64,000 nucleotides of DNA from Okeania sp. KiyG1 (GTDB taxonomy: Bacteria > Cyanobacteriota > Cyanobacteriia > Cyanobacteriales > Microcoleaceae), in contig NZ_BLZO01000126.1 of assembly GCF_014132355.1 (NCBI RefSeq), forward strand, positions 1-64,000, given 5' to 3'. The notes beneath the pieces were generated by a model, which made no database searches, was not told where the DNA came from, and saw only the letters and a program-made list of their open reading frames with translations. The position numbers and the translations under genes were made by a program. This document shows, in pieces, positions 1-64,000 of the stretch; within the stretch, counting starts at the first letter, position 1, and every line of letters begins with the position of its first letter.

Positions 1-199
1 AAAATTAATTCCTCTTCTAACAATTCCTTGGCGGGAATTATATGTTGATGGTAGTGAGGCTAGTCATAGACCTTAATTGAGTTTCCACTCAACTCAACAA
101 GTTTAGGGAAAAAGTTTGTATTTGTCAACATTTTCCGTAAATAGTCTTCTGTTGTAAATATATTTGATCGAACTTATTGACTGGGAGTATAGAAAGCCG

Positions 200-508
200 A
201 TGCTACAACGCAAGATATATCAACTTTGTTGTGATGGTCGTGAAGTCTGTATTTTTTTGCGAGATCAGCAGCGTTGGATTGAAAAAGCAAAGATATTAGA
301 TATAGAGGGAGATTTAGTCACTATACGCTATGAAACAGATGAAGATGATGAAATCTGTTCTTGGGAAGAAATGGTACGCTTAGAAAGTATAGGGGCGATT
401 ACCCAAAAATTAGCATCTGTACCAAGGAGTAATATTGACCCTTTAGTATCTGAAGATTGTCCAGAAGCTGAACAAATTCGCGATCGCAACCCAGAATCAA
501 ATCAGTAG
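200..508 (+). CDS. Conserved small cyanobacterial protein of unknown function
   Basis: The product is about 102 residues from the ATG at 200 and has no signal peptide or membrane segment. It has an acidic middle (ETDEDDEICSWEEM) and a conserved-looking start, MLQRKIYQLCCDGREV. I recognise it as a short protein widespread in cyanobacteria (probably a DUF6679-type family), but no function is known to me. The frame is open upstream to a TTG at 164; I prefer the ATG because the homologues I recall begin at MLxRKIYQL. A HIP1 octamer lies at 480-487 inside the gene. It stands alone, with repeats downstream. Confidence 0.7.
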   Translation: MLQRKIYQLCCDGREVCIFLRDQQRWIEKAKILDIEGDLVTIRYETDEDDEICSWEEMVRLESIGAITQKLASVPRSNIDPLVSEDCPEAEQIRDRNPESNQ

Positions 509-618
509 GAATAACGAAGTTAGAAGTCAGAAGTCAGAAGCGGTGCGACCCCGCGACAACGTCAGCTCGCTTGCGGAACGCGCCCCAAGAGAGTCAGAAG
601 TGATTTTTGTAACGGGGA

Positions 619-692
619 TTTGAGCTTCGCTCCAAAAGTATTTCGCCATTTCCGGGCGGAGTGGCGCGACCCAATCCTGTTTGATAATATTT
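619..692. repeat. Interspersed hairpin repeat H, copy 1
   Basis: This stretch matches 25728-25799: both read TTTGAGC, then CTCCAAAA.TATTTCGCC, a small GC hairpin, GCGCGACCCAAT and TTTGATAA. The hairpin loop differs while the GCC/GGC arms are kept. It lies in the spacer after the first gene, which also holds tandem AGAAGTC units at 520-545. Confidence 0.6.
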
Positions 693-785
693 CAGCAGAT
701 CATATTAATATATATTTATTTAAACTGGTTTCCGGTCATTAAATACAATACTATATATATAATTTAGCTTGATGAATTAATCATT

Positions 786-2398
786 TCATTCTATTTCTTC
801 AGTAGAAGGAAAATGAAGGGACTTAAACATAGGACAGTACCCATCAGATGTTACCCTAAATCCATATAGAGCTGAAGTAGGGTTTGAGCAACGCTGTCCT
901 CGATAATATAAACAATTACCGCAACAATCTAACTCAGGAGAAATAAAGCGATCGCCAGTCTGATAAAGAAGTTGTCGTTGAGAAACTCCTCTCATAACCA
1001 ACTCCTCTCCTTGCCAACGAACTTCCACAATACCTGTATCAGCAAAAATTGGCCAACGACTATCATTTGTAATACTCTGAGGTAAAGAAACTATTACCTC
1101 TGTGTCCAACTCAGTTAATTCTCCCTCATAATTAGTTTCAGGTAATGTCGGTACTATGAATGTATCACCAATTGGCAGCTCTACCAAAACACCATTACTT
1201 GGAGAGTGGAGTTGATAACGGTTGCGTAACTCTTCAAGATTAGTAAGGTCAGCTAAATAACTAGGACTGCCATGAACAAAAACTATATGTTGAGGACGTA
1301 GGTTGTGAATTAACTGTGTTGTTCCCAGTCCATCACAATGATCGGTCAGAAGATATGTTTCTGTATGAACAAAATTCAACTCTTGTGAAATTTTCCCTGG
1401 TGTTTCAGGTACTAACACAACAAAAGAATTATCTCGACCAATAATATATTGACTCAAATCAGTATCCCGGTCCGCAATAAGAATATAAGGCTTTTCTCCA
1501 GAAGGAAATTTTCCTGGTAACTGCCTCAGCACGCGCGGTCTTACCTTTTCGTCCCAAAATAAAGGTTGATGTTGAGCAAAATTTTTAACTGCTGGAGGAA
1601 ATTCGGATAATAGTTGTAAATAAAGGTCACAAACATGGGCAACTTGTTCCTCTACCCAAATATCCAGATCGCGACCTGTGAAATAGTGATGACTGCGCAG
1701 AAGCATTAACAATTCTTGTGCTAACCCCAAAGCAGGAGTGGGCAAAATAACCGACATTCCAGAAGTAATAGCTTGATATATTCTTTCTGCAAGGTGATTT
1801 TCTAACTGTCGCCGATGTGGATAACGAGCTGTACCATAACTACCCTCAATTATTAACACATCTGGCCTTAGTCCTCGTAAATCTTCTAGAGGCAAACCTT
1901 CGACCAAACGACTATTGGATAAAAATAAATCTCCTGTGTATAAAAGCTTATAGGTTCGATGATCTTCAGCAGTATAAGTCAGAAGAAAAACTGTTGCTCC
2001 AGGTAAATGACCAGCAGGAAAAAGCTCTACAGTTAGACCAGTACAAAGTTCTATTGGTGAGTGCCAAGGCAAAGGTTGACAGAAGTCAGGGATTTCAGAG
2101 ACAGGAAATTTGGACCAATTGAGAGGCAAAAGCTTCGTTGTTGCTTCACTAGCATATATATTGGTAACTGTGGAAAAGCTTGATTAAGTGCAAGTAGTCC
2201 TTGAGCATGGTCTGAATGTGCGTGAGTACATAGGACAATATCTGCTGGGACAACTTGTTTATTTTCATTAGTATTAGTTAATAATGAAATATCTGCAATA
2301 CCACAATCTAATAAAATCCGGTGTGGACCTATCCGGGCGAGCAGACATATTCCATCATCTCCATGACCTACACTGTAAGCGAAACATTCTAAATTCAT
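786..2398 (-). pseudogene. MBL-fold / beta-CASP metallo-hydrolase, frameshifted
   Basis: This is one gene read in two frames. The N-terminal frame starts at the ATG at 2398 and carries the zinc-binding HAHSDH motif (residues 59-64). The second frame continues with a motif-3-like histidine (GHLPGA), the metal aspartate in LYTGDL, EGSYG and a C-terminal HGSP, which is the motif order of RNase J/CPSF73-like beta-CASP enzymes. The tail has a cysteine cluster (CCGNCLYYRGQRC). The frames join at an (AT)4 run at 2154-2161: removing one AT restores LPIY-ASEATTKLLPLNW. The full product would be about 537 residues. The shift may be slippage, a switch, or assembly error. The substrate is unknown; RNA is likely by family. 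Confidence 0.8.
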
Positions 2399-2573
2399 GA
2401 CAAGGTTAACTGCTTACACTCAAGAATATTTTGATTATCAAGAATTTGAAAATTTGATTATCTTGAGCTGCAAGACTTATCAGTAGAGTACTTTATCAAT
2501 ACAAGCTAAATTAGCTTCGTCCTCAAGTCTTGTAGAGGAAATCATCAATAATTTTTATTGACTATTTTACTAT

Positions 2574-2679
2574 AAAAAGCCTTTAAATATAGCTATATTT
2601 ATTTTTATTTGAGGCAAATTAAAGAAAGAAAAAAAAGGCTTTTAGATATAGCTATATTTATTTTTATTTGAGGCAAATT
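2574..2679. repeat. Direct repeat pair in the spacer upstream of cpeC
   Basis: Two copies of about 47 bp (2574-2620 and 2631-2679) share TATAGCTATATTTATTTTTA and TTTGAGGCAAATT. The first carries AAAAAGCC and the second AAAAAAGGC at their left ends, so each pairs partly with the other. The rest of 2399-3125 is A+T-rich spacer in which I see no gene. Confidence 0.6.
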
Positions 2680-3125
2680 CAATACATTTAAGATAAATTA
2701 GAGTTGAACTTGGCACGATATTGGCGAACATATAATCAGAATATTTTTTGACTTGATAATTGAAAAAAGTTTCTACAATAATCTATATTTTCACAAGTTT
2801 TTAAATATTGCATCGCCAAAAATCTAATACTTAAAAAGTTTTGATATATTTTCCTGAACATTTTTTGATGTTACAGCATTTTGAGGAAGCATGAAGTACA
2901 GTTATAAGACTATATTATTTCTGTATTCCCTGTTCCCTAAAACGATAAACTTTGTACCTCATCAACTCGATAATTGCTGTAATTGCTAGCTTAACTTTAA
3001 TGAGAAAAATCTACTATATATTTCTATATATTTACAAAAGTTGATAATTCTTTATAATTAAAAGCTTCCTAGCAGTGTATATTCCAAAAAGTACAAAACT
3101 AAAAGAAATAAGCTCATAAGTTTAT

Positions 3126-3158
3126 ACAATCTAAGTTCCTGCTTCAGGAATAGATTGT
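3126..3158 (+). promoter_or_regulatory. Leader stem-loop upstream of cpeC
   Basis: ACAATCTA (3126-3133) pairs with TAGATTGT (3151-3158), and TTCCTG (3136-3141) pairs with CAGGAA (3145-3150), leaving a 2-nt bulge and a 3-nt loop. The hairpin ends 81 nt before the cpeC start. A T5 run follows about 15 nt later, so it is not a canonical terminator. In Fremyella the Cgi light response acts through a stem-loop in the cpeC leader; this is a positional candidate for the same device. Confidence 0.55.
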
Positions 3159-3239
3159 AGCAATGAGTCAAAATTTTTCAGTTTTGTAACTAAAAATACA
3201 TTTTTCAGCAAACCTAATTTTACCTAGGAGATAGTTCAA

Positions 3240-4109
3240 ATGGTTTTTGGACCAGCATCTCAATTAGGGGTTAGCCTTTTTGAAGATACAGAACCTGTAG
3301 AACTTTGGCCTGGACGCTCATCAGAAGAAGTAGAATCTGTGATTCGAGCTGTCTATAGACAAGTTCTTGGTAATGCCTACGTCATGGAGAGTGAAAGACT
3401 CACTGTGCCTGAGTCCAAACTCAAAGAAGGCGAAATTACTGTCCGTGAATTTGTACGTCAAGTTGGAAAGTCTGACTTGTATCGTTCTCGGTTCTTTGAA
3501 AGTTGCCCCCGCTATCGTGCAATTGAATTAAACTTTAAGCACTTTTTAGGTCGAGCTCCCGATGGCTACGATGATATGAAGTTTCACAGCAATATCCTTG
3601 ATGAAGGAAGTTTTGAAGCTGATATTGATTCCTACATTGATAGTGAGGAATATGATAGTGCTTATGGGGAAAATATAGTTCCTTATTATCGAGGCTATAA
3701 AACCCAAACAGGCAAAAAAATGGTTGGTTTTACTCATATGTTCCAACTATTGCGAGGTGCTTCCAGCAGCGATTTAAAAGGAAGTTTGTCTGGAAAAAGC
3801 CCTGCTTTGAATAAATATGTGATTCAAGAAACACCTTTAGCTGTAGTTCCTCCTTCTGGTGGTTCAGATGGTTGGTCATTCCAAGATACACCTTTAGGTG
3901 CCAGAAGTAGACATGGAGTAGGAGCTAGTTCTGATGGCAAAGTTTACCGCATTGAAGTAACAGCTTACCGCTCAAAAGTAGTAAATCGTGTTTCCAGATT
4001 CCGCCGTAGTAATCAAGTATTTTTGGTGCCTTTTGATAAACTTTCCCAAGAGTACCAAAGGATTCATCAGCAGGGTGGTGTAATTTCTAGTATTACTCCT
4101 GTAAGCTAG
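3240..4109 (+). CDS. cpeC: Phycoerythrin-associated rod linker CpeC
   Basis: This 289-residue linker organises phycoerythrin hexamers in phycobilisome rods on the thylakoid surface. It opens with MVFGPASQLGVSLFEDTEPV, typical of CpeC. A PBS-linker domain (about residues 20-150; VIRAVYRQVLGN, IELNFKHFLGR, EADIDSYIDSEEY) is followed by a CpcD-like capping domain (about 232-288; YRIEVT, QQGGVISSITPV). AGGAG at 3226-3230 stands 9 nt before the ATG. It heads a same-strand series of linker, lyase, lyase and activator, matching cpeCDESTR. Length and domains look intact. Confidence 0.92.
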   Translation: MVFGPASQLGVSLFEDTEPVELWPGRSSEEVESVIRAVYRQVLGNAYVMESERLTVPESKLKEGEITVREFVRQVGKSDLYRSRFFESCPRYRAIELNFKHFLGRAPDGYDDMKFHSNILDEGSFEADIDSYIDSEEYDSAYGENIVPYYRGYKTQTGKKMVGFTHMFQLLRGASSSDLKGSLSGKSPALNKYVIQETPLAVVPPSGGSDGWSFQDTPLGARSRHGVGASSDGKVYRIEVTAYRSKVVNRVSRFRRSNQVFLVPFDKLSQEYQRIHQQGGVISSITPVS

Positions 4110-4379
4110 GGTAAAAATTAGAAAATTGTTTGCTCTTTTCCATGAATAGCTTTAGTAGCGAGATTCCTAATAAATAAAGTTTAAATTATCACAACTTTAT
4201 TGTGTTAATTTAGCAATATATTAAGGATAAATAAAGGGCAAAAATTTTCAAATATTTTGCAGTAATTCATGGTTGATGGTTATGATGTTTGTACTTATTC
4301 AACTAATGGCTATCAACTATGAAAACTGCAATCATATAAATAGAAAAAATTAAAATCTTTTAATGAGAGGAATTTAAGA

Positions 4380-5141
4380 ATGTCACTTTGGGTAGACACA
4401 ATAGATCCAATAGAACTACGTTCTAATTCTACAGAAGATGAATTACAAGCAGTAATTAGAGCTGTTTATAAGCAAGTTTTGGGAAATATCCATGTAATGG
4501 AAAGTCAACGTCTAACTAGCGGGGAATCATTACTCAGAAATGGAGATATTTCTGTCCGTCAATTTGTGAGTATGGTTGCTAAGTCAGACCTATATTTCTC
4601 CTTGTTTTTTGAATCATCTTCTCCTTATGGATTCATAGAACTAAACTTTAAGCATTTATTAGGTCGCTCTCCTGAAGACCAAGCAGAAATTTCTGAACAT
4701 ATCCTTGTGTACAATGAACAAGGATATGAGGCAGAAATTGATTCCTATATAGACAGCGAAGAGTATACCCAAAACTTTGGGGAAAACATTGTTCCATACC
4801 CACGGGGTAATAGCACTCTAGTTGGAATGAAGAATGTCACATTCAATCGGACATTTGCTCTGGAAAGAGGATATGCTACAAGTGACAGAAATAAATCTTC
4901 CCGACTAACTTCAGATTTAGCTACTAACCTTGCTACGGAAATTGTTCCACCTCCATATTTAAGTGGACCTTATAGCAATACAGCCAAACGTTTCCAAATC
5001 TTAGTTACTAAGACTGGTATTGGTCCTACTGTAAAACTGAGTAAAACAAGTTATACAGTATCTTACGAGCAGCTAACTTCAAAAATTAACAGCATTCAGA
5101 GAACAGGTGGTAAAATTCTGAAAATTACTGAAGTTGGTTAA
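4380..5141 (+). CDS. Phycoerythrin-associated rod linker, CpeD/CpeE type
   Basis: This 253-residue paralogue of CpeC has the same plan: PBS-linker domain (about 12-150; VIRAVYKQVLGN, FIELNFKHLLGR, EIDSYIDSEEY) and a CpcD-like end (about 202-252; RFQILVTK, RTGGKILKITEV). It lacks the CpeC-type N-terminus. By position it is CpeD or CpeE, which I cannot tell apart here; only one of the two is present in the window. An AGAGGAA Shine-Dalgarno lies about 8 nt before the ATG. The 270-nt gap from cpeC holds no gene. Confidence 0.88.
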   Translation: MSLWVDTIDPIELRSNSTEDELQAVIRAVYKQVLGNIHVMESQRLTSGESLLRNGDISVRQFVSMVAKSDLYFSLFFESSSPYGFIELNFKHLLGRSPEDQAEISEHILVYNEQGYEAEIDSYIDSEEYTQNFGENIVPYPRGNSTLVGMKNVTFNRTFALERGYATSDRNKSSRLTSDLATNLATEIVPPPYLSGPYSNTAKRFQILVTKTGIGPTVKLSKTSYTVSYEQLTSKINSIQRTGGKILKITEVG

Positions 5142-5381
5142 CAAGCTATCAGTTATCAGCTATCAGTTAAAATCGGCGGGTTCGACGTCCCCCACGCTTA
5201 TTTGAAAAATTAGTGGTGTGCGTGTTCTGGGGGTTTGTAGACGCGGAGTGGCAACTCTAGAGTATCTCCCATAATACGCCTTTAGAGCTGGCCGCTGACC
5301 GCTGACTGCTAACTGCTATTTTAAGAGGGACCTGTTTTAAACTAACAGGTTCCTGATTAAATATTATTCAAGATAGGAATA

Positions 5382-5924
5382 ATGGATGTTGTAGAATTTG
5401 TTGAACGCTCTATAGGACGCTGGCGATCGCAACGTAGTGGCCATAATTTAGCATTTAGTCATTTTGAGGAAGTCCGGTCCACGATAGATATTGTCTCTTT
5501 ACCAAAAACGGCTCCAGAAGTTATAGAATTGTGTAAGTCTAGTGAAGTAGATATTGCTCAAGCTGTTTCTCCTTTTCAGATGAGTTGGAAAGGAGAATCT
5601 GACTGGGATGATGATGAAGTTATTGAAGGTAGTTGTGTATTAGTGCCAATACCTGATGTAGATAATCTCAAAAAAGGAAAGTTATTACGTTCCCAAGGTT
5701 ATGCAGAAACTATTGCTGCGGTGGGAGAATATCAAATTACTGAAGATGGTACTTTTATTCTACATACAGAATATGACCGTGCTGCTGCAGAAGAAAAAAT
5801 TTGGTTTGGTACTCCCAATCTTAGGTTTCGAGTATCCTTGATTAAAACGAGTGATGGTAAAGGTGTATTAACTGCCTCTTTTTCATCAGAAATTCGTTCG
5901 TTGTCAAAGGAAGAAGAATCATGA
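5382..5924 (+). CDS. cpeS: CpcS/CpeS-family phycobilin lyase (CpeS position)
   Basis: This 180-residue member of the CpcS/CpeS/CpeU fold family (lipocalin-like bilin lyases) would attach phycoerythrobilin to a phycobiliprotein cysteine. Family signatures are FVERSIGRWRSQRSGHNLAF near the start, SCVLVPIPD, LLRSQGYAET and WFGTPNLRFRVSLIKTSDG near the end. It follows the linkers and precedes cpeT and cpeR, as in cpeCDESTR, hence the symbol; CpcU/CpeU proteins are close relatives and cannot be excluded. The spacer before it carries TATCAGTT and GCTGACC-type short tandem repeats. Confidence 0.82.
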   Translation: MDVVEFVERSIGRWRSQRSGHNLAFSHFEEVRSTIDIVSLPKTAPEVIELCKSSEVDIAQAVSPFQMSWKGESDWDDDEVIEGSCVLVPIPDVDNLKKGKLLRSQGYAETIAAVGEYQITEDGTFILHTEYDRAAAEEKIWFGTPNLRFRVSLIKTSDGKGVLTASFSSEIRSLSKEEES

Positions 5925-6130
5925 GTCTTATCTATCACAGTTAAGTGGGGTTTGCGCTCAAAAGTCTTTTTGTTGAGGTAGGGAGTAGGGAGTAGTAAAG
6001 AATCAGGAAAATTTGAGATTTGCCAAAAAGTCATTTGTAATTCAATTTCCCCAAATACTTAATATTTGATATCTATACCAAGATTATACATACTCTAAAA
6101 AATATAATTTTACTCCTAAAAAATATAATT

Positions 6131-6500
6131 TTACCTAAATAACACGGGAGCATGAAAGCCATCGTCTTTTAAGCGATGGATGAAAGGCGAGGAGTCGGAT
6201 TTTAATCCGATGTATTTGATTTTACCGAATAGAACAGGTAATAATTGGTGTGTGAATGCAGACTGTAATGGGGCTGCAAATATAATTGCAAAAGTAAGCC
6301 GCAAAGCTGTAGGGGCGTTAACGATAGTTATGCGCAAGCTTTCGGCCGTTCGCCTCTACTTAAGCCAACTGTGTAGGGGCACTTTGACTTGTCCCCAAAG
6401 AATATATCTTTGGTCAGCTAAGAACAGACGGAGCAACACGGATTTATCCTGTTGCGTAGTATCTGCGCTTGTTTCCCCGTGACTGACCTCCGGGGAGTAG
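6131..6500 (+). pseudogene. tnpB (OrfB, IS200/IS605 type) relic: element end fused to the gene's C-terminus
   Basis: The left part (6131-6205) is the reverse complement of 53908-53975 and holds a CCATCG/CGATGG hairpin, typical of an IS200/IS605 subterminal palindrome. It runs straight into a TnpB C-terminus in frame: RTGNNW, VNADCNGAANIIAKVS, then RGTLTCPQRIYLW. The zinc ribbon and RuvC parts are gone, so the middle of the element was deleted. A 51-bp palindrome (6309-6359) interrupts the C-terminal frame. The relic sits between cpeS and cpeT. Confidence 0.75.
6309..6359. repeat. 51-bp GTAGGGGCG palindromic repeat, copy 1 (inside tnpB relic)
   Basis: The ends GTAGGGGCG and CGCCTCTAC are inverted repeats around TTAACGATAGTTATGCGCAA. 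Other copies lie at 20508-20558 and 25629-25678, with a short form at 12710-12737. Here it adds exactly 17 codons to the tnpB frame. Confidence 0.8.
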
Positions 6501-6599
6501 TCAATTAGTTATTCAAGATTGGCGATCGAATAAAAAAAAGAATTATGAATCAAAAAAAGGGAAGGTAAAATATGACCGAAAATTTCTGGTCTTAAGCCT

Positions 6600-6960
6600 C
6601 CCCTTGTTAAGGGGATATCTGAAAAGTTTTTTGATACTGAATTTTGCCCCCTCACCCCCAACTTTGGGGGGACAAGAGTCAATTTGCTTGCTCTAGTCCC
6701 CCTTTTATCCCCCTCCCGTCCCCCTTTTTTATCCCCCTCCCGTCCCCCTTTTTATCCCCCTCCCGTCCCCCTTGGAAAGGGGAAGCCAGATGTTGCTGCG
6801 CTTTTTGTTGAATGGGGGAAGCCAGATGTTGCTGCGCTTTTTGTTGAATGGGGAAGCCAAATGTTGCTTCGCTGTTTGTTGAATGGGGGAAGCCAAATGT
6901 TGCTTCGCTGTTTGTTGCAAGGGGATGCGCGGGGGCTTGGATGTAGCAAATTGGACTTCT
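6600..6960. repeat. Minisatellites between cpeS and cpeT
   Basis: CCCCTCCCGTCCCC is repeated three times with short T/A spacers at about 6697-6772. Then about four units of 35-36 bp start with GGAAGCCA.ATGTTGCT (6782, 6818, 6853, 6889). Apparent reading frames over this part are low-complexity and not genes. The rest of 5925-7160 holds the tnpB relic, GGGGACAAG-type fragments and ATAACTG heptamers just before cpeT. Confidence 0.75.
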
Positions 6961-7160
6961 CAGACAACCTCTAAGGGGATAAAAAGCGGTCGAGAGATGG
7001 CGGAGCGCGGAGTGGCTCTGATAAGAGCAGATTTCGGAGCTATATCTAATCGACCAAGAGAAAATGGAACTCCGTATTTCAAGCCTTCTGTTTTCCTAGG
7101 TGATGCTGCGCAAACAGACTTGAGGTACTGATAACTGATAACTGATAACTGATAACTGAA

Positions 7161-7781
7161 ATGACTATTTCCCATACAGAAAATCAGACAAAATCAAAAG
7201 ACCTTATTACTCTAGCTAGTTGGATGGCAGGAGGCTTTAGTAACCAAAAACAAGCTTCTGCCAATCTAGTTCTTTATGCTCATATTAATATTTATTTCCG
7301 ACCTTTGCCATATCAATTTTTTTCTGGCATAGGTTTTTATTCAGAGCAAGTTTATGACCATGACCTTTGGAGTCCATATCGTCAAGGAGTCCATCAACTT
7401 ATAGATAAAGGCGACCATATTTACATAGAAAATTACAGTCTCAAAGACCCTATTCTCTATGCAGGTGCAGCAAGAGAACTTGATATTTTACATACTATTA
7501 CTCCAGAAAATATAGAACGTCGTTATAATTGCTCAATGGTTTTTAAACGAGATGGAGAAAAATTTTTAGGGAGTGTTGAACCTGGAAATAAATGTTTAAT
7601 TAATAAGAGAGGATGTGAGACTTATCTAGTTAGTGAAGTAGAATTAACTGAGCAAACATGGGAAAGTTTAGATAAAGGGATGGATATTAATACACACAAA
7701 CAGGTTTGGGGTTCTACAGCAGGACGTTTAAAGTTTGAAAAAAAAATAAGTTTTGCTGATGAATTACCAATAAAAAATTGA
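7161..7781 (+). CDS. cpeT: Phycobiliprotein lyase CpeT/CpcT family
   Basis: This 206-residue CpcT/CpeT lyase is expected to ligate phycoerythrobilin to the beta-subunit cysteine of phycoerythrin. It is recognised by LITLASWMAGGFSNQKQA, GIGFYSEQVYDHDLWSPYRQ, IYIENYSLKDPILYAGAARE, ERRYNCSMVFKRDG, PGNKCLI and VWGSTAGRLKFEK. The length is normal for the family. It is preceded by ATAACTG repeats rather than a clear ribosome site, and followed 44 nt later by cpeR, consistent with co-transcription. Confidence 0.93.
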   Translation: MTISHTENQTKSKDLITLASWMAGGFSNQKQASANLVLYAHINIYFRPLPYQFFSGIGFYSEQVYDHDLWSPYRQGVHQLIDKGDHIYIENYSLKDPILYAGAARELDILHTITPENIERRYNCSMVFKRDGEKFLGSVEPGNKCLINKRGCETYLVSEVELTEQTWESLDKGMDINTHKQVWGSTAGRLKFEKKISFADELPIKN

Positions 7782-7825
7782 AGGCAACAAATTATGGAAA
7801 AGTCTTGAAGGAGGACTAATAGAAA

Positions 7826-8131
7826 ATGTTGCCACCAGTAGCAGAAAAAAAAATGCAAAGCTGGATTAGAACCAGACATTTAATCTGTTCAGGAAACTTT
7901 TTCTTGTTTGAGACAGTAGAATATTCTACAGTTGATAGGTTCACAGAATGTGTTGAAACATTGGGCGGGAGTTTGATATCTGTCAAAACTATTAAGAAAA
8001 TTTGGATTGGTAATCATAGAAAAGTAGTTCTTTATCAAGCAAAAGCAAGTCTCCATACACCTCACCACGATTTGAAACAATACTGGGTCAAGAATGGCGG
8101 TTTCTATACAAGATTTGATGAGCGGGGCTAG
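7826..8131 (+). CDS. cpeR: Phycoerythrin operon activator CpeR
   Basis: This 101-residue protein is nearly co-linear with Fremyella CpeR, the activator needed for cpeBA expression in green light. Diagnostic stretches are MLPPVAEKKMQSWIRTRHL, CSGNFFLFETVEYSTV, KASLHTPHHDLKQYW and the end GGFYTRFDERG. CpeR resembles PP2C-type phosphatases distantly but carries no obvious catalytic set. A strong GAAGGAGG precedes the ATG by 11 nt. It ends the cluster; no cpeBA genes lie in the window, so its target is elsewhere. Confidence 0.95.
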   Translation: MLPPVAEKKMQSWIRTRHLICSGNFFLFETVEYSTVDRFTECVETLGGSLISVKTIKKIWIGNHRKVVLYQAKASLHTPHHDLKQYWVKNGGFYTRFDERG

Positions 8132-8442
8132 GTTAAACAATTAATAATTAATAATTAATAATTAATAATTAATTATTACCTCTCCTTTAAAACAGATAGG
8201 ATTGACTAATAATGAAAATTTTTCTTTTCTTGGTCGATGGTTGGCCAGCGCAGGTTTCCTCGCCATCCCACCCTAAGGGAAGCTCTGCTTTTTCCTAGGT
8301 CATACTGCGCAAAAATGACGGTGAATGCCGTTAGCGGAGCTTTGCGAAGTGCAAAACGACCGCTTTTTATCCTCTAGTTGACTATCCATAAGCAATTTTT
8401 CCTTCTGACTTCTGACTTCTGACTTCTGACTTCGTTAAGGGA

Positions 8443-8459
8443 ATACCATTCAACGGTAT
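8443..8459. promoter_or_regulatory. Possible operator palindrome before the RHH-coiled-coil gene
   Basis: ATACC (8443-8447) and GGTAT (8455-8459) form an inverted repeat 35 nt upstream of the start at 8494, where a ribbon-helix-helix protein could autoregulate. The rest of 8132-8493 holds ATTAATA tandem units, a CCTAGG-type repeat near 8290 and TCTGACT tandem units, but no gene. Confidence 0.35.
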
Positions 8460-8493
8460 ACTAGAAGCAGTATGGTGGCCAAGGAGATTTGTA

Positions 8494-10119
8494 ATGGCAA
8501 AAAAACGTAGTGGTGCCACCTCATATTCAGAAAGCAAGGTTAAAGTCGGTGTGTCTCTGACTCCCACTAGCGCTGAAAGGCTAAAGGACGTAGCAACTGA
8601 ACTTGGTTTATCCAGGTCTGAGTTAATTGAGCGCATTGCTAGAGGAGACCTTGCAATTTTGAGAGAGGCGGCACAAATTCAAGCAAATTTGGACAATCAA
8701 TCAGAGACAGTAAATAATGCTCTGAAGACAAATGAAGTATCTGATGAAAAATTGGATATAGTAACAGTCCCAGAACCATTAGTTGAGTCTGTAGAAACAC
8801 AAAATCAGTTATCGGAAAGTTATCAAGCTTTACAACAAGAGCTGGAGTCTCAGATGGCACAGGTTAAACATTTGGAAGAGCAAATGACTGCCATGGTGTC
8901 AAGAGAAAGTTACGAGACTTTACAGAAGCAATTAGAAGAGGATAAAAAAGCAGTCTTAGAGTTTCAAGGACAACTAGCTCAACTCAAGCAATTAGAAGAG
9001 CAAGTTGCTTTGATGGTATCTCAGGAAAGTTATAAAACTCTCGAGCAAGAATCTCAAGGACAACTAGCTCAATTAAAAGAACTAGAAGAGCAAATTGCTT
9101 TGATGGTATCTAGGGAAGTTTATGATTCTTTGCAAGACCAATCACAGGAGCAAATTGCTCAAGTTGAGCAACTAGAATCTCAGATAGCTTCAATGGTGTC
9201 AAAGGAAGTTTATGAGAATCTTCAGCAAGAGTCACAAGAGCAAATGGCTCAATTAAAAGAGCAAATTGCTTTGATGGTATCTAGGGAAGTACATGATTCT
9301 TTGCAAGACCAATCACAGGAGCAAATTGCTCAAGTTGAGCAACTAGAATCTCAGATAGCTTCAATGGTGTCAAAGGAAGTTTATGAGAATCTTCAGCAAG
9401 AGTCACAAGAGCAAATGGCTCAATTAAAAGAGCAAATTGCTTTGATGGTATCAAGGGAAGTTTATGATTCTTTGCAAGACCAATCACAGGAGCAAATTGC
9501 TCAACTTGAGCAACTAAAATCTCAGATAGCTTCAATGGTGTCAAAGGAAGTTTATGAGAATCTTCAGCAAGAGTCACAAGAACAGCAAATTAAACTTCAA
9601 AAACTAGAGTCTCAGATAGCTTCAATGGTATTGCGGGAAAGTTATGAGACTTTGCAAAATCAGTCAGAAGAACAACAAGATAAGTTGCGAAATCTAGAAG
9701 CACAAATTACCACAATGGTTTCTAGAGAAGCTTATGAGACTTTGCAAAATCAGTCAGAAGAACAGCAAAATAAGTTGCAAAGTTTTGAAGAACAGACTGA
9801 TTTAATGGTGTCAAAAGAAAATTATGAAGCTTTGCAGCACCAGTTACAGGAACAACTCAATAAGTTACAATATCTTGAATCTATAGTTGGTTCAATGGTA
9901 TCAAAAGAAAATTATGAAGCTTTGGAAAAACAGTCAGAACTTCAGAAACAAATAATTGCAGATTACCAAAATAAACTGACTAAATTGCAACAAGAATTTC
10001 ACAATCAAGTAGAGACAATACAGGCTTCAAGAAAGCAAATTTCTGAGTTGCAAACTACATCTATGATGGCAGAAAATCAGATTCTTAATAGATGGCAAAA
10101 TCGTACTTTTTCCAGATAA
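8494..10119 (+). CDS. Ribbon-helix-helix protein with long repeat-built coiled coil
   Basis: The protein has 541 residues. Residues about 15-50 (KVGVSLTPTSAERLKDVATE, LGLSRSELIERIA) look like a CopG/RHH DNA-binding or dimerisation domain. Residues about 100-500 are a periodic coiled coil: twelve blocks start with MVS(R/K/Q)E.Y..L, spaced 27-30 residues and rich in Q, E and L. No transmembrane segment is seen. An AAGGAGA Shine-Dalgarno lies 8 nt before the ATG. DNA repeats of 171 bp show recent expansion. I do not recognise a named family; the layout suggests a DNA-tethered scaffold or nucleoid/partition-type factor, which is inference only. Confidence 0.8.
   Translation: MAKKRSGATSYSESKVKVGVSLTPTSAERLKDVATELGLSRSELIERIARGDLAILREAAQIQANLDNQSETVNNALKTNEVSDEKLDIVTVPEPLVESVETQNQLSESYQALQQELESQMAQVKHLEEQMTAMVSRESYETLQKQLEEDKKAVLEFQGQLAQLKQLEEQVALMVSQESYKTLEQESQGQLAQLKELEEQIALMVSREVYDSLQDQSQEQIAQVEQLESQIASMVSKEVYENLQQESQEQMAQLKEQIALMVSREVHDSLQDQSQEQIAQVEQLESQIASMVSKEVYENLQQESQEQMAQLKEQIALMVSREVYDSLQDQSQEQIAQLEQLKSQIASMVSKEVYENLQQESQEQQIKLQKLESQIASMVLRESYETLQNQSEEQQDKLRNLEAQITTMVSREAYETLQNQSEEQQNKLQSFEEQTDLMVSKENYEALQHQLQEQLNKLQYLESIVGSMVSKENYEALEKQSELQKQIIADYQNKLTKLQQEFHNQVETIQASRKQISELQTTSMMAENQILNRWQNRTFSR
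9109..9600. repeat. 171-bp in-frame tandem repeat in the coiled coil
   Basis: Near-identical units start at 9109, 9280 and 9451 with TC.AGGGAAGT..ATGATTC. Each encodes 57 residues (a 30-residue plus a 27-residue block). The third unit diverges after about 9590. The high nucleotide identity suggests recent duplication by recombination or slippage. Confidence 0.85.
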
Positions 10120-10233
10120 AATCAAAGAAATTTAATTCTTTTGATAAATTCCAAAATTTGAAATTTTCAGTTGGGAAAATTCAGAGCAAATCAGGGAGAA
10201 GAAGGTAATTATTTATTTCCCAAGCGACAAATA

Positions 10234-10303
10234 CTCTCCGCTAATTACCAATTGATGAATGTAGAGATTAAATCTTTAATATTCTACAAGGAAGAGCGGA
10301 GAG
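10234..10303. other. 70-nt two-stem hairpin downstream of the RHH gene
   Basis: CTCTCCGCT (10234-10242) pairs with AGCGGAGAG (10295-10303). Inside, TGTAGA near 10260 pairs with TCTACA near 10283, extended by ATTAAA/TTTAAT. No T-run follows, so it is not an ordinary terminator. Elsewhere in 10120-10965 I see only A+T-rich spacer, a G-rich low-complexity patch near 10425-10470 and an AAAGGAGAGG hairpin arm just before the next gene. Confidence 0.5.
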
Positions 10304-10965
10304 AACCTAAGTCGCATTATGGTTGATCGAGTCGGGTATAGCATCAGGAAGAATGTTTTAGTTGTCTAGGGGATTAGTTATACTATTTCTCAAAAACTTT
10401 TCAACCCTTATCTTGAGCAGGGGAGTAGGGAAGTGGAGGAGTGGGGGATCGAGGGAGTCAGGGGGAAGTAAACATAATAATTAATGCGCTCCTAGGGTGC
10501 TAATTATCAAAAATGCGATCCTGTTTGTGTTAATTAGTTAATAATCTGGAGTGCTGCCTAAGTTAAGCATTAATTTATGGTAATTGCTATGATCTAGGAT
10601 AGAAGGAAAAATTTTGCTTTGTCTGGGTTTTAAGCTTTTGATATGTCCGCACCCTTTCCTTCGACTTCTATTCTATAAATAGTGAAATATTTAAAATGAA
10701 AAAAAAGGTATCAAAAAATAGATATAAATATTAAATACAGTTTGCTCGACTAATTATCTAGATGCCTAAATCATCTCTAGGCAGAAATCTTGACTTTCGT
10801 TTTTGAATATTATTTTAGTAAAGTGAATTTCTTACCGAAAAATTGTGGTATAAAGCCTCTCCTTTTAAGGGGATAAAAAGAAAAAATTTCCTTTGAGTCA
10901 ATCCTCTTCCTTTAAAGGAGAGGTAATTCTAAATTCTTAATTCTTAATTCTAAATTATTGAAGAT

Positions 10966-12159
10966 ATGCCACCCAAAATAATTATCGAAAATCTAATTAA
11001 AATTTATGGCAAAAAACATCTTGCTGCTCTTAAGTTGTTTCGGGAAGGTAAAACAAGAGATTATATACTGCAATCTACAGGTAATGTATTAGGATTGGCC
11101 GATATATCTCTTGAGATTAATCAAGGGGAAATATTTGTATTAATGGGGTTATCCGGCTCAGGAAAATCTACCCTGGCTCGATGTATTAATCGTTTGATTC
11201 ATCCCACTAGCGGACATATTTATATTGATGATGAAGATGTTGCTCATGCTAATGAGACACGAATGCGAGAAATACGACTGAATAAAGTCTCAATGGTATT
11301 TCAACGTTTTGGGTTGTTTCCTCACAAAACAGTTGTTGAAAATGTAGAGTATGGACTAAAGGTGCGGGGAGTTGAACGAATTAATCGTCGCCAGAAAGCA
11401 CTAGAAACATTAGAAGTTGTGGGTTTAGATAAATGGGCAGATTATAAACCGACCTCTTTGAGTGGGGGAATGCAGCAACGAGTGGGTTTGGCCCGTGCTT
11501 TGGCTACTGATGCAGAAATTTTATTAATGGACGAAGCTTTTAGTGCCCTTGACCCATTGACTAGAGGAGAGATGCAGGATGAATTGTTGCGACTCCAGAA
11601 AGAATTACACAAAACTATTGTATTTATTAGTCATGATATTCAAGAGGCTTTGAAACTGGGCGATCGTATTGCTGTTATGAAAGATGGGGCAATTGTCCAA
11701 TTGGGGACTCCTGAAGAATTAGTTACTAATCCTAAAAATGATTATGTTAAGGCTTTTATTGAAGAGGTAAATTCAGCTCAAGTTATTACAGTAGGGTCAA
11801 TTATTAGTAAAAGAGTTTCCCTGAAAATTGGTCAATATTCTGTTAGCTCTGCTCTGGAGCAAATGTTAAACCAGAATCTCCAAGTTATGTATGTAGTCGA
11901 TGAGTACAATAAACCTATTGGTTTAGTGAAAAAACAACGTTTGGAAGAGAGTCTCAAACAGAGAGAGGAAGATACTACGGTGACTATGGAAACTGACTTT
12001 CCGATAGTTGATAGTTATACTCACCTAGAGGATATTTTTGACCTTTACAAAAAAGGGTTTCCCCTAGCAGTAGTTAACCACAAAAAAGAATTTCAAGGTA
12101 TGGTAGATGCAGTTGATGTATTAACAAGTTTAGGGCAACCAAATAGAAATTCTAATTAG
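10966..12159 (+). CDS. proV: Glycine betaine/proline-type ABC transporter ATPase with CBS domains
   Basis: This 397-residue ProV/OpuAA-type ATPase would power uptake of a compatible solute through the permease encoded at 14789. Walker A is GLSGSGKST (61-69), the signature LSGGMQQR (165-172), Walker B and D-loop LLMDEAFSALD (186-196), and the switch histidine is in FISHD. Residues about 265-390 form CBS domains, the ionic-strength sensor of OpuA-like systems. The last ~40 codons reappear as a relic at 17727-17858 before the second permease copy, so the operon was once duplicated whole. The ribosome site is weak (GAAG). Confidence 0.9.
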   Translation: MPPKIIIENLIKIYGKKHLAALKLFREGKTRDYILQSTGNVLGLADISLEINQGEIFVLMGLSGSGKSTLARCINRLIHPTSGHIYIDDEDVAHANETRMREIRLNKVSMVFQRFGLFPHKTVVENVEYGLKVRGVERINRRQKALETLEVVGLDKWADYKPTSLSGGMQQRVGLARALATDAEILLMDEAFSALDPLTRGEMQDELLRLQKELHKTIVFISHDIQEALKLGDRIAVMKDGAIVQLGTPEELVTNPKNDYVKAFIEEVNSAQVITVGSIISKRVSLKIGQYSVSSALEQMLNQNLQVMYVVDEYNKPIGLVKKQRLEESLKQREEDTTVTMETDFPIVDSYTHLEDIFDLYKKGFPLAVVNHKKEFQGMVDAVDVLTSLGQPNRNSN

Positions 12160-12198
12160 ACTAAGAGCTGATTTATAAAGTAAATATTAAGAGGATAA

Positions 12199-13442
12199 AT
12201 GCTTTACAGTGTAAGGGTTCGACACTATCTAAGCCCCCAGGGCATAATTTTCCGCAAACCCACCCCGGGACAAAAATACCGATAAGCCAAGCTATTTGGC
12301 TGTGTCCGTGTGGTTTGGAATGATAGTCTAGCTTGCTGCCAACAGAAGTATAAATCAGGAGAAAAGAAACCTGACTTATCAGAACTACAAAAGCTTTTTA
12401 TTACTCAAGCTAAAAAAACTGAATACAGAGAATGTGTCAGAGGTTTCTAACATACCATTGCAGCAATCTTTGAATGATTTAAACCAGGCTTATCAAAATT
12501 TCTTTACTTCAACCAAAGGTAAGAGAAAAGGTAGACCTGTCAAACCTCCGCGATTCAAAATTAGAAAGTCAAAACAAACAGCTAGGTTTACAAAAGGTGG
12601 ATTTAAAGTTGGTCAGCATAAAGTCTATTTAGCTAAGATTGGAAAGCTGAAAATTGTTTGGTCAAGAAAACCACCTAATGTTCCATCATCAGTAACAGTA
12701 ATCAAAGATGTAGGGGCGAACGGCCGTTCCCCCCTACATAGATATTTTCTGAGTTTCGTAGTAGAAACTTGTGCCAAAGTGTTGCCTAAAACTGATAATT
12801 CAGTAGGTATAGATTTAGGAATTAAAACTTTTGCTACTTTGAGTAATGGTCAAAAAATTGATGCTCCTAAACCTTTAAAGAAAAGGATTAAGAAGTATCG
12901 TAAGTTAAGTAAATCATTATCTAATAAAACTCAAGGGTCTAAGAGGTATGAAAAAGCTAGATTGAGAGTAGCTAAATTTAATGCCAAATTGAAAGATACA
13001 AGGACAGATTTTCTACATAAATTATCCACTAAAATAATTCGTGAAAACCAAACAATTGTTTTAGAAGTATGACAATGTATCTGGAATGGTTAAAAACCGT
13101 AAATTATCCAGAGCAATTAGTGATTTAGGTTGGCAAAAATTCCGAACACTTCTAGAAGGTAAAGCAGAAAAATACGGTCGTGATTTTAGAGTAATTAGTC
13201 GTTGGGAGCCAACGTCTCAAACTTGCTCATGTTGTGGATTTAAAGGTGGAAAATTAGACCTTCAGGTGCGAGAGTGGGAGTGTCTCAACTGTGGTGCCAA
13301 ACATGATAGAGACGAGAACGCAGCAATAAACATATTAGTCGCGGGCGGGCAGTCCGAGACAAAAAACGGACGTGGAGGCAAGCGTAACCCACCCCCATCC
13401 CCTCCCGGGAGGGAGCAAGAGGGTGGGTGCAGCAGCCAATGA
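12199..13442 (+). pseudogene. tnpB (IS200/IS605 OrfB) pseudogene
   Basis: Three frames together give a TnpB RNA-guided nuclease: N-terminus from the ATG at 12199 (stop TAA at 12283), helical part with FGCVRVVWND, a shift near 12433, RuvC-I VGIDLGIKTFATLSNG, a second one-base shift near 13066-13072, then the RuvC/zinc-ribbon end TSQTCSCCGFKGG, CLNCGAKHDRDENAAINIL. The catalytic Asp of RuvC-I and the DRDENAA motif are present, but the gene is broken. A 28-bp palindrome sits in frame at 12710. The element separates proV from its permease and its right end is at 13511. Confidence 0.88.
12710..12737. repeat. Short GTAGGGGCG palindrome inside tnpB
   Basis: GTAGGGGCGAACGGCCG and its complementary right arm end in CCCCTAC. 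It encodes the stray stretch VGANGRSPLH between KD and RYFLSF, where TnpB proteins normally read directly through. It is a short form of the 51-bp palindrome found at 6309, 20508 and 25629. Confidence 0.75.
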
Positions 13443-13511
13443 AAGGTCAACTCACCGAGGAGCTACGGCTCGGTAGGAATCCCCGCGCCTAAAGGCCGGG
13501 GAGGATGTCAA
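13443..13511 (+). mobile_element. Right end / omega-RNA 3' end of the tnpB element
   Basis: CGAGGAGCTACGGCTCGGTA and CCCCGCGCCTAAAGGCCGGGG form two consecutive hairpins, followed by AGGATGTCAA. Termination in TCAA fits the right cleavage site of IS608-like elements. The same end occurs inverted at 55255, 19873 and 23599. In TnpB systems this segment is also the guide-RNA scaffold end, so the bases after 13511 would act as guide if transcribed. Confidence 0.75.
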
Positions 13512-13512
13512 A

Positions 13513-14118
13513 GTTGGTTATGCTATACCAAATTCAGAAGACCCTAGAGAAGGTGAAGGTCTTTTTAATGATACTTATAGTGCATTTAGCCAGTTTAAGA
13601 TTGACCCAAATGATAGGCTAGCTTTTCATGTAGGTTATGTGCGTAACTACTACGCCAAAGGAAATGTAAACCTGACTGGAAATACAGGTAGTTTTGAAGG
13701 CACAGACCCTTTTGATGGAGAACCAAGTAGCGCAGATCATATTAACATTGAAGCTCAATGGCGGATTACTGATAACTTTCAATTAGGTGGTTGGTTTGGT
13801 TCCACCTTTGCTCGTACTGAAGGTGATAGTGATGAAGATGTTACTCTTGTTTTTGGTGCTTTGACTTTAGCTTTTCCAGACCTAGTGAAAGAAGGTAGTT
13901 TGGGAGGTATTGTTTTTGGTGTGCCACCAGTTATTACTAATAGTAATGCTGGGGTGGATGATGATGATACTTCTATTCTTTTCGAGGTATTTTATCGCTT
14001 CCAAATGAACAATAATATTGCCATTACTCCTGGTTTATTCTTCGTTACTAATCCTAATCACGATAGTGATAATGATACTATCTGGGTTGGCCGCGTCAGA
14101 ACTCAATTTAGGTTCTAG
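13513..14118 (+). pseudogene. C-terminal fragment of an OprB-type / iron-uptake porin
   Basis: The frame starts directly after the IS end (GTT at 13513) and runs 201 codons to a stop. It has the beta-barrel end of cyanobacterial outer-membrane porins: DPNDRLAFHVGYVRNYYAK, DNFQLGGWFGST, LTLAFPDLVKEGSLGGIVFG, YRFQMNNNIAITPGLFFVTN and a terminal aromatic, RTQFRF. The N-terminal half, with signal peptide and SLH domain, is absent from the window, so the gene was beheaded by the IS or by a rearrangement that brought both here. Confidence 0.85.
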
Positions 14119-14310
14119 TGCCGCTACGCGGAAGTCAAAAGTATTGATTGGCAAGGCTTTTAGGATGGGTGCATCTCATATTTGCCAAAATACTTTTTTC
14201 CTATATATTCTCTGTTCCCTGTTCCCTGTTCCCTGTTCCCTAAAAGCGATAAATTTTTGGCTTGATTCAAAATAGAGATGCACCCTTTAGGATTTTGGGC
14301 ATTGGTAATT

Positions 14311-14720
14311 TGAGGTATGATACCATGTCTGGATAAGAGCGCGATAGAACTATGTCACCTTTACGCGACCAAAAAACTTTCTCCTTCTACTCGGGGTTTC
14401 TTCTTCTTTCTCCCCTCCACCGGAGGGGTTGGGGGTGGGTTGATATCATGTCCGCACTTTATTGTTTGTGTAAAACCAAGGGTGAATATCTACAGGAAAT
14501 TTAAGTTGTTTCAAGCTTTTAAGCCTTCTTCCCTCTTCCTTCTTCCTTCTTCCTTACTTTCGCTATACAATACCGATGCTACCGGACATGATATGACTCC
14601 TGACTCCTGAGTTCCCCTCCCCTCCACGGTCGGGGGAGGGGCGAGGGGTGGGTTGACTCCTAAAGAATTAAGATTAATATCATACACGCGCTTTACCAAC
14701 GCCGGATTTTGTAACTGGTC
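14311..14720. repeat. Composite repeat with nested MITE-A; inverted partner at 55618-55812
   Basis: The segment 14311-14420 (CCATGTCTGGATAAGAGC, GCGACCAAAAAACTTTCTCC, CCCCTCCACCGGAGGGG) and the segment 14640-14700 (TAATATCATACACGCGC) match, in reverse complement, 55618-55812. MITE-A (14443-14594) sits inside this copy but not in the partner. Other gap content: TTCCCTG tandem units at 14212-14238. Confidence 0.65.
14443..14594. mobile_element. MITE-A copy 1 (152 bp, 12-bp terminal inverted repeats)
   Basis: ATATCATGTCCG at 14443-14454 is the exact inverse of CGGACATGATAT at 14583-14594. The body shares GGGTGAATATCTACAGGAAA and CAATACCGATGCTACC with 16810-16981 and 20571-20751. It has no coding capacity. 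Confidence 0.75.
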
Positions 14721-14788
14721 ACTTATTTCTGCCATCCTGCACTAGGTAAAAATTTGGATTAAACCAACATTACTAGGAGATAGTCAAG

Positions 14789-16774
14789 TTGATTTTGAAT
14801 TATTTATTTCACTACTTCATAGCTGAAACTCAAGGAGGATTAGAAATTTTATTTAACCCATTTGAATCTTATACTTTACCCTTAGATGAATGGATTAATA
14901 ATGTAGTTAACTTTCTGGTTGACAATTTTCGTCCTATATTTCAAACTATCAGCTCACCAATTAGCGGAACTCTAGAAATAGTAAAATCGACTTTTCTAGC
15001 AATTCCGCCCTTAATTTTTCTGATCGTCATCGGTGTTCTGGTTTGGCAACTAGCAGGCAGAAAAATAGCTATCTATAGTGTTATAGCTTTTTGTATTATT
15101 GGTCTTTGTGGCGCTTGGGAAGCAGCAATGGTTTCCCTATCTTTAATACTGACTGCCGTAGTATTCTGTATGCTGGTCGGTATTCCTTTAGGTATTGCTT
15201 GTGCAGTGAGCGATCGCTTTAATCAAGTATTGCGACCTCTCCTAGATGCTATGCAAACTCTTCCGACCTTTGTTTACTTAGTACCTGTAGTAATGTTGTT
15301 TGGAATTGGAGAAGTTTCTGGTATAATAGCAACTTTTGTTTTTGCAGTTCCTCCTCTAATTCGTCTGACTAACTTGGGTATTAGGCAAGTATCCCCAGAA
15401 GTGGTAGAAGCTGCACTTGCTTTTGGTTCAACTCGCCAACAAGTTTTATTGGAAGTGCAAATTCCTCTAGCTTTACCTACTATACTTGCTGGCACAAACC
15501 AAGCCATTTTATTAGCTTTATCAATGTCAGTTGTTACCTCAATGATTGGGGTAGAAGGATTAGGACAAATGGTATTGCAAGGTTTAGGTCGTTTAAATGT
15601 TGGACTAGCTGCGGTAGGGGGGTTAGGTATTGTTTTAATTGCTGTAATGCTTGACCGTATCACTCAAGGAGTTAGTCAAGGTAGTCTTCAGTCTTGGCAA
15701 GAGCGTGGTGTGATTGGATGGTGGCGGTCTCGTAAACCTTCCAAACGTAATGGTATAGCTTTAGGGATAGCTATCGTGCTTGCTTTGCTAGTAGGTGTGA
15801 CAGGTTGGCAATTAATGTCTCAAACAAATACCAACTTAACAGAAGAACCATTGCCAGGGAAAGGAATAGTAGTTCATCCAGCTTCTAGTTTGTCAACCTA
15901 TAGTGTATTTATCACAGACATTGTGAGTATGGGACTGGAAAAATTAGGCTATGAGCTCAAAGATCAAAAACAACTGAATTTTGCAGCAATGTACATCGCT
16001 CTTAGTAATGGAGATTTAGATTTTACTGCAGCTCATTGGGAAGTTGCCCACCAAGGTTTTTTCGACGACAATGGTGGGGAAGAAAAATTAGAACGGTTAG
16101 GAACTCTGATTTCTAATTCTACTCAGGGGTATCAAATAGATAAAAAAACTGCTGAGGAATACAACATTACTAATTTATCACAACTTCAAGACCCAGAAAT
16201 TGCTAAACTTTTTGATTCGGATGGTGATGGTAAAGCAAATTTAATTGGTTGTACTTCTGGTTGGGTATGTGAAAAAACTATCACTCATCATTTACAGGTT
16301 TACGGACTTGAGGATACTGTTGAGCAAGTTCGAGGAGATTATTCTGCGATATTAGCAGATACTGTAGCTCGTTATCGTCAAGGAGAACCAATTCTATTTT
16401 TTGCCTGGAAACCCCATTGGTCTGCCTCTATTTTAAGAGAAGGAGAAGATGTAGAATGGTTGAATGTTCCTTTTACATCCTTATTAGGAACTATGGAAAA
16501 TTTCACGGAAGAAGAGACTTCATGGGATGGTAAAAATCTTGGTTTTGCTATTGATAATATCAGGATATTAGCTAATAAGGAATTTTTGCAGGCTAACCCA
16601 GTTGCTCAACGTTTATTAGAACAAATTGAGATTCCTATGGAGGATGTTAATATTCAACAGGAAAAAGTTAAAAATGGGGAAAATAAACCTGAAGATATTC
16701 GTCGTCATGCTGAAGAATGGGTGACAAATCATCAAGAATTATTTGATAATTGGTTGTCAGTAGCAAAAAGTTAG
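14789..16774 (+). CDS. Glycine betaine-type ABC permease fused to substrate-binding protein, copy 1
   Basis: The product has 661 residues. Residues about 60-310 are a ProW-like permease (AMQTLPTFVYLVPVVMLFGI, FGSTRQQVLLEVQIPLALPT and VTSMIGVEGLGQMVL). A further membrane segment near 325-345 tethers a ProX/OpuAC-like domain (about 355-655; AAHWEVAHQGFF, GWVCEK, FFAWKPHW, whose tryptophans suit quaternary-amine binding). The likely start is TTG at 14789 because AGGAGA (14775-14780) lies 8 nt away and no ATG is near. It pairs with the ATPase at 10966, now 2.6 kb away across an IS and a porin fragment. Confidence 0.88.
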   Translation: MILNYLFHYFIAETQGGLEILFNPFESYTLPLDEWINNVVNFLVDNFRPIFQTISSPISGTLEIVKSTFLAIPPLIFLIVIGVLVWQLAGRKIAIYSVIAFCIIGLCGAWEAAMVSLSLILTAVVFCMLVGIPLGIACAVSDRFNQVLRPLLDAMQTLPTFVYLVPVVMLFGIGEVSGIIATFVFAVPPLIRLTNLGIRQVSPEVVEAALAFGSTRQQVLLEVQIPLALPTILAGTNQAILLALSMSVVTSMIGVEGLGQMVLQGLGRLNVGLAAVGGLGIVLIAVMLDRITQGVSQGSLQSWQERGVIGWWRSRKPSKRNGIALGIAIVLALLVGVTGWQLMSQTNTNLTEEPLPGKGIVVHPASSLSTYSVFITDIVSMGLEKLGYELKDQKQLNFAAMYIALSNGDLDFTAAHWEVAHQGFFDDNGGEEKLERLGTLISNSTQGYQIDKKTAEEYNITNLSQLQDPEIAKLFDSDGDGKANLIGCTSGWVCEKTITHHLQVYGLEDTVEQVRGDYSAILADTVARYRQGEPILFFAWKPHWSASILREGEDVEWLNVPFTSLLGTMENFTEEETSWDGKNLGFAIDNIRILANKEFLQANPVAQRLLEQIEIPMEDVNIQQEKVKNGENKPEDIRRHAEEWVTNHQELFDNWLSVAKS

Positions 16775-16809
16775 GCGTTCAACAATTAATAATTAATAAT
16801 TAATAATTA

Positions 16810-16981
16810 ATAATTACCTATGTGTAAACCCAAGGGTGAATATCTACAGGAAATTTAGATTTTTTTCTTGCGAGGGTAGCCTTCTTCCCTCTTCTTTCCT
16901 CTTCCCTCTTCCCTCTTCCCTCTTCCCACTTCGGTCTTCCTTACCTTTGCTATACAATACCGATGCTACCGGACATGATAT
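16810..16981. mobile_element. MITE-A copy 2, left end missing
   Basis: It starts within the body (GTGTAAACCCAAGGGTGAAT) and ends in CGGACATGATAT at 16970-16981; the left inverted repeat is absent. The spacer 16775-17726 also holds ATTAATA tandem units, a CCTAGG-type repeat at 17049, MITE-B (17129) and repeat F (17547). Confidence 0.65.
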
Positions 16982-17048
16982 TACAAGTTTGGGAAAATTG
17001 AATAAAAATTATGATGAAACTGATAGTAAACACTTATATTTGGTAAGC

Positions 17049-17074
17049 ATTTCCTAGGTCATGCTGCGCAAACA
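17049..17074. repeat. CCTAGG-type interspersed repeat (five copies in window)
   Basis: The motif TTTCCTAGGTCATGCTGCGC followed by AAACAG occurs here, at about 7091-7117, 8290-8312 and 52742-52768, and inverted at 55119-55143. Copies differ at one to three positions. It often abuts CAG(C/T)CATCAGCTA-type short repeats and the end of repeat F. Confidence 0.7.
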
Positions 17075-17128
17075 GCAGTCAGCCATCAGCTAGCCTCATA
17101 AGGTCGTAACTACGTTATCAGCTATGTG

Positions 17129-17332
17129 TTATACCAAATTGATAAATGTTTGCTACAAATAGTTAGGGTATTTATTCTAATTTATAATTTATAATTTAGA
17201 ATGCACTTGGGGATAGATTTAATACCATTTTTGATATTGCCAATTACCTTTTTCGTGAAACAGACTTTATCTGAAAGTATTTTTATGGTGCTTATTATTC
17301 GTAACATTCTTTTTTCACGCTTGGTATTATAA
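17129..17332. mobile_element. MITE-B copy 1
   Basis: The left end TTATACCAAATTGATAAATG is followed by TTTGCTACAAAT. The right end, GTAACATTCTTTTTTCACGC then TTGGTATTATAA, is its imperfect inverse. Related copies lie at 28602, 33610 and 49794. There is no reading frame inside. Confidence 0.6.
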
Positions 17333-17546
17333 ACGTAAGCATTCAGCCGTCAGCAATCAGCTAGCCTCCTCCGGAGGAACTGCGAACTTCAGCTATTGCT
17401 TTTAGTTGACGATAAAAGCTTTATTAATTATATTACTAGAAAAGTTGGCTCCCTTGCCCTTAAAGTCTATATTAATTTAAACACTGCCCTTAAGGAGAAA
17501 GTATTGTTGCTGAGAGCTGACAGCTAATAGCTGAATGCTTACTTAT

Positions 17547-17682
17547 AAACTCATTATCATACTAGAAGGGAATTATCCACCAAGGAGAATTAAAGTTCAT
17601 TAATTAAATTGCCCATAACCTAACCTCAGTTATTGTTTGAATATTTTCATGCATCTGATTGCTGTTTGCGGACCATGACAAA
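17547..17682. repeat. Repeat F; inverted partner at 52746-52885
   Basis: About 135 bp (AACTCATTATCATACTAGA, CCATAACCTAACCTCAGTTA, CATCTGATTGCTGTTTGCGG) recurs in reverse complement at 52746-52885 with scattered differences. Both copies end at the CAAACAGCA/TGACC motif. Confidence 0.65.
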
Positions 17683-17726
17683 CGGAAATGCGAGCTAGCT
17701 CAATGCTTACTATATTTGCCTAAAGA

Positions 17727-17858
17727 ATATTTTTGTTTGACTTTTATAAAGAAGGTTTCCCCTAGCAGTGGTTAAGCACAAAAAAAGAATTTCAAGTTAT
17801 GGTAGAAGCAGTTGATATTCTTACAAGTTTGGGGCAACCAAATCAAAATTTGGATTAA
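17727..17858 (+). pseudogene. proV C-terminal relic (duplicate)
   Basis: The sequence resembles the last codons of the ATPase at 10966: GGTTTCCCCTAGCAGT, CACAAAAAA.GAATTTCAAG, GTTGAT.TTCTTACAAGTTT, GGGCAACCAAAT. It lacks one base in the FYKKGFPL region and so is out of frame. It lies 28 nt before the second permease gene, at the spacing expected of the intact operon. Confidence 0.8.
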
Positions 17859-17885
17859 ACCAACATTACTAGGAGATAGTCGATT

Positions 17886-19876
17886 TTGTTGATTTTGAAT
17901 TATTTGCCTCACCACTTCATAGCTGAAACTCAAGGAGGATTAGAAATTTTATTTAACCCATTTGAATCTTATACTTTACCCCTAGACGAATGGGTTAACA
18001 CTGCCGTTAATTTTCTAGTTGATAACTTTCGTTTCCTATTTCAAGAGATCAGTTCACCCATAAAAGATACTCTGGAAATAATTAAATCTGGTTTTCTAGC
18101 TCTTCCTCCCTTAATCTTTCTCATAATTATCGGCCTGCTGGTCTGGCAAGTAGCAGGAAGGAAACTAGCCATTTACAGCATCATCGCTCTTTGTATAATT
18201 GGTTTTTGTGGAGCTTGGGAGGAAGCAATGGTTTCCCTGGCCCTGGTTCTAACCGCCGTAATATTTTGTATGTTAGTGGGTATTCCTCTAGGTATTCTTA
18301 GTGCCATTAGCGATCGCTTCAACAAAATATTACGTCCCCTCCTAGATGCTATGCAAACTCTTCCGAGTTTCGTCTACCTAGTACCTGTAGTAATGTTATT
18401 TGGAATTGGAGAAGTTTCCGGCATTATTGCCACATTTGTTTTTGCAGTCCCCCCTCTAATTCGTCTGACAAATCTGGGCATTAGGCAAGTATCTCCAGAA
18501 GCAGTAGAAGCAGCTTTAGCTTTTGGCTCAACTCGCCAACAAGTTTTATTGGAAGTGCAAATTCCTTTAGCTTTGCCTACTATTTTGGCTGGCACAAACC
18601 AAGCAATTTTATTGGCCTTATCAATGTCAGTTGTCACCTCAATGATTGGGGTAGAGGGATTAGGACAAATGGTATTACAAGGTCTGGGTCGTTTAAATGT
18701 TGGACTAGCTGCTGTAGGTGGTTTGGGTATTGTTTTAATTGCGGTGATGCTCGACCGTATCACTCAAGCTATTAGTCAGGGAAAAGTTCTTTCTTGGCAA
18801 GAGCGAGGTTTAATTGGATGGTGGCGGTCTCGTGGCTTTTCCAAACAGAAAGGTACAACTCTAGGGATAAGTATTTTGGTTGCTTTGCTGGTTGGTGTTA
18901 CTGGCTGGCAATTAATGTCTCAAACTACTATAAATTCAAAAAATGAAGCATTGCCAGGGAATGGAATAATTGTCCGGTCTACTTCTGGCCTGGAAACATC
19001 CGGTATATTTATTACAGAGATTGTGAATATTGGGCTGGAGAAATTAGGCTATCAGGTGAAAGGACCAAAGCAATTGAATGTTCCAGCTATGCATATTGCT
19101 GTGAGTAATGATGATGTGGACTTTACTGGTGTCCATTGGCAAATTGCCCACAAAGAATTTTTTGACAAGAATGGTGGGGAAGATAAGTTAGAACGAGTTG
19201 GAACGCTTATTTCTGATTGTCAAGCGGGGTATCAGATAGATAAACAGACTGCTGAGAAATATAATATTACTGATTTATCGCAACTCAAAGATCCAAAAAT
19301 TGCTAAACTTTTTGATTCAGATGGTGATGGTAAGGCAAATTTAATCGGTTGTACTGCTGGTTGGGTGTGTGAAAGAGTAATAAATCATCATTTACAGGTT
19401 TACGGACTTGAGGATACTGTTGAGCAAATTGAAGGAGATTATTCTTCTTTAATGGTAGATACTTTGACCCGTTATCGGCAAGGTAAACCTATTCTTTATT
19501 TTACTTGGACTCCTCATTGGTTAGCTTCGATTTTAAAAGTTGAGGAGGATGTGGAATGGTTGAGTGTTCCTTTTACATCCTTATTAGAAGCTCAGGGAAA
19601 TTTCACTGAAAAAGATACTTCAGTTAATGGAAAAAAATCTTGGTATTCCAGTCGATCGAGTTCGGATATTAGCTAATAAGAATTTTTTTGCAGGATAATC
19701 CAGTTGTTCAAAGTTTATTTGAACAGATTGAAATTCCTCTAGAGGATGTCAACCTCCAACAGGAAAAAGTTAAAAATGGGGAGAATAAACCTGTAGATAT
19801 TCGCCGTCATGCTGAAGAATGGGTTGCCGATCATCAAGATTTATTTGATAGTTGGTTGTCAGTAGCTTTGAATTGA
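17886..19876 (+). pseudogene. ABC permease/substrate-binding fusion, copy 2, frameshifted
   Basis: This tandem duplicate of the 14789 gene has the same permease (LPSFVYLVPVVMLFGI, SMIGVEGLGQ) and binding domain (TGVHWQIAHKEFF, FTWTPHWLAS). Two homopolymers break it: A7 at 19631-19637 and T7 at 19683-19689. Reading through both restores GIPVDRVRILANK and then QDNPVVQSLFEQIE to LSVALN. The stop overlaps the start of an inverted IS end (TTGAC at 19873). AGGAGA at 17871-17876 favours TTG at 17886 or 17889. A truncated 596-residue product could still contain most domains. Confidence 0.85.
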
Positions 19877-20010
19877 CATCCTCCCCGCGTTGAATCAATA
19901 GATAAAACCGGGATTCTTAACAATCACGGGTTAGGCTTTCTGCTGCCTCTTACAGAAGAGCTGCCCTAACAATGCACCTACCCTCCGGCAATTACCGAAT
20001 TATTAATTAT
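19873..20010 (-). mobile_element. Right end of an IS200/IS605 tnpB element (minus strand), tnpB lost
   Basis: TTGACATCCTCCCCGCG on the plus strand is the inverse of the GGATGTCAA end. It is followed by GGGATTCTTAACA and CGGCAATTACCG, resembling the omega-RNA region at 23599-23720. No tnpB reading frame remains. The spacer to 21306 holds a GGGGG-rich patch (20155-20230), a palindrome, MITE-A and repeat G. Confidence 0.6.
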
Positions 20011-20507
20011 TAATAATTCGCCCCTTGAAGCCTCCCCTTTTAAGGGGAAAAAAGCGGTCGAGAGATGGCGAGGTCTCCTCGCTGTCCGACCATCGACCAA
20101 GAAAAGAAGGCGTTGCTGAATTGAAGTATGAATGCACGATTGCTTGGTTCTGCTCAAGCCCCCGCGCATCCCCCACGCATTGGGGGACTTTTAGAGTTTT
20201 ATTCCCCCCAATTTTGGGGGGTTAGGGGCAAGGCTAATTCTTTGTCGTCAGAGAATATTCATAAGAAATACAAAAAATTATGCAAATATACAAATCTCTC
20301 CATCTCCCCATCCCCCCATCTCCCCATAAATTTTTCTAAGCGTGACAATAAATAGACCCTGGGGGTTAGGGTAGCTCTGCATCATACCCATAATCAGCAA
20401 CGCCGAAAAGAAATAATATTTCCTTATATTCAATTCCGTAGCGGTTTTAAGCAGAGGTAATTATCAATTATCAATTAATCAGGACTTACGCAGAACCACC
20501 ACATCTA

Positions 20508-20558
20508 GTAGGGGCGTTAACGATAGTTATGCGCAAGCTTTCGGCCGTTTGCCCCTAC
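20508..20558. repeat. 51-bp GTAGGGGCG palindromic repeat, copy 2
   Basis: GTAGGGGCGTTAACGATAG through GGCCGTTTGCCCCTAC is almost identical to 6309-6359, in intergenic DNA 12 bp before MITE-A. Confidence 0.8.
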
Positions 20559-20570
20559 AAATGCTGTATA

Positions 20571-20751
20571 ATATCATGTCCGTTTATATCGTTTGTATAA
20601 ACCCAAGGGTGAATATCTACAGGAAATAATGGTTTTTTTCTTGCGAGGGTAGCCTTCGGACCTCTTTCCTGTTCTCTCTTCCAACTTCGGTCTTCCAACT
20701 TCGGTCTTCCTTATCTTTGCCATACAATACTGATGCTACCGGACATGATAT
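20571..20751. mobile_element. MITE-A copy 3 (181 bp)
   Basis: ATATCATGTCCG (20571-20582) and CGGACATGATAT (20740-20751) are perfect terminal inverted repeats. The body contains GGGTGAATATCTACAGGAAA and a tandem of CCAACTTCGGTCTT. Confidence 0.8.
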
Positions 20752-20832
20752 GAATTAATAGCTGATAGCTGAATGCTGATAGCTGAATACTTACAAATTA
20801 ATTTTGTTAAAATTTATACAAAAAGCGTTGGT

Positions 20833-20930
20833 AAATCAAAAGATGAAACCTTAAAGTTCATTCCTCTGTGATAGTTCTAAATATTCAACAAGAGTAGACA
20901 AGGGGTGTTGCCTCTAACAGAAAATCATCT
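20833..20930. repeat. Repeat G; related sequence at 53977-54082
   Basis: Both read AAATCA.AGATGAAACCTTAA, then a variable part with GGGGTG..CCT or GGGTCTCACCCCT, then AAAATCATCTTA. The pattern of a fixed frame around a variable hairpin could be a structured RNA or mobile-element part. Confidence 0.4.
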
Positions 20931-21306
20931 TAGGAATTACCAGTCACCTACAAAGGTATCTTCTTAATAGTCGCAGTTTTATAGCAGTTTTTGATTATAT
21001 CAATATGATTTACAATAATTATGAATAGTATTAGTTATTATGATTATGTCATTTTTCTAGATCTATATAGAATCTAGTAAAGTCTTCACAAACTTCATAT
21101 ATTTAGATGCTTTAAGAGGAGTTAAGATTTACTAAAAATGGAGCTTTATTGTTGCTATTTTTTTTGCTTAAGACTACTCTGAGTATGTAGAGTTACTTAG
21201 TTAAAAGTTTTTGAAACAAATAACATAGCTAACTCTAAATGGGTGATGAATCAGATCTCCCTTATTACCCTTTTTTTGAAAACTATCTATATCTAAGGAT
21301 TCAACG

Positions 21307-22059
21307 ATGAATTTACCGAACTTATTACAAAAGCTAGCTCCTGTTGGAGTAGCAGCTATCGGCGCGATCGCTATAACTGGCATTTCTACTGCTCCTGTTC
21401 AAGCTGGTGGAATATCTACTCTAGAATGGGATAATGGAGCAAGTAACTTCAATCAGGAAATGAAAGATGTTTTGGGTGCTGGTATGGGTAGTTTTGATGT
21501 TACCTTCAGTCCCCTAGAGTTGGGAGGATCGGCAGCTAGTTTTATCGCTACCAATCACTTTGCACCCTTCTTCGATACTCCTGGATTATTTGATATAATA
21601 CCTGGTGATTCTGTCGTAGGAACTTTTGAACTGGATTCTATGGTTACTATTAACCCAAGTCCTGGTGTTGCTCTTGCGGGAATGTTCGAACTTACAAACG
21701 ATCTGAAATTCACCTTTGATAATGATGGGAGTGGTGATGTTAGCGAAGGTGATGTAATGGCTACCATGAAAGCAGGAGCGATGTTCTTAGGTGAAGAGCT
21801 AGACAGTGGTGCTGTTGAAGTAGTTCTCACTGAAGGAGACTGGTGGTTCGACATACCTGAATCTGAAGACAAACCAGCCCTGACGATCAAATCAATCGAC
21901 AGTGTACTTGTATTTGGAGATCTTGAGGGTCCTGATGGAGGAACCTATGCTGCACAAGGTGAAATAGTCAAAGCACCCGAACCTGCTTCGATGTTAGGTA
22001 TTCTGGCCTTTGGTGGCTTGGGTTTGTCCATGGTTAAGCGCAAGCAAGAAACAAAATAG
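21307..22059 (+). CDS. PEP-CTERM sorting-domain exported protein, copy 1
   Basis: This 250-residue exported protein has an N-terminal signal peptide (about 1-33, ending PVQA) and a C-terminal PEP-CTERM tripartite tail: PEPAS, a hydrophobic helix (MLGILAFGGLGLSMV) and KRKQ. Such tails are cut by exosortase in strains that make exopolysaccharide. Residues 138-149, DNDGSGDVSEGD, match a calcium-binding EF-hand/dockerin-type loop. The AAGGA site lies 7 nt before the ATG. Its leader and coding sequence are duplicated at 22137-23007. Its function beyond export to the envelope or slime is unknown. Confidence 0.85.
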   Translation: MNLPNLLQKLAPVGVAAIGAIAITGISTAPVQAGGISTLEWDNGASNFNQEMKDVLGAGMGSFDVTFSPLELGGSAASFIATNHFAPFFDTPGLFDIIPGDSVVGTFELDSMVTINPSPGVALAGMFELTNDLKFTFDNDGSGDVSEGDVMATMKAGAMFLGEELDSGAVEVVLTEGDWWFDIPESEDKPALTIKSIDSVLVFGDLEGPDGGTYAAQGEIVKAPEPASMLGILAFGGLGLSMVKRKQETK

Positions 22060-22245
22060 TTACCAGGGTCTGCCAAACACTGATAACTTGATATATTTTG
22101 ATTTAGCAATTTTTAGTTTTGCTTAAGAGCTAAAGCTTATTTAAAATATTTTAAACAAGCAAAATCGCTCACTATAAATGGGTGATGAATCAGATCTCCC
22201 TTATTACCGTTGTCTTGAAAAGTATCTATATCTAAGGATTCAACG

Positions 22246-23007
22246 ATGAATTTACCGAACTTCTTACAAAAGCTAGCTCCTGTTGGAGTAGCAGCTATCG
22301 GCGCGATCGCTATAACTGGCATTTCTACTGCTCCTGTTCAAGCTACTCCAGGTGAAGTATCTACCCTAGAATGGAGTAATGGAGCAACTAACTTCAATCA
22401 GGAAATGAAAGATGTTTTTGATGCTGGTATGGGTAATAGTTTTGATGTTACCTTCAGTCCCCTATCTTTGGGAGAACAAGCAGCTGTTTTTATCGCTACC
22501 AATCACTTTGCACCCTTCTTCGATACTCCTGGATTGTATGATATAATACCGTCTGATTCTGCCATGGGAACTTTTGAACTGGATTCTATGGTTACTATTA
22601 ACCCAGGTCCTGGTGTTGATCGTGCGGGAATGTTTGAACTTACAAAGGATCTGAAATTCACCTTTGATACTGATGAGAACGGTGTCGTTAGCGATGGTGA
22701 TGTAATGGCTACCATGAAAGCAGGAGCGATGTTCTTAGGTGAAGAGCTAGACAGTGGTGCTGTTGAAGTAGCTCTCACTCAAGGAGACTGGTGGTTCGAC
22801 ATACCTGAATCTGAAGACAAACCAGCCCTGACGATCAAATCACAGGACAGTGTACTTGCATTTGGAGATCTTGAGGGTCCTGATGGAGGAACCTATGCTG
22901 CTGAAGGTGAAATAGTCAAAACACCTGAACCTGCTTCGATGTTGGGTGTTCTTGCCTTTGGTGGCTTGGGTTTGTCCATGGTTAAGCGCAAGCAAGAAAC
23001 AAAATAG
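22246..23007 (+). CDS. PEP-CTERM sorting-domain exported protein, copy 2
   Basis: This 253-residue tandem paralogue of 21307 has an almost identical signal peptide and PEP-CTERM tail. The EF-hand-like loop is changed to DTDENGVVSDGD, which keeps the acidic ligand positions. The leader GGGTGATGAATCAGATCTCC to TCTAAGGATTCAACG is repeated from copy 1, so each gene probably has its own promoter. A hairpin terminator follows at 23067-23099. Confidence 0.85.
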   Translation: MNLPNFLQKLAPVGVAAIGAIAITGISTAPVQATPGEVSTLEWSNGATNFNQEMKDVFDAGMGNSFDVTFSPLSLGEQAAVFIATNHFAPFFDTPGLYDIIPSDSAMGTFELDSMVTINPGPGVDRAGMFELTKDLKFTFDTDENGVVSDGDVMATMKAGAMFLGEELDSGAVEVALTQGDWWFDIPESEDKPALTIKSQDSVLAFGDLEGPDGGTYAAEGEIVKTPEPASMLGVLAFGGLGLSMVKRKQETK

Positions 23008-23066
23008 TTACCAGGGTCTGCCAAACACTGATAACTTGATATAGTTTGATTTAGTCATTTTAGTGG

Positions 23067-23099
23067 GGTTAAGATTATAATGTTAACACAATCTTAACC
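23067..23099 (+). terminator. Hairpin terminator after PEP-CTERM copy 2
   Basis: GGTTAAGATT (23067-23076) pairs with AATCTTAACC (23090-23099), followed by TTACTATTTTA. The same structure with compensating context follows the third, truncated copy. Confidence 0.6.
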
Positions 23100-23135
23100 T
23101 TACTATTTTAATCATACCACGACGATCAATATTAA

Positions 23136-23396
23136 TTGAATAGGTCTGGATTACTAGACAACCCACTAAAACCGATAAAAGGTTGGAATAGTGGAGATTT
23201 AGCGTTGAATATTGAAACAGGGGAAGTAGGTAGAGTTAATCCTCGGTCAAAATCAAATAGTTTTAATTTCACAGTGCCAGGACACAAAGCAAAAAGTGTT
23301 CATGTAAGTAAATTAAAAGTTGTACATAAAAAAGACGGTTATACCTATACATTTTGTCCACAGTTGTCCATAAATGTCGAGGAAAATGCCGTCTAA
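23136..23396 (+). pseudogene. C-terminal relic of an IscB/IsrB (RRXRR) nuclease
   Basis: The 86-codon frame reads KGWNSGDLALNIETGEVGRV, FNFTVPGHKAKSVHVSKLKV, VHKKDGYTYTF. This matches the layout of the C-terminal target-interaction domain of IscB (GF.TGDIV, GEYVGRV, SGSF, and the end IHKKDGY.Y.F). The RuvC and HNH parts are absent. The start (TTG) is formal only. It begins where the sequence flanking PEP-CTERM copies 2 and 3 diverges, so it arrived by insertion. Assignment rests on motif order, not on a search. Confidence 0.5.
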
Positions 23397-23598
23397 AACT
23401 TAACAGTGCAAAGTTCTTGGAATAACTATTGCTAGCTAAGGCTTTCAGCGATCTAAGAGTTAAAAACTCATAATTCAAAGCTGTAAGTACTGTAAGCGTT
23501 TTCCAGTAATACTTTCAGCCTTTTAAGCAAATAGTTTTTTGGCATAACTTTGTACTCTCCAGCTGGATTATTTAAACCTATTAACTTAAACTTCTCGA

Positions 23599-23849
23599 TT
23601 GACATCCTCCCGACGCTGCTCTACGACACAGCGCGGGATTCCTTAACATCACTCATCGGGGCTTTCTGTTTCTTAGCACCCGCCTTCCGGGATTTATTCC
23701 CTTCCGGTCTTACCGAATAATTAATAATTAAACAATATTTATGTCCATTTTTGTCTACCTTAAACCATCTATCAAAGGCAAGTTTTACCCGTTTTATGCA
23801 ATCTTGGCATACCTGAGAATGAATTAGCTTGTAGGAAGGAAACTTGTCT
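23599..23849 (-). pseudogene. tnpB element remnant (N-terminal piece joined to right end)
   Basis: On the minus strand, DKFPSYKLIHSQVCQDCIKR, VKLAFDRWFKV is the early helical part of TnpB (compare HSQVLQ..I.R). It runs into an omega-RNA-like segment and the end GGAGGATGTCAA (inverse at 23599). The rest of tnpB has been deleted. The insertion removed the 5' part of a third PEP-CTERM gene, whose tail starts at 23850. The spacer 23397-23598 shows nothing recognisable. Confidence 0.7.
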
Positions 23850-23918
23850 TTGTTAGGTATTCTTGCCCTTGGTGGCTTGGGTTTGTCCATGATTAAGCGC
23901 AAGCAAGAAAAAAAATAG
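23850..23918 (+). pseudogene. PEP-CTERM protein, copy 3, tail only
   Basis: The last 22 codons, LLGILALGGLGLSMIKRKQ, and about 140 bp of downstream sequence match copy 2, including the terminator. Everything upstream is replaced by the tnpB remnant. Confidence 0.85.
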
Positions 23919-23977
23919 TTACCAGGGTCTGCCAAACACTGATAACTTGATATAGTTTGATTTAGTCATTTTAGTGA

Positions 23978-24010
23978 GGTTAAGATTATACTGTTGACAC
24001 AATCTTAACC
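23978..24010 (+). terminator. Hairpin terminator after PEP-CTERM copy 3
   Basis: GGTTAAGATT (23978-23987) and AATCTTAACC (24001-24010) form the same stem as 23067-23099 with a changed loop. Confidence 0.55.
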
Positions 24011-24102
24011 TTACTATCTTCATAATACCATGACGATCGATATTAATTCAATAGATTGGATTATTTCAGCATATTAACTGAAATCTAAAAAGCGTCCGGA
24101 GG

Positions 24103-24569
24103 AAGTACGCAGCGCCCGTTTTAACGGCTGGTTGAATAACGACACGCGGGTAATAAAGGGAATTAAAAGTCTGCTATACTAGATGAATAAGGAACAAGGT
24201 TTGTCGCCATGACATGACCGTGCTTTGCGGTGAAATTCCGGTGGACAGGAGACGGGGAATTAACTTCCTACGACGGCTGTTAGCTCCGCATTCGGCACCG
24301 AAAAGCAAGTAGGCAGCTAGAGCAGCGAGAAGATTGCTCCAACCAGTGCGAGTAAAACCACTCGTGAAAGCTAACAAAAAAAAAGTAAACTCACAGCTAG
24401 ATTTCCGTCTATGCCGAGGAGTTTAGGAGTCTGGCCTTCAGGCTTTAAGCAAATGTGGATTTATGAGGGGCTGCGTGCGGAATTTACTTCCGCACATTTA
24501 TTCGCCCCGTCCCAAATGGGGGTGGACTAACCACAGAATCCAGGGTGTTTCAACCCCTGGAGATGTCAA
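24103..24569 (+). ncRNA. HEARO-like structured RNA element, copy 1, no protein gene
   Basis: The 467-bp element matches 54189-54661. Conserved blocks are GTACGCAGCGCCCGTTTTAA, ACAAGGTTTGTCGC, GGACAGGAGACGGGGA, TTCCTACGACGGCTGTT, GCATTCGGCACCGAAAAGCA, AAACTCACAGCTAGATTT and TATGCCGAGGAGT. Stems keep their pairing while loops change (for example GTGCGGAA/TTCCGCAC around different pentaloops). It ends CCCCTGGAGATGTCAA, an IS608-type right end. Size and design suggest an IscB omega-RNA (HEARO) or a related scaffold whose nuclease gene was lost. The HEARO assignment is from memory of the family and needs a covariance search. Confidence 0.55.
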
Positions 24570-25146
24570 TTCCAGCCATATTCTTCTCAATCATTGCTTC
24601 TAATTGTTTGCGAGTAATACAACGACGTTCGGAACAATAGGCCATCAAATTAACACCATTCATCATTCGCACTGTACTAACTCTGACTCGAAAATCATCT
24701 GTCAGAAACCAACAACGTTCTTGTCCTTGGTTTCTTTCATATTCTGTGTCAATTGTCAAGACTCCATCTGTGGCAAAATGATATCTACCCACTACAGGAA
24801 TACCTTCAACATAGCCACGATTACGCAAAAATTTTCCAGTTAAGCCTATTTCTGAATCAGGAATATCTACTAAAATAGCAGCATAATTTGGATTAGGTTC
24901 ATCATCATCTAAATTATCTTGCCAGTTAAAACTTGCACCACCTGTTGCTAAAGCTGGATTGACATTTTGTTGTTGGCAAACTTCCAAAACTTTAGGGTCA
25001 TCTTTTGTTAAAACTTTGACGATCAAATTAGATTTCCCTGACTCATCTTGAACAGAATCAAAATGATGGACAGTACGTTGAGAAAACCATATTCCCTCAC
25101 TTTTAAGAAAAAAATCCATCATTGTCATTGGTGGTGTGAATTTCAT
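24550..25146 (-). CDS. CpcS/CpeS-family phycobilin lyase, second type
   Basis: The protein has 198 residues. Signatures are MTMMDFFLKSEGIWFSQRTV, NPNYAAILVDIPD, GKFLRNRGYVEGIPVVGRYH, ERCWFLTDDFRVRVSTVRMM and YCSERRCITRKQLE, which place it in the CpcS/CpeS lyase family, clade distinct from the gene at 5382. It would attach bilin to a phycobiliprotein. The start may be MKFT (25146) or the inner MTMMDF. Its last codons (GIDISRG) are supplied by the right end of the HEARO-like element, whose TCAA lies at 24566-24569, so the native C-terminus has been replaced. Confidence 0.85.
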   Translation of the reverse strand: MKFTPPMTMMDFFLKSEGIWFSQRTVHHFDSVQDESGKSNLIVKVLTKDDPKVLEVCQQQNVNPALATGGASFNWQDNLDDDEPNPNYAAILVDIPDSEIGLTGKFLRNRGYVEGIPVVGRYHFATDGVLTIDTEYERNQGQERCWFLTDDFRVRVSTVRMMNGVNLMAYCSERRCITRKQLEAMIEKNMAGIDISRG

Positions 25147-25197
25147 TTTTTTTGCCCCTAAAGTTTTGTTAACATCTAAAAGATTTTTAGCTAGAGC

Positions 25198-25282
25198 GTC
25201 GATTCATCTCACACCATAATTGAAAATTTGGTGTGAGATGAATCGACGGTAAATTCATGGGAGGAGATGTCCCATGAATTTA
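25198..25282. repeat. Two consecutive perfect hairpins
   Basis: GTCGATTCATCTCACACC (25198-25215) pairs perfectly with its inverse at 25230-25247. TAAATTCATGGGA (25250-25262) pairs with TCCCATGAATTTA (25270-25282). They lie 50-140 nt upstream of the lyase start on the other strand and could be the subterminal palindromes of an IS200/IS605 left end or a leader structure. Confidence 0.7.
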
Positions 25283-25283
25283 C

Positions 25284-25568
25284 AAATTTTATGTTATGAT
25301 AGACTCAAGTTGGTTTGAGTTAACAACCGCCAGCGATCAACCATGAAAATCAAATAAGATCAAATAAGATATGGGGTGATATCCCATCCATCCTAGTAAT
25401 CCGTTGGGAATGTCAAATCTGATGGCGGCCCTAGGTGATCAGCTTTTTGATTGGCCAAAGGGCGGCGGGGCATCCCGTCCTTAAAGCACGCGCTTGTCCG
25501 ACGGGATACCGGGACTGCGAAACGAGAAGCCCACACTATAGCTTTAGCTTAGTGTGGGAGTTTGTCAC
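25284..25568 (+). mobile_element. Structured IS right-end-like segment, no gene
   Basis: Several hairpins follow one another: ACTCAA/TTTGAGT near 25301, a GGGGCATCCCGTC/GACGGGAT pair at 25475-25507, and CCCACACTA/TAGTGTGGG at 25530-25558, then AGTTTGTCAC. The last unit is a right end commonly seen after cyanobacterial tnpB genes. With the hairpins at 25198-25282 it could be a gene-less IS200/IS605 derivative (PATE) of about 370 bp. Confidence 0.45.
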
Positions 25569-25628
25569 TTAAGAAAAATCAATAAAAATTATATTGAGAG
25601 TCTTAACAAAGTCAGAAGTCAGAAGTCA

Positions 25629-25678
25629 GTAGGGGCGTTAACGATAGTTATGCGAAGCAAACGGCCGTTCGCCCATAC
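25629..25678. repeat. 51-bp GTAGGGGCG palindromic repeat, copy 3
   Basis: GTAGGGGCGTTAACGATAG ... GGCCGTTCGCCCATAC is one base shorter than copies 1 and 2, with loop changes. Confidence 0.75.
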
Positions 25679-25727
25679 AGAAGTTAACCCACCCCTCGCC
25701 CCTCCTCCCAGGAGGGGAAGTAGGGCA

Positions 25728-25799
25728 TTTGAGCAAGCCTCCAAAATATTTCGCCTTAAAAGGCGGGGTTGCGCGACCCAATTATTTTGATAAAATTTT
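25728..25799. repeat. Interspersed hairpin repeat H, copy 2
   Basis: It matches 619-692; here the hairpin is CGCCTTAAAAGGCG. It lies directly after a CCTCCTCCCAGGAGGGG hairpin and before the pentapeptide gene. Confidence 0.6.
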
Positions 25800-25905
25800 C
25801 ACACTCCCGACATCAAATCAAAGATTATAACGGGAGTCCTCTTTAAAGATTTTTTGATAGAATAGCTCAAATATATACTTTAATAGCGAACTCCCTTCAA
25901 ACAAA

Positions 25906-26742
25906 ATGCAGTTTCAATCAGCCACAGAAATTATTCAAGCTTATCAGCAAAACAAAAATCTGACAGGTAGTAACCTACAAAATATAGATATCAGTCAAAT
26001 TGAACTATATCAAGTCAATCTGAGTCAAAGCAATTTACAACAGGCCAATCTAAATAATACAATCTTAATTGGAGCTAACTTGAGTGAAGCAAACTTAAGT
26101 GGAGCAAATCTCAAAGGCACCGATCTACGAGGAGCAAATCTTCAGGGAGCAAATTTGAGTGGAGCAGATTTAACTGATGCCTATCTTAATAGAGCTGAAC
26201 TACAAAGGGCTAATTTGACTAATGCTAATTTGGCAGGAGCTAAATTACAAGTAGCTTACTATAATAGCGAAACAATTTGGCCCGAAGGATTTGCTTATAA
26301 AAAATCAGGAGCAGTTGGACCAGGAGCTGATTTAAGTGGAGCTTTCTTAAATACAGCTTACCTCCGAGGAGCTGACCTTCAAGGGGCAAATCTTCGGGGT
26401 TCTTATCTGAGTGGCACTGACTTGACAGGTGCTAACTTGCAAGGTGCAGCTCTCAGTGGTTCTAATATGAAGGGAGTTTTTTTAGTAGGTGCTAATTTGC
26501 GTGATGCTCGACTCAATGGGGTAGAGTTAGAGGGAGCTGATTTACGAGCTGCTGATTTAACAGGGGCGAGTTTAGATAATATTCCTAGTATTGCTGGAGT
26601 TGATTTTACTTTGGTGCAGGGATTAAGTGACTCTACTAGAGCTATGTTATGTGGATATTCTGGCAAAGATTTGGGAACCTGGAATTCTTTTACTCGTACT
26701 AATACTAAGAGTAGTTTATTCTCTAATTTGACTGATATTTGA
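25906..26742 (+). CDS. Pentapeptide repeat protein
   Basis: The 278-residue protein is built of A(D/N)LXX pentapeptides from about residue 20 to 230 (GANLSEANLSGANLKGTDLR and so on), which fold as a right-handed quadrilateral beta-helix. A short non-repeat stretch (about 115-135, YYNSETIWPEGFAYKKSGAV) interrupts the helix, as in many cyanobacterial members. No signal peptide or membrane segment is seen, so it is probably cytosolic. Its function is unknown; such proteins are very common in cyanobacteria. Confidence 0.92.
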   Translation: MQFQSATEIIQAYQQNKNLTGSNLQNIDISQIELYQVNLSQSNLQQANLNNTILIGANLSEANLSGANLKGTDLRGANLQGANLSGADLTDAYLNRAELQRANLTNANLAGAKLQVAYYNSETIWPEGFAYKKSGAVGPGADLSGAFLNTAYLRGADLQGANLRGSYLSGTDLTGANLQGAALSGSNMKGVFLVGANLRDARLNGVELEGADLRAADLTGASLDNIPSIAGVDFTLVQGLSDSTRAMLCGYSGKDLGTWNSFTRTNTKSSLFSNLTDI

Positions 26743-26890
26743 CTGAGAATAATTTGTATCGCAGAAGAAAGAGGAAAGAAGGAAGAAGAAAAAATCTGGC
26801 TTTGTATGTGAGGTACAAGTATTAATATTCAAACTTCAGTAGTGCGAGTATCTTGCTCGCTAGTAGTTTACCTAAGTGAGATGAAATTCA

Positions 26891-27034
26891 CTATAAGTTT
26901 TTATATAATCTTGTTTTTGGCCAAAATTTTTTCATAAAATTAGTTTCAGGAGCGATCGCTACCTGGGAATTAGTATTTAATACTTGTTGTAACAAAGTTG
27001 TTCCGGAGCGCGGAGTACCGACTAATGAGTCAAT
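26891..27034 (-). pseudogene. Sulfotransferase N-terminal relic
   Basis: The minus-strand frame reads DSLVGTPRSGTTLLQQVLNT then QVAIAPETNFMKKFWP and stops. GTPRSGTTLL is the PAPS-binding loop of sulfotransferases. No start codon or catalytic remainder is present, so this is a dead fragment. It fills much of the 340-nt gap between the pentapeptide gene and the methyltransferase-HIT gene. Confidence 0.65.
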
Positions 27035-27083
27035 CCTCTTCATTTTAAAGGAGAGGTAATTCTAAATTCGCGCATTCTAAATT

Positions 27084-27983
27084 CTAAATTCTTGAATTCT
27101 TTGGCACAACAAATCTCATTCCTCCCTTGACTCCTAAGCTATCTTCCTGATACCGAGGAATGACATGAATATTTGTGTGCATCATTTTTTGTCCTCCGGC
27201 ACGATTAACATTTATCCCTACATTAAACCCATCCGGATTATACTTTTCCTGTAAAAGTTTCTGCACTTGATTTACCATTAACCAACATTCTAATTGTTCA
27301 TCTACAGGTAACTCAAAATAATTTGCTAGATGACGCTTTGGTATAACTAAAGTATGCCCTTTTGTAACTGGATAGCCATCAAGTATTGCATAAATTTTTG
27401 CTGACTCTGTAATTAATTGTAAATTTTTACGCGGGTTACAAAATAAGCAATTGTTTGTCGAATTTTTTTGCTGATTATAATGAATATATTCATATATTTC
27501 ACACAACTCATCTGTGTGGATAGATTTAAAAGGTAAGTTAACTAAACACTGATAAGTTGGTTTTTTGTGTATATAATGTTCTCGAAAACCCTCACGTTTC
27601 AAACCTCTTCTAACAGCATAATAAGCTTTACCTCCAGGTTTTAATAATTGTGAAACTTCCATCAAAACCTGAGTTTGTACTTGTTCAAATAAAACATTTA
27701 AAACATAAAAACAGAGAATAGTATCAAATTTTGCTTGGGGATATTTTGGAAAATAATAAGGGTCATAACCAGTGACTGAAAAGTTTTTTTGTAGTAGTAG
27801 TTTAACATCGTTTCCCAACCCACAGCCAAAGTCGAGAATTTTACCAACTAGCAGATTTTTATCTAGCAATAATTGAGCTGGAAATGAAATAAATTTACGT
27901 TCTTTAGCAGTAAGGTGGCTATATTGATTTAGTTGTTTATTGGTAAACAAGGAACTTTTGTGATGGATTAATGCAGAATACAA
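27084..27983 (-). CDS. Class I methyltransferase fused to a HIT-domain protein
   Basis: The protein has 299 residues. Residues about 25-150 are a SAM-dependent methyltransferase (motif I ILDFGCGLGND at 49-59, then a GYD acidic motif and LLKPGGKAYYAV). Residues about 175-290 are a HIT nucleotide hydrolase/transferase domain with a CxxC at 179-182 and VTKGHTLVIPKRHLANYFEL. The HIT active-site motif reads HTNIHVI (269-275): the middle position, normally the catalytic histidine of HxHxH, is Asn271. The domain may therefore bind nucleotides without hydrolysing them. The fusion is a continuous frame. Substrates are unknown. Confidence 0.85.
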   Translation of the reverse strand: MYSALIHHKSSLFTNKQLNQYSHLTAKERKFISFPAQLLLDKNLLVGKILDFGCGLGNDVKLLLQKNFSVTGYDPYYFPKYPQAKFDTILCFYVLNVLFEQVQTQVLMEVSQLLKPGGKAYYAVRRGLKREGFREHYIHKKPTYQCLVNLPFKSIHTDELCEIYEYIHYNQQKNSTNNCLFCNPRKNLQLITESAKIYAILDGYPVTKGHTLVIPKRHLANYFELPVDEQLECWLMVNQVQKLLQEKYNPDGFNVGINVNRAGGQKMMHTNIHVIPRYQEDSLGVKGGMRFVVPKNSRI

Positions 27984-28011
27984 TAATTGTAATTGGTAAT
28001 GGGTAATTTCA

Positions 28012-28067
28012 GTTATCAGTTATCAGTTATCAGTTATCAGTTATCAGTTATCAGTTATCAGTAAATT
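28012..28067. repeat. ATCAGTT heptamer array
   Basis: About eight tandem copies of TTATCAG lie just upstream of the methyltransferase-HIT gene. Shorter arrays of the same heptamer occur at 5150-5166 and, inverted, at 7127-7158. Confidence 0.85.
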
Positions 28068-28306
28068 TTGCAGCAAAAAGGTTTGAATGATGGAAAATGT
28101 TTAATTAATTTTGTGTAAGTTCTATGAATAATTGTCCTCAACTAAAAAATACAAATAACTTCTGAATGAATAAAAATTAATAACTAATTTTAATACTAAC
28201 TTATACAGCAGATTCCACTTTAATGGTATAAATTAATCGCGGGCAAGATGCCCGCACTTGTATTCATTTAATTGTTAATCTCTATACTTCTTTATGCGAG
28301 TAATTT

Positions 28307-28480
28307 GGAGGTTGTCAAAGGATTGCCACAACCCCTATTCCAAAAGCTTATTCTATTCACTTAAAGCATTTATTACTAATCTATTGCTTTACTATTCCTG
28401 TTAAATTTTTTGCTAAATTAAGTTGGTGGACTATTCCTGTGGCAGGTATTATTTATTAGTTTTGCTTTATTAGGAAACGA
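28307..28480 (+). pseudogene. Bestrophin-family channel relic
   Basis: The frame GGCQRIATTPIPKAYSIHLK then HLLLIYCFTIPVKFFAKLSW, WTIPVAGI matches the C-terminal membrane region of bacterial bestrophins (CERI.KTPIPLAY.IHL, LGWWT.PVV). It stops at 28459 and then continues one frame away as ISFALLGNDLP. The N-terminal two thirds are missing. The surrounding spacer 27984-29024 shows no intact gene. Confidence 0.65.
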
Positions 28481-28601
28481 TCTTCCTTCCTATAGATAAT
28501 ATTGGCACGAAAATGACAGAGCATATTTTAGAACTAATCAACTCTGGTTCCTTCAATAATTCTGAATTATGGCAAAGTTGGATAAGTTTATAGGAAATAA
28601 G

Positions 28602-28748
28602 TTATACCAAATTCAAGAAAGATTGTTACAGTAAAATATAGATGCTTAACGGAATTGAAAAATCTTCACTTTTTATTTCTTATACCTACCACCTACCACC
28701 TAACACCTTGAATCGCCAATGTAGCAATATTTTTTGAAAATGGTATTA
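28602..28748. mobile_element. MITE-B copy 2 (about 147 bp)
   Basis: TTATACCAAATTCAAGAAAG..TTGTTACA at the left is the imperfect inverse of TGTAGCAATATTTTTTGAAA..TGGTATTA at the right. The interior has ACCTACC tandem units. Confidence 0.6.
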
Positions 28749-29024
28749 GATGATTTATTTGTAGGGAACAAGGAACGAAGATTTAATTTTTACATTTGGA
28801 TAATAGTTAAAGACCAGAATCATTATTTTGCATAAAATGATGTAGCCATAACTACTAAAAACCTCATAAATAAAATTAACATAAATCGGAAACATCAGGA
28901 TTTTAGGCTGGAGAGAGTGAAGTAAAATATAATTAATAACTCCCATACCAACTTAATTTGTGATTGGTTTTAGGAGTCAGGCAAAAAACAGTATTTATTA
29001 TAGTTATTAATCACAGGTTAAGCC

Positions 29025-29747
29025 ATGACTAACATCGTAAAATCTTCTCTAAACAAAGAACAAACTACTACCTGGTTAAGAGGACTAATGACCGTTGCTT
29101 ATGCTGATGGAGAATTAGATGCTACAGAGAAAGATTTATTTGACCATTTTAGTCACGAAGAGTTTGCTTCTAAAATTGAAATATCAGAATTACAACCTAT
29201 TAATCCAGATGATTTAGCTAGGGTACTTGGAGAAAATCCTACCATAGCAGAAAATTTTATGAGAACTGCTGTGATGGTAGCTTTGGCAGATGGAATTTAT
29301 TCTATTACTGAAGATGACATACTTCATAGATATTGTGATGCTTTAGGACTAAAGGTTAAAGCTTTAGATGCACTGAGAAAAAATTTGGAAAAAGCTAAGG
29401 AACAAGCAAGAGAAGATGACTTAGACAGTTGGATTGAAGAAACTGAACATACTGGTACTTTCATTATTCCCCACGACCCCGAACATCATCAAACTGTACT
29501 TGCTCCCATTAAAGACTGGTTGGATGGATGGGATATCCATGACCCAAAAGTGGCTCACATGGTATGTAAGATGATTCCCCCTCAATGTCCATTTGAGCGA
29601 GATATTGTGATTTTTGGTAAGAAGGTAGCTCACATTCCAGCTATGTGCAAACTTAACCCACTGTACGACCAATTGGTTGGTATACGTTTCCGTGCTTTAT
29701 CTTATTTGGCAGATGAATGTCAGGAGGATATTTCTAAATATTGTTAG
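29025..29747 (+). CDS. TerB-like / Mo-dependent nitrogenase C-terminal domain protein
   Basis: The protein has 240 residues. Residues about 10-125 resemble a TerB-like helical domain (WLRGLMTVAYADGELDATEK, MVALADGIYSITEDD). Residues about 160-240 match the Mo-nitro_C domain, named for its presence in nitrogenase-associated proteins: LAPIKDWLDGWDIHDPKVAH, CPFERDIVIFGKKVAHIPAM, LCKLNPLY-like and SYLADECQEDISKYC, with conserved cysteines that could bind metal. The role is unknown; the name does not prove nitrogen fixation. It stands alone, after a spacer with relics. Confidence 0.82.
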   Translation: MTNIVKSSLNKEQTTTWLRGLMTVAYADGELDATEKDLFDHFSHEEFASKIEISELQPINPDDLARVLGENPTIAENFMRTAVMVALADGIYSITEDDILHRYCDALGLKVKALDALRKNLEKAKEQAREDDLDSWIEETEHTGTFIIPHDPEHHQTVLAPIKDWLDGWDIHDPKVAHMVCKMIPPQCPFERDIVIFGKKVAHIPAMCKLNPLYDQLVGIRFRALSYLADECQEDISKYC

Positions 29748-29997
29748 GGAGTAGGGAGTAGGGAGTAGGGAAGAGTTGAGGATTAGAAGTTAAGTTAGAA
29801 TGTCACATATTAATGACTTTTGAAAATGTCGGCTACTAATGATTTTTAAAGATTTAAAAATTTGGCAAAAAAGAATGGATATTGCTGAAAAATTCTACTT
29901 CCTGCACAAGAAACTCAGATGATTATTAGTCTTATTCTGTTCTTAGTTATCGTAAACCTTGGCTTTTGAGAAATCAAAAAATCAGGGTTTCCCCAAT

Positions 29998-31456
29998 TCT
30001 CATTGTGTGAAGCTAAAAAAAAACAGTGGTATATTGTCTTGCAACCCCAAAAAAATGGTGATACAACCTACATTCCGCACTTCAAGAGCGTAATATTAAA
30101 AGTAGTATATAAATTCGTAGCTTGGTAGGTATTTATACTATGCAAATCATCTCATTTTCGTCGATCAAATTCCGAGTAAAAAGTTTACGCATAAATACTT
30201 GCTTGATTTGTTACTCAATTACAGCACCTATGGTTTTCTCCCAAATTCTGTCTCCTGACTCCTGAGTTCTGACTCCTTCTTCGGTTGCTACATTTTGTTG
30301 TGCGGAATGTGGGATACAATATAAGCGTTAGGGGTTGTTCGCTCCTAAGCATGACTTTTTATTCAATACAAAGACAGCATTTGCGCTCAATGATTATATA
30401 TGAAGCGATCGCTCAACTGACAAACCAGCTCAGTTAAATCTCATTGTATGAAGCTCAAAAAAAATCGGTGATATATTGTGTTGCAACCCAAAAAAATTGC
30501 GATACAATATAAGCATTAGGGGTTGTTCGCCCCTACGCATGACTTTTTATTCAACGCAAGAACAGTATTTGCGATAAATGATTAATAGATATACAGAAGC
30601 GATCGCTAAACTGACAAACCAGCTCAGTTAAATCTCATTGTGTGAAGCTCAAAAAAAATCGGTGATATATTGTGTTGCATCTCCAAAAAAATTGCGATAC
30701 AATATAATCATTAGGAGTTGTTCGCCCCTACGCATGACTTTTTATTCAACGCAAAAACAGTATTTGCGATAAATGATTAATAGATATAGAGAAGCGATCG
30801 CTAAACTGACAAACCAGCTTAGTTAAATCTCATTGTGTGAAGCTAAAAAAAAATCGGTGATATATTGTGTTGCAACCCCAAAAAAATTGCGATACAATAT
30901 AAGCATTAGGGGTTGTTCGCCCCTACGCATGACTTTTTATTCAACGCAAAAACAGCATTTGCGATAAATGATTAATAGAGATAATGATTAATAGATATAC
31001 AGAAGCGATCGCTAAACTGACAAACCAGCTCAGTCAAATCTCATTGTGTGAAGCTAAAAAAAAAACGGTGATATATTGTGTTGCATCTCCAAAAAAATTG
31101 CGATACAATATAAGCATTAGGAGTTGTTCGCCCCTACGCATGACTTTTTATTCAACTAAAAAAGAGCAGCATAGCACTAAATAGATATATAGTCATTCTG
31201 AATAAGACTGGAAAACTTTTTTAGCTGAAACTCTTTCAAGACAAGAAACCCTTGTCTCAATCTTGACTGGAATGAGTATATATGAAACGATCACTCAACC
31301 GACAAATCAAAAAAACTCATTGTGTGAAGCTCAAAAAAATTGGTGGAATTTTGTGTTGCATCTCCAAAAAAATTGCGATAGGATGTAATCATTGGGAGTT
31401 GTTCGCCCCTACACATGACTTTTTATTCAACTAAAAAAGAGCAGCATTTCGGATAA
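29998..31456. repeat. Tandem array of about 195-bp repeats ending at the obgE start
   Basis: Units begin near 29998, 30405, 30600, 30794 and 31005, with a partial unit from 31284. Each carries GCGATCGCTAAACTGACAAA, TCTCATTGTGTGAAGCT, ATTGCGATACAATATAA, TTGTTCGCCCCTACGCATGA and GCGATAAATGATTAATAG. The last unit runs into the obgE start, so ATAAATATGCAATTT of the gene aligns with ATAAATGATTAATAG of the repeats. Unit 4 has a 17-bp inner duplication. Unit 1 is interrupted by MITE-C. Each unit can encode a 60-odd codon frame (MINRYTEAIAKLT...), probably fortuitous. Confidence 0.85.
30068..30312. mobile_element. MITE-C copy 1 (245 bp) with target duplication
   Basis: The terminal inverted repeats are CTACATTCCGCAC (30068-30080) and GTGCGGAATGTGG (30300-30312). 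GATACAAC at 30060-30067 and GATACAAT at 30313-30320 flank it as a 7-8 bp target duplication; intact repeat units carry one uninterrupted GATACAATATAA here. The interior has a GATCAAATTCCGAGT core shared with the inverted copy at 41480-41819. There is no reading frame. Confidence 0.8.
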
Positions 31457-31458
31457 AT

Positions 31459-32472
31459 ATGCAATTTATTGACCAAGCAGAAATTCAAGTAGAAGCTGGT
31501 AAAGGTGGCGACGGTATGGTTGCCTTTCGCCGAGAAAAATATGTGCCTGCCGGAGGCCCATCTGGTGGAAATGGTGGCCGTGGTGGCTCCGTGATTTTAG
31601 TGGCAGTTGAAAATCTTCAAACTTTGCTCGATTTTAGATTTCAACGTATTTTTAAAGCAGAAAATGGTAAGCGTGGCGGTCCAAAAAATATGACTGGCGC
31701 TTCAGGGAGCGATCGCTTAATTGAAGTGCCCCCTGGTACGATGATTTATGATGCGGAAACTGAGGAATTATTGGGAGATTTAGTTACACCGGGACAAAGT
31801 TTTTGTGTTGCAAAAGGTGGCAAAGGTGGGTTAGGAAATAAACATTTTCTCAGTAATAGTAACCGCGCTCCTGAATATGCTTTGCCTGGGTTGGAGGGTG
31901 AGACTCGAATGTTAAGATTGGAGTTGAAACTGTTAGCTGAAGTGGGAATTATTGGGTTACCAAATGCGGGAAAATCTACTTTAATTGCTGCTCTTTCTGC
32001 TGCTCGTCCGAAAATTGCTGATTATCCTTTTACTACTTTAGTTCCAAATTTAGGAGTTGTCAGAAAACCTACGGGAGATGGTACTGTTTTTGCTGATATT
32101 CCAGGATTAATAGAGGGTGCTTCTGCTGGTTTGGGTTTGGGGCATGAATTTTTAAGGCATATTGAACGGACTAAATTATTATTGCATTTGGTCGATATTA
32201 CAGATATTAATCCGGTGGAGAATTATCAGACTATTCAAAATGAGTTGAAAGTTTATGGGCGAAACTTGGAAGATAAAAAGCAAATTTTAGCTTTGAATAA
32301 GGTTGATGCTGTAGATTTAGAAAGTTCAGAAATTCAAGAGTTGATTAGTAGGTTTAGGGAGATTAATGAGGGAAAACTTTTCCTGATTTCTGCTGTTGCT
32401 GGTATTGGTTTGAAAGAGTTGATGGAAGAAGTTTGGCAGGTGTTGGAATTGGAAGAAAGTGTTATTCAATAA
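31459..32472 (+). CDS. obgE: GTPase ObgE/CgtA
   Basis: The 337-residue essential-type GTPase is involved in late 50S ribosome assembly and stress control. The glycine-rich Obg domain (1-157; [28 protein letters not shown]) is followed by the G domain with P-loop GLPNAGKS (166-173), switch [25 protein letters not shown] and SAVAG. There is no C-terminal OCT extension, as is usual in shorter cyanobacterial forms. It is intact. Its upstream region is a multi-copy repeat array that probably carries or multiplies its promoter. Confidence 0.95.
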
Positions 32473-32523
32473 TTAATAATTAACAATTAAGTGCCTATGC
32501 AAAATTAATTACATAAAGCCCTA

Positions 32524-32780
32524 ATTAATGTTGGGTTTCGCTTCTCTCAACCCAACCTACAAATTTTAATAACTGGGGGGAACAAGAATCATTAGCTGGT
32601 AAAAGTCCCCCAAAATTAGGGGATTTAGGAGGCGTGTGATGTAGCAAATGGGACTTATCAGATAGCCTCTTAATCCTTTGGTAATGTAGGTTGGGTAGAA
32701 CGGTAGTGAAACCCAACAATTTATCCGTCGGGTAAGCTGCGCTAACGTTGATTTTCTCAACCCAACCTACCATTTTAATA
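32524..32780. repeat. TAGGTTGGG / CCCAACCTA interspersed repeats
   Basis: GTTGGGTTTCGCT..CTCAACCCAACCTAC occurs near 32529, and the inverted pair GTAGGTTGGG (32687) and CAACCCAACCTACC (32759) near the end of the pilin gene. These are typical cyanobacterial palindromic spacer repeats. A CCCCCAAAATTAGGGG fragment lies between. The last arm overlaps the 3' end of the next gene. Confidence 0.7.
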
Positions 32781-33503
32781 GCAATATTTCCCCGTACTTT
32801 TCTCGGCCTTTTCATGATCTTGTCCTGTTCGCATAGCTCCAAGCAGAGTGGAAATAATCACGCATCTTTTGGGTTTGTCTTGGTTCTGGTGCTTTATAGC
32901 AATACGCCCTTTTGCTTGCAAGCTAGTTTGGGTACATTGATTAGTTGGGTTGTAAACTGGGCAACCTTTATAGTTAAAAAGGGCACGATAGATGGGGTCT
33001 GTTTTGTTTTTAGTAACTGTATTGGTATCGGGTTTAACTATCCGGAGAGTAGTTTCATAGTTGCCTTTGTCATTTGTCCCGTTGTCGTCTATCTCAATAC
33101 CAGGTTCTAGATATTTCCAACTTGAGGTTGGTAAGTCTTTGGGAGCGATCGCTGGTTTATGTAGCGCATATCTAATGACGGGTTGACCAAAAATATTGGT
33201 GGTTTCTTGGAAACTTGCTTGCCAAGCTGTTTTATCCCGCATAGCGTTGCGACGAGCTGTAAACATCGCTTGATATATTCTGTCAGTTGAGGTACGGAGA
33301 CGATAGTTGTTGGTGAAAGCTAGCCATCCAGGAGTAGCGATCGCTGCCAGAATACCCACAACCAAAACAATTAATGTTAATTCTGTGAGGCTATATCCTG
33401 CTTCTTTTTGTTTAAGTAATTTTTCTGATAATTTTTTTGCAGTAATTTTAATAATAGTTGATTTTACGGACTTTGATACTTTATTTGATACTTTTACGTT
33501 CAT
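32775..33503 (-). CDS. Type IV pilin-like / GspH-type pseudopilin
   Basis: The 242-residue prepilin-like protein has a long basic leader (about 36 residues) and then GYSLTELTLIVLVVGILAAI, a type III signal sequence cut by prepilin peptidase PilD after the Gly. The body is hydrophilic, with a cysteine pair. It is the last of five same-strand genes hpsA-hpsB-hpsC-pseudopilin-pseudopilin, but separated from the previous one by 535 nt with a terminator and a MITE, so it may have its own promoter. The end RTGQDHEKAEKSTGKYCY overlaps the TAGGTTGGG-type repeat, suggesting an altered C-terminus. Confidence 0.8.
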   Translation of the reverse strand: MNVKVSNKVSKSVKSTIIKITAKKLSEKLLKQKEAGYSLTELTLIVLVVGILAAIATPGWLAFTNNYRLRTSTDRIYQAMFTARRNAMRDKTAWQASFQETTNIFGQPVIRYALHKPAIAPKDLPTSSWKYLEPGIEIDDNGTNDKGNYETTLRIVKPDTNTVTKNKTDPIYRALFNYKGCPVYNPTNQCTQTSLQAKGRIAIKHQNQDKPKRCVIISTLLGAMRTGQDHEKAEKSTGKYCY

Positions 33504-33609
33504 TTAAACCCTAATTTCGTGTTTTATAGCAGTTTTCATTAACATAGAATACATAAATTTTAGCTTAAAAGCAGATGGCAGAAATCTTTTAGTCTACATG
33601 AGTGAAAAC

Positions 33610-33830
33610 CGTTATACAAATTTGGTAAATGTTTGTTACAAATGGTAGGGACGTTGCATACAACGTCCGTATGAAAGAAGGAACAGGGAAGAAGGAAGAA
33701 GAAATGAATATTTAAAAAAATGGGAAAACGATAGAAATAATAATCTAAAATGAATTGGAATAGCTATTTTTCAGCATATCCGGTCAACACCTACCTTTTT
33801 GTAGCATTCTTTTTTCAAATTGGTATTATA
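33610..33830. mobile_element. MITE-B copy 3
   Basis: The left end GTTATACAAATTTGGTAAAT with GTTTGTTACAAAT is matched by TAGCATTCTTTTTTCAAATT and GGTATTATA on the right. The interior contains a GGGACGTTGCATACAACGTCC palindrome near 33647-33668. Confidence 0.55.
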
Positions 33831-33967
33831 GGGTCAAATAGAGTAAGACATCTCCAAAAATCAAAAAGACAATCAATTATTATCCAGAAATTATCAATTG
33901 TTCTTCCCTATTCCCTATTCCCTCTTTTCTGGAGATGTCTAGTGATATTTTTTAGCACAAAAAATAT

Positions 33968-34002
33968 GCCCTGTCGTTAACCTGGAGTTAGTTTGACAGG
34001 GC
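33968..34002 (-). terminator. Rho-independent-type terminator (minus strand)
   Basis: GCCCTGTC (33968-33975) pairs with GACAGGGC (33995-34002). On the minus strand the stem is followed by ATATTTTTT. It ends the transcript of the pseudopilin genes that run from hpsA. Confidence 0.8.
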
Positions 34003-34038
34003 AGTTATTTTATGGTAATGCATCAGGCTAGAATTAGT

Positions 34039-34602
34039 TTATGGGCAATCAGCTCCTTCTGCTGTTCTCATTCCACCTAAAAGGGTTTGTACAATTACGC
34101 ATCGTTTGAGTCCATCATCTGGTGTGGAAACTGTGACTGCAAAGGGTAGAGTTTGTGTACTATCTACTTCATCTAGGTGTACTGCGCCTAGATAGTTAAA
34201 TCTAACTGAGTTGGTAGTATCACTGGTGACAAGTTTAATCATTCCTGCTTTTATTTCTCCATTAACATTTAATTCTTCTTGAGGTAAGTTTTCTATTTGT
34301 ACTTCTGGTATGACTGTAGGTGGGTCTCCAGTAGGAGTGAATGTAACAATTACATATTCCTTTTTCAACTTAGCCTCACTTTGTGCTTTCTGTAAAGCTT
34401 GCAATACTTGACTATTAACAGTACGAGTACGCTGTCTTGTGACAAAAGCATCCCAGGAAGGGGCGGCGATCGCCGATAAAATTCCGATTATTAGAACTAC
34501 TACTATTAACTCTATTAAACTAAATCCTGCATTAGAGCTAGTACGTTTAGTTGATAGTTGCTTGGAATAGGTACATAATAATTTTAATATTGTAAATTCC
34601 AT
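34039..34602 (-). CDS. GspH-type pseudopilin (HpsD-like position)
   Basis: The 187-residue protein has a prepilin signal AGFSLIELIVVVLIIGILSA after a 28-residue basic leader, then a GspH-like globular part with two cysteines near the end (CVIVQTLLGGMRTAEGADC). It follows hpsC by 42 nt on the same strand and is terminated at 33968. In Nostoc punctiforme the hps locus encodes several pseudopilins after HpsA that are needed for hormogonium polysaccharide export and gliding. The exact HpsD identity is inferred from position. Confidence 0.82.
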   Translation of the reverse strand: MEFTILKLLCTYSKQLSTKRTSSNAGFSLIELIVVVLIIGILSAIAAPSWDAFVTRQRTRTVNSQVLQALQKAQSEAKLKKEYVIVTFTPTGDPPTVIPEVQIENLPQEELNVNGEIKAGMIKLVTSDTTNSVRFNYLGAVHLDEVDSTQTLPFAVTVSTPDDGLKRCVIVQTLLGGMRTAEGADCP

Positions 34603-34644
34603 ATAATTTTCCTATTTTTACTATATTCGTATTTAGTTTTAAAT

Positions 34645-35559
34645 TTATTGACCGCCAAACAAGCTACGCCCTTGGACTGTAATACTTCCAGTGGGACAAT
34701 AAGCCGAATTGGCAGTACAAGTAGGGGTATTATTTTGAATTCTGGCTAAACCATTACCTCGAATAAATACTTTTGCTAAAGTTCTTGATGAGTCTACACA
34801 GGCGTAGAAACCACTATTGGCAGTTCCTATTAACTGTGCATCAGGGGAAACATTTGTGCAATCAACAGTACCTGTAGCTGTACCCTGGTCAACGTAATCA
34901 ATTAAAACTTCTGGATTGCGACCGCCAAAGTCGCCACTGTTTTCCCAGCTATTCATCTGTTCTTCAAGAGTGCCAGTACCACCAATTGGTATATCATTAA
35001 AACCTGGATATGCAGCTTCAATAGTATAGTTGGGGTCATCATTATCTAGCCAAAGATTCACTACCGCATCCCTAAGTTCAAACCTTTCAATTCTTACCTG
35101 ATTAGACCAGATACCATTGGGGTTATTTGTACTGAGGTAATAAGCTATCAAGGAGTAAACATGAGTATCATCAGGAAGCTCAGTATCATCACCAGGAACA
35201 GGAATTACACCAGGAACAAACTGTCGTTTCCAAAAGACTAAAATAGGAGTTCTATTGGGAAAAGCTACTTCATTCCCAATATCTGCAGTCACTACTCCAT
35301 CGTTATCATAAATATATAATGCTTGACTGAGGTCTTGCTCAATATAATCAAGTGCTGTTTGAACTTCTTGCTCTGTATTTGCTTTGGCTTCTTCTTTGAC
35401 ATCTGTATTTAAGATATCAACTACAAAACTGAGCAGAGGTATAGTTATTAAAAAAGCAATAATTGTTCCTACCAGTAGCTCTATCATTGTGAAACCATTA
35501 GCACCCTTAGACTTATTGAGCGCTTTACTTTTAATTAGTAGCCTTAGTACATATTTCAT
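34645..35559 (-). CDS. hpsC: Hormogonium polysaccharide secretion pseudopilin HpsC
   Basis: The 304-residue PilW/GspJ-like protein has a prepilin motif GFTMIELLVGTIIAFLITIP near residue 22 and a long extracytoplasmic part with paired cysteines. Its position (third gene after hpsA and hpsB, 55 nt after hpsB) and size match HpsC. It is expected to be part of a type IV pilus-like or type II secretion-like machine that exports the slime used for gliding. Confidence 0.82.
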   Translation of the reverse strand: MKYVLRLLIKSKALNKSKGANGFTMIELLVGTIIAFLITIPLLSFVVDILNTDVKEEAKANTEQEVQTALDYIEQDLSQALYIYDNDGVVTADIGNEVAFPNRTPILVFWKRQFVPGVIPVPGDDTELPDDTHVYSLIAYYLSTNNPNGIWSNQVRIERFELRDAVVNLWLDNDDPNYTIEAAYPGFNDIPIGGTGTLEEQMNSWENSGDFGGRNPEVLIDYVDQGTATGTVDCTNVSPDAQLIGTANSGFYACVDSSRTLAKVFIRGNGLARIQNNTPTCTANSAYCPTGSITVQGRSLFGGQ

Positions 35560-35614
35560 CTAAAAATCTTCCTTTTCTACAGTCGTATATTAACTATATT
35601 GAAAACTATTTAAG

Positions 35615-36304
35615 TTAGTTACAAGTTTTAGCTCCACCATCAATAGAAGGAATCCGATCGCATAAATTCTTAAAAGAGTCTTCTGTTGGAGTAACCTCGG
35701 TATTGATAGATATCAAAGGGGCTTTGCTATTTCCTATAGCATTTGTCACGATAGTTGAGGGTAGCTCTTTTTTGAGTTCCCCCGATTCTTTAAAAGCATC
35801 AGCTCTATATACCCAGATACCTAACTGGTAGCCTTCTGCGTAATTAGGATCGGTAGAGCCCACAGTAAACATACTTGGGTTAAAACTTCCTACATGAAGT
35901 ACCATATCTGTAAGACTTCCTACTTGACAACCTGAAGTTTCATCACCGTTAACACAAAAAAGCTGGCCATTTCCATTACCAAGGTCATCGCTACAATATT
36001 GTCCGTCACTTGAGCAGCTAAGACCTCCAGTAATGGATATAGGAGTTAAGCTTGAAGGGCTAATGTTAAATGTTTTGGGATGAGAAATTACTCCAGAATT
36101 GACTCCATCTATATAACTTCTTGCTGCTTGTGTCGCTATTTCTAACCTTCGCGCTTGAACCCGAGTCCCCACAGATAGGGCTATCACAGGTGCCACAGCA
36201 CTCATTAATACCGCTACTACAACCATCGCAACTAAACTTTCCATGATGGTGTAGCCAGATTCACTTGCTTTTCGGTATTTGTCCCAAATTTTCAGTAATT
36301 TCAT
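35615..36304 (-). CDS. hpsB: Hormogonium polysaccharide secretion pseudopilin HpsB
   Basis: This 229-residue pseudopilin has the prepilin signal SGYTIMESLVAMVVVAVLMS after 15 residues, then an extracytoplasmic part with six cysteines. It lies 85 nt downstream of hpsA, where HpsB is found in Nostoc. The peptidase motif has Glu at position +5, needed for methylation and assembly. It appears intact. Confidence 0.83.
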   Translation of the reverse strand: MKLLKIWDKYRKASESGYTIMESLVAMVVVAVLMSAVAPVIALSVGTRVQARRLEIATQAARSYIDGVNSGVISHPKTFNISPSSLTPISITGGLSCSSDGQYCSDDLGNGNGQLFCVNGDETSGCQVGSLTDMVLHVGSFNPSMFTVGSTDPNYAEGYQLGIWVYRADAFKESGELKKELPSTIVTNAIGNSKAPLISINTEVTPTEDSFKNLCDRIPSIDGGAKTCN

Positions 36305-36389
36305 AATTTCTACCTCCCAATTTTCTGTTTATTAATTAATAGACCTCTTGCACCAAAATTGTACAAGAAGTCTAATCATTAGTTATCCC

Positions 36390-39300
36390 CTATTCTGGAG
36401 CTGAATAAGAATTTGTTGCACACCACTCATCAGGGCGTACATAACCTGCAAGAGCTGGTTGGTCATTATCTTGTCTCTTTGCACAGAGCAAAACTCTCAC
36501 CCAATCATCATCTGAACTAATTTCTCGGAAATACTCGTTAGGATCATCAACAGGTTCTCCTGTAAACCTTTGAGCGAATAAGTCAGGAGTCTGAGATAAA
36601 AGACCTACATCAAAACCCCAAGAACGTGCTGACGGCCAGTAGAACGGAGACCTTTGAGAGAATGCACCACCTCTGTAGGGAAAACCATTGTCGTTATTGT
36701 TCCATCGATAAACAGCTCTACCACTACCATTAAGTTCGTAGAATAAACCTGCTGCTGTGTTCTGATCCTTGTCCGCTGGCTGCATAGGTGCTGTAGCATA
36801 CTTTGTTTGTCCAGACTGAATTAAATTACCCCTAATATTGATTGTCCGTTGTGGAATCTGGTCAATGTCAGGATCGCCCCACATTTCTAGAGTCCGAACA
36901 AAGTTATGCAGACCACCACTTGTCTCACTTGGGTTTGGTCTTGATGGTGTGTTACCGCTGACAAATGTTATGTTGTAAAATGTTGAATCATTCGGACCGT
37001 CATCGTCTGCTACTTGAAGCCATCGTCGTTGCAAGGCAGTTTGTTTATCTTGGCCTGTACCTCCGAAAGGTGTATTACCAGTACCTGGTGTTCCTGTAGC
37101 TGAATGAATTTGCAGCATAGGAGCTAACAATGGCTGACCTTCAGGAGCATAAGTTCCACCAGAAATAGGCATTTGCTTGATGAATAGGGAGTTGGTGGCA
37201 TTGTAAGTTATGTTTGATGATTCAGTAGGATTAGCTGCATCACTCGTTGTCTGAAACCAAAGTGAGCCTGCTACGCTAGCAGGTGGAGAACCAGTGAGTG
37301 GAAACCTCTGAATTGTTCCTCCTGTAATATTTCCTACTGTACCAATTCCGCCGTTAATTCCAATGGGGACTAAATCTTGAGCATCGCTAATATCAGTAAT
37401 TGCATTTCCACCATTATCTGCTAGCTGATTACCATTTCTGAAAAAAGCAACTCTGCGTGCATAACCTTGAAAGGCTGGATCTGCAGGTCGAGCTGTTGTG
37501 CCTGCCCTGTGTATTGCAGGATCAAATGTTGCAGTAATGACGTTAGAAGCTTTCAAATTTAAATCTGGATCAACATTCCAATCATCAGGCGTACATTCAG
37601 AAACAGGTAGTTTTGTACACACTTCCATCAAATATTCTGGAAAATTTACCCGTCGCTGAATCGGAGTAATACCATTAGCTAGATAAGAATTCATATAGTT
37701 CTGTTCCTCAGTCTTATCTGGGTCAGTATCCGCAACAGTATTAGGCCAAACGCCACCATCACTCCCATCATCAGCCCACTGAGAAGTGGTAACAAAGTTG
37801 TTGAACAGGAAGCCATTTTGCAGGAAAGCTGCTGCTGCATCATTCCCAAGATTATTCCGCAAATCATAATCTCCTTGATTGCGATAACCATCTTCCCAAT
37901 CATTAGAAAGTAACGTTATCGAATCAGCAATCACTGTTGCCGGACGCCACTGGTCGCCTCCATCTCCACATCCTGGTTGACCGCTACGACAGGCAAAACC
38001 AGTATTAAAGCCTTCATCACCACGAGTATAAAAGTTCCCCCAATCAGCATCTAATGTTTTATTAAATTCTTCCCTGGGAGTTTCTGTACCTGGTTTCTTA
38101 TGGAGGTTAAATCCAGGAATACCATCTTCTGTTTCTGCTGCTGCTTTGATATAAACAGGCACGTTTGATACTAAAATCAAACCCTTTTCTACCGCCACAT
38201 CTCCATCATTAGCATCAGTTCGAGATAAGTTTGTACCATTGACTAAGCGAATGCCATTCGGACGACGAGATGGGTCAAGCTTAAAGTCTGATGTACTTAG
38301 AAGTTCTTCTTCTACAGTGGGGTCGTTGATATCTCCATCTTTATCCACAGCACTAATATCTGGCAAAGCATCATCACGGCTGGCATAAATTACTCCACTA
38401 TTAGGTAGTAAATATTCGCCTGTACCTATTGTTGCACCTGACTCTCGAAGTTGACTCAAGTCTATCTCTGTGACTCGAATTTCTAGAGGTTGCCTTTGCT
38501 CTAAAGGCAAATTATACCTTGTCGGGTTATCAGCAGGGTTGTCTGAATTTGGTTGCAAGTTTTCTAATTCTGCTATTTCCAGCCATTCAGGTAGTGTTTC
38601 ATCAGTGCTAAGGCGATTAAGTGATTTAACTTCCCTGGCATCTAGGAATGTTGCTTCTCTGATTGCTCCATGAGGAATTGCTGTTGAATAATCAGTTGGG
38701 CTGTCCAATATATGCAAAGCACATTGCGCCGCGTGTATTGCTGAGTAATGCTGTAGTAGTCGATCGCCTGCTGCTGTCTCTAAAGCTGTTTTCAGGGGTA
38801 GATTTACATAGCGTCCATTAGGGTATTTTAATTCTGCCTGAACTGTTAGTCTGGCATTAGATTCACTTACTGCGACATAATTATAAACAATGCCATTATT
38901 TGAGCGGCCATCTACATCCTCATTCCATGGTAGTCCATCCTGATTAAGAGCACTGATGTCATCTGTTGGATCGTAGTAATTGCTAATACAAGCAAAAGGA
39001 GTTTGTGCTGTATTATCGGGGTTGCCAGCTTCTTGTGTATCTTCTTCTGCATAATGATACACTGCTGTTGCCCGCATCCTTAGATAAGGAATTTGAGCAG
39101 CTTCCGGATCTAATGTACCATCATTATCCGCGTCTAACAATATAATATCATCACGAATACCATCACTATTTGAATCCTCAGCAGCTATAGGTTCTAATGC
39201 CATTGGCAAAGCATCAGACCAAACATTTTCCTTCTGCCAGTCATCAGAGTTTGGAGCATTAGCCAAATAAATTCCTGCACCAGTAACTACTCGCAACCCT

Positions 39301-41150
39301 CCTGAGTTTTCAAATGCTTCCGGTATATTTGCTGCTTCTTTTTCCCAAAACAGACCCCGACCAGTGTCACCTAAGTCTGGTATATCTTCTATTTGGGTTT
39401 TACGTTTTCTAAGACTATCTTCAACTGACTGGTCAGCTACACCAGGTTGATTCCATTCTATAGAATCACCTGGAAAATTTGCTTCTTCTTCATTGATAGC
39501 TGGCAAACCATAACCTACAGAAATGCGATCGCCTATTAGTAACTCTGCTTGATCTGTATTTGCCAAATCTGGATCGCTTGTAGGTAAATACGCTATATTC
39601 CCATCAGTATTAATATCACCTAAATCATTAACTGTATCAATCCCTCCAAAAGTTATTCTTGGGGTTATCGAGCGATAGTAATCCACCAGTAAATCTTCCA
39701 GTAGTTCTAAATTATCTTCGTATTCACCCGCTCTTTGATTATAACTTATTTGTACTGCCTCTGGCAAACTTCCACAATTTTCACAATTTTTACCAGGAGC
39801 ATCTGCTGGTGCGTCATCCAAAGCATCTGTTACAAGATTTGCTATTTCTGTATTGTAAGCATTGATATCGTATGCTACATCTAAGCCACCTTGTTTATTC
39901 GTTGTTATATTCGTCTCGTCGATTTGATTTTGCTGTTCGTTTGCATTTGTATTAGGTGCTGCACCTTGTATGTATCTGTGGACTACAACATTTTCTCCAT
40001 TAGGAGCACTAGACTGATTTACATCACCATTTGCTACATTACCACCCACAAGAATCTTGGCATTTTCAGCTTCATAATAACAAGATTGGGGGTCACTTAC
40101 TTGGTAGAAGGTTATTGGACCATTAAAACCAGCTCTTGTCATCAGGTTTCCATTTGTTTGTACCCTACCATTTAGTCTAAAGTTAGAAACACGACCCAAC
40201 TCCAAATCATCTTCAAACCATACCGCGTTGTTATTTAACGGGATGCGGAGACGGTCTTGCTGGTATTCGAGAGCGGAGGAACCTGTTTTCCCTATCTCAT
40301 AACTACTATCATCAAGTGTAGCTAATTGTTCTTGTGTAATTGGTACATTAGTTGTGTATACAAAGAAACTCTTACTTAATTGACTACTATTTTTATACCA
40401 ATCTGAATCTCCTACTATACCTGTAGTTGTACCAAAGGCATTTTGACATTGCGGTGAAATTGTTTCTACAGCCGCCATTGGTGGCGTTCTTGCTTCTAAA
40501 GGGTTTCTGGTACGGTCAAATTCTCCATCATTATTGCGACTGGGGCTACGGAATAAAATACTATATAAAGTGTAGGTATCGTATTTTCTATTATTATCTG
40601 TATCTACAGGAAACATCCAGGCAGTTTCCGTTTCTTCATTATCTTCTAGTCTCAGGTCATCTGGATCTTCTGAACCATTTTCTTGAATACTATTATCGTC
40701 GATAAAGTCAAATGCTATTTTGAGGGCTATTTCGTCCCCAAATCTGTATCTTCCATCAGCATTTTCACCAATTACTTGGTATAAAGAATAATCTGTAGGA
40801 GTAGAGCGGGGTAAGGCACTGTCATTAAACAGCCGATCTATTTTAGCTTTAGCCCTATCTAGAGCTGGTGTTGCTGCTGCCAAAGTTGCTTGATCTACTC
40901 TAACATTTCTGGCAACTTCTGCCCTGTTAAAAGAACGAAGCAGGATAGCAATACTAAGTAAAACTACTACCAAAATCACCATTGTTACAGTAGGCAAAAC
41001 AAATCCAGAGTTAGCGAACCTAATACGACGATTGATGATTTTTGTCACTCTTAGTAGTAATCTGTCTGTATGCCTAATAAAAAGCGGTACCAGTACCCCT
41101 ACCTGTTTAATTAAATATTGGATACTCCTGACTAACTTGTGTTTGGACAT
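36390..41150 (-). CDS. hpsA: Hormogonium polysaccharide biosynthesis protein HpsA
   Basis: The 1586-residue protein has a cytoplasmic N-terminus of about 45 residues, then one membrane segment (SGFVLPTVTMVILVVVLLSI, about 49-70) resembling a prepilin-type helix, and a very long acidic extracytoplasmic region rich in D, N and G with scattered Cys pairs (ENCGSLP; FACRSGQPGCGDGGD). Size, topology and the following pseudopilins identify HpsA, the first gene of the hps locus. Motility and slime secretion in hormogonia require this locus in Nostoc punctiforme. The frame is intact over 4.8 kb, in contrast to the decayed EPS genes upstream. Confidence 0.88.
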   Translation of the reverse strand: MSKHKLVRSIQYLIKQVGVLVPLFIRHTDRLLLRVTKIINRRIRFANSGFVLPTVTMVILVVVLLSIAILLRSFNRAEVARNVRVDQATLAAATPALDRAKAKIDRLFNDSALPRSTPTDYSLYQVIGENADGRYRFGDEIALKIAFDFIDDNSIQENGSEDPDDLRLEDNEETETAWMFPVDTDNNRKYDTYTLYSILFRSPSRNNDGEFDRTRNPLEARTPPMAAVETISPQCQNAFGTTTGIVGDSDWYKNSSQLSKSFFVYTTNVPITQEQLATLDDSSYEIGKTGSSALEYQQDRLRIPLNNNAVWFEDDLELGRVSNFRLNGRVQTNGNLMTRAGFNGPITFYQVSDPQSCYYEAENAKILVGGNVANGDVNQSSAPNGENVVVHRYIQGAAPNTNANEQQNQIDETNITTNKQGGLDVAYDINAYNTEIANLVTDALDDAPADAPGKNCENCGSLPEAVQISYNQRAGEYEDNLELLEDLLVDYYRSITPRITFGGIDTVNDLGDINTDGNIAYLPTSDPDLANTDQAELLIGDRISVGYGLPAINEEEANFPGDSIEWNQPGVADQSVEDSLRKRKTQIEDIPDLGDTGRGLFWEKEAANIPEAFENSGGLRVVTGAGIYLANAPNSDDWQKENVWSDALPMALEPIAAEDSNSDGIRDDIILLDADNDGTLDPEAAQIPYLRMRATAVYHYAEEDTQEAGNPDNTAQTPFACISNYYDPTDDISALNQDGLPWNEDVDGRSNNGIVYNYVAVSESNARLTVQAELKYPNGRYVNLPLKTALETAAGDRLLQHYSAIHAAQCALHILDSPTDYSTAIPHGAIREATFLDAREVKSLNRLSTDETLPEWLEIAELENLQPNSDNPADNPTRYNLPLEQRQPLEIRVTEIDLSQLRESGATIGTGEYLLPNSGVIYASRDDALPDISAVDKDGDINDPTVEEELLSTSDFKLDPSRRPNGIRLVNGTNLSRTDANDGDVAVEKGLILVSNVPVYIKAAAETEDGIPGFNLHKKPGTETPREEFNKTLDADWGNFYTRGDEGFNTGFACRSGQPGCGDGGDQWRPATVIADSITLLSNDWEDGYRNQGDYDLRNNLGNDAAAAFLQNGFLFNNFVTTSQWADDGSDGGVWPNTVADTDPDKTEEQNYMNSYLANGITPIQRRVNFPEYLMEVCTKLPVSECTPDDWNVDPDLNLKASNVITATFDPAIHRAGTTARPADPAFQGYARRVAFFRNGNQLADNGGNAITDISDAQDLVPIGINGGIGTVGNITGGTIQRFPLTGSPPASVAGSLWFQTTSDAANPTESSNITYNATNSLFIKQMPISGGTYAPEGQPLLAPMLQIHSATGTPGTGNTPFGGTGQDKQTALQRRWLQVADDDGPNDSTFYNITFVSGNTPSRPNPSETSGGLHNFVRTLEMWGDPDIDQIPQRTINIRGNLIQSGQTKYATAPMQPADKDQNTAAGLFYELNGSGRAVYRWNNNDNGFPYRGGAFSQRSPFYWPSARSWGFDVGLLSQTPDLFAQRFTGEPVDDPNEYFREISSDDDWVRVLLCAKRQDNDQPALAGYVRPDEWCATNSYSAPE

Positions 41151-41479
41151 AATACCTTCCCAAGGTGTATTATTAATGGATAATTTAAAATAGACTTTTA
41201 GTTTTTCTAGCAGTATCTATTACTATTTCTATGCTAGCATTGCCGACTGGTCACGCCCACTTCCTAGCTCAGATATCTATTGAAGTTGTTATTGATTAGG
41301 CAGATGACCCAATGCTGTTTTTATCTATAGAAATAAAAAAAACCAAAATTAGTTAATTAAGTAAAGCCAAATAGCGTAGCTACGAAATTGAGATAACAGA
41401 TATTCTAGTGTATATTATTGCCAATTTTTTTAAAAATCGATCTAGTCAGCTAAACTTCTAAAGCTAAAGTAGATCAATC

Positions 41480-41819
41480 CCACATTCAGAACCACAAAAT
41501 GTAGTAGCGCGTCAAGCTGAAAATGATGTATTAAATTTTCTAGTATAATTCTTGTTATGACTAAGGTTTGGAGAATTTTCCTAAAACACTATTTCAAGCT
41601 TGACACGCCAGTAGTATAAAATAGGAGATAGAATTTTAGCAGAAAATCATAGCTACTGTGATTGAGTAATCAATCAAGCAAGTATTTATGCGTAAATTAT
41701 TGACTCGGAATTTGAGCGACGAAAAAAGTAATTGAGATGATTTGCATAGTATAAATACTTACCAAGTTAGGGATTTATATACTACTTGTTCATGATACAA
41801 ATTGAAGTGCGGAATGTGG
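41480..41819. mobile_element. MITE-C copy 2, inverted, with nested inverted repeat
   Basis: The ends are CCACATTCAGAAC (41480-41492) and GTGCGGAATGTGG (41807-41819). The right 130 bp is the reverse complement of 30105-30233. A nested segment, GCGTCAAGCTGAAA ... TTTCAAGCTTGACACGC (41519-41610), has its own inverted ends and is absent from copy 1. It occupies much of the 736-nt hpsA upstream region; the remaining spacer shows no gene. Confidence 0.7.
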
Positions 41820-41886
41820 TATGCATATTTTGTGAAGAGTAAATCACTTTAATCAATATATCAAAATTAGTGAAGTTTAAGATATC

Positions 41887-43710
41887 TTAACTATGGCTAT
41901 CTAAAATTAAGTCGTGTAGATTCTGTCCACTCTCCATGAGCCAACGCCATATCTGCCAATAAAATAGAATTTCTATATCATCAGACAATTTCTTGGGATT
42001 GGCCTTAATTAATCTCTGGATACGGAGAACTCCATCAGGGTTAAGGTCTGGATGTTCTGGGTTGATCATAGCAATTACTTGATTTATGAATTTGCTACGG
42101 TTAAAAAATTGATGATGAAGTGGTACTCTCAAAAGTCTTAGTAAACCACGTCCCAGTTTTACTTTGGCAAGGGAAGACTGAAGCTTGTAGGTTGTATTAA
42201 AAAAATCATACCAGGGGGAAAATGCTTGAGGAGGTACTAATTTGCCCCCAGAAACAAATGGAATTGTGAGTAGTTCAGGAAAATGATTCTGGAATATTTG
42301 AAGATATAACCGATAGTTACCTTTTACTTCAAATGGTAGGGAGGCAACTATATTACAAAAATCTTTACTAAGTCCAGGTGTAAAATTAGGTAATACATTG
42401 GTATAAACTTGGAGAGGATTAGGCGCAATTCTGTGACGTATTCGATTACGCATGATAAATTCGGCTACACCATAGGTATTGTTTTGATAAAGGGATTTTT
42501 CATTTTCTAGAGTATTAATAAAATTATCGTATATATTTTGAGCCAGTCTTGGGGAAAAAATACGTTTAACAGCTTGCCATTTTGAGGACTCAGGAGGCTT
42601 TATCCAATTGTTTAAATATTCACTGAAACCACCTAATGGTTGACTACTTTTTAAGTTTGTTCCCAGATAACATCCCTCCCACACAGCACCCATATTAGGC
42701 TCCAAATGCTGTAATACCTGAGAAATAAACAAAAACAAACTGGGTGTCGCCACCTCATTCATGACTAAATAATCCAAATAACCCTGAGAGGAGAAAAAAT
42801 CTGGGTCGGAAGACATCCTTTTTACCGACACCCCTACCTTCTTAGCCACCCACTCCGCATAAATACCATCAGCGCCAAAAAATTCATCCTCATGGGTCAG
42901 AATAACTGCCTGAGCATCAATACCCATTTTATCAAGCAAGGCCAACAACAACCGAGAATCAAATCCACCACTCAATAATATTGTTCCTGGTTGGTGATAA
43001 GCCAGATAACCTTTGATATTCTGTTCCAATAGCTCAATTATCTGTCCCGTATCTACATCAGCCAAAGTTTTTTCGGGTTGAGGTTCGGGCCAATGCCAAT
43101 AATGCTTTTCTTCCAGGCGATCGCTACGATGGTCATAAATCAAAATGGCACCGGGAGGTACACGCTTAACTTTATCAAGAGTAGTATCATTGCCCAGAGT
43201 ATGACCAAAGGTGACAAAAGCACCCCAGGCACCAGGGTTGATTTCTAAATCTATTAACTCACTAGCAGCGATCGCTTTAATTTCACTGGCCACCAACAAT
43301 TTACCAGATACTCTGGCCATATACAAAGGCTGCATCCCCAGAATATCTGTGACAATGGCTAATTTATTTGCTTTCTGGTCCCAATATAAAGCTGCAAAAG
43401 CTCCATCAAGTTCTGTTAATGCTTCAGCAGCAGTCTGATAATCTGACTCAACAATTTGATTTAATTTTTGTTCTAAATTCCCATTAGTAAAAATAGGTAT
43501 TCCGGCAATAATTAACTGATTATTAGTAGTACCTGTTCGATGCAGAGAGATATTACCAGTAGTTCCTGTAGCAGTGGTAATTTTTGCTAAAAAACCACCA
43601 GAAATTTTGAATATTTCTGACTTATTTAACTGCGCTCTAATTTGAGCATTAGCCATTGATGTTATTGTCTTTTTCTGACAATTTTCTCCAAAGATTCCTG
43701 CTATTTTCAT
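41887..43710 (-). CDS. Asparagine synthase-like protein lacking the glutaminase cysteine
   Basis: This 607-residue protein has an N-terminal Ntn-type domain (about 1-190) and an asparagine-synthase ATP-pyrophosphatase domain with the PP-loop SGGFDS at 247-252. The start is MKIAGIFG instead of MCGI, so the Cys2 nucleophile that releases ammonia from glutamine is missing. Such forms often occur in polysaccharide or peptide clusters, where they may amidate sugar acids. It sits 3 nt from the CapK-like gene upstream, suggesting an operon with it and the glycosyltransferases. Confidence 0.85.
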   Translation of the reverse strand: MKIAGIFGENCQKKTITSMANAQIRAQLNKSEIFKISGGFLAKITTATGTTGNISLHRTGTTNNQLIIAGIPIFTNGNLEQKLNQIVESDYQTAAEALTELDGAFAALYWDQKANKLAIVTDILGMQPLYMARVSGKLLVASEIKAIAASELIDLEINPGAWGAFVTFGHTLGNDTTLDKVKRVPPGAILIYDHRSDRLEEKHYWHWPEPQPEKTLADVDTGQIIELLEQNIKGYLAYHQPGTILLSGGFDSRLLLALLDKMGIDAQAVILTHEDEFFGADGIYAEWVAKKVGVSVKRMSSDPDFFSSQGYLDYLVMNEVATPSLFLFISQVLQHLEPNMGAVWEGCYLGTNLKSSQPLGGFSEYLNNWIKPPESSKWQAVKRIFSPRLAQNIYDNFINTLENEKSLYQNNTYGVAEFIMRNRIRHRIAPNPLQVYTNVLPNFTPGLSKDFCNIVASLPFEVKGNYRLYLQIFQNHFPELLTIPFVSGGKLVPPQAFSPWYDFFNTTYKLQSSLAKVKLGRGLLRLLRVPLHHQFFNRSKFINQVIAMINPEHPDLNPDGVLRIQRLIKANPKKLSDDIEILFYWQIWRWLMESGQNLHDLILDSHS

Positions 43711-43713
43711 TGT

Positions 43714-45082
43714 TCAAATTTCTACCAAACTACGAGTATAAAGTAGTTTCCCTTGGGGTGTTCTGGGTACTTCTTCTACCTGATGCCATTTTATCTCACA
43801 TTTTTCACCCATAGCCTGTTTAATTTTATCGCAGATTTCTGCCATTTCATTCTCCACAGGTTGACCTATAGGTACATAATAAATATCTATTTTTTCAAAG
43901 TCTGTTTGTAATACTTGAAATTCATCTATCCAATTTATGAAATAAAATTGACGAGTAAAATATCCCCCATCTACTAGGGTTCCTTCTCTGGTAAGAAAAT
44001 GGTCTTTGACTCTACCAGTAATTTTTTCTAAAGTTGGTAATTTACTACCACAATTACAAGGTTTGCCTAAAATTGCTGTATCGCCAATTTCATAACGAAT
44101 TAAAGGCATAGAATAATTATGTAAAGTTGTGATTAAAATTCTGCCTTCTTCTCCAGGTTGTACGGGTTTATTATTTTTATCAACAACTTCTAAGTAATTA
44201 TTAAAATTAAAAATGTGGATTTTTCCTTTGCACATTCACCAGCGATCGCTCCTACCTCTCTAGAACCATAAAAATCGTAAATTTTGCAGTTAAAAACATC
44301 TTCTATTAGTTCTCGCATGAATTGTCGTAAAGTTTCAGCAGAAGTATGTATTCTTTTTGGGCTGTGAATTGATAAATTATTTTCTTTAACAAATTTGGCT
44401 AACTGATATAGAGAACCTGCATAGGATTTAATTAATTTTGGCTTTTTCTGATTAATTACTTCTACATATCTATGCAAATCCTTTTAGTCATCTTGAAAGA
44501 ATTTAAAAAGGTTTTTTGAGGCTGAATGATATTTAATAACTTTTGTCTAGTTGTCAAATTCTTTTTCTTAGTTTGCTGCTGAATATCGGTTGTAGAACCC
44601 CACAAAATAACTTCAGAAGTAACCACTGGTTCAATATCTAAAAATTGGCGATAAAAAAATAGTTCTGTAGCTTCTCGCCATTCCTCATATTCAGCATCTT
44701 GAATTACTTGTAATGGTTTTCCTGTAGAGCCACCAGAACTATTAAAATAATAACGACGACTTGCCAATTCATCTGACTTGAGATTGTCAAAATTTTCCCT
44801 AATAATTGATTTAGTTAAAATCGGCAATTCAGAAAAGTTAGAACTATTGTAGCTGTGACTAGAGATTAAATTTTTGTAGTAGGGAATATGTGCTGTGGCA
44901 TATTCTAGTAATGCAGATAAATAATTATTTGTTCTTTCTGGAGAATCATTAATTATTTGCTCATACAATATTTCCCTTAAACCTAGATTTTTAGAGGTAA
45001 ATTTTCTATAAATTTGGCGTGCCGAAATATAGAGTTGACTACGAATATCCATAATTTTTTTCAAACAGAAAAATTGCTGCAA
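43714..45082 (-). pseudogene. CapK/PaaK-like adenylate-forming ligase, two frameshifts
   Basis: Three frames join into a protein of about 455 residues. Frame 1 has the ATP-binding SSGGSTGK (115-122). Frame 2 has KSYAGSLYQLAKF, HTSAETL and YGSREVGAIAGEC. Frame 3 has the LIRYEIGDTAI, GR.KDH region and a C-terminal LLYTRSLVEI. The breaks are a missing A near 44482-44485 and a missing base near 44222-44230; correcting each restores DLHRYVEV and GKIHIFNF. CapK-type enzymes of polysaccharide clusters activate an acyl or amino-acid group. The start could be the inner MDIRSQL. Confidence 0.82.
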
Positions 45083-45209
45083 AGTTGCTATTATCCTGAC
45101 TTGGAAATATATAGCTAAGAAAGAATTGGTTAGGAAAATTACTGATGATGAATCTCAGACTAGGAAATGTTTTTCCCACTGTTCCCTGTTCCCTGTTCCC
45201 TGCTATAGC

Positions 45210-46313
45210 CTAATTTAACCCTAAAAATTCCAGATATTGTTGAGCAACATTTTCTACTCTAAATTGTTCTAGCCAAGCCGAATCAACTTGCCGAGAATTA
45301 CCTGATAATATATCTAAAATTTCCTTTGCTATAGCCTCATCATCTCCCACAGGTACAAGGGAACCATATCTACCACCATCAAGAATTTCTTCAGGGCCAC
45401 AAGGACAATTAGTAGAAATTACAGGAGTTCCTAAAGCTAATGCTTCTATCAATACATTTGGTAACCCTTCCCAAAGAGAAGATAGTACAAATACTGCTGC
45501 TTTTTTGAGGTATGGATAAGGGTTATTAGTAAATCCTGGTAAAGCCACATCATTTTCTAAATCTAGTTCCTTAATTAAAGCTTGAAGTTGTACTGTTTCG
45601 CGCCCCCTACCCAAAATCATCAGACGACATGGTTTTGTCTGACGTACTTTAGCAAAAGCTTTAATTAGAGTTGAAAAGTTTTTTTGTGGGTCTAATCTTC
45701 CGACCCCAAGTACTACAGGTGGCTGTCCTAGCTGAAACCAAGGATGGTCTAAAGTTTGTTGCGATTTTTCAAATATACCAGGAGTAATAGTGGGGTTATA
45801 AATAACTTTGATGCGCTTTGGAGAAATACCAGTAATATTAGCTAAATCTTGAGCTACACCATTAGAGTTGGCGAGAATGCCATCTGCCAGAGGGTATAAA
45901 AGCTTTGTACTAATAGCTGACCACTTTTCACTACTGGGTTCATTTCCAGCGTGCATTGATAAAGCATTACGTTCTGAAACTATGACTCTTGTATTTACAA
46001 AGGCCAGATACTTTGCCAAAATAGCCATCTCATTAGGATAATGCAAAAAGGAAAGCAAAACTTTTGGCCGCTCCTGCCGTAGATAACGCACTAACTTGGG
46101 AAGACCTGCTAAAGTTTTTTTAGTCTTAAGGTCAATAATTCTAACTTCTGGCGGTACTTCTGGTAAATATGGTCCTTCTGCCATATTCATCACTAAATCT
46201 ACTTTTACCCCTTGTTTAATAAAAGCTGGCATTAAATTTACAAGCACACGCTCTGCACCACCACCATATAAGAAGCGGATATGTATAGCTAGATCGGTTT
46301 GAGTTGTGGACAT
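45210..46313 (-). CDS. GT4-family glycosyltransferase
   Basis: This 367-residue GT-B glycosyltransferase begins HIRFLYGGGAERVLVNLMPA, a retaining GT4 acceptor-side loop, and has a donor-binding motif VGRLDPQKNFSTLI and the E-x7-E region SLWEGLPNVLIEALALGTPV. It transfers an activated sugar onto a growing glycan at the cytoplasmic face. The gene at 60554 is a close paralogue on the other strand. It precedes capK and the asparagine-synthase-like gene by 128 nt. Confidence 0.9.
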   Translation of the reverse strand: MSTTQTDLAIHIRFLYGGGAERVLVNLMPAFIKQGVKVDLVMNMAEGPYLPEVPPEVRIIDLKTKKTLAGLPKLVRYLRQERPKVLLSFLHYPNEMAILAKYLAFVNTRVIVSERNALSMHAGNEPSSEKWSAISTKLLYPLADGILANSNGVAQDLANITGISPKRIKVIYNPTITPGIFEKSQQTLDHPWFQLGQPPVVLGVGRLDPQKNFSTLIKAFAKVRQTKPCRLMILGRGRETVQLQALIKELDLENDVALPGFTNNPYPYLKKAAVFVLSSLWEGLPNVLIEALALGTPVISTNCPCGPEEILDGGRYGSLVPVGDDEAIAKEILDILSGNSRQVDSAWLEQFRVENVAQQYLEFLGLN

Positions 46314-46554
46314 AATTTAGCCTCTACTGTGGAGAGAACGATTTGTCTTTTTTCATCGTAACTTCCTTGCTTCTTGTTACCGCTCAACTAAACTTACTCA
46401 AACTTACTCAAAAGCCTGAAACCTTAGTTTAACGCAAGTGGATCGACCACTACAGGGTTAAACGGCAAACCCTTTATTCCTTGGTCCAAGACATATTTAC
46501 CAATGGATAATTGATAATTGATAATTGATAATTAGAGATAATTTTCATTATTCA

Positions 46555-47702
46555 TTATCCATTAATGAAATATGCATTTAATAATTTATTTTCTCTGGTT
46601 TTATACAACCCTCTTGTTACTATTTTTCCACTAAATTTCGGTTTTTGTTCTCCATATTTTGGTAAATCATCCCCATCTAAACAGCTTGATTGAGATGTAT
46701 AGGATTCTTCTGTTATTATTACTTTTATTCCTCTTAGTTGGGCTTTATATCTTAACATCTCTATTAACTTATAGTGAGGGATGTTCACAAATTGTTGATT
46801 GTTCTTTTTCCTAATTTTATTTCTTGTTTCCAAGTCTGATTCTGCCCAATAATTAAGGTTCCTATTTCATGGTTGATACACCAATCTATTACTCTTTTAC
46901 TTGCTGTATGGAGATAGTTTTCTACTCGACAATTTCGTTTCGGCTAAGAGCCGACATGAATGTGAGTTAATTTTTTTAACCGATGAGAATTAGTTTGATT
47001 GTGGTTAGTTTTTAATTGAGATTGTAAATAAGAGCGTTGTTTATTATAAAAGGTGTTAATTGCTTTTAATGGTCTGCCTTTAATCAACAGAGGTGATAGT
47101 TCCTGTTTGATTTGTCGTTACAGCTATTAAGTTATTTACTCCTAAATCTACTCCTGCTATTTGTTGATTTTCTGTTGTTTCCTCCTGTTTTTCATAGACT
47201 ATCTCTATTATGTAACAGCTACTTTTGGGGATAATTCTGGTTTCTATTATTTCTGTCTGTGAAGTGGGGATTTTTATTTCACTCATCGACAGATGACAAA
47301 TTCCTTTTTTAAGGTTTTTTTGTAAATTGATTCATGAGGATAGGGCAGAATATTTCGGCATGCATGCTTTATGTTTATATTTGGGAATTTTTGGTCTCCC
47401 TAAAAATTTATTGGGCTGTTTTTGCCACTCTCTTAAGGCTGAAAAATAACTACTCCAAGCTGAGTCTAATCTTCTGATTATCTGTTTGCTAACTTTGGTA
47501 GGTAAAGCTTGATAATCGTCACTTTTAGATACCTTGTGATACAGTTGATTAAAGCTTAGTTTCTTTTTGTTTTCAAAGAAATATTGGCGACTGGATAGTA
47601 ATTGGCTAAATTGAACAGATTTTTCGACAAAAAAGCCTTGTGGTCTATTTCTGACCACAAATAATGTGATTTGGTAATAACATGACGTTCAACTAGCTTC
47701 AT
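46555..47702 (-). pseudogene. tnpB (OrfB) pseudogene
   Basis: Frames along the minus strand give a TnpB: start MKLVERHVITK at 47702, a shift to RPQGFFVEKSVQFSQLL, then RRLDSAWSSYFSALREWQKQ, RuvC-I AGVDLGVNNLIAVTTNQ (47286 frame), a gap, and RuvC-II/III FVNIPHYKLIEMLRYKAQ, ITEESYTSQSS. The zinc ribbon is replaced by FSGKIVTRGLYKT. Several frameshifts and missing stretches (46834-47079) make it inactive. It separates GT4 from hpsE. Confidence 0.82.
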
Positions 47703-47800
47703 ACCTTAATTGTAGCTGATAACGACTCAATGGATAGACAACTGAACAAACTTACTCATTTTAGTTTGATAGCTATAGTTATGAGTAAGTTTGATGAACT

Positions 47801-48766
47801 TTAGATAAGTTTTTGCTTTCTGTATTTACCCGTATTTTTTAAATAATAAAAAGTACTAAGCAAGCTTCCCCAGAAAAATTCAAATTTGAATGCTACAACT
47901 AATTTTGTTTTCACCTGAAACCTGTACTTAATTAAGAGTAATAAAATTCGCTTAATATTTCCTAGTATAGTCTTAAGAAAAATCACAGGTATCTGCCAAC
48001 TTTTAGTATTTATTGTTCGTAGTTGAAAAGTTGCTAAACCTATCCCTTTTGCTAAAGGAATTAGATATTCTTTTTCTAAGCGTTGCTTGGGAATTTTATG
48101 GTGAATACACATAGTTGGATTGTACCAAATTTTCCATCCTCCTTTGTGTAAATAAAGTAAAGCCTCATAGTCTTCACCGGCAACTATTGAATTTCCAACT
48201 CTTCCTATCAAAGCTAACCTAGTAGGGACATTTTCAGACCATGCTTGCTTTCTAACTACTAATCCAGCACCAGGAGGAAGTCTTAATTTTTCTGGTTCAA
48301 ATAAACAGGTTTTAGAACCATGTTCTCTAATAGCTAAAAAAGCTTGAATCGTATCAAAATTTTCTGGAGGATTAACTTCAAAATCACCTATTATTTTACC
48401 ACTATATGCACCTGCTGTTTGATGTTCTTGACCAAATTTAACTGCTTCAATCACCCAATCTGCTTCTGGCAAGTTATCATCGTCAAGAAAACCGATAAAA
48501 TTACCATTAGCTTCTTCAATTGCTTTTTGTCTAGCAAATGCTAACCCTTGCTGTGCTTCAAAACAATATCTCAGTGGTATGTTATCTGGCCATTCAGAGC
48601 GAAAACTATTAACAACTTGAGTAACATTATCGCTGCTATTATTGTCAACTATAATTACTTCCCAAGAAATATTCTCTGTATTAATTTGCGATCGCAGCTT
48701 CTCTAACACCAAAGGTAATCTATTTGCCCCATTGTAAGTTGGTATAGCAACAGTAAAGTCTAGCAT
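47801..48766 (-). CDS. hpsE: Hormogonium polysaccharide glycosyltransferase, HpsE family (GT2)
   Basis: This 321-residue GT2 enzyme starts LDFTVAIPTYNGANRLPLVL and has IIVDNNSSDN, the metal-binding DDD in GFLDDDNLPEADWV and a GEDYEALLYLHKGGWKIWYNP acceptor motif close to 20 residues from HHKIPKQR. A hydrophobic C-terminal stretch (about 250-275) may associate it with the membrane. It is the intact one of three HpsE-type paralogues in the window (others at 51613 and 59486). Its 5' end and upstream region are duplicated in tandem. Confidence 0.88.
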   Translation of the reverse strand: MLDFTVAIPTYNGANRLPLVLEKLRSQINTENISWEVIIVDNNSSDNVTQVVNSFRSEWPDNIPLRYCFEAQQGLAFARQKAIEEANGNFIGFLDDDNLPEADWVIEAVKFGQEHQTAGAYSGKIIGDFEVNPPENFDTIQAFLAIREHGSKTCLFEPEKLRLPPGAGLVVRKQAWSENVPTRLALIGRVGNSIVAGEDYEALLYLHKGGWKIWYNPTMCIHHKIPKQRLEKEYLIPLAKGIGLATFQLRTINTKSWQIPVIFLKTILGNIKRILLLLIKYRFQVKTKLVVAFKFEFFWGSLLSTFYYLKNTGKYRKQKLI

Positions 48767-48920
48767 GATGTTTTAGTCTCGACATTGCTTATACTTCCAT
48801 TCAATATTACTAAGTTAATCTTGAGAAAGTACATAAGTAAAGTCTAGCATGATGTTTTAGTATCGACAATTGCTTATACTTCCATTCAATATTATAAGTT
48901 AATCTTGAGAAAGTACATAA
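48753..48920. repeat. 84-bp tandem duplication spanning the hpsE start
   Basis: GTAAAGTCTAGCATGATGTT through CTTGAGAAAGTACATAA is repeated (48753-48836 and 48837-48920) with few differences. The unit includes the first hpsE codons and the ATG, so a second, orphan start codon and probably a second promoter lie upstream of the real one. Confidence 0.85.
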
Positions 48921-48931
48921 TTATTTATTTT

Positions 48932-49690
48932 ATTCAATCATTTCTAAATTTTTCAGACTATAGCCAAATCTATTAATTCTCTGCTCAAATCTCGACTCCA
49001 CATAACTAGCATATAAATTTTTGATGTTGTTGCTTTTCAACTTATGCCAACGAGAGAAGTATTTATCATTTATATTAGAAAAACTTCCATATTAAGAGGA
49101 AAATTTTCTAATTCTACAAAAGAGTAGATTTTACTTAAAATAATTTGAGGATTTGCCACAAAACTCTCATACTTAAATGCAAAAACATTCTGCAAATTCC
49201 CTCGATCTAATTCAAATTTTTCGTAACATCTCAGCAAATGTTCTACTAAGGAGTGAAGGGGATTTTTGCACCATCTTTTAGTCGCATAATAAACTGCTAT
49301 AGGATGCCTAAGCACAATAATAAAAAATGAATTGGGAAATAACTTTTGCAAGAAGCGAGTTCGCACTAGATTTGGCGGAGATTTTTCGAGCAAAACTGGC
49401 TTTTGAATATCCCAATATTTTTCCCATTGGTGAAACAATTTTTCTGAATTTTCTGAAGTTGCTAATTCAGAATTTTCATCCATAAACGATGCTTGATTAA
49501 AGCCAAAACGTCCAGTTCCACCAAAAGTTTTTGCTGGAGAATAAACTGACTGTAGATGTTGTCCTTCATCTTCCCAAGCTTTTGTATTTTTAAAACCACT
49601 AATTTGAGGATGTTCTCGCAAACATTGAAACAGTAAAGATGTTCCACTTCTGTGTAAGCCACCAATAAAAATAAATTTGTGATTTTGCAT
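48932..49690 (-). pseudogene. Sulfotransferase, one-base frameshift near the C-terminus
   Basis: The N-terminal 200 codons carry the PAPS-binding loop GGLHRSGTSLLFQC (about 8-21), EKSPPNLVRTRFLQKLFPN and FFIIVLRHPIAVYY, as in type I-like bacterial sulfotransferases. The frame stops at 49070 after NMEVFLI. Adding one base at the A5 run 49079-49083 continues with SNINDKYFSRWHKL and ends VESRFEQRINRFGYSL..EMIE at 48932, a normal end for this family. It would sulfate an exopolysaccharide. Loss of the tail may or may not inactivate it. Confidence 0.85.
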
Positions 49691-49737
49691 AATAACTATA
49701 TAGGGAATAGGGAATAAGGAAGAATAAAGACAATTTT

Positions 49738-50074
49738 ACTTCAGGAGTCTGAGAAACTCTATATATCTAAATTAAATTCTGAAATACTATCTAATACTAA
49801 ATTGATAAATGTTTGCTACAAATAGTTAGGATATTTCTTAGGAGTTAACCCACCCCTAACCCCGACCGTGGAGGGGAACTCAGGAGGACCGAGTCCTATG
49901 GGAATGGCTTTAATAGCAGTTTTTAGGTCTAAATTTATCTTTTTAGCCCAAAAGACATCTCCTATAAAGTATTTTAATTGCCCTGATTATTCGTAACATT
50001 CTTTAGACAAATGTACTTCAGGAGTCTGAGAAACTCTATATATCTAGATTAAATCCTGAAATACTATCTAAAAT
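49738..50074. repeat. 60-bp direct repeats flanking MITE-B copy 4
   Basis: ACTTCAGGAGTCTGAGAAAC to CTGAAATACTATCTAA occurs at 49738-49797 and 50015-50074. Between them lie a MITE-B end (AAATTGATAAATGTTTGCTA at 49799) and its other end (ATTCGTAACATTCTTTAG at 49989), with a GGAGGGGAACTCAGGAGG segment. The outer copies are the 3' flank of the sulfotransferase at 50068. Confidence 0.75.
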
Positions 50075-50545
50075 ATACTGTTTTTGAGATTCATTAAATA
50101 TTTGATTAAATTTATCAGAATTAGGTTTTTTATTTCCTGACTTACTGTTCTTCCGCCTTTTTCTAAACTCAGATATTGAGCTGCTTTTCCATAATCTTGC
50201 AGCATTGTTTCATCAAATTCTACATTAATAAATTCACAAAATTTTTTCATCACATTAGATGTTTCTGCTACAAGTTGCTCATAATTCACTAGAATATGAT
50301 TAGATTTGTGTGAATGTTTCAAACTAATTTCGATTGATTCTTTCCATCGTTCTAAACAGCGGTCTATATCCCACGCTCCATACCATCCTTTAGGATATTT
50401 ATGAGAACCTTACTAATAGGGTACTGCCAGAACGTCCCCTACCAAAAATTACAAATTTATTTGGTGGTAAAGATGGTTTTTGCCACAGATATACTCCATA
50501 GTCAGTTATTTCTTTCAGGGTACGTTTTCCTATAGGTAAATTCAT
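50068..50545 (-). pseudogene. Sulfotransferase with internal deletion
   Basis: From MNLPIGKRTLKEITDYGVYL the frame has the PAPS loop VIFGRGRSGSTLLV and then ends. After a shift near 50399 it resumes with KYPKGWYGAWDIDRCLERWK and HILVNYEQLVAETSNVMKKF. About 100 residues normally between the loop and this 3'-phosphate-binding region are missing, so the gene is dead. Its first codons are in one frame with the GT4 C-terminus upstream (YQKLLRTTEHDSGNMNLPIG), so the two genes are fused. Confidence 0.8.
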
Positions 50546-51603
50546 ATTTCCACTATCGTGTTCGGTAGTCCTTAATAATTTTTGATAAAATTCTATAGTC
50601 TGCTGACTTAAATTTGACCATCCTAAATGCTCTAGATTAGCTTGTGGCGATCGCCGTTCTTTTACTGCCCACTCTAACCCAGATTCTAAGATTTCTGTAG
50701 TTAACTCTTCCTGATACAACTTTACCCAATCTTGCCCCACTTGTTCCTGTAACTCTCCCATTGCTCCTTTCTCAGGCACTAATACGAGACAATCAAAAGA
50801 GAGAATAATGCACTGCCTGAATTTAAAATGTCTTTAAACGGTAATACGACCAAATTAGCAGCCCGGAAATATTCCTGCAATTTTTCATCTCGTACAAACC
50901 CAAATTTTAATTTAATCCTAGAATCATTTGCTGCTACTTGCGATATCTGAGTACCAAGTTTGGGAACTATTAATTTACCTGCTACTAACAATATCCAGTT
51001 AGGGGGAGCTAACTCTTTAAAAACTTGGACTAAATGAGGCACATTTTTATAGTTATCAATATTACCTAAAAATAAAAGTACATCAGACCCAGAAGGTATA
51101 TCTAAACTTTTCCTAGCTGCCTCACGATTTACATTGTCAGGATAAACCTGTCTATAATGACCATGAAGAATAACTTTATGAGGGCGATTGCTCAAAATCG
51201 GAAAAGTTAAATCTGCCCACTCTCGACTTACTTGACAATGACTTATGCACCCATCAACTCGCTTGATGAACTCTGACTGAAACCAAGTACCCAATTTAGG
51301 ATGTAATATTGAGTGAGGGTGTTTATCATGAAGAGTCCAAATTAGTTTTGTTCCCCTAGCCCGAGCAAAATCAATAGCTAATAGCATATTTATTCCTCGT
51401 AAACCAGCTATAAAGGGGTTGGGGTGACGGACGATGGTTTCTACTGGCCAGTGAACGTGAAAAATATCATAGTGTTTTAACAGTAGTTTACTCAAAGAAA
51501 ACTCTGTCACACTTATTCCTTGTAGCTCCATAGAGGAATATAACAAATAGCCATAGGGATTTTGATACTTCGTCTTAAATGCTGGCCAAGCAATAATTCT
51601 CAT
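50546..51603 (-). pseudogene. GT4-type glycosyltransferase, frameshifted
   Basis: The protein starts MRIIAWPAFKTKYQNPYGYL and has HVHWPVE, KLIWTLHDKHPH and the donor region FLGNIDNYKNVPHLVQVFKE. The first frame ends after SGSALFSLLIVSY (50779). The next frame resumes with CLVLVPEKGAMGELQEQVGQ and DWVKLYQEEL to YQKLLR, the usual C-terminus. The break lies in a TCTCTTTT run (50797-50806), probably a small deletion. The restored protein has about 350 residues and then reads into a sulfotransferase. Confidence 0.82.
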
Positions 51604-51612
51604 GGAAATTAT

Positions 51613-52625
51613 TTAAGATTTGAATAATTTTACGGAAATTACTTGAGATTCTACATCTGAATTATTATTTTGTGTAGCTCCTGTTAAATAACCATTTTTC
51701 CACAAATAAAAAGGACTGATTAAACTATTGATATATAATTCCAATTCACAAGCTGCGATTACATCTGTTCTTAACTTCAGACCATATTTAAGTAAATGGC
51801 GAATAATTTTACGAGTATCATTTGCCATATAGACTAACAAAGCTAATGGTTTTAACCATGGTTTTACATTTAACATTCGAGTTACATAACGACTCAAACC
51901 AATGCCACGGAAAAATTTAATTAGATATTTTTTTGTGTTCGATGTTGAGGAATTTTGTGAATTACTTCCATTGCTGGATTATACCAAATTTCCCAGCCTG
52001 CTTTTTGAATATAACTAATAGTTTCTGTATCTTCACCAGTTAACATTGAACCTGGTACTCTACCACTTAATATGCATTTATCTGGAACACTTTCTAACCA
52101 TGCTTCTTGACGAACTACTAATCCAGCAGAAGGAGGTATTACCCTAGTTGCAGGTTGATATAATAATGGATAGTCTCCTCTTTCGGTGATGGCAAAAAAT
52201 GGTTTAATTCGGTCAAAATTAGGTGGTAATTCTCCGGCAAAATCTCCATGAATTTGACTAGCATAAGCTCCTGCTTTTGGATATTTTTGAGCAAATTCAT
52301 AAGCTGCTACTACCCAATTTTCTGCTGGGATATTATCATCATCTAGGAAACCAATTAATGGAGAATTTGCTACTTTTACTGCTTTTTTTCTGGCGAATCC
52401 TGCTCCTTGTTGTGCTTCATTACAGTATATTAATGGCATTTTATCTTGCCAGTTTTCTTGATATCTACTAATAATTTCTTTTGTATTGTCTGTACTATTA
52501 TTGTCTACAACAATAATTTCCCAAGATATTCCTTCTAATCTGATTTGATTCCGTAATTTACTTATAACTAATGGTAATTTTTTCGCTCCATTATAAGTAG
52601 GAATTGCTACAGTAAAATCAGTCAT
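51613..52625 (-). pseudogene. HpsE-family glycosyltransferase paralogue 2, frameshifted
   Basis: This GT2 protein (TDFTVAIPTYNGAKKLPLVI, IVVDNNSTDNT, GFLDDDNIPAENWV, GEDTETISYIQKAGWEIWYN) breaks at a T7/A7 run (51928-51934). Adding one base continues as KYLIKFFRGIGLSRYVTRML and reaches 51613 with the usual hydrophobic C-terminal part. The restored length is about 337 residues. It is 10 nt from the next gene, as expected in an operon. Confidence 0.85.
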
Positions 52626-52745
52626 AGTGATGCACTTATTTTATAAATTTTTATCTATCAAAATATACTAAAATCTATCTAATATTTTCGCAATTAGGCA
52701 ACAATTTTTTTCGTAATTTATGTAAGCATTCAGCTATTAGCATTT

Positions 52746-52885
52746 CCTAGGTCATGCTCCGCAAACAGCAATCAGATGTATGAACATATTAAAGTAATAA
52801 CTGAGGTTAGGTTATAGCCAATTTTACTAATTAATTTTAATTATACTTGGTGGACAATTCTCCTCTAGTATGATAATGAGTTAAT
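52746..52885. repeat. Repeat F, inverted copy
   Basis: It is the reverse complement of 17547-17682 with scattered substitutions, and starts at the CCTAGG-type motif (52742). The rest of the gap 52626-52745 is A+T-rich spacer. Confidence 0.65.
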
Positions 52886-53756
52886 AACAAATAGCTGATA
52901 GCTGATAACGCAGTTCCGACCATAGGAGGCTGGCTGACTGATTAATTACTATTCTGGCTGCTTTATTAATACCGTCACGGATTTGGCGGTTACGCTTTTC
53001 TGTAATTGCAGCTAGTTTATTTGACCAAAATCCTTGAGGTCGATTTTCTTTAATGGTTGATACTTGTTTATTGTACCAACGATTCATTGATTTTATCTTT
53101 TTCCCATCTACAACCCGCGCTCGTACCTACATTGGATACACAGGTCAACCAATTATTTACACCATGGTCTATTCCTAATACATTGTCTTGGTTTAATTGA
53201 GGTTTAACTACTATTTCTTTTTCATAGACACGCTTCCCAATAAAAACATTTGTTCCTCGGTAATATTCTCAGTTCTTTAATAGATAAAAATTCGAGATTA
53301 CTCGGAATAGGAATATAAAAAATCTAGACCAAACCAGCGCTTACAGGTATTACAAGCGTGTTACTCTAATTTGATTATCTTTAAGCTTTAATGCTTGTTT
53401 GGGGTAACTAACTGTAGCCATTCCCCCTTTTTTTCTGTAGTTAGGAATCCTTGGTCTGTCTGAGATTTTACCTTCATTGTAGGCTTTCATTAGACCATAA
53501 TAAGAGCGTATGGGATTCAGCTACAGTTCTCAATATTTGTTGTGCGGCTTGAGAATATAAAACTTTGTAATGATAGTTGTGTTTATAAACTTTTTCCTGC
53601 GTCAAACTTGCCATGAGTTTTGTGAGACTTAAAATATAATTGCCGACCATAATATATTCCCATGTTAGTGAGCTTGTGAGACTGTTCAAACAAGAATGTT
53701 AAAATAGCAATAATATCGGGATTTTTACTTACTAAAACTTGCTGACAACTGTACAT
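52881..53756 (-). pseudogene. tnpB (OrfB) pseudogene, 3' truncated
   Basis: From the ATG at 53756: MYSCQQVLVSKNPDIIAILT, SHKLTNMGIYYGRQLYFKSH, then after a shift LYSQAAQQILRTVAES. Further along, in other frames, come RIPNYRKKGG and YPKQALKLKDNQIR, GIDHGVNNWLTCVS (RuvC-I) and WYNKQVSTIKENRPQGFW, NRQIRDGINKAARIVIN. The C-terminal RuvC and zinc-ribbon parts are missing at 52881. There are at least four frame changes. The element end lies at 53835-53975. Confidence 0.82.
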
Positions 53757-53834
53757 TTCAAACAGGGGCTGGAAAATTTATTGTGGTTAATAATAGCACA
53801 AGACCACTTTAGTTATCTAGTCTAAACGACTCGG

Positions 53835-53975
53835 TTGTTTCCATCCCCCGGTTAAAACACGGGGGCCTTCAACGTGGCTCTTCGGTAAAATAAAATACAT
53901 CTCCTTAAAATCCGACTCCTCACCTTTCATCCATCGCTTAAAAGACGATGGCTTTCATGCTCCCGTGTTATTTAG
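53835..53975 (-). mobile_element. Element end with hairpins beside the tnpB pseudogene
   Basis: On the minus strand ACGGGAGCATGAAAGCCATC with a CCATCG/CGATGG hairpin, then a CCCCCG/CGGGGG hairpin, match 6131-6205. It lies upstream of the tnpB start, the place of an IS200/IS605 left end. Confidence 0.55.
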
Positions 53976-54188
53976 GTAAATCAAGAGATGAAACCTTAAG
54001 AGTCATCTGTTTTTGATACCTCTAATATATTGTACCATAGTAAGTGATGGGTCTCACCCCTAGTAAAAAATCATCTTACCTTCAATTTGGCAGTTGAAAG
54101 CCATCAGGCTTCAGCCAATAAGCGTCCTTTTTGCCCTGAGAGAATATTTGGTTCAACGTCGCTTAAAAACCTAAAAAATGACGGGAGT

Positions 54189-54661
54189 AAGTACGCAGCG
54201 CCCGTTTTAACGGCTGGTTGAATAACGACACGCGGGTTTTAACCCGTAGTAAAAATATGCTATACTTAGCAATAGTGGAATAGCAAGTAAGAACAAGGTT
54301 TGTCGCTATGACCTTTAGCTAGTGCGGTGAGATTCCGGCGGACAGGAGACGGGGACGATGCTTCCTACGACGGCTGTTTGCGCAGCATTCGGCACCGAAA
54401 AGCAAGCAGGCAGCTAGAGCAGCGATTTATTGCTCGCTCCTTGAGTAAAACCACTCATGAAAGCTATTCAAAAAAAAAGTAAACTCACAGCTAGATTTCA
54501 TTCTATGCCGAGGAGTATAGGAGTCTGTTGATAGGCTTGAAGCAAATGTGGATTTATGAGGGGCTGCGTGCGGAAGTAAATTCCGCACATTTATTCGCCC
54601 CGTCCCATTTGCGGTGGACTAACCACAGAATCCAGGGTGTTTCAACCCCTGGAGATGTCAA
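54189..54661 (+). ncRNA. HEARO-like structured RNA element, copy 2, no protein gene
   Basis: The 473-bp partner of 24103-24569 is about 80% identical by eye, with differences concentrated in loops and in a variable hairpin (GCAGCGATTTATTGCTCGC here). It ends ACCCCTGGAGATGTCAA at 54661. A frame of 61 codons over its 3' part (KQMWIYEGLRAEV...) is preserved only because the RNA sequence is; I do not consider it coding. Confidence 0.55.
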
Positions 54662-54763
54662 CTCCATCCCCGTGTCTGGTGTGTCACCGCGTCCCCGTGT
54701 CTATGGAGAATAAAACAGCCCTGCCTCCTGGGGGTGGTTATGAGTGGGTATGCATATCTTTTC

Positions 54764-54810
54764 AAATAGATCTCAAATGGGTTCTATAGAACCCCTGAGT
54801 GGATCTATTT
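54764..54810. other. Long imperfect palindrome
   Basis: AAATAGATC (54764-54772) pairs with GATCTATTT (54802-54810), and inside GGGTTC pairs with GAACCC around TATA. It is followed by AAAAATATAG. It could be a bidirectional terminator or a transposase-bound end. Around it, 54820-55100 holds GTGGGGAGTGTGAGG-type low complexity and a GCCCTGTCCT/AGGGCAGGG hairpin at 55066-55093. Confidence 0.5.
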
Positions 54811-55254
54811 AAAAATATAGGGAGAGTGTGGGAGGTGTGGGGAGTGTGAGGAGATGGAAGCAAATTTCAACTTGCTAGGGTTGCCAGCAGATGCGACTAA
54901 CGTCGTCGCGGAGTCGCATATGCTTGCCTCCCTATTCTCGTTCCTGAATTTCGCTCTTCACTCCTCAGTCGTCGGGTCGGACTTCTGCCAAAAGCACATA
55001 CCGCGTATAAAGATACGATCGGGGATTCTATAAAAAGAATTAGGAAAAAACCAGAAAAAAAATAGCCCTGTCCTCATCAAGTGTAGGGCAGGGTCATTTC
55101 AATTATCAGTACCTCTCGCTGTTTGTGCAGCATGACCTAGGAAAGCATTGGGATTGAAATAAGGAATATTCTCTTTTTTTATACCCTTAAAAGGGGAGGC
55201 GCATACCCACAATTTCTCGGTTAAATTAGAGGAGTATAAAGAAAAATAGCGTTG

Positions 55255-55420
55255 TTGACATCCTCCCCGGCCTAAAGGCACGGGGATTCCTACCGAGCCG
55301 TAGCTCCTCAGCGAGTTGACGTCTCACAGGCTGCTGCTACCAGATGCGGTAGTCTTACACTTGCCTCCACGTCCGCGCACGAGTCTCAGAATGCCCTCCC
55401 GCGACTTATCAAGAATTCTT
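55255..55420 (-). mobile_element. Right end / omega-RNA of a tnpB element (minus strand), gene lost
   Basis: On the minus strand GCGCGGACGTGGAGGCAAG, GAGGAGCTACGGCTCGGTAG and CCGTGCCTTTAGGCCGGGGA end in GGATGTCAA at 55255. This is the same as 13340-13511, where tnpB is still recognisable. No tnpB frame is left here. A CGCCCGCTTATGGGCG hairpin lies downstream at 55583-55598. Confidence 0.65.
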
Positions 55421-55617
55421 ATGGATGCTGATCTGTGCCTCCAAGTTTAAGCTGCTCATTGACCTGAAAGCTTCCCTTGTTCAGCTCTCAACTGAAGGAA
55501 TCTCGACCTAATCTTCTTTTCTACAGTATTTATGAGACAAGGCGGGTATATAACCAATTTCATTATAGCATAGTATAGAAAGTCGCCCGCTTATGGGCGA
55601 GGCCTTAAACCCAATTT

Positions 55618-55812
55618 TTCGGTAAAGCGCGTGTATGATATTAATCATAATTACTTAGGAGTCAACCCACCCCTAACCCCTCCGGTGGAGGGGAAGTCAG
55701 GAGGACCGAGTCAGGAGGAAAGAAGAAGAAACCCCAAGTAGAAGGAGAAAGTTTTTTGGTCGCGTAAAGGTCATGGAGTTCTATCGTGCTCTTATCCGGA
55801 CATGATATCATA
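55618..55812. repeat. Inverted partner of the composite repeat at 14311-14720
   Basis: In reverse complement it reads GATATCATGTCCGGATAAGA at its right end (the MITE-A terminal motif) and CATACACGCGCTTTACC at its left. It lacks the MITE-A copy nested in the 14-kb version. Confidence 0.65.
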
Positions 55813-55841
55813 CCTAAAATTACCAACGCCAGAAAAATATA

Positions 55842-56078
55842 TCAGCACTTATTCAAGTTAATACCAGCAGCCTTGGCCATAGCTTGTATGCCTTTGCTTT
55901 CTAAAGTTTTAATTGCTTTAGTCGATAGTCGTAGTTTTACCCAACGATTACCTTGAGGCCACCAAACTCTTTTCCATTGGAGATTTGCTTGCTGTAACTT
56001 GTGGGTGCGGATATGAGAGTGGGAAACTGCATAGCCATTATTAGCTTTCTTTCCAGTCAATTGACATTTACGACCCAT
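55842..56078 (-). CDS. rpmB: 50S ribosomal protein L28
   Basis: The 78-residue protein matches L28 throughout: [40 protein letters not shown] and [19 protein letters not shown]. It is a constituent of the large ribosomal subunit. It is intact and stands alone between repeats and htpG. Confidence 0.97.
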
Positions 56079-56519
56079 GATTTGTCTACCTAGATTTTTT
56101 TCACAACCTATTTATTATATAGCTAAGTAGGGCTTACCTATCTAATCTCAAAGCATTGGTAAATAAAGGTATTGGCCTTTTGAGAATCGAAAAAACTGTG
56201 CCTGTTTCAATTCACTTACCCTCAAAAAGTGAGAATTTTGGGGTGAGAGGGGCACAAAAGTCTCTCGAATAATTATTCCTCCTACATTCCCCTCCTGGGA
56301 GGGGTTAGGTGGGTCCCTACATTCCCCTCCTGGGAGGGGTTAGGTGGGTCCCCACACGAACCACACTTTCTTGACGCACAACCGAAATTTTTAGGCGAGT
56401 ACTTTTGTCAATTTTTGTAAAAGGAAGGAAGAAGTAAGAGTTAATTTGAATCAGCTACTTTGGCAAAGTCAAAAGTAAAGAAAAAAGTTAATCAACCTTC
56501 TTCCTTCAAGTTAATTCGA
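56079..56519. repeat. Spacer with 35-bp direct repeat
   Basis: TACATTCCCCTCCTGGGAGG..GTTAGGTGGGTCCC occurs twice in tandem at about 56282-56351; each unit forms a CCCCTCC/GGAGGGG hairpin. I see no gene in the rest of this spacer. Confidence 0.7.
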
Positions 56520-58526
56520 TCAAATTACTTTTTCAGTTAACTGAGTCAAGACCTGATTAGACCTTTCGACAAATTCTTTCATACCCTCAGCGTCAAAACC
56601 TTTTTGTGCCATTAAAGCTAAATCATAAACATGATGACAGATTTGTTTGGCCAATTCTGCTGATGGAGACTCCCCACTGCCCTGAATAATACTACCTTGA
56701 CTAAGATTGGCCAGATTCTGAATCAGTGGGTGAGCTGTATTTACCACTAAGACATGGTCTTCTGGAAATTCTGCTTTTTCCTGCTGCAACATAGCAGTCA
56801 TATCTCTTAAGCGTCGCATAGCTTCTGGCAACAATACCATTGCTGGTGGGGTAGTTTTGGCATCTTCTGATTTTAATGCTTGAGCTTTAACGTTTATTTT
56901 GGGTTTATTCAGCGCTTTTTCAAATAGTTCTTTTATTTGTTCGCTGCGAGTTTTATTGGTAGTTGGATCGACTATTTCTGATTGATTTTCTTGATCAATT
57001 AATGTCTCATCTAGATCGGAATCTACCCTAGAGAATTTAACATCTTGATATTCTCTTTCTAGAAAACTAATAAAGTGAGTATCTATGAAAGAGTCGAGGA
57101 ATAAAACTTCTAATCCTTGGTTTTTGTGCAGCTCTACATAAGTTGCTTGAGATGCTGGTTCAGTACAATAATAAACCCGATTTTCGTGACGTTCTTTATT
57201 ACGTTCTAAATACTCTTTGAGAGTGGTGTAATAAAAACCTTGTTCATCAGTGTTTTTAGCATCAGAAGTTTCTGGAGTTACTTCTTGCCAAACATCTTCT
57301 CCTTCTGCTTGTACTTCTACTGCTGGTTTTGCTTCAGTTTCAGTTGTTTCAGTTGGGTTAAGTTTGGCTGTAGTGCGGAAAATTATGATATCTTCTACTT
57401 GCTTTTAAACTTATCGTCATTCAAGGCACCAAACTTAACAAATGTACCTACGTCTTGCCAACAACTGATATATTTATCTTTTTCATCGCGATAAATTTCT
57501 TTCAGGCGATCGCCTACTTTTTTTGCTATATAATCGGCTATTCTTCTGACAGTTCGATTACTTAATAGAGAACTACGAGAGACGTTGAGAGGAATATCTG
57601 TACTATCAATTACTCCTCGTAAAGGCATTAAAAATTTAGGAATAATTTCTTCACAATGGTCGGTGACAAATACTTGATTACAGAATAGTTTGATGTTACC
57701 TTGGGTAACATCTACATCTGGCTTTAATTTAGGAAAATAAAGAATTCCATTAACAATAAAAGGATAGTCAGTATTGAGATGAACCCATAATAAAGGCTCT
57801 TCTTGGAAAGGATAAAGATGACGATATAGTTCTAGGTAGTCTTCTTGAGTAACATTTTGAGTAGATTCTCGCCAGATTGCTTTATGTTTATTAACTACTT
57901 CTTCTTCAAATTTTATTGCTACTGGCATAAAATCACAGTAGGTTTTAATCAACTGTTTAATGCGAGTAGTTTCAAGATATTCTTGTTCTTCATCTTGGAG
58001 AGTTAAGGTAATAGTTGTACCTATTTCTGTGCGGGGAGAATCTGATAATTCAAATTCTGGAGAACCGTCACAACTCCAATGAACAGCTTCTGCACCTTCT
58101 TGATAGGAAAGGGTATCAATTTCTACCTTTTTAGCAACCATGAAGGAGGAGTAAAAGCCCAAACCAAAGTGACCGATAATTGCGTCTTCATCGCTGCCTT
58201 TATATTTTTCAATGAACTCTTCAGCACTGGAGAAAGCAACTTGATTAATATATTTTTTAATTTCATCGGCGGTCATCCCTATTCCATTATCAGTAATGGA
58301 GAGAGTTTGATTTTCTTTGTCTATTTTAATTTCTATTTCTGGATTAGTAACATCACCACTATACTCTCCAGTTCGAGCCACCATTTTAAGTTTGGCAATG
58401 GCATCTACACCATTAGAAACTAATTCTCTTAAGAAAATTTCATGGTCAGTATAGAGAGATTTTTTGATAATTGAAAGATATTTTCAGTATGGATACTGAT
58501 TTTACCTTTTCTAGTGTTGTACTCAT
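56520..58526 (-). pseudogene. htpG: Chaperone HtpG (Hsp90), several frameshifts
   Basis: Joined frames give the whole of HtpG, about 668 residues. The start MSTTLEKGKISIHTENIF needs one base added near 58504, and another near 58480 (FPIIKKSLYTDHEIFLRE). Then comes the N-terminal ATPase (SITDNGIGMTADEIKKYINQ, HFGLGFYSSFMVA), the middle domain (PLRGVIDSTDIPLNVSRSSL) and, after a missing A at 57403-57406, the C-terminal part (KQVEDIIIFRTTA to LTQLTEKVI). All motifs are conserved, so decay would be very recent or the shifts are sequencing errors. Confidence 0.9.
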
Positions 58527-59068
58527 AGTGTTTATCTATTTTATCTATGTGAATACTTAGTAGAGCATTCAGGCATTTGTCTAGTATTTAAATATCTTCA
58601 AAGATACTAAACTGCAATTTTTAGACATTATGGCCAATTGCTCCGAGTAATTCTTCAATACTATTTAATGATTGTGATTTATTGAGTCTTGTTTTTAAAC
58701 AGGGATTGCACCAAATATTTGATTCGGATTTCACTACCTAGAAAATTGTCATGAAATATATAGTGTTTTCAAAAGGTTCAATATTTTTATAGCGGTCTAA
58801 ATCAATTAATTCTGGATATTAGAATAAAGATAGAATTATTAAGAAGTTAATTTGTATATTAGTATTCGTAACTTGCTGCTTGTATAAGATACTTATTAAT
58901 TAAAAATCCATACTGATCGAGATAGTTATAAAAATGCTTGGCATATTGCTAGAAAAATAATCTAAAATTAAAAAATAAATTTCAAGCATGGGTGAAAGTG
59001 CTTGCTATTGACTTATAGATTTGATGTTATTCTAAATTATTAGATATCCCTACTTTTGAGGATGAAAT
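58527..59068. other. Spacer upstream of htpG, no gene recognised
   Basis: The stretch is A+T-rich. Short frames on the minus strand (for example ending SIEELLGAIGHNV near 58621) may be an unrecognised relic. I see no element ends. Confidence 0.4.
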
Positions 59069-59149
59069 GTGATAGAAGAAAATCTGCTTGATTTTACTGT
59101 TGCTACTCGGGCATACAATGCAGCAGATCCTTTCCTTTGCCTGATATAA
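59069..59149 (+). pseudogene. GT2 (HpsE-type) N-terminal relic
   Basis: The frame VIEENLLDFTVATRAYNAAD then PFLCLI and a stop resembles the HpsE start LDFTVAIPTYNGA. It is a 27-codon fragment 340 nt upstream of the third HpsE paralogue. Confidence 0.5.
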
Positions 59150-59288
59150 TAGATTAAGATAAAAATTCAAGAGGGAACATCTATAAAATATAATTTTTAG
59201 GCCACATCCAGCAGTATTCTAGCAACTAAACAACATCAATGCAGTGGGAAAATAAGTAGGAAAACTTCTTAAATTGAATCACACCTAA

Positions 59289-59405
59289 AGACAAATAGTG
59301 TCCAGATTAGTGCGAAAAACTTTGTACTTATCTAAATCCATTGAAAATCACATTGGTGCTGTTAAGTATTTTGTCCATCACTACAATCAATCATTACTTG
59401 TTTAG
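59289..59405 (+). pseudogene. IS1-family transposase C-terminal relic
   Basis: RQIVSRLVRKTLYLSKSIEN then HIGAVKYFVHHYNQSLLV and a stop resembles the end of IS1-type transposases (RLRHYL.RLHRKT..YSKS, HYN.SL). Nothing else of the element is recognisable. Confidence 0.6.
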
Positions 59406-59485
59406 CACTACCCTATTTACTAAAGCTGGGAAAAAATGTAGATAGTATTGACTTAACTAATGACTTTAATAGGAGTTAACTACTT

Positions 59486-60420
59486 ATGCTTAATTTTACA
59501 GTAGCTATATGTACCTATAATGGACAAAACCGAATATTAGAGGTTTTGGATAAATTGCGATTGCAAGTTGAGACCGAGAAAATCACTTGGGAAGTTCTGA
59601 TTATTGACAACAATAGCACTGATAATACTGCCGAAGTAATAAAAAATTATATATCTAATTGGAGTGAAATTTATCCTCTTCGATATTGCTTTGAAACTAA
59701 ACAAGGATTAGCTTTTGCGCGAAGATGTGCTATCAAAGAGGCCAAAAGTGATTTAATCGGATTTTTGGATGATGATAATTTACCATATCCTGACTGGGTA
59801 GCAGAGGCTTATAAATTTGCTCAAGAACATCCTAATGCTGGTGCTTATGGGGGACAAATTCATGGCAAATTTGAAGTCGAACCACCTCCAGGATTTGGCA
59901 GAATAGCTCGTTATTTTGCAATTATAGAAGGGAAAAAAACTTATTGTTACAACGAAAAATATAAATCAACTAGAAAAAATGTTTCCCTGGAGCAGGAATA
60001 GTTATTCGTAAACAAGCTTGGCTAGAAAGTATTCCTGAAACTCCTTTACTGCCACAAACAAATGAAGATTTAGAAATGCTAAATTATATTTGGCAAAAAG
60101 GTTGGCAACTGTGGTTCTATCCTGAGATGGAATTAGATCATTTGATTCCTAAATCACGATTTGAGAAGGAGTATTTAGTAAAATTTTTCCGTCAAAATGG
60201 GCTATGTCGCTATTATTTTAGAATGCTAAATTATCAACCTTGGCAACAAGTAGTTATGAGTTTTGCATACATGATTAGTGATTTAAGAAAAGCAATCGTT
60301 TTTTATCTTAAAAACAGGAACAATCTTAAAACAGATGTGATACTAATTGGAGAAATGGAACTTCTTTTAAGTTTATTTATGAGTCCTTTTTCTTTTGGAA
60401 AAAAATTAACAATATTTTGA
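59486..60420 (+). pseudogene. HpsE-family glycosyltransferase paralogue 3, frameshifted
   Basis: LNFTVAICTYNGQNRILEVL, LIIDNNSTDN, GFLDDDNLPYPDWV and YGGQIHGKFEVEPPPGFGRI match HpsE. The frame ends at 60001 and resumes one base away with PGAGIVIRKQAWLESIPE, NEDLEMLNYIWQKGWQLWFY and PKSRFEKEYLVKFFRQNGL. The shift lies near 59970-59985 beside an A6 run. The restored length is about 311 residues. It is on the plus strand, opposite to the other two paralogues. Confidence 0.83.
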
Positions 60421-60444
60421 GAGTTTTTAAATATTTTTTCTGCT

Positions 60445-60567
60445 ATGCATCTTCCTAACAAAATTGCCATACTTGCCAAAAAAATTGCGGGAGTATCTAC
60501 TGTAATTTTGGTCTCAGAACATACTAATCTTTCTAAGTTTAATAATTACAACTATGCCAAAAAATAG
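60445..60567 (+). pseudogene. GT4 internal relic
   Basis: HLPNKIAILAKKIAGVSTVI then LVSEHTNLSKF resembles the segment YNNEIALWAKALSFSSTRVV, VSEHNTLS of the adjacent GT4 gene. It is a 40-codon remnant overlapping that gene's start. Confidence 0.5.
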
Positions 60568-61654
60568 ACCGGACATTGCTATTTACCTCCGCTTGCTCTC
60601 TGGGGGTGGTGCTGAAAGAGTCATGGTAAATTTGATGCAAGCTTTTGTAGAGCGGGGGCTTTCGGTAGACTTAATAATGAATACTGTAGATGGCCCTTAC
60701 TTGAGCCAAGTACCTCCAGAAGTTAGGATTGTGGACTTGAAATCACCTAGACTGTTGCCTGGTCTTCCTATATTGGCAGGTTATTTACGAAGGGAAAGAC
60801 CAATAGCTTTGCTTTCGGGTCTTCACTATAATAATGAAATTGCATTGTGGGCTAAAGCTTTATCATTTAGTTCTACAAGGGTTGTTGTGTCAGAGCATAA
60901 CACTCTTTCTATTCACGCCCAACGTAAGAGTTCAGACCGTTGGTCTCCACTGTTGGCAAAGTTTTTTTATCCTTGGGCTGACGGTATTGTTGCTGTTGGT
61001 CAGGGCGTGGCTCAAGATTTGGCGACGGTAACAGGTTTGCCCTCAGAACGTATCAAAGTAATTTATAATCCAATTATTACTCCTCAAATACTTGCCAATT
61101 CTCAAGAGCCTTTAGAAAACCCCTGGTTTAAACCTGGAGAGCCTCCTGTGATTTTAGGAGTGGGAAGATTAGACCCACAGAAGGATTTTCCTACCCTTAT
61201 TCGAGCTTTTACTAAAGTCCGAGAAGTACGACCTGCTAAATTGATGATTTTGGGTAGCAGGGGGGAGCGCCAAAGGCTTAATTCTCTAGTGCGGGATTTG
61301 GGTTTAAAAGAAGATGTATCTTTTGTTGGGTTTGTCAAAAATCCTTATCCTTATATTAAAAGAGCTGCAGTTTATGTTTTATCCTCAGCTTGGGAAGGTT
61401 TACCAAGCGTATTAATAGAAGCAATTGGTTTGGGAATTCCAGTGGTTTCTACTAATTGCCCCAGTGGACCGGAAGAGATTTTGGATAATGGCAAATATGG
61501 TGAACTTGTGCCAGTGGGAAATAGCCAAGCAATGGCTGAGGCAATTTTAAGGGTGTTATCGGGTCAGGTTAAGTCAGTTGATTCTGATTGGTTGGAGCAG
61601 TTTAAACTAGAGACTGTTACTCAAAAATATTTGGATGTTTTAGGGGTTAATTAA
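60554..61654 (+). CDS. GT4-family glycosyltransferase, paralogue 2
   Basis: This 366-residue retaining GT-B enzyme is about two-thirds identical by eye to the one at 45210. Motifs are LRLLSGGGAERVMVNLMQAF near the start, VGRLDPQKDFPTLIRAFTKV in the donor domain and SSAWEGLPSVLIEAIGLGIP with the E-x7-E pair. It is complete. It follows the third HpsE paralogue on the plus strand, so a glycosyltransferase pair (GT2 plus GT4) has been duplicated and inverted. Its last 10 codons are repeated at 62018-62045. Confidence 0.9.
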   Translation: MPKNRPDIAIYLRLLSGGGAERVMVNLMQAFVERGLSVDLIMNTVDGPYLSQVPPEVRIVDLKSPRLLPGLPILAGYLRRERPIALLSGLHYNNEIALWAKALSFSSTRVVVSEHNTLSIHAQRKSSDRWSPLLAKFFYPWADGIVAVGQGVAQDLATVTGLPSERIKVIYNPIITPQILANSQEPLENPWFKPGEPPVILGVGRLDPQKDFPTLIRAFTKVREVRPAKLMILGSRGERQRLNSLVRDLGLKEDVSFVGFVKNPYPYIKRAAVYVLSSAWEGLPSVLIEAIGLGIPVVSTNCPSGPEEILDNGKYGELVPVGNSQAMAEAILRVLSGQVKSVDSDWLEQFKLETVTQKYLDVLGVN

Positions 61655-61684
61655 TCTGTCAAAGCAAAGTTCAATAATTAATAA

Positions 61685-61816
61685 TTATATCAAATCCGGT
61701 AGTATTGGTATAAAAAGCAGAGAAACCGGGGAAAGTTTTAAATGCCTCCATAGTATTATATTCACCTCCAACAAACCCGGTTTCTTATATTACCGAAGCC
61801 AGCGGATTTGATATAA
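61685..61816. mobile_element. MITE-D (132 bp fold-back element)
   Basis: TTATATCAAATCCG (61685-61698) and CGGATTTGATATAA (61803-61816) are perfect 14-bp terminal inverted repeats. Inside, AGAAACCGGG and CCCGGTTTCT pair as well, so most of the element can fold back. TA at both edges may be the target duplication. Confidence 0.75.
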
Positions 61817-61904
61817 CCTCTTCTTAAAAAAGAAAAGAATTGGTTAAATGGAAATTATTTTCTTTTTTTCTCCTTGAAAGGAGAGGTTTTAAACCTTAGT
61901 TTTT

Positions 61905-62015
61905 GGGGTTGCACATTAAAGAATGATAATATATTTTCAACTGTCCGTATATTGAGGAAAGAATTACCTAAAAATATCCACTTTCGGATTTCATCATTCC
62001 TAATTGTGCAACGCC
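61905..62015. mobile_element. MITE with IS1-type ends (111 bp)
   Basis: GGGGTTGCACA (61905-61915) and TGTGCAACGCC (62005-62015) match the ends of the IS1 element at 63191-63991, including the subterminal GAATGAT. It is probably an internally deleted derivative that the same transposase could move. Downstream, 62018-62045 repeats the 3' end of the GT4 gene (CAAAAATATTTGGATGTTTT). Confidence 0.7.
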
Positions 62016-62104
62016 CAAAAATATTTGGATGTTTTAGGAATTAGCGATCGCTAAATTGAGAAATATTTGGCAATTGTATGACAATTTATAAACTAGATTA
62101 TATT

Positions 62105-63186
62105 ATGACTCAAGAAATACCACCAATTTACTTTTATATTCCCAAAAGATTTTCCCTAAAACAGATTTGCCGGAAAATCCAGAAAGCTATTGGCAATGGA
62201 AGATTTCCCACAATATTGGTAGCAGTGGTGATTATGGCTGGACTGTGCAAACCTATCTTTATCTGAAGAGTGTTGGTTTAAGATGCGAGGTGATGACTAG
62301 CTTACCTGATGAGGGAATTGTATTATCCCATCGACCTCTGCTATCGGATGAATTTCAACCTACAGCAAAATTATTAATTATTTGTCTTCAAGGGGATAGG
62401 AAGCGACACCCTTATGCTCAACTTCACGTTGTACAAAACCGCCTTCAGCAAGTGCCGAAAGGATTATTGAAACTGTGGGAGAGCTATTTTATACCATATT
62501 GGCCACAACCGAGTTTAATTCCTCGCGATCCGGCACGAGGTGATCGCTTAGAAAACGTCGCATTTTTCGGTCAACGGCATAATATAATACACGAGTTACG
62601 CCAGCCATTATGGCAAAAAACTTTAGAAGATTTAGGTTTGCGCTGGCATATAAGTAAAAGTACTGAACGATGGAACGATTACAGCGAAGCAGATGTAGTT
62701 GTAGCGGTGCGTAAGTTTGGCTACAATTGGGATCATAGTTGGAAACCGGCGAATAAATTATATAATGCTTGGCTGGCAGGAGTACCGGCTATACTTGGTC
62801 TTGAATCTGCTTATCAAGCAGAGCGCAAAAGCGAACTCGACTATTTAGAAGTCGCTTCTTACCAACAACTAATATCTGCTATTAAGCGACTGAAGGGCGA
62901 TCAAGAATTACGTCGCGCTATGGCTGAAAATGCCCGAGTTCGTGCTGAAGAAGTACACCCAGGGAAGTTAGTCAAAAGGTGGCAGGACTTTTTAAAAAAT
63001 ATAGCAGTTCCAGCCTACGAGTCTTGGTGTCAGACTTCAGAGGCAGAAAGGAAAAGATTTTTCCAAGCTCGTTATCTTGCTTATCAATTCTACTTTGCTC
63101 AACGCCAGATGCGGTTTATTAAAGCTAAGATAGATTTTAAACTCCAAGGGCGCACGCTTATCGGACAACTTCAGCGAGACTTGTAA
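62105..63186 (+). pseudogene. Glycosyltransferase-like protein, N-terminal frameshift
   Basis: The main frame (about 340 codons from 62167) encodes a cytosolic protein with GDYGWTVQTYLYLKSVGLRC, FFGQRHNIIHELRQPLWQKT, DVVVAVRKFGYNWDHSWKPA and NKLYNAWLAGVPAILGLESA, the latter like the donor-binding end of GT-B enzymes. The natural start seems to be the ATG at 62105 (MTQEIPPIYFYIPK) in another frame; a one-base change around AAAAGATTTT (62145-62155) joins them. It may be translated from an internal start. I do not know the family name. Confidence 0.7.
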
Positions 63187-63190
63187 AATT

Positions 63191-63991
63191 GGTGTTGCAC
63201 AATAGAGAATGATATTCTAGAATTTTATTGAGAAATGGATTGTTCTTATTGTCAAAGCCATAAAGTAGTGAAAATGGTCATCGTCAGGGAAAACAGAGTT
63301 ATCTGTGCCGTGACTGTGGCAGTCAATTGCCTCCTGCGGAGGAGCTACGCTTTCGAGAAAGTCCCTCTCCTGCGGGTTATAGTTCTGATGTTAAAGAGCT
63401 TTGTGTAAAAATGTCCGCGATTTGGCATGGGATTCCGAGCCATTTAGAGATTGACTGGTATTTCCCATAACACAGTGCTTAACTGGGTACGGCTTGCACC
63501 AAGCACAGATTCGTACTGGATAACTATGAAATACCTGAAACTGCTCAAATAGATGAACTGCAAACTTTTATCGGCTCAAAAAAAAACAAAATTTTGGTCT
63601 GGACAGTCGTGAATAGCCAAATGCCAGGAATTCTTAAGTTTGTGATAGGCGATCGCTCCGCCGTTACCTTTACAATATTATGGCAGATGATTCACGGTTG
63701 GGCTTGTTTTCTCTATATTACAGATGGATACAAGGTTTATCCCTGTTTAATCGACGATTGCGTTCGCGTTAGCGGTGCGGAGCACTATCATCTAGTCAGC
63801 ACGCGCAGCGATGACGAGAGTAGAAGGAGAAAACTGCCATCTAAGACACTATCTAGCTAGGTTACATCGTAAAACTTTGTGCTACTCCAAGTCCATTGAT
63901 ATGCTGTATAGATCAATTCGGCTGCCGATCTATTATTTGAAACATCGGCAAATTCCTCAATTCTCATAATCATTCGTCACTGTGCAACGCC
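63191..63991 (+). mobile_element. IS1-family insertion sequence with terminal repeats and target duplication
   Basis: GGTGTTGCACA (63191-63201) and TGTGCAACGCC (63981-63991) are terminal inverted repeats with one mismatch. GTAAAATT flanks the element on both sides (63183-63190 and 63992-63999), an 8-bp duplication typical of IS1. The insertion lies just after the stop region of the preceding gene. The length is about 800 bp. Confidence 0.88.
63235..63969 (+). pseudogene. IS1-family transposase, disrupted
   Basis: MDCSYCQSHKVVK, then CRDCGSQ (an N-terminal zinc ribbon), DVKELCVKMSAIWHGI, SHNTVLNWVRLAP, the DDE part WSGQS/LVWTVVNSQMPGILKFVI, YITDGYKVYP and LARLHRKTLCYSKSIDML appear in different frames. 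There are several stops and shifts. Two small palindromic spacer repeats interrupt it: CTCCTGCGGAGGAGCTACGC near 63331 and GCGTTCGCGTTAGCGGTGCG near 63761. The copy cannot make an intact transposase. Confidence 0.82.
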
Positions 63992-64000
63992 GTAAAATTT

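Follow-up and report, generated by a model that had tools for sequence, protein, structure and literature searches.

The window analysed here, a stretch of 64,000 nucleotides from the cyanobacterium Okeania sp. KiyG1, carries two copies of a transposase-less element of the IS200/IS605 type, both on the forward strand, which can be aligned end to end by blastn at 83% identity (copies A and B, Table 1). The original prediction, made from the letters of the sequence, had placed a pair of orphan structured RNAs at 24103-24569 and 54189-54661, each ending in TCAA and devoid of a protein frame. Two such copies are indeed present, and in both of them the terminal TCAA is preceded by GAAT and a hairpin. 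The predicted right ends are correct, whereas the left ends lie slightly further out, at 24085 and 54171, as defined by comparison with empty sites. Neither copy contains an ATG-, GTG- or TTG-initiated frame of 100 aa or more, in agreement with the predicted lack of a protein. Both copies also harbor a nested hairpin of ~45 bp, which is absent from 32 of 72 family copies; a similar hairpin occurs alone at three other places (C113, C109, and C58).

Table 1. Features of the two element copies, given as positions in the window
Feature	Position	Strand	Basis or remark
Copy A, transposase-less IS200/IS605-type element	24085..24569	+	485 bp; empty site in genome G004 (L278) and family match
Target tetranucleotide 5' of copy A	24081..24084	+	AAAT in the window, AAAC in the G004 empty site
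Left-end hairpin region of copy A, CAGC...GCTGG	24110..24131	+	sequence
-10-like box TATACT of copy A, proposed internal promoter	24175..24180	+	family count
5' RNA domain of copy A (model R2)	24188..24341	+	181.6 bits; covariation
3' RNA domain of copy A (model R1), TnpB omega-RNA-like scaffold and right end	24384..24569	+	122.5 bits
Nested small palindromic repeat (optional) in the 3' domain of copy A	24465..24509	+	gap columns in relatives
Right end of copy A: GAAT, hairpin CCAGGGTGTTTCAACCCCTGG, TCAA	24536..24569	+	sequence
Putative guide segment in the 3' flank of copy A, ~16-20 nt	24570..24587	+	TnpB reRNA anatomy as outlined in PMC8612924, and empty site
Copy B, same element family as copy A	54171..54661	+	491 bp; empty counterpart in L161
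Target AAAC 5' of copy B	54167..54170	+	comparison with L161
-10-like box TATACT of copy B	54261..54266	+	sequence; family count
5' RNA domain of copy B (R2)	54287..54437	+	160.3 bits
3' RNA domain of copy B (R1)	54478..54661	+	124.5 bits
Nested palindromic repeat of copy B	54558..54602	+	sequence and family comparison
Right end of copy B: GAAT, hairpin, TCAA	54628..54661	+	sequence
Putative guide segment of copy B	54662..54679	+	inferred

A CpeS-like gene (24550-25146, PF09367) lies on the strand opposite to copy A, and the last 20 nt of copy A form the end of this gene. A short repeat at 25185-25250 has many matches, in both orientations, in all six genus genomes searched. Two neighboring genes (14789-16774 and 17886-19676) each encode a permease together with a glycine-betaine-type substrate-binding domain, and a frame of 1586 aa (36390-41150) has no Pfam match at E<=0.001. 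The window also contains several tnpB sequences outside the copies, including a broken one of the L240 type described below (52935-53777, minus strand), which is located ~390 nt upstream of copy B and on the other strand, a divergent one (46573-47634, minus strand), a 3' fragment (6231-6467, plus strand), and an OrfB_IS605 frame (12434-13072, plus strand).

The mode of insertion could be read from sites that lack the element. Genome G004 lacks copy A, and its site reads ...TATTAACTTAAAC|TTCCAGC..., while the filled site in the window reads ...TATTAACTGAAAT|CTAAAAAGCG...GATGTCAA|TTCCAGC.... Both flanks could be aligned, with the site empty, in two of the five other genomes of the genus, the remaining three being uninformative; the second empty genome, G001, has TATAC at the junction rather than AAAC. 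The insertion placed the stop codon of the CpeS-like gene within the right end of copy A and altered the last few residues of the protein, the G004 counterpart ending differently when read by hand. Copy B lies inside a repeat, whose uninterrupted form in L161 is CGCTTAAAAAC|CTCCATCCCC (also quoted as CGCTTAAAAAC|CTCCATCC). Exact AAAC empty counterparts were found for copy B, L068, L108, and L115 (in L161, L299, L288, and L208, respectively), and AAAC was present at one of the five paralogous sites shown for L042. It was not seen at the sites shown for L069, L094, and L117, nor at one of the two for L068, and the counterpart of L121 gave no alignment at the junction. The exact empty sites, all without duplication, indicate that insertion takes place 3' of AAAC and does not duplicate the target, a behavior familiar from IS200/IS605 elements. 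A MITE was rejected on account of these empty sites without duplication and of left and right ends that differ in sequence. Among the 73 both-ended copies of the family, AAAC precedes 70 (AAAT the rest) and TCAA ends 72, both counts being partly built in by the end patterns used for collection; the empty sites provide a test of AAAC and TCAA that is independent of those patterns. GAAT occurs at the right end of 67 of the 73. In four loci (L047, L048, L112, and L124), elements sit directly behind ...ATGTCAA, apparently the right end of another IS605-type element.

The family to which both copies belong was assembled from 91 collected stretches, of which 18 were set aside as partial or as failing the end patterns; copy A itself is not among the remaining 73, its match having run beyond the right end. 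No tnpA or tnpB was detected by tblastn (E<=1e-4) inside any of the 73 element cores. In its own genome (11 Mb), the element has at least 33 blastn matches (40 of 99 first-look candidates scored), and covariance-model searches located the 3' half at 15 places and the 5' half at 15 places; many gene-less copies are present, an outcome that the original prediction had named as support. The occurrence of the element is far above chance. Family matches were obtained in 16 of 60 genomes searched, own genome counted, and the family pattern was found in 38 stretches of named genome records, all from Okeania or Microcoleaceae cyanobacterium MO_207.B10, and had no exact match in viral contigs. More distant relatives were recovered with R2, the covariance model of the 5' half, in 6 of 148 genomes of the order, own genome counted (20 candidates scored per genome), and in another family, where the 4 matching genomes out of 20 belong to a single genus; a class-wide search with seven candidates scored per genome gave 2 of 388, a figure that says little. 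The 18 distant loci contain no TnpA by tblastn, and their sole TnpB is one fragment outside the element (L263); chance frames of up to 121 aa overlap distant elements (L253). Two of these loci, L256 and L329, apparently represent one site in two species. By eye, (T)TTAGCC precedes a left-end hairpin of other sequence in 13 of the 18, and a pattern search found TTAGAATC-hairpin-TCAA, with differing stems, in 12. Such relatives in other families, without tnpA or tnpB inside, suggest that the elements are mobile carriers of a TnpB-type guide RNA, the reading developed below. Shortly downstream of one distant copy, a group II intron domain 5 is present (RF00029, 43.3 bits; L257, 1115-1214, minus strand).

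HEARO is a mobile guide RNA able to stand without its nuclease, and the original prediction had taken the two copies for HEARO-like guide RNAs of IscB. This assignment was not borne out. When both copies were searched with the Rfam HEARO model (RF02033), no match was obtained at the gathering cut-off or at E<=10, and because the same model has 13 matches elsewhere in the genome, six of them above the cut-off and none at copies A or B, the negative result is informative. The presence of HEARO RNAs and of 18 RRXRR (IscB-type) matches in the genome, several of the latter broken, together with a guide-type RNA that lacks a nuclease gene, would fit a HEARO-like RNA of IscB or IsrB, but the missing model match and the relation of the 3' half to tnpB 3' ends led us to reject this identity, which appears extremely improbable. 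The elements share with HEARO a mobile guide-type RNA without a nuclease gene, and differ from it in having no covariance-model match. They would also carry the guide at the other end, as it is expected 3', beyond the right end, whereas the omega-RNA of IscB has it at the 5' end. The broader part of the prediction, an orphan mobile structured RNA of the guide type with an IS608-type right end and no nuclease gene inside, which is probably mobilized in trans, still stands.

Searches of both copies against Rfam as a whole yielded nothing at gathering cut-offs, the sub-gathering matches to pemK, DdR11, sbrA, and AS-traG being at chance level. A long structured RNA bounded exactly by IS ends might also be a self-splicing or IStron-like intron with IS605 ends. 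No group I or group II match was found in copies A and B at E<=10, and the insertions are mostly outside frames: when the insertion sites were joined, a frame longer than 550 nt was present in 1 of 73, on the opposite strand, and the next longest frames, of 513 and 393 nt, run in the same direction as the element. Some copies do sit within tnpB-like sequence (L042 and L068). The missing intron matches in copies A and B and the position of most insertions led to the rejection of a group I/II intron or IStron, and there is very little to recommend it.

The identity of the 3' half emerged from comparisons with tnpB genes. The model that includes the right end (R1) matched tnpB 3' ends at 35-68 bits, with alignments extending far upstream of the right-end hairpin. 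Its 32 matches in the own genome at E<=0.1 comprise element copies, tnpB ends, and places with the right end only or with unclear content, and no TnpB was found at the R1-matched places L241 and L246. To exclude the shared right end as the driver of the match, a second covariance model (R3) was built from 19 elements with the right-end hairpin removed. R3 scores 65 bits in copy A (24384-24491) and 103.1 bits in copy B (54478-54626), and a search of the own genome with it, in which 150 of 4224 first-look candidates were scored, gave 22 matches at E<=1, of which 15 are element copies and seven are not. Each of the seven overlaps the 3' end of a tnpB, which in two cases is present just as a fragment of the last ~50 codons. 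The scores of the seven range from 35.7 down to 22.9 bits, with E values between 1.3e-4 and 0.18, and are individually modest; contig C72 is among these matches. In local searches, tnpB loci sharing the ends of the element scored 32.7 (L031), 32.2 (L032), 33.0 (L234), and 27.6 bits (L048), and those of the L240 type (L239, L240, L243, L244, L245, and L247) scored 35.7 to 22.9 bits. These ten matching loci had been chosen through shared ends or R1, whereas the 30 best-scoring OrfB_IS605 loci gave no R3 match, apart from an element copy beside one of them (L219). The likeness therefore concerns one branch of TnpB and not TnpB generally. These model matches relate the 3' half of the element to the omega-RNA (reRNA) scaffold found in that branch. 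One stretch, AAGCAAATGTGGATTTATCCCATTTGCG in the elements and AAGCAACATGGATTTATCCTGTTGCG in the L240 tnpB, has an identical loop and a changed stem.

Compensatory changes in both halves support the predicted structures. Initial RNAalifold runs, mostly on close copies, showed weak covariation, with double changes in 2 of 14 and 7 of 36 pairs, and an alignment of the 19 close elements only had 6 of 32 pairs double-changed (14 cells vs 3.6 in shuffles), with further pair types not above shuffles (15 vs 15.6). Strong support came from the addition of distant relatives and, for the 3' half, of tnpB ends. For the 3' half, 16 close and 9 distant elements were aligned jointly with 9 tnpB 3' ends, which gave a covariation score of 0.487, compared with 0.179 when shuffled and 0.119 for the best slid version. 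With the tnpB ends included, changes on both sides were found in 25 of 31 pairs of the 3' half (185 cells vs 55.8 in shuffles), and with distant relatives in 11 of 20 pairs of the 5' half (33 cells vs 7.6), both alignments having been fitted to models of the structure scored. At the level of the family, these counts uphold the earlier remark that loops vary while stems are kept.

The 5' half consists of a domain of ~150 nt with strongly kept blocks, ahead of which lies a -10-like box. Of 72 close copies, 64 have TATA(A/C)T in the 60 nt that precede AACAAGG, compared with 2.9 of 72 in single-base shuffles, and the spacing is 18-25 nt in 59 of the 64 copies that have it; this box is proposed to act as a promoter. 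At 40 tnpB-linked loci, R2 had no significant match outside the element copy in L219. Three matches below significance, with 11.7 to 12.9 bits and E values of 0.21 to 0.43, were located over or just upstream of the scaffold in L031, L234, and L240, and the 5' domain may be remotely derived from tnpB sequence.

Palindrome-associated transposable elements (PATEs), related to IS605, have been described in Haloquadratum and Halanaerobium (PMC3119063, PMC7290912). As characterized in these reports, PATEs and the elements studied here have in common the absence of a transposase gene, IS605-like subterminal palindromes, a lack of target duplication, and presumed mobilization in trans (PMC3119063, PMC7290912). 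Three PATE features were examined directly, and the family shows each of them: no transposase gene, insertion at AAAC without duplication, and ends common to transposase-bearing IS elements. The nested ~45-bp repeat also recalls the SMR-A repeats reported to hit PATE palindromes in Haloquadratum (PMC3119063). Unlike PATEs, the elements have an interior occupied by a single conserved RNA that covaries, has a -10-like box, and includes an omega-RNA half, and they occur in several cyanobacterial families. The unusual points are that the cargo is conserved and consists of RNA alone, that it comes with a promoter-like box of its own, and that the RNA has an additional domain at its 5' end.

One account in these terms is a passive PATE that keeps only the ends required by TnpA, its omega-RNA-like part being a functionless leftover of a tnpB 3' end. 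It is compatible with the ends shared with tnpB-bearing IS elements, and with the faint resemblance to R2 seen ahead of the scaffold at three tnpB loci, as expected of a deletion derivative. PATEs arising by deletion of the core have been described (PMC3119063), and a PATE-like element reported in PMC7290912 retains the last 58 nt of tnpB. Against it, ~300 internal nt beyond the ends are conserved and covary, the 5' domain has no significant counterpart at the 40 tnpB-linked loci, the -10 box is present in 64 of 72 copies, and the layout is the same in relatives from other families. We regard passive carriage as rather unlikely.

Potential partners that could act in trans are encoded in the same genome, which has at least 150 OrfB_IS605 matches. 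Three tnpB-bearing elements (L031, L032, and L048) have ends matching those of the family; L031 (contig C136) matches the left-end hairpin stretch 24110-24131, and L032 (C25) and L048 (C72) match the left end from the position corresponding to 24120 onward. Just inside its matching left end, L048 contains an open Y1 TnpA gene (C72:99265-99615, 129 bits; IS200 equivalog); the tnpB of this element is divided between two frames. Open frames that score above the guided_TnpB cut-off were found for two of the R3-matching tnpB genes, and this holds for that of L032. With regard to the TnpB partner, the sharing of ends favors the L032 type over the L240 type.

Taken together, the elements are best explained as non-autonomous, PATE-like members of the IS200/IS605 group that likely carry, as their sole recognizable cargo, a separate gene for an omega-RNA of the TnpB type; TnpA would move them, and TnpB would probably serve them, both in trans. 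The reRNA of ISDra2 provides the reference; it is described as comprising ~150 nt drawn from the tnpB 3' end and right end, followed by ~16 nt of flanking sequence (PMC8612924). The anatomy of the elements fits this omega-RNA, with a 3' scaffold predicted to extend to the right end and an adjoining flank that would serve as guide, and their stems are common to tnpB 3' ends of the same genome; unlike it, their RNA lies outside any tnpB gene, has an extra 5' domain, and has no Rfam match. RAGATH-18, for which an adjacent IS607 TnpB is reported in 64% of cases (10,258 of 16,029; PMC11061315), is another TnpB guide RNA that occurs partly apart from tnpB, but it belongs to IS607 and is a different RNA, with no Rfam match in the elements. 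Some observations weigh against the omega-RNA reading: a conserved 5' domain is unneeded in a simple omega-RNA, and the R3 likeness is confined to one TnpB branch, with modest individual scores genome-wide. The TATAC junction of G001, the further pair types at shuffle level among the 19 close elements, and the possible remote origin of the 5' domain from tnpB count on the same side.

Under the preferred reading, a Y1 TnpA encoded by a related IS would move the element in trans; one such gene, open and just inside a matching left end, lies on C72 of the own genome (G000). The transposase would peel the element off at AAAC and TCAA and paste it 3' of another AAAC. The internal -10 box would start an RNA of ~370 nt running through the right end into the flank, so that its last 16-20 nt would constitute the guide. 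TnpB supplied in trans and loaded with this RNA would cut the emptied donor site, which offers AAAC as the TAM and a matching flank, and repair from a sister copy would restore the element. The putative guide segment of copy A does resemble the sequence beside AAAC in the empty allele of G004. The 5' domain might stabilize the RNA or help to recruit TnpB in place of the tnpB mRNA, which is a guess. A different role for the same RNA would be that of a decoy or antagonist, which would bind TnpB and protect element or host against its nuclease activity rather than act as a guide. Stand-alone copies, a promoter-like box, and an extra 5' domain would suit a titrating RNA; against this, the scaffold model runs exactly to TCAA, which would put the adjoining 3' flank, resembling the empty site, in the place of a guide, and no sign of inhibition was found. 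A decoy function seems improbable.

A wider form of the omega-RNA reading can be put forward more tentatively. The family could represent an RNA-only transposon lineage, consisting of a promoter and a two-domain RNA, that borrows TnpA for movement and TnpB for RNA-guided homing, has been long-lived across several cyanobacterial families, and uses the 5' domain to adapt the RNA to work apart from the tnpB mRNA; this is conceivable, and we hold it with less than even confidence. No description of stand-alone TnpB omega-RNA elements in cyanobacteria was found in the titles and abstract openings of the best-ranked literature results, and an earlier description may exist. Work on Geobacillus IS elements reportedly mentions PATEs beside TnpB/IscB elements. 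In the accounts cited above, PATEs are defined through their ends, and omega-RNAs are treated as components of a nuclease element. If the reading is true, the guide RNA alone would be a selfish unit and TnpB a public good that can be shared. The use of TnpB in trans would be directly testable, and the element would supply a small guide-RNA gene that stands apart from its nuclease and has a new 5' domain. It would also give a name to intergenic repeats in the large genomes of marine cyanobacteria.
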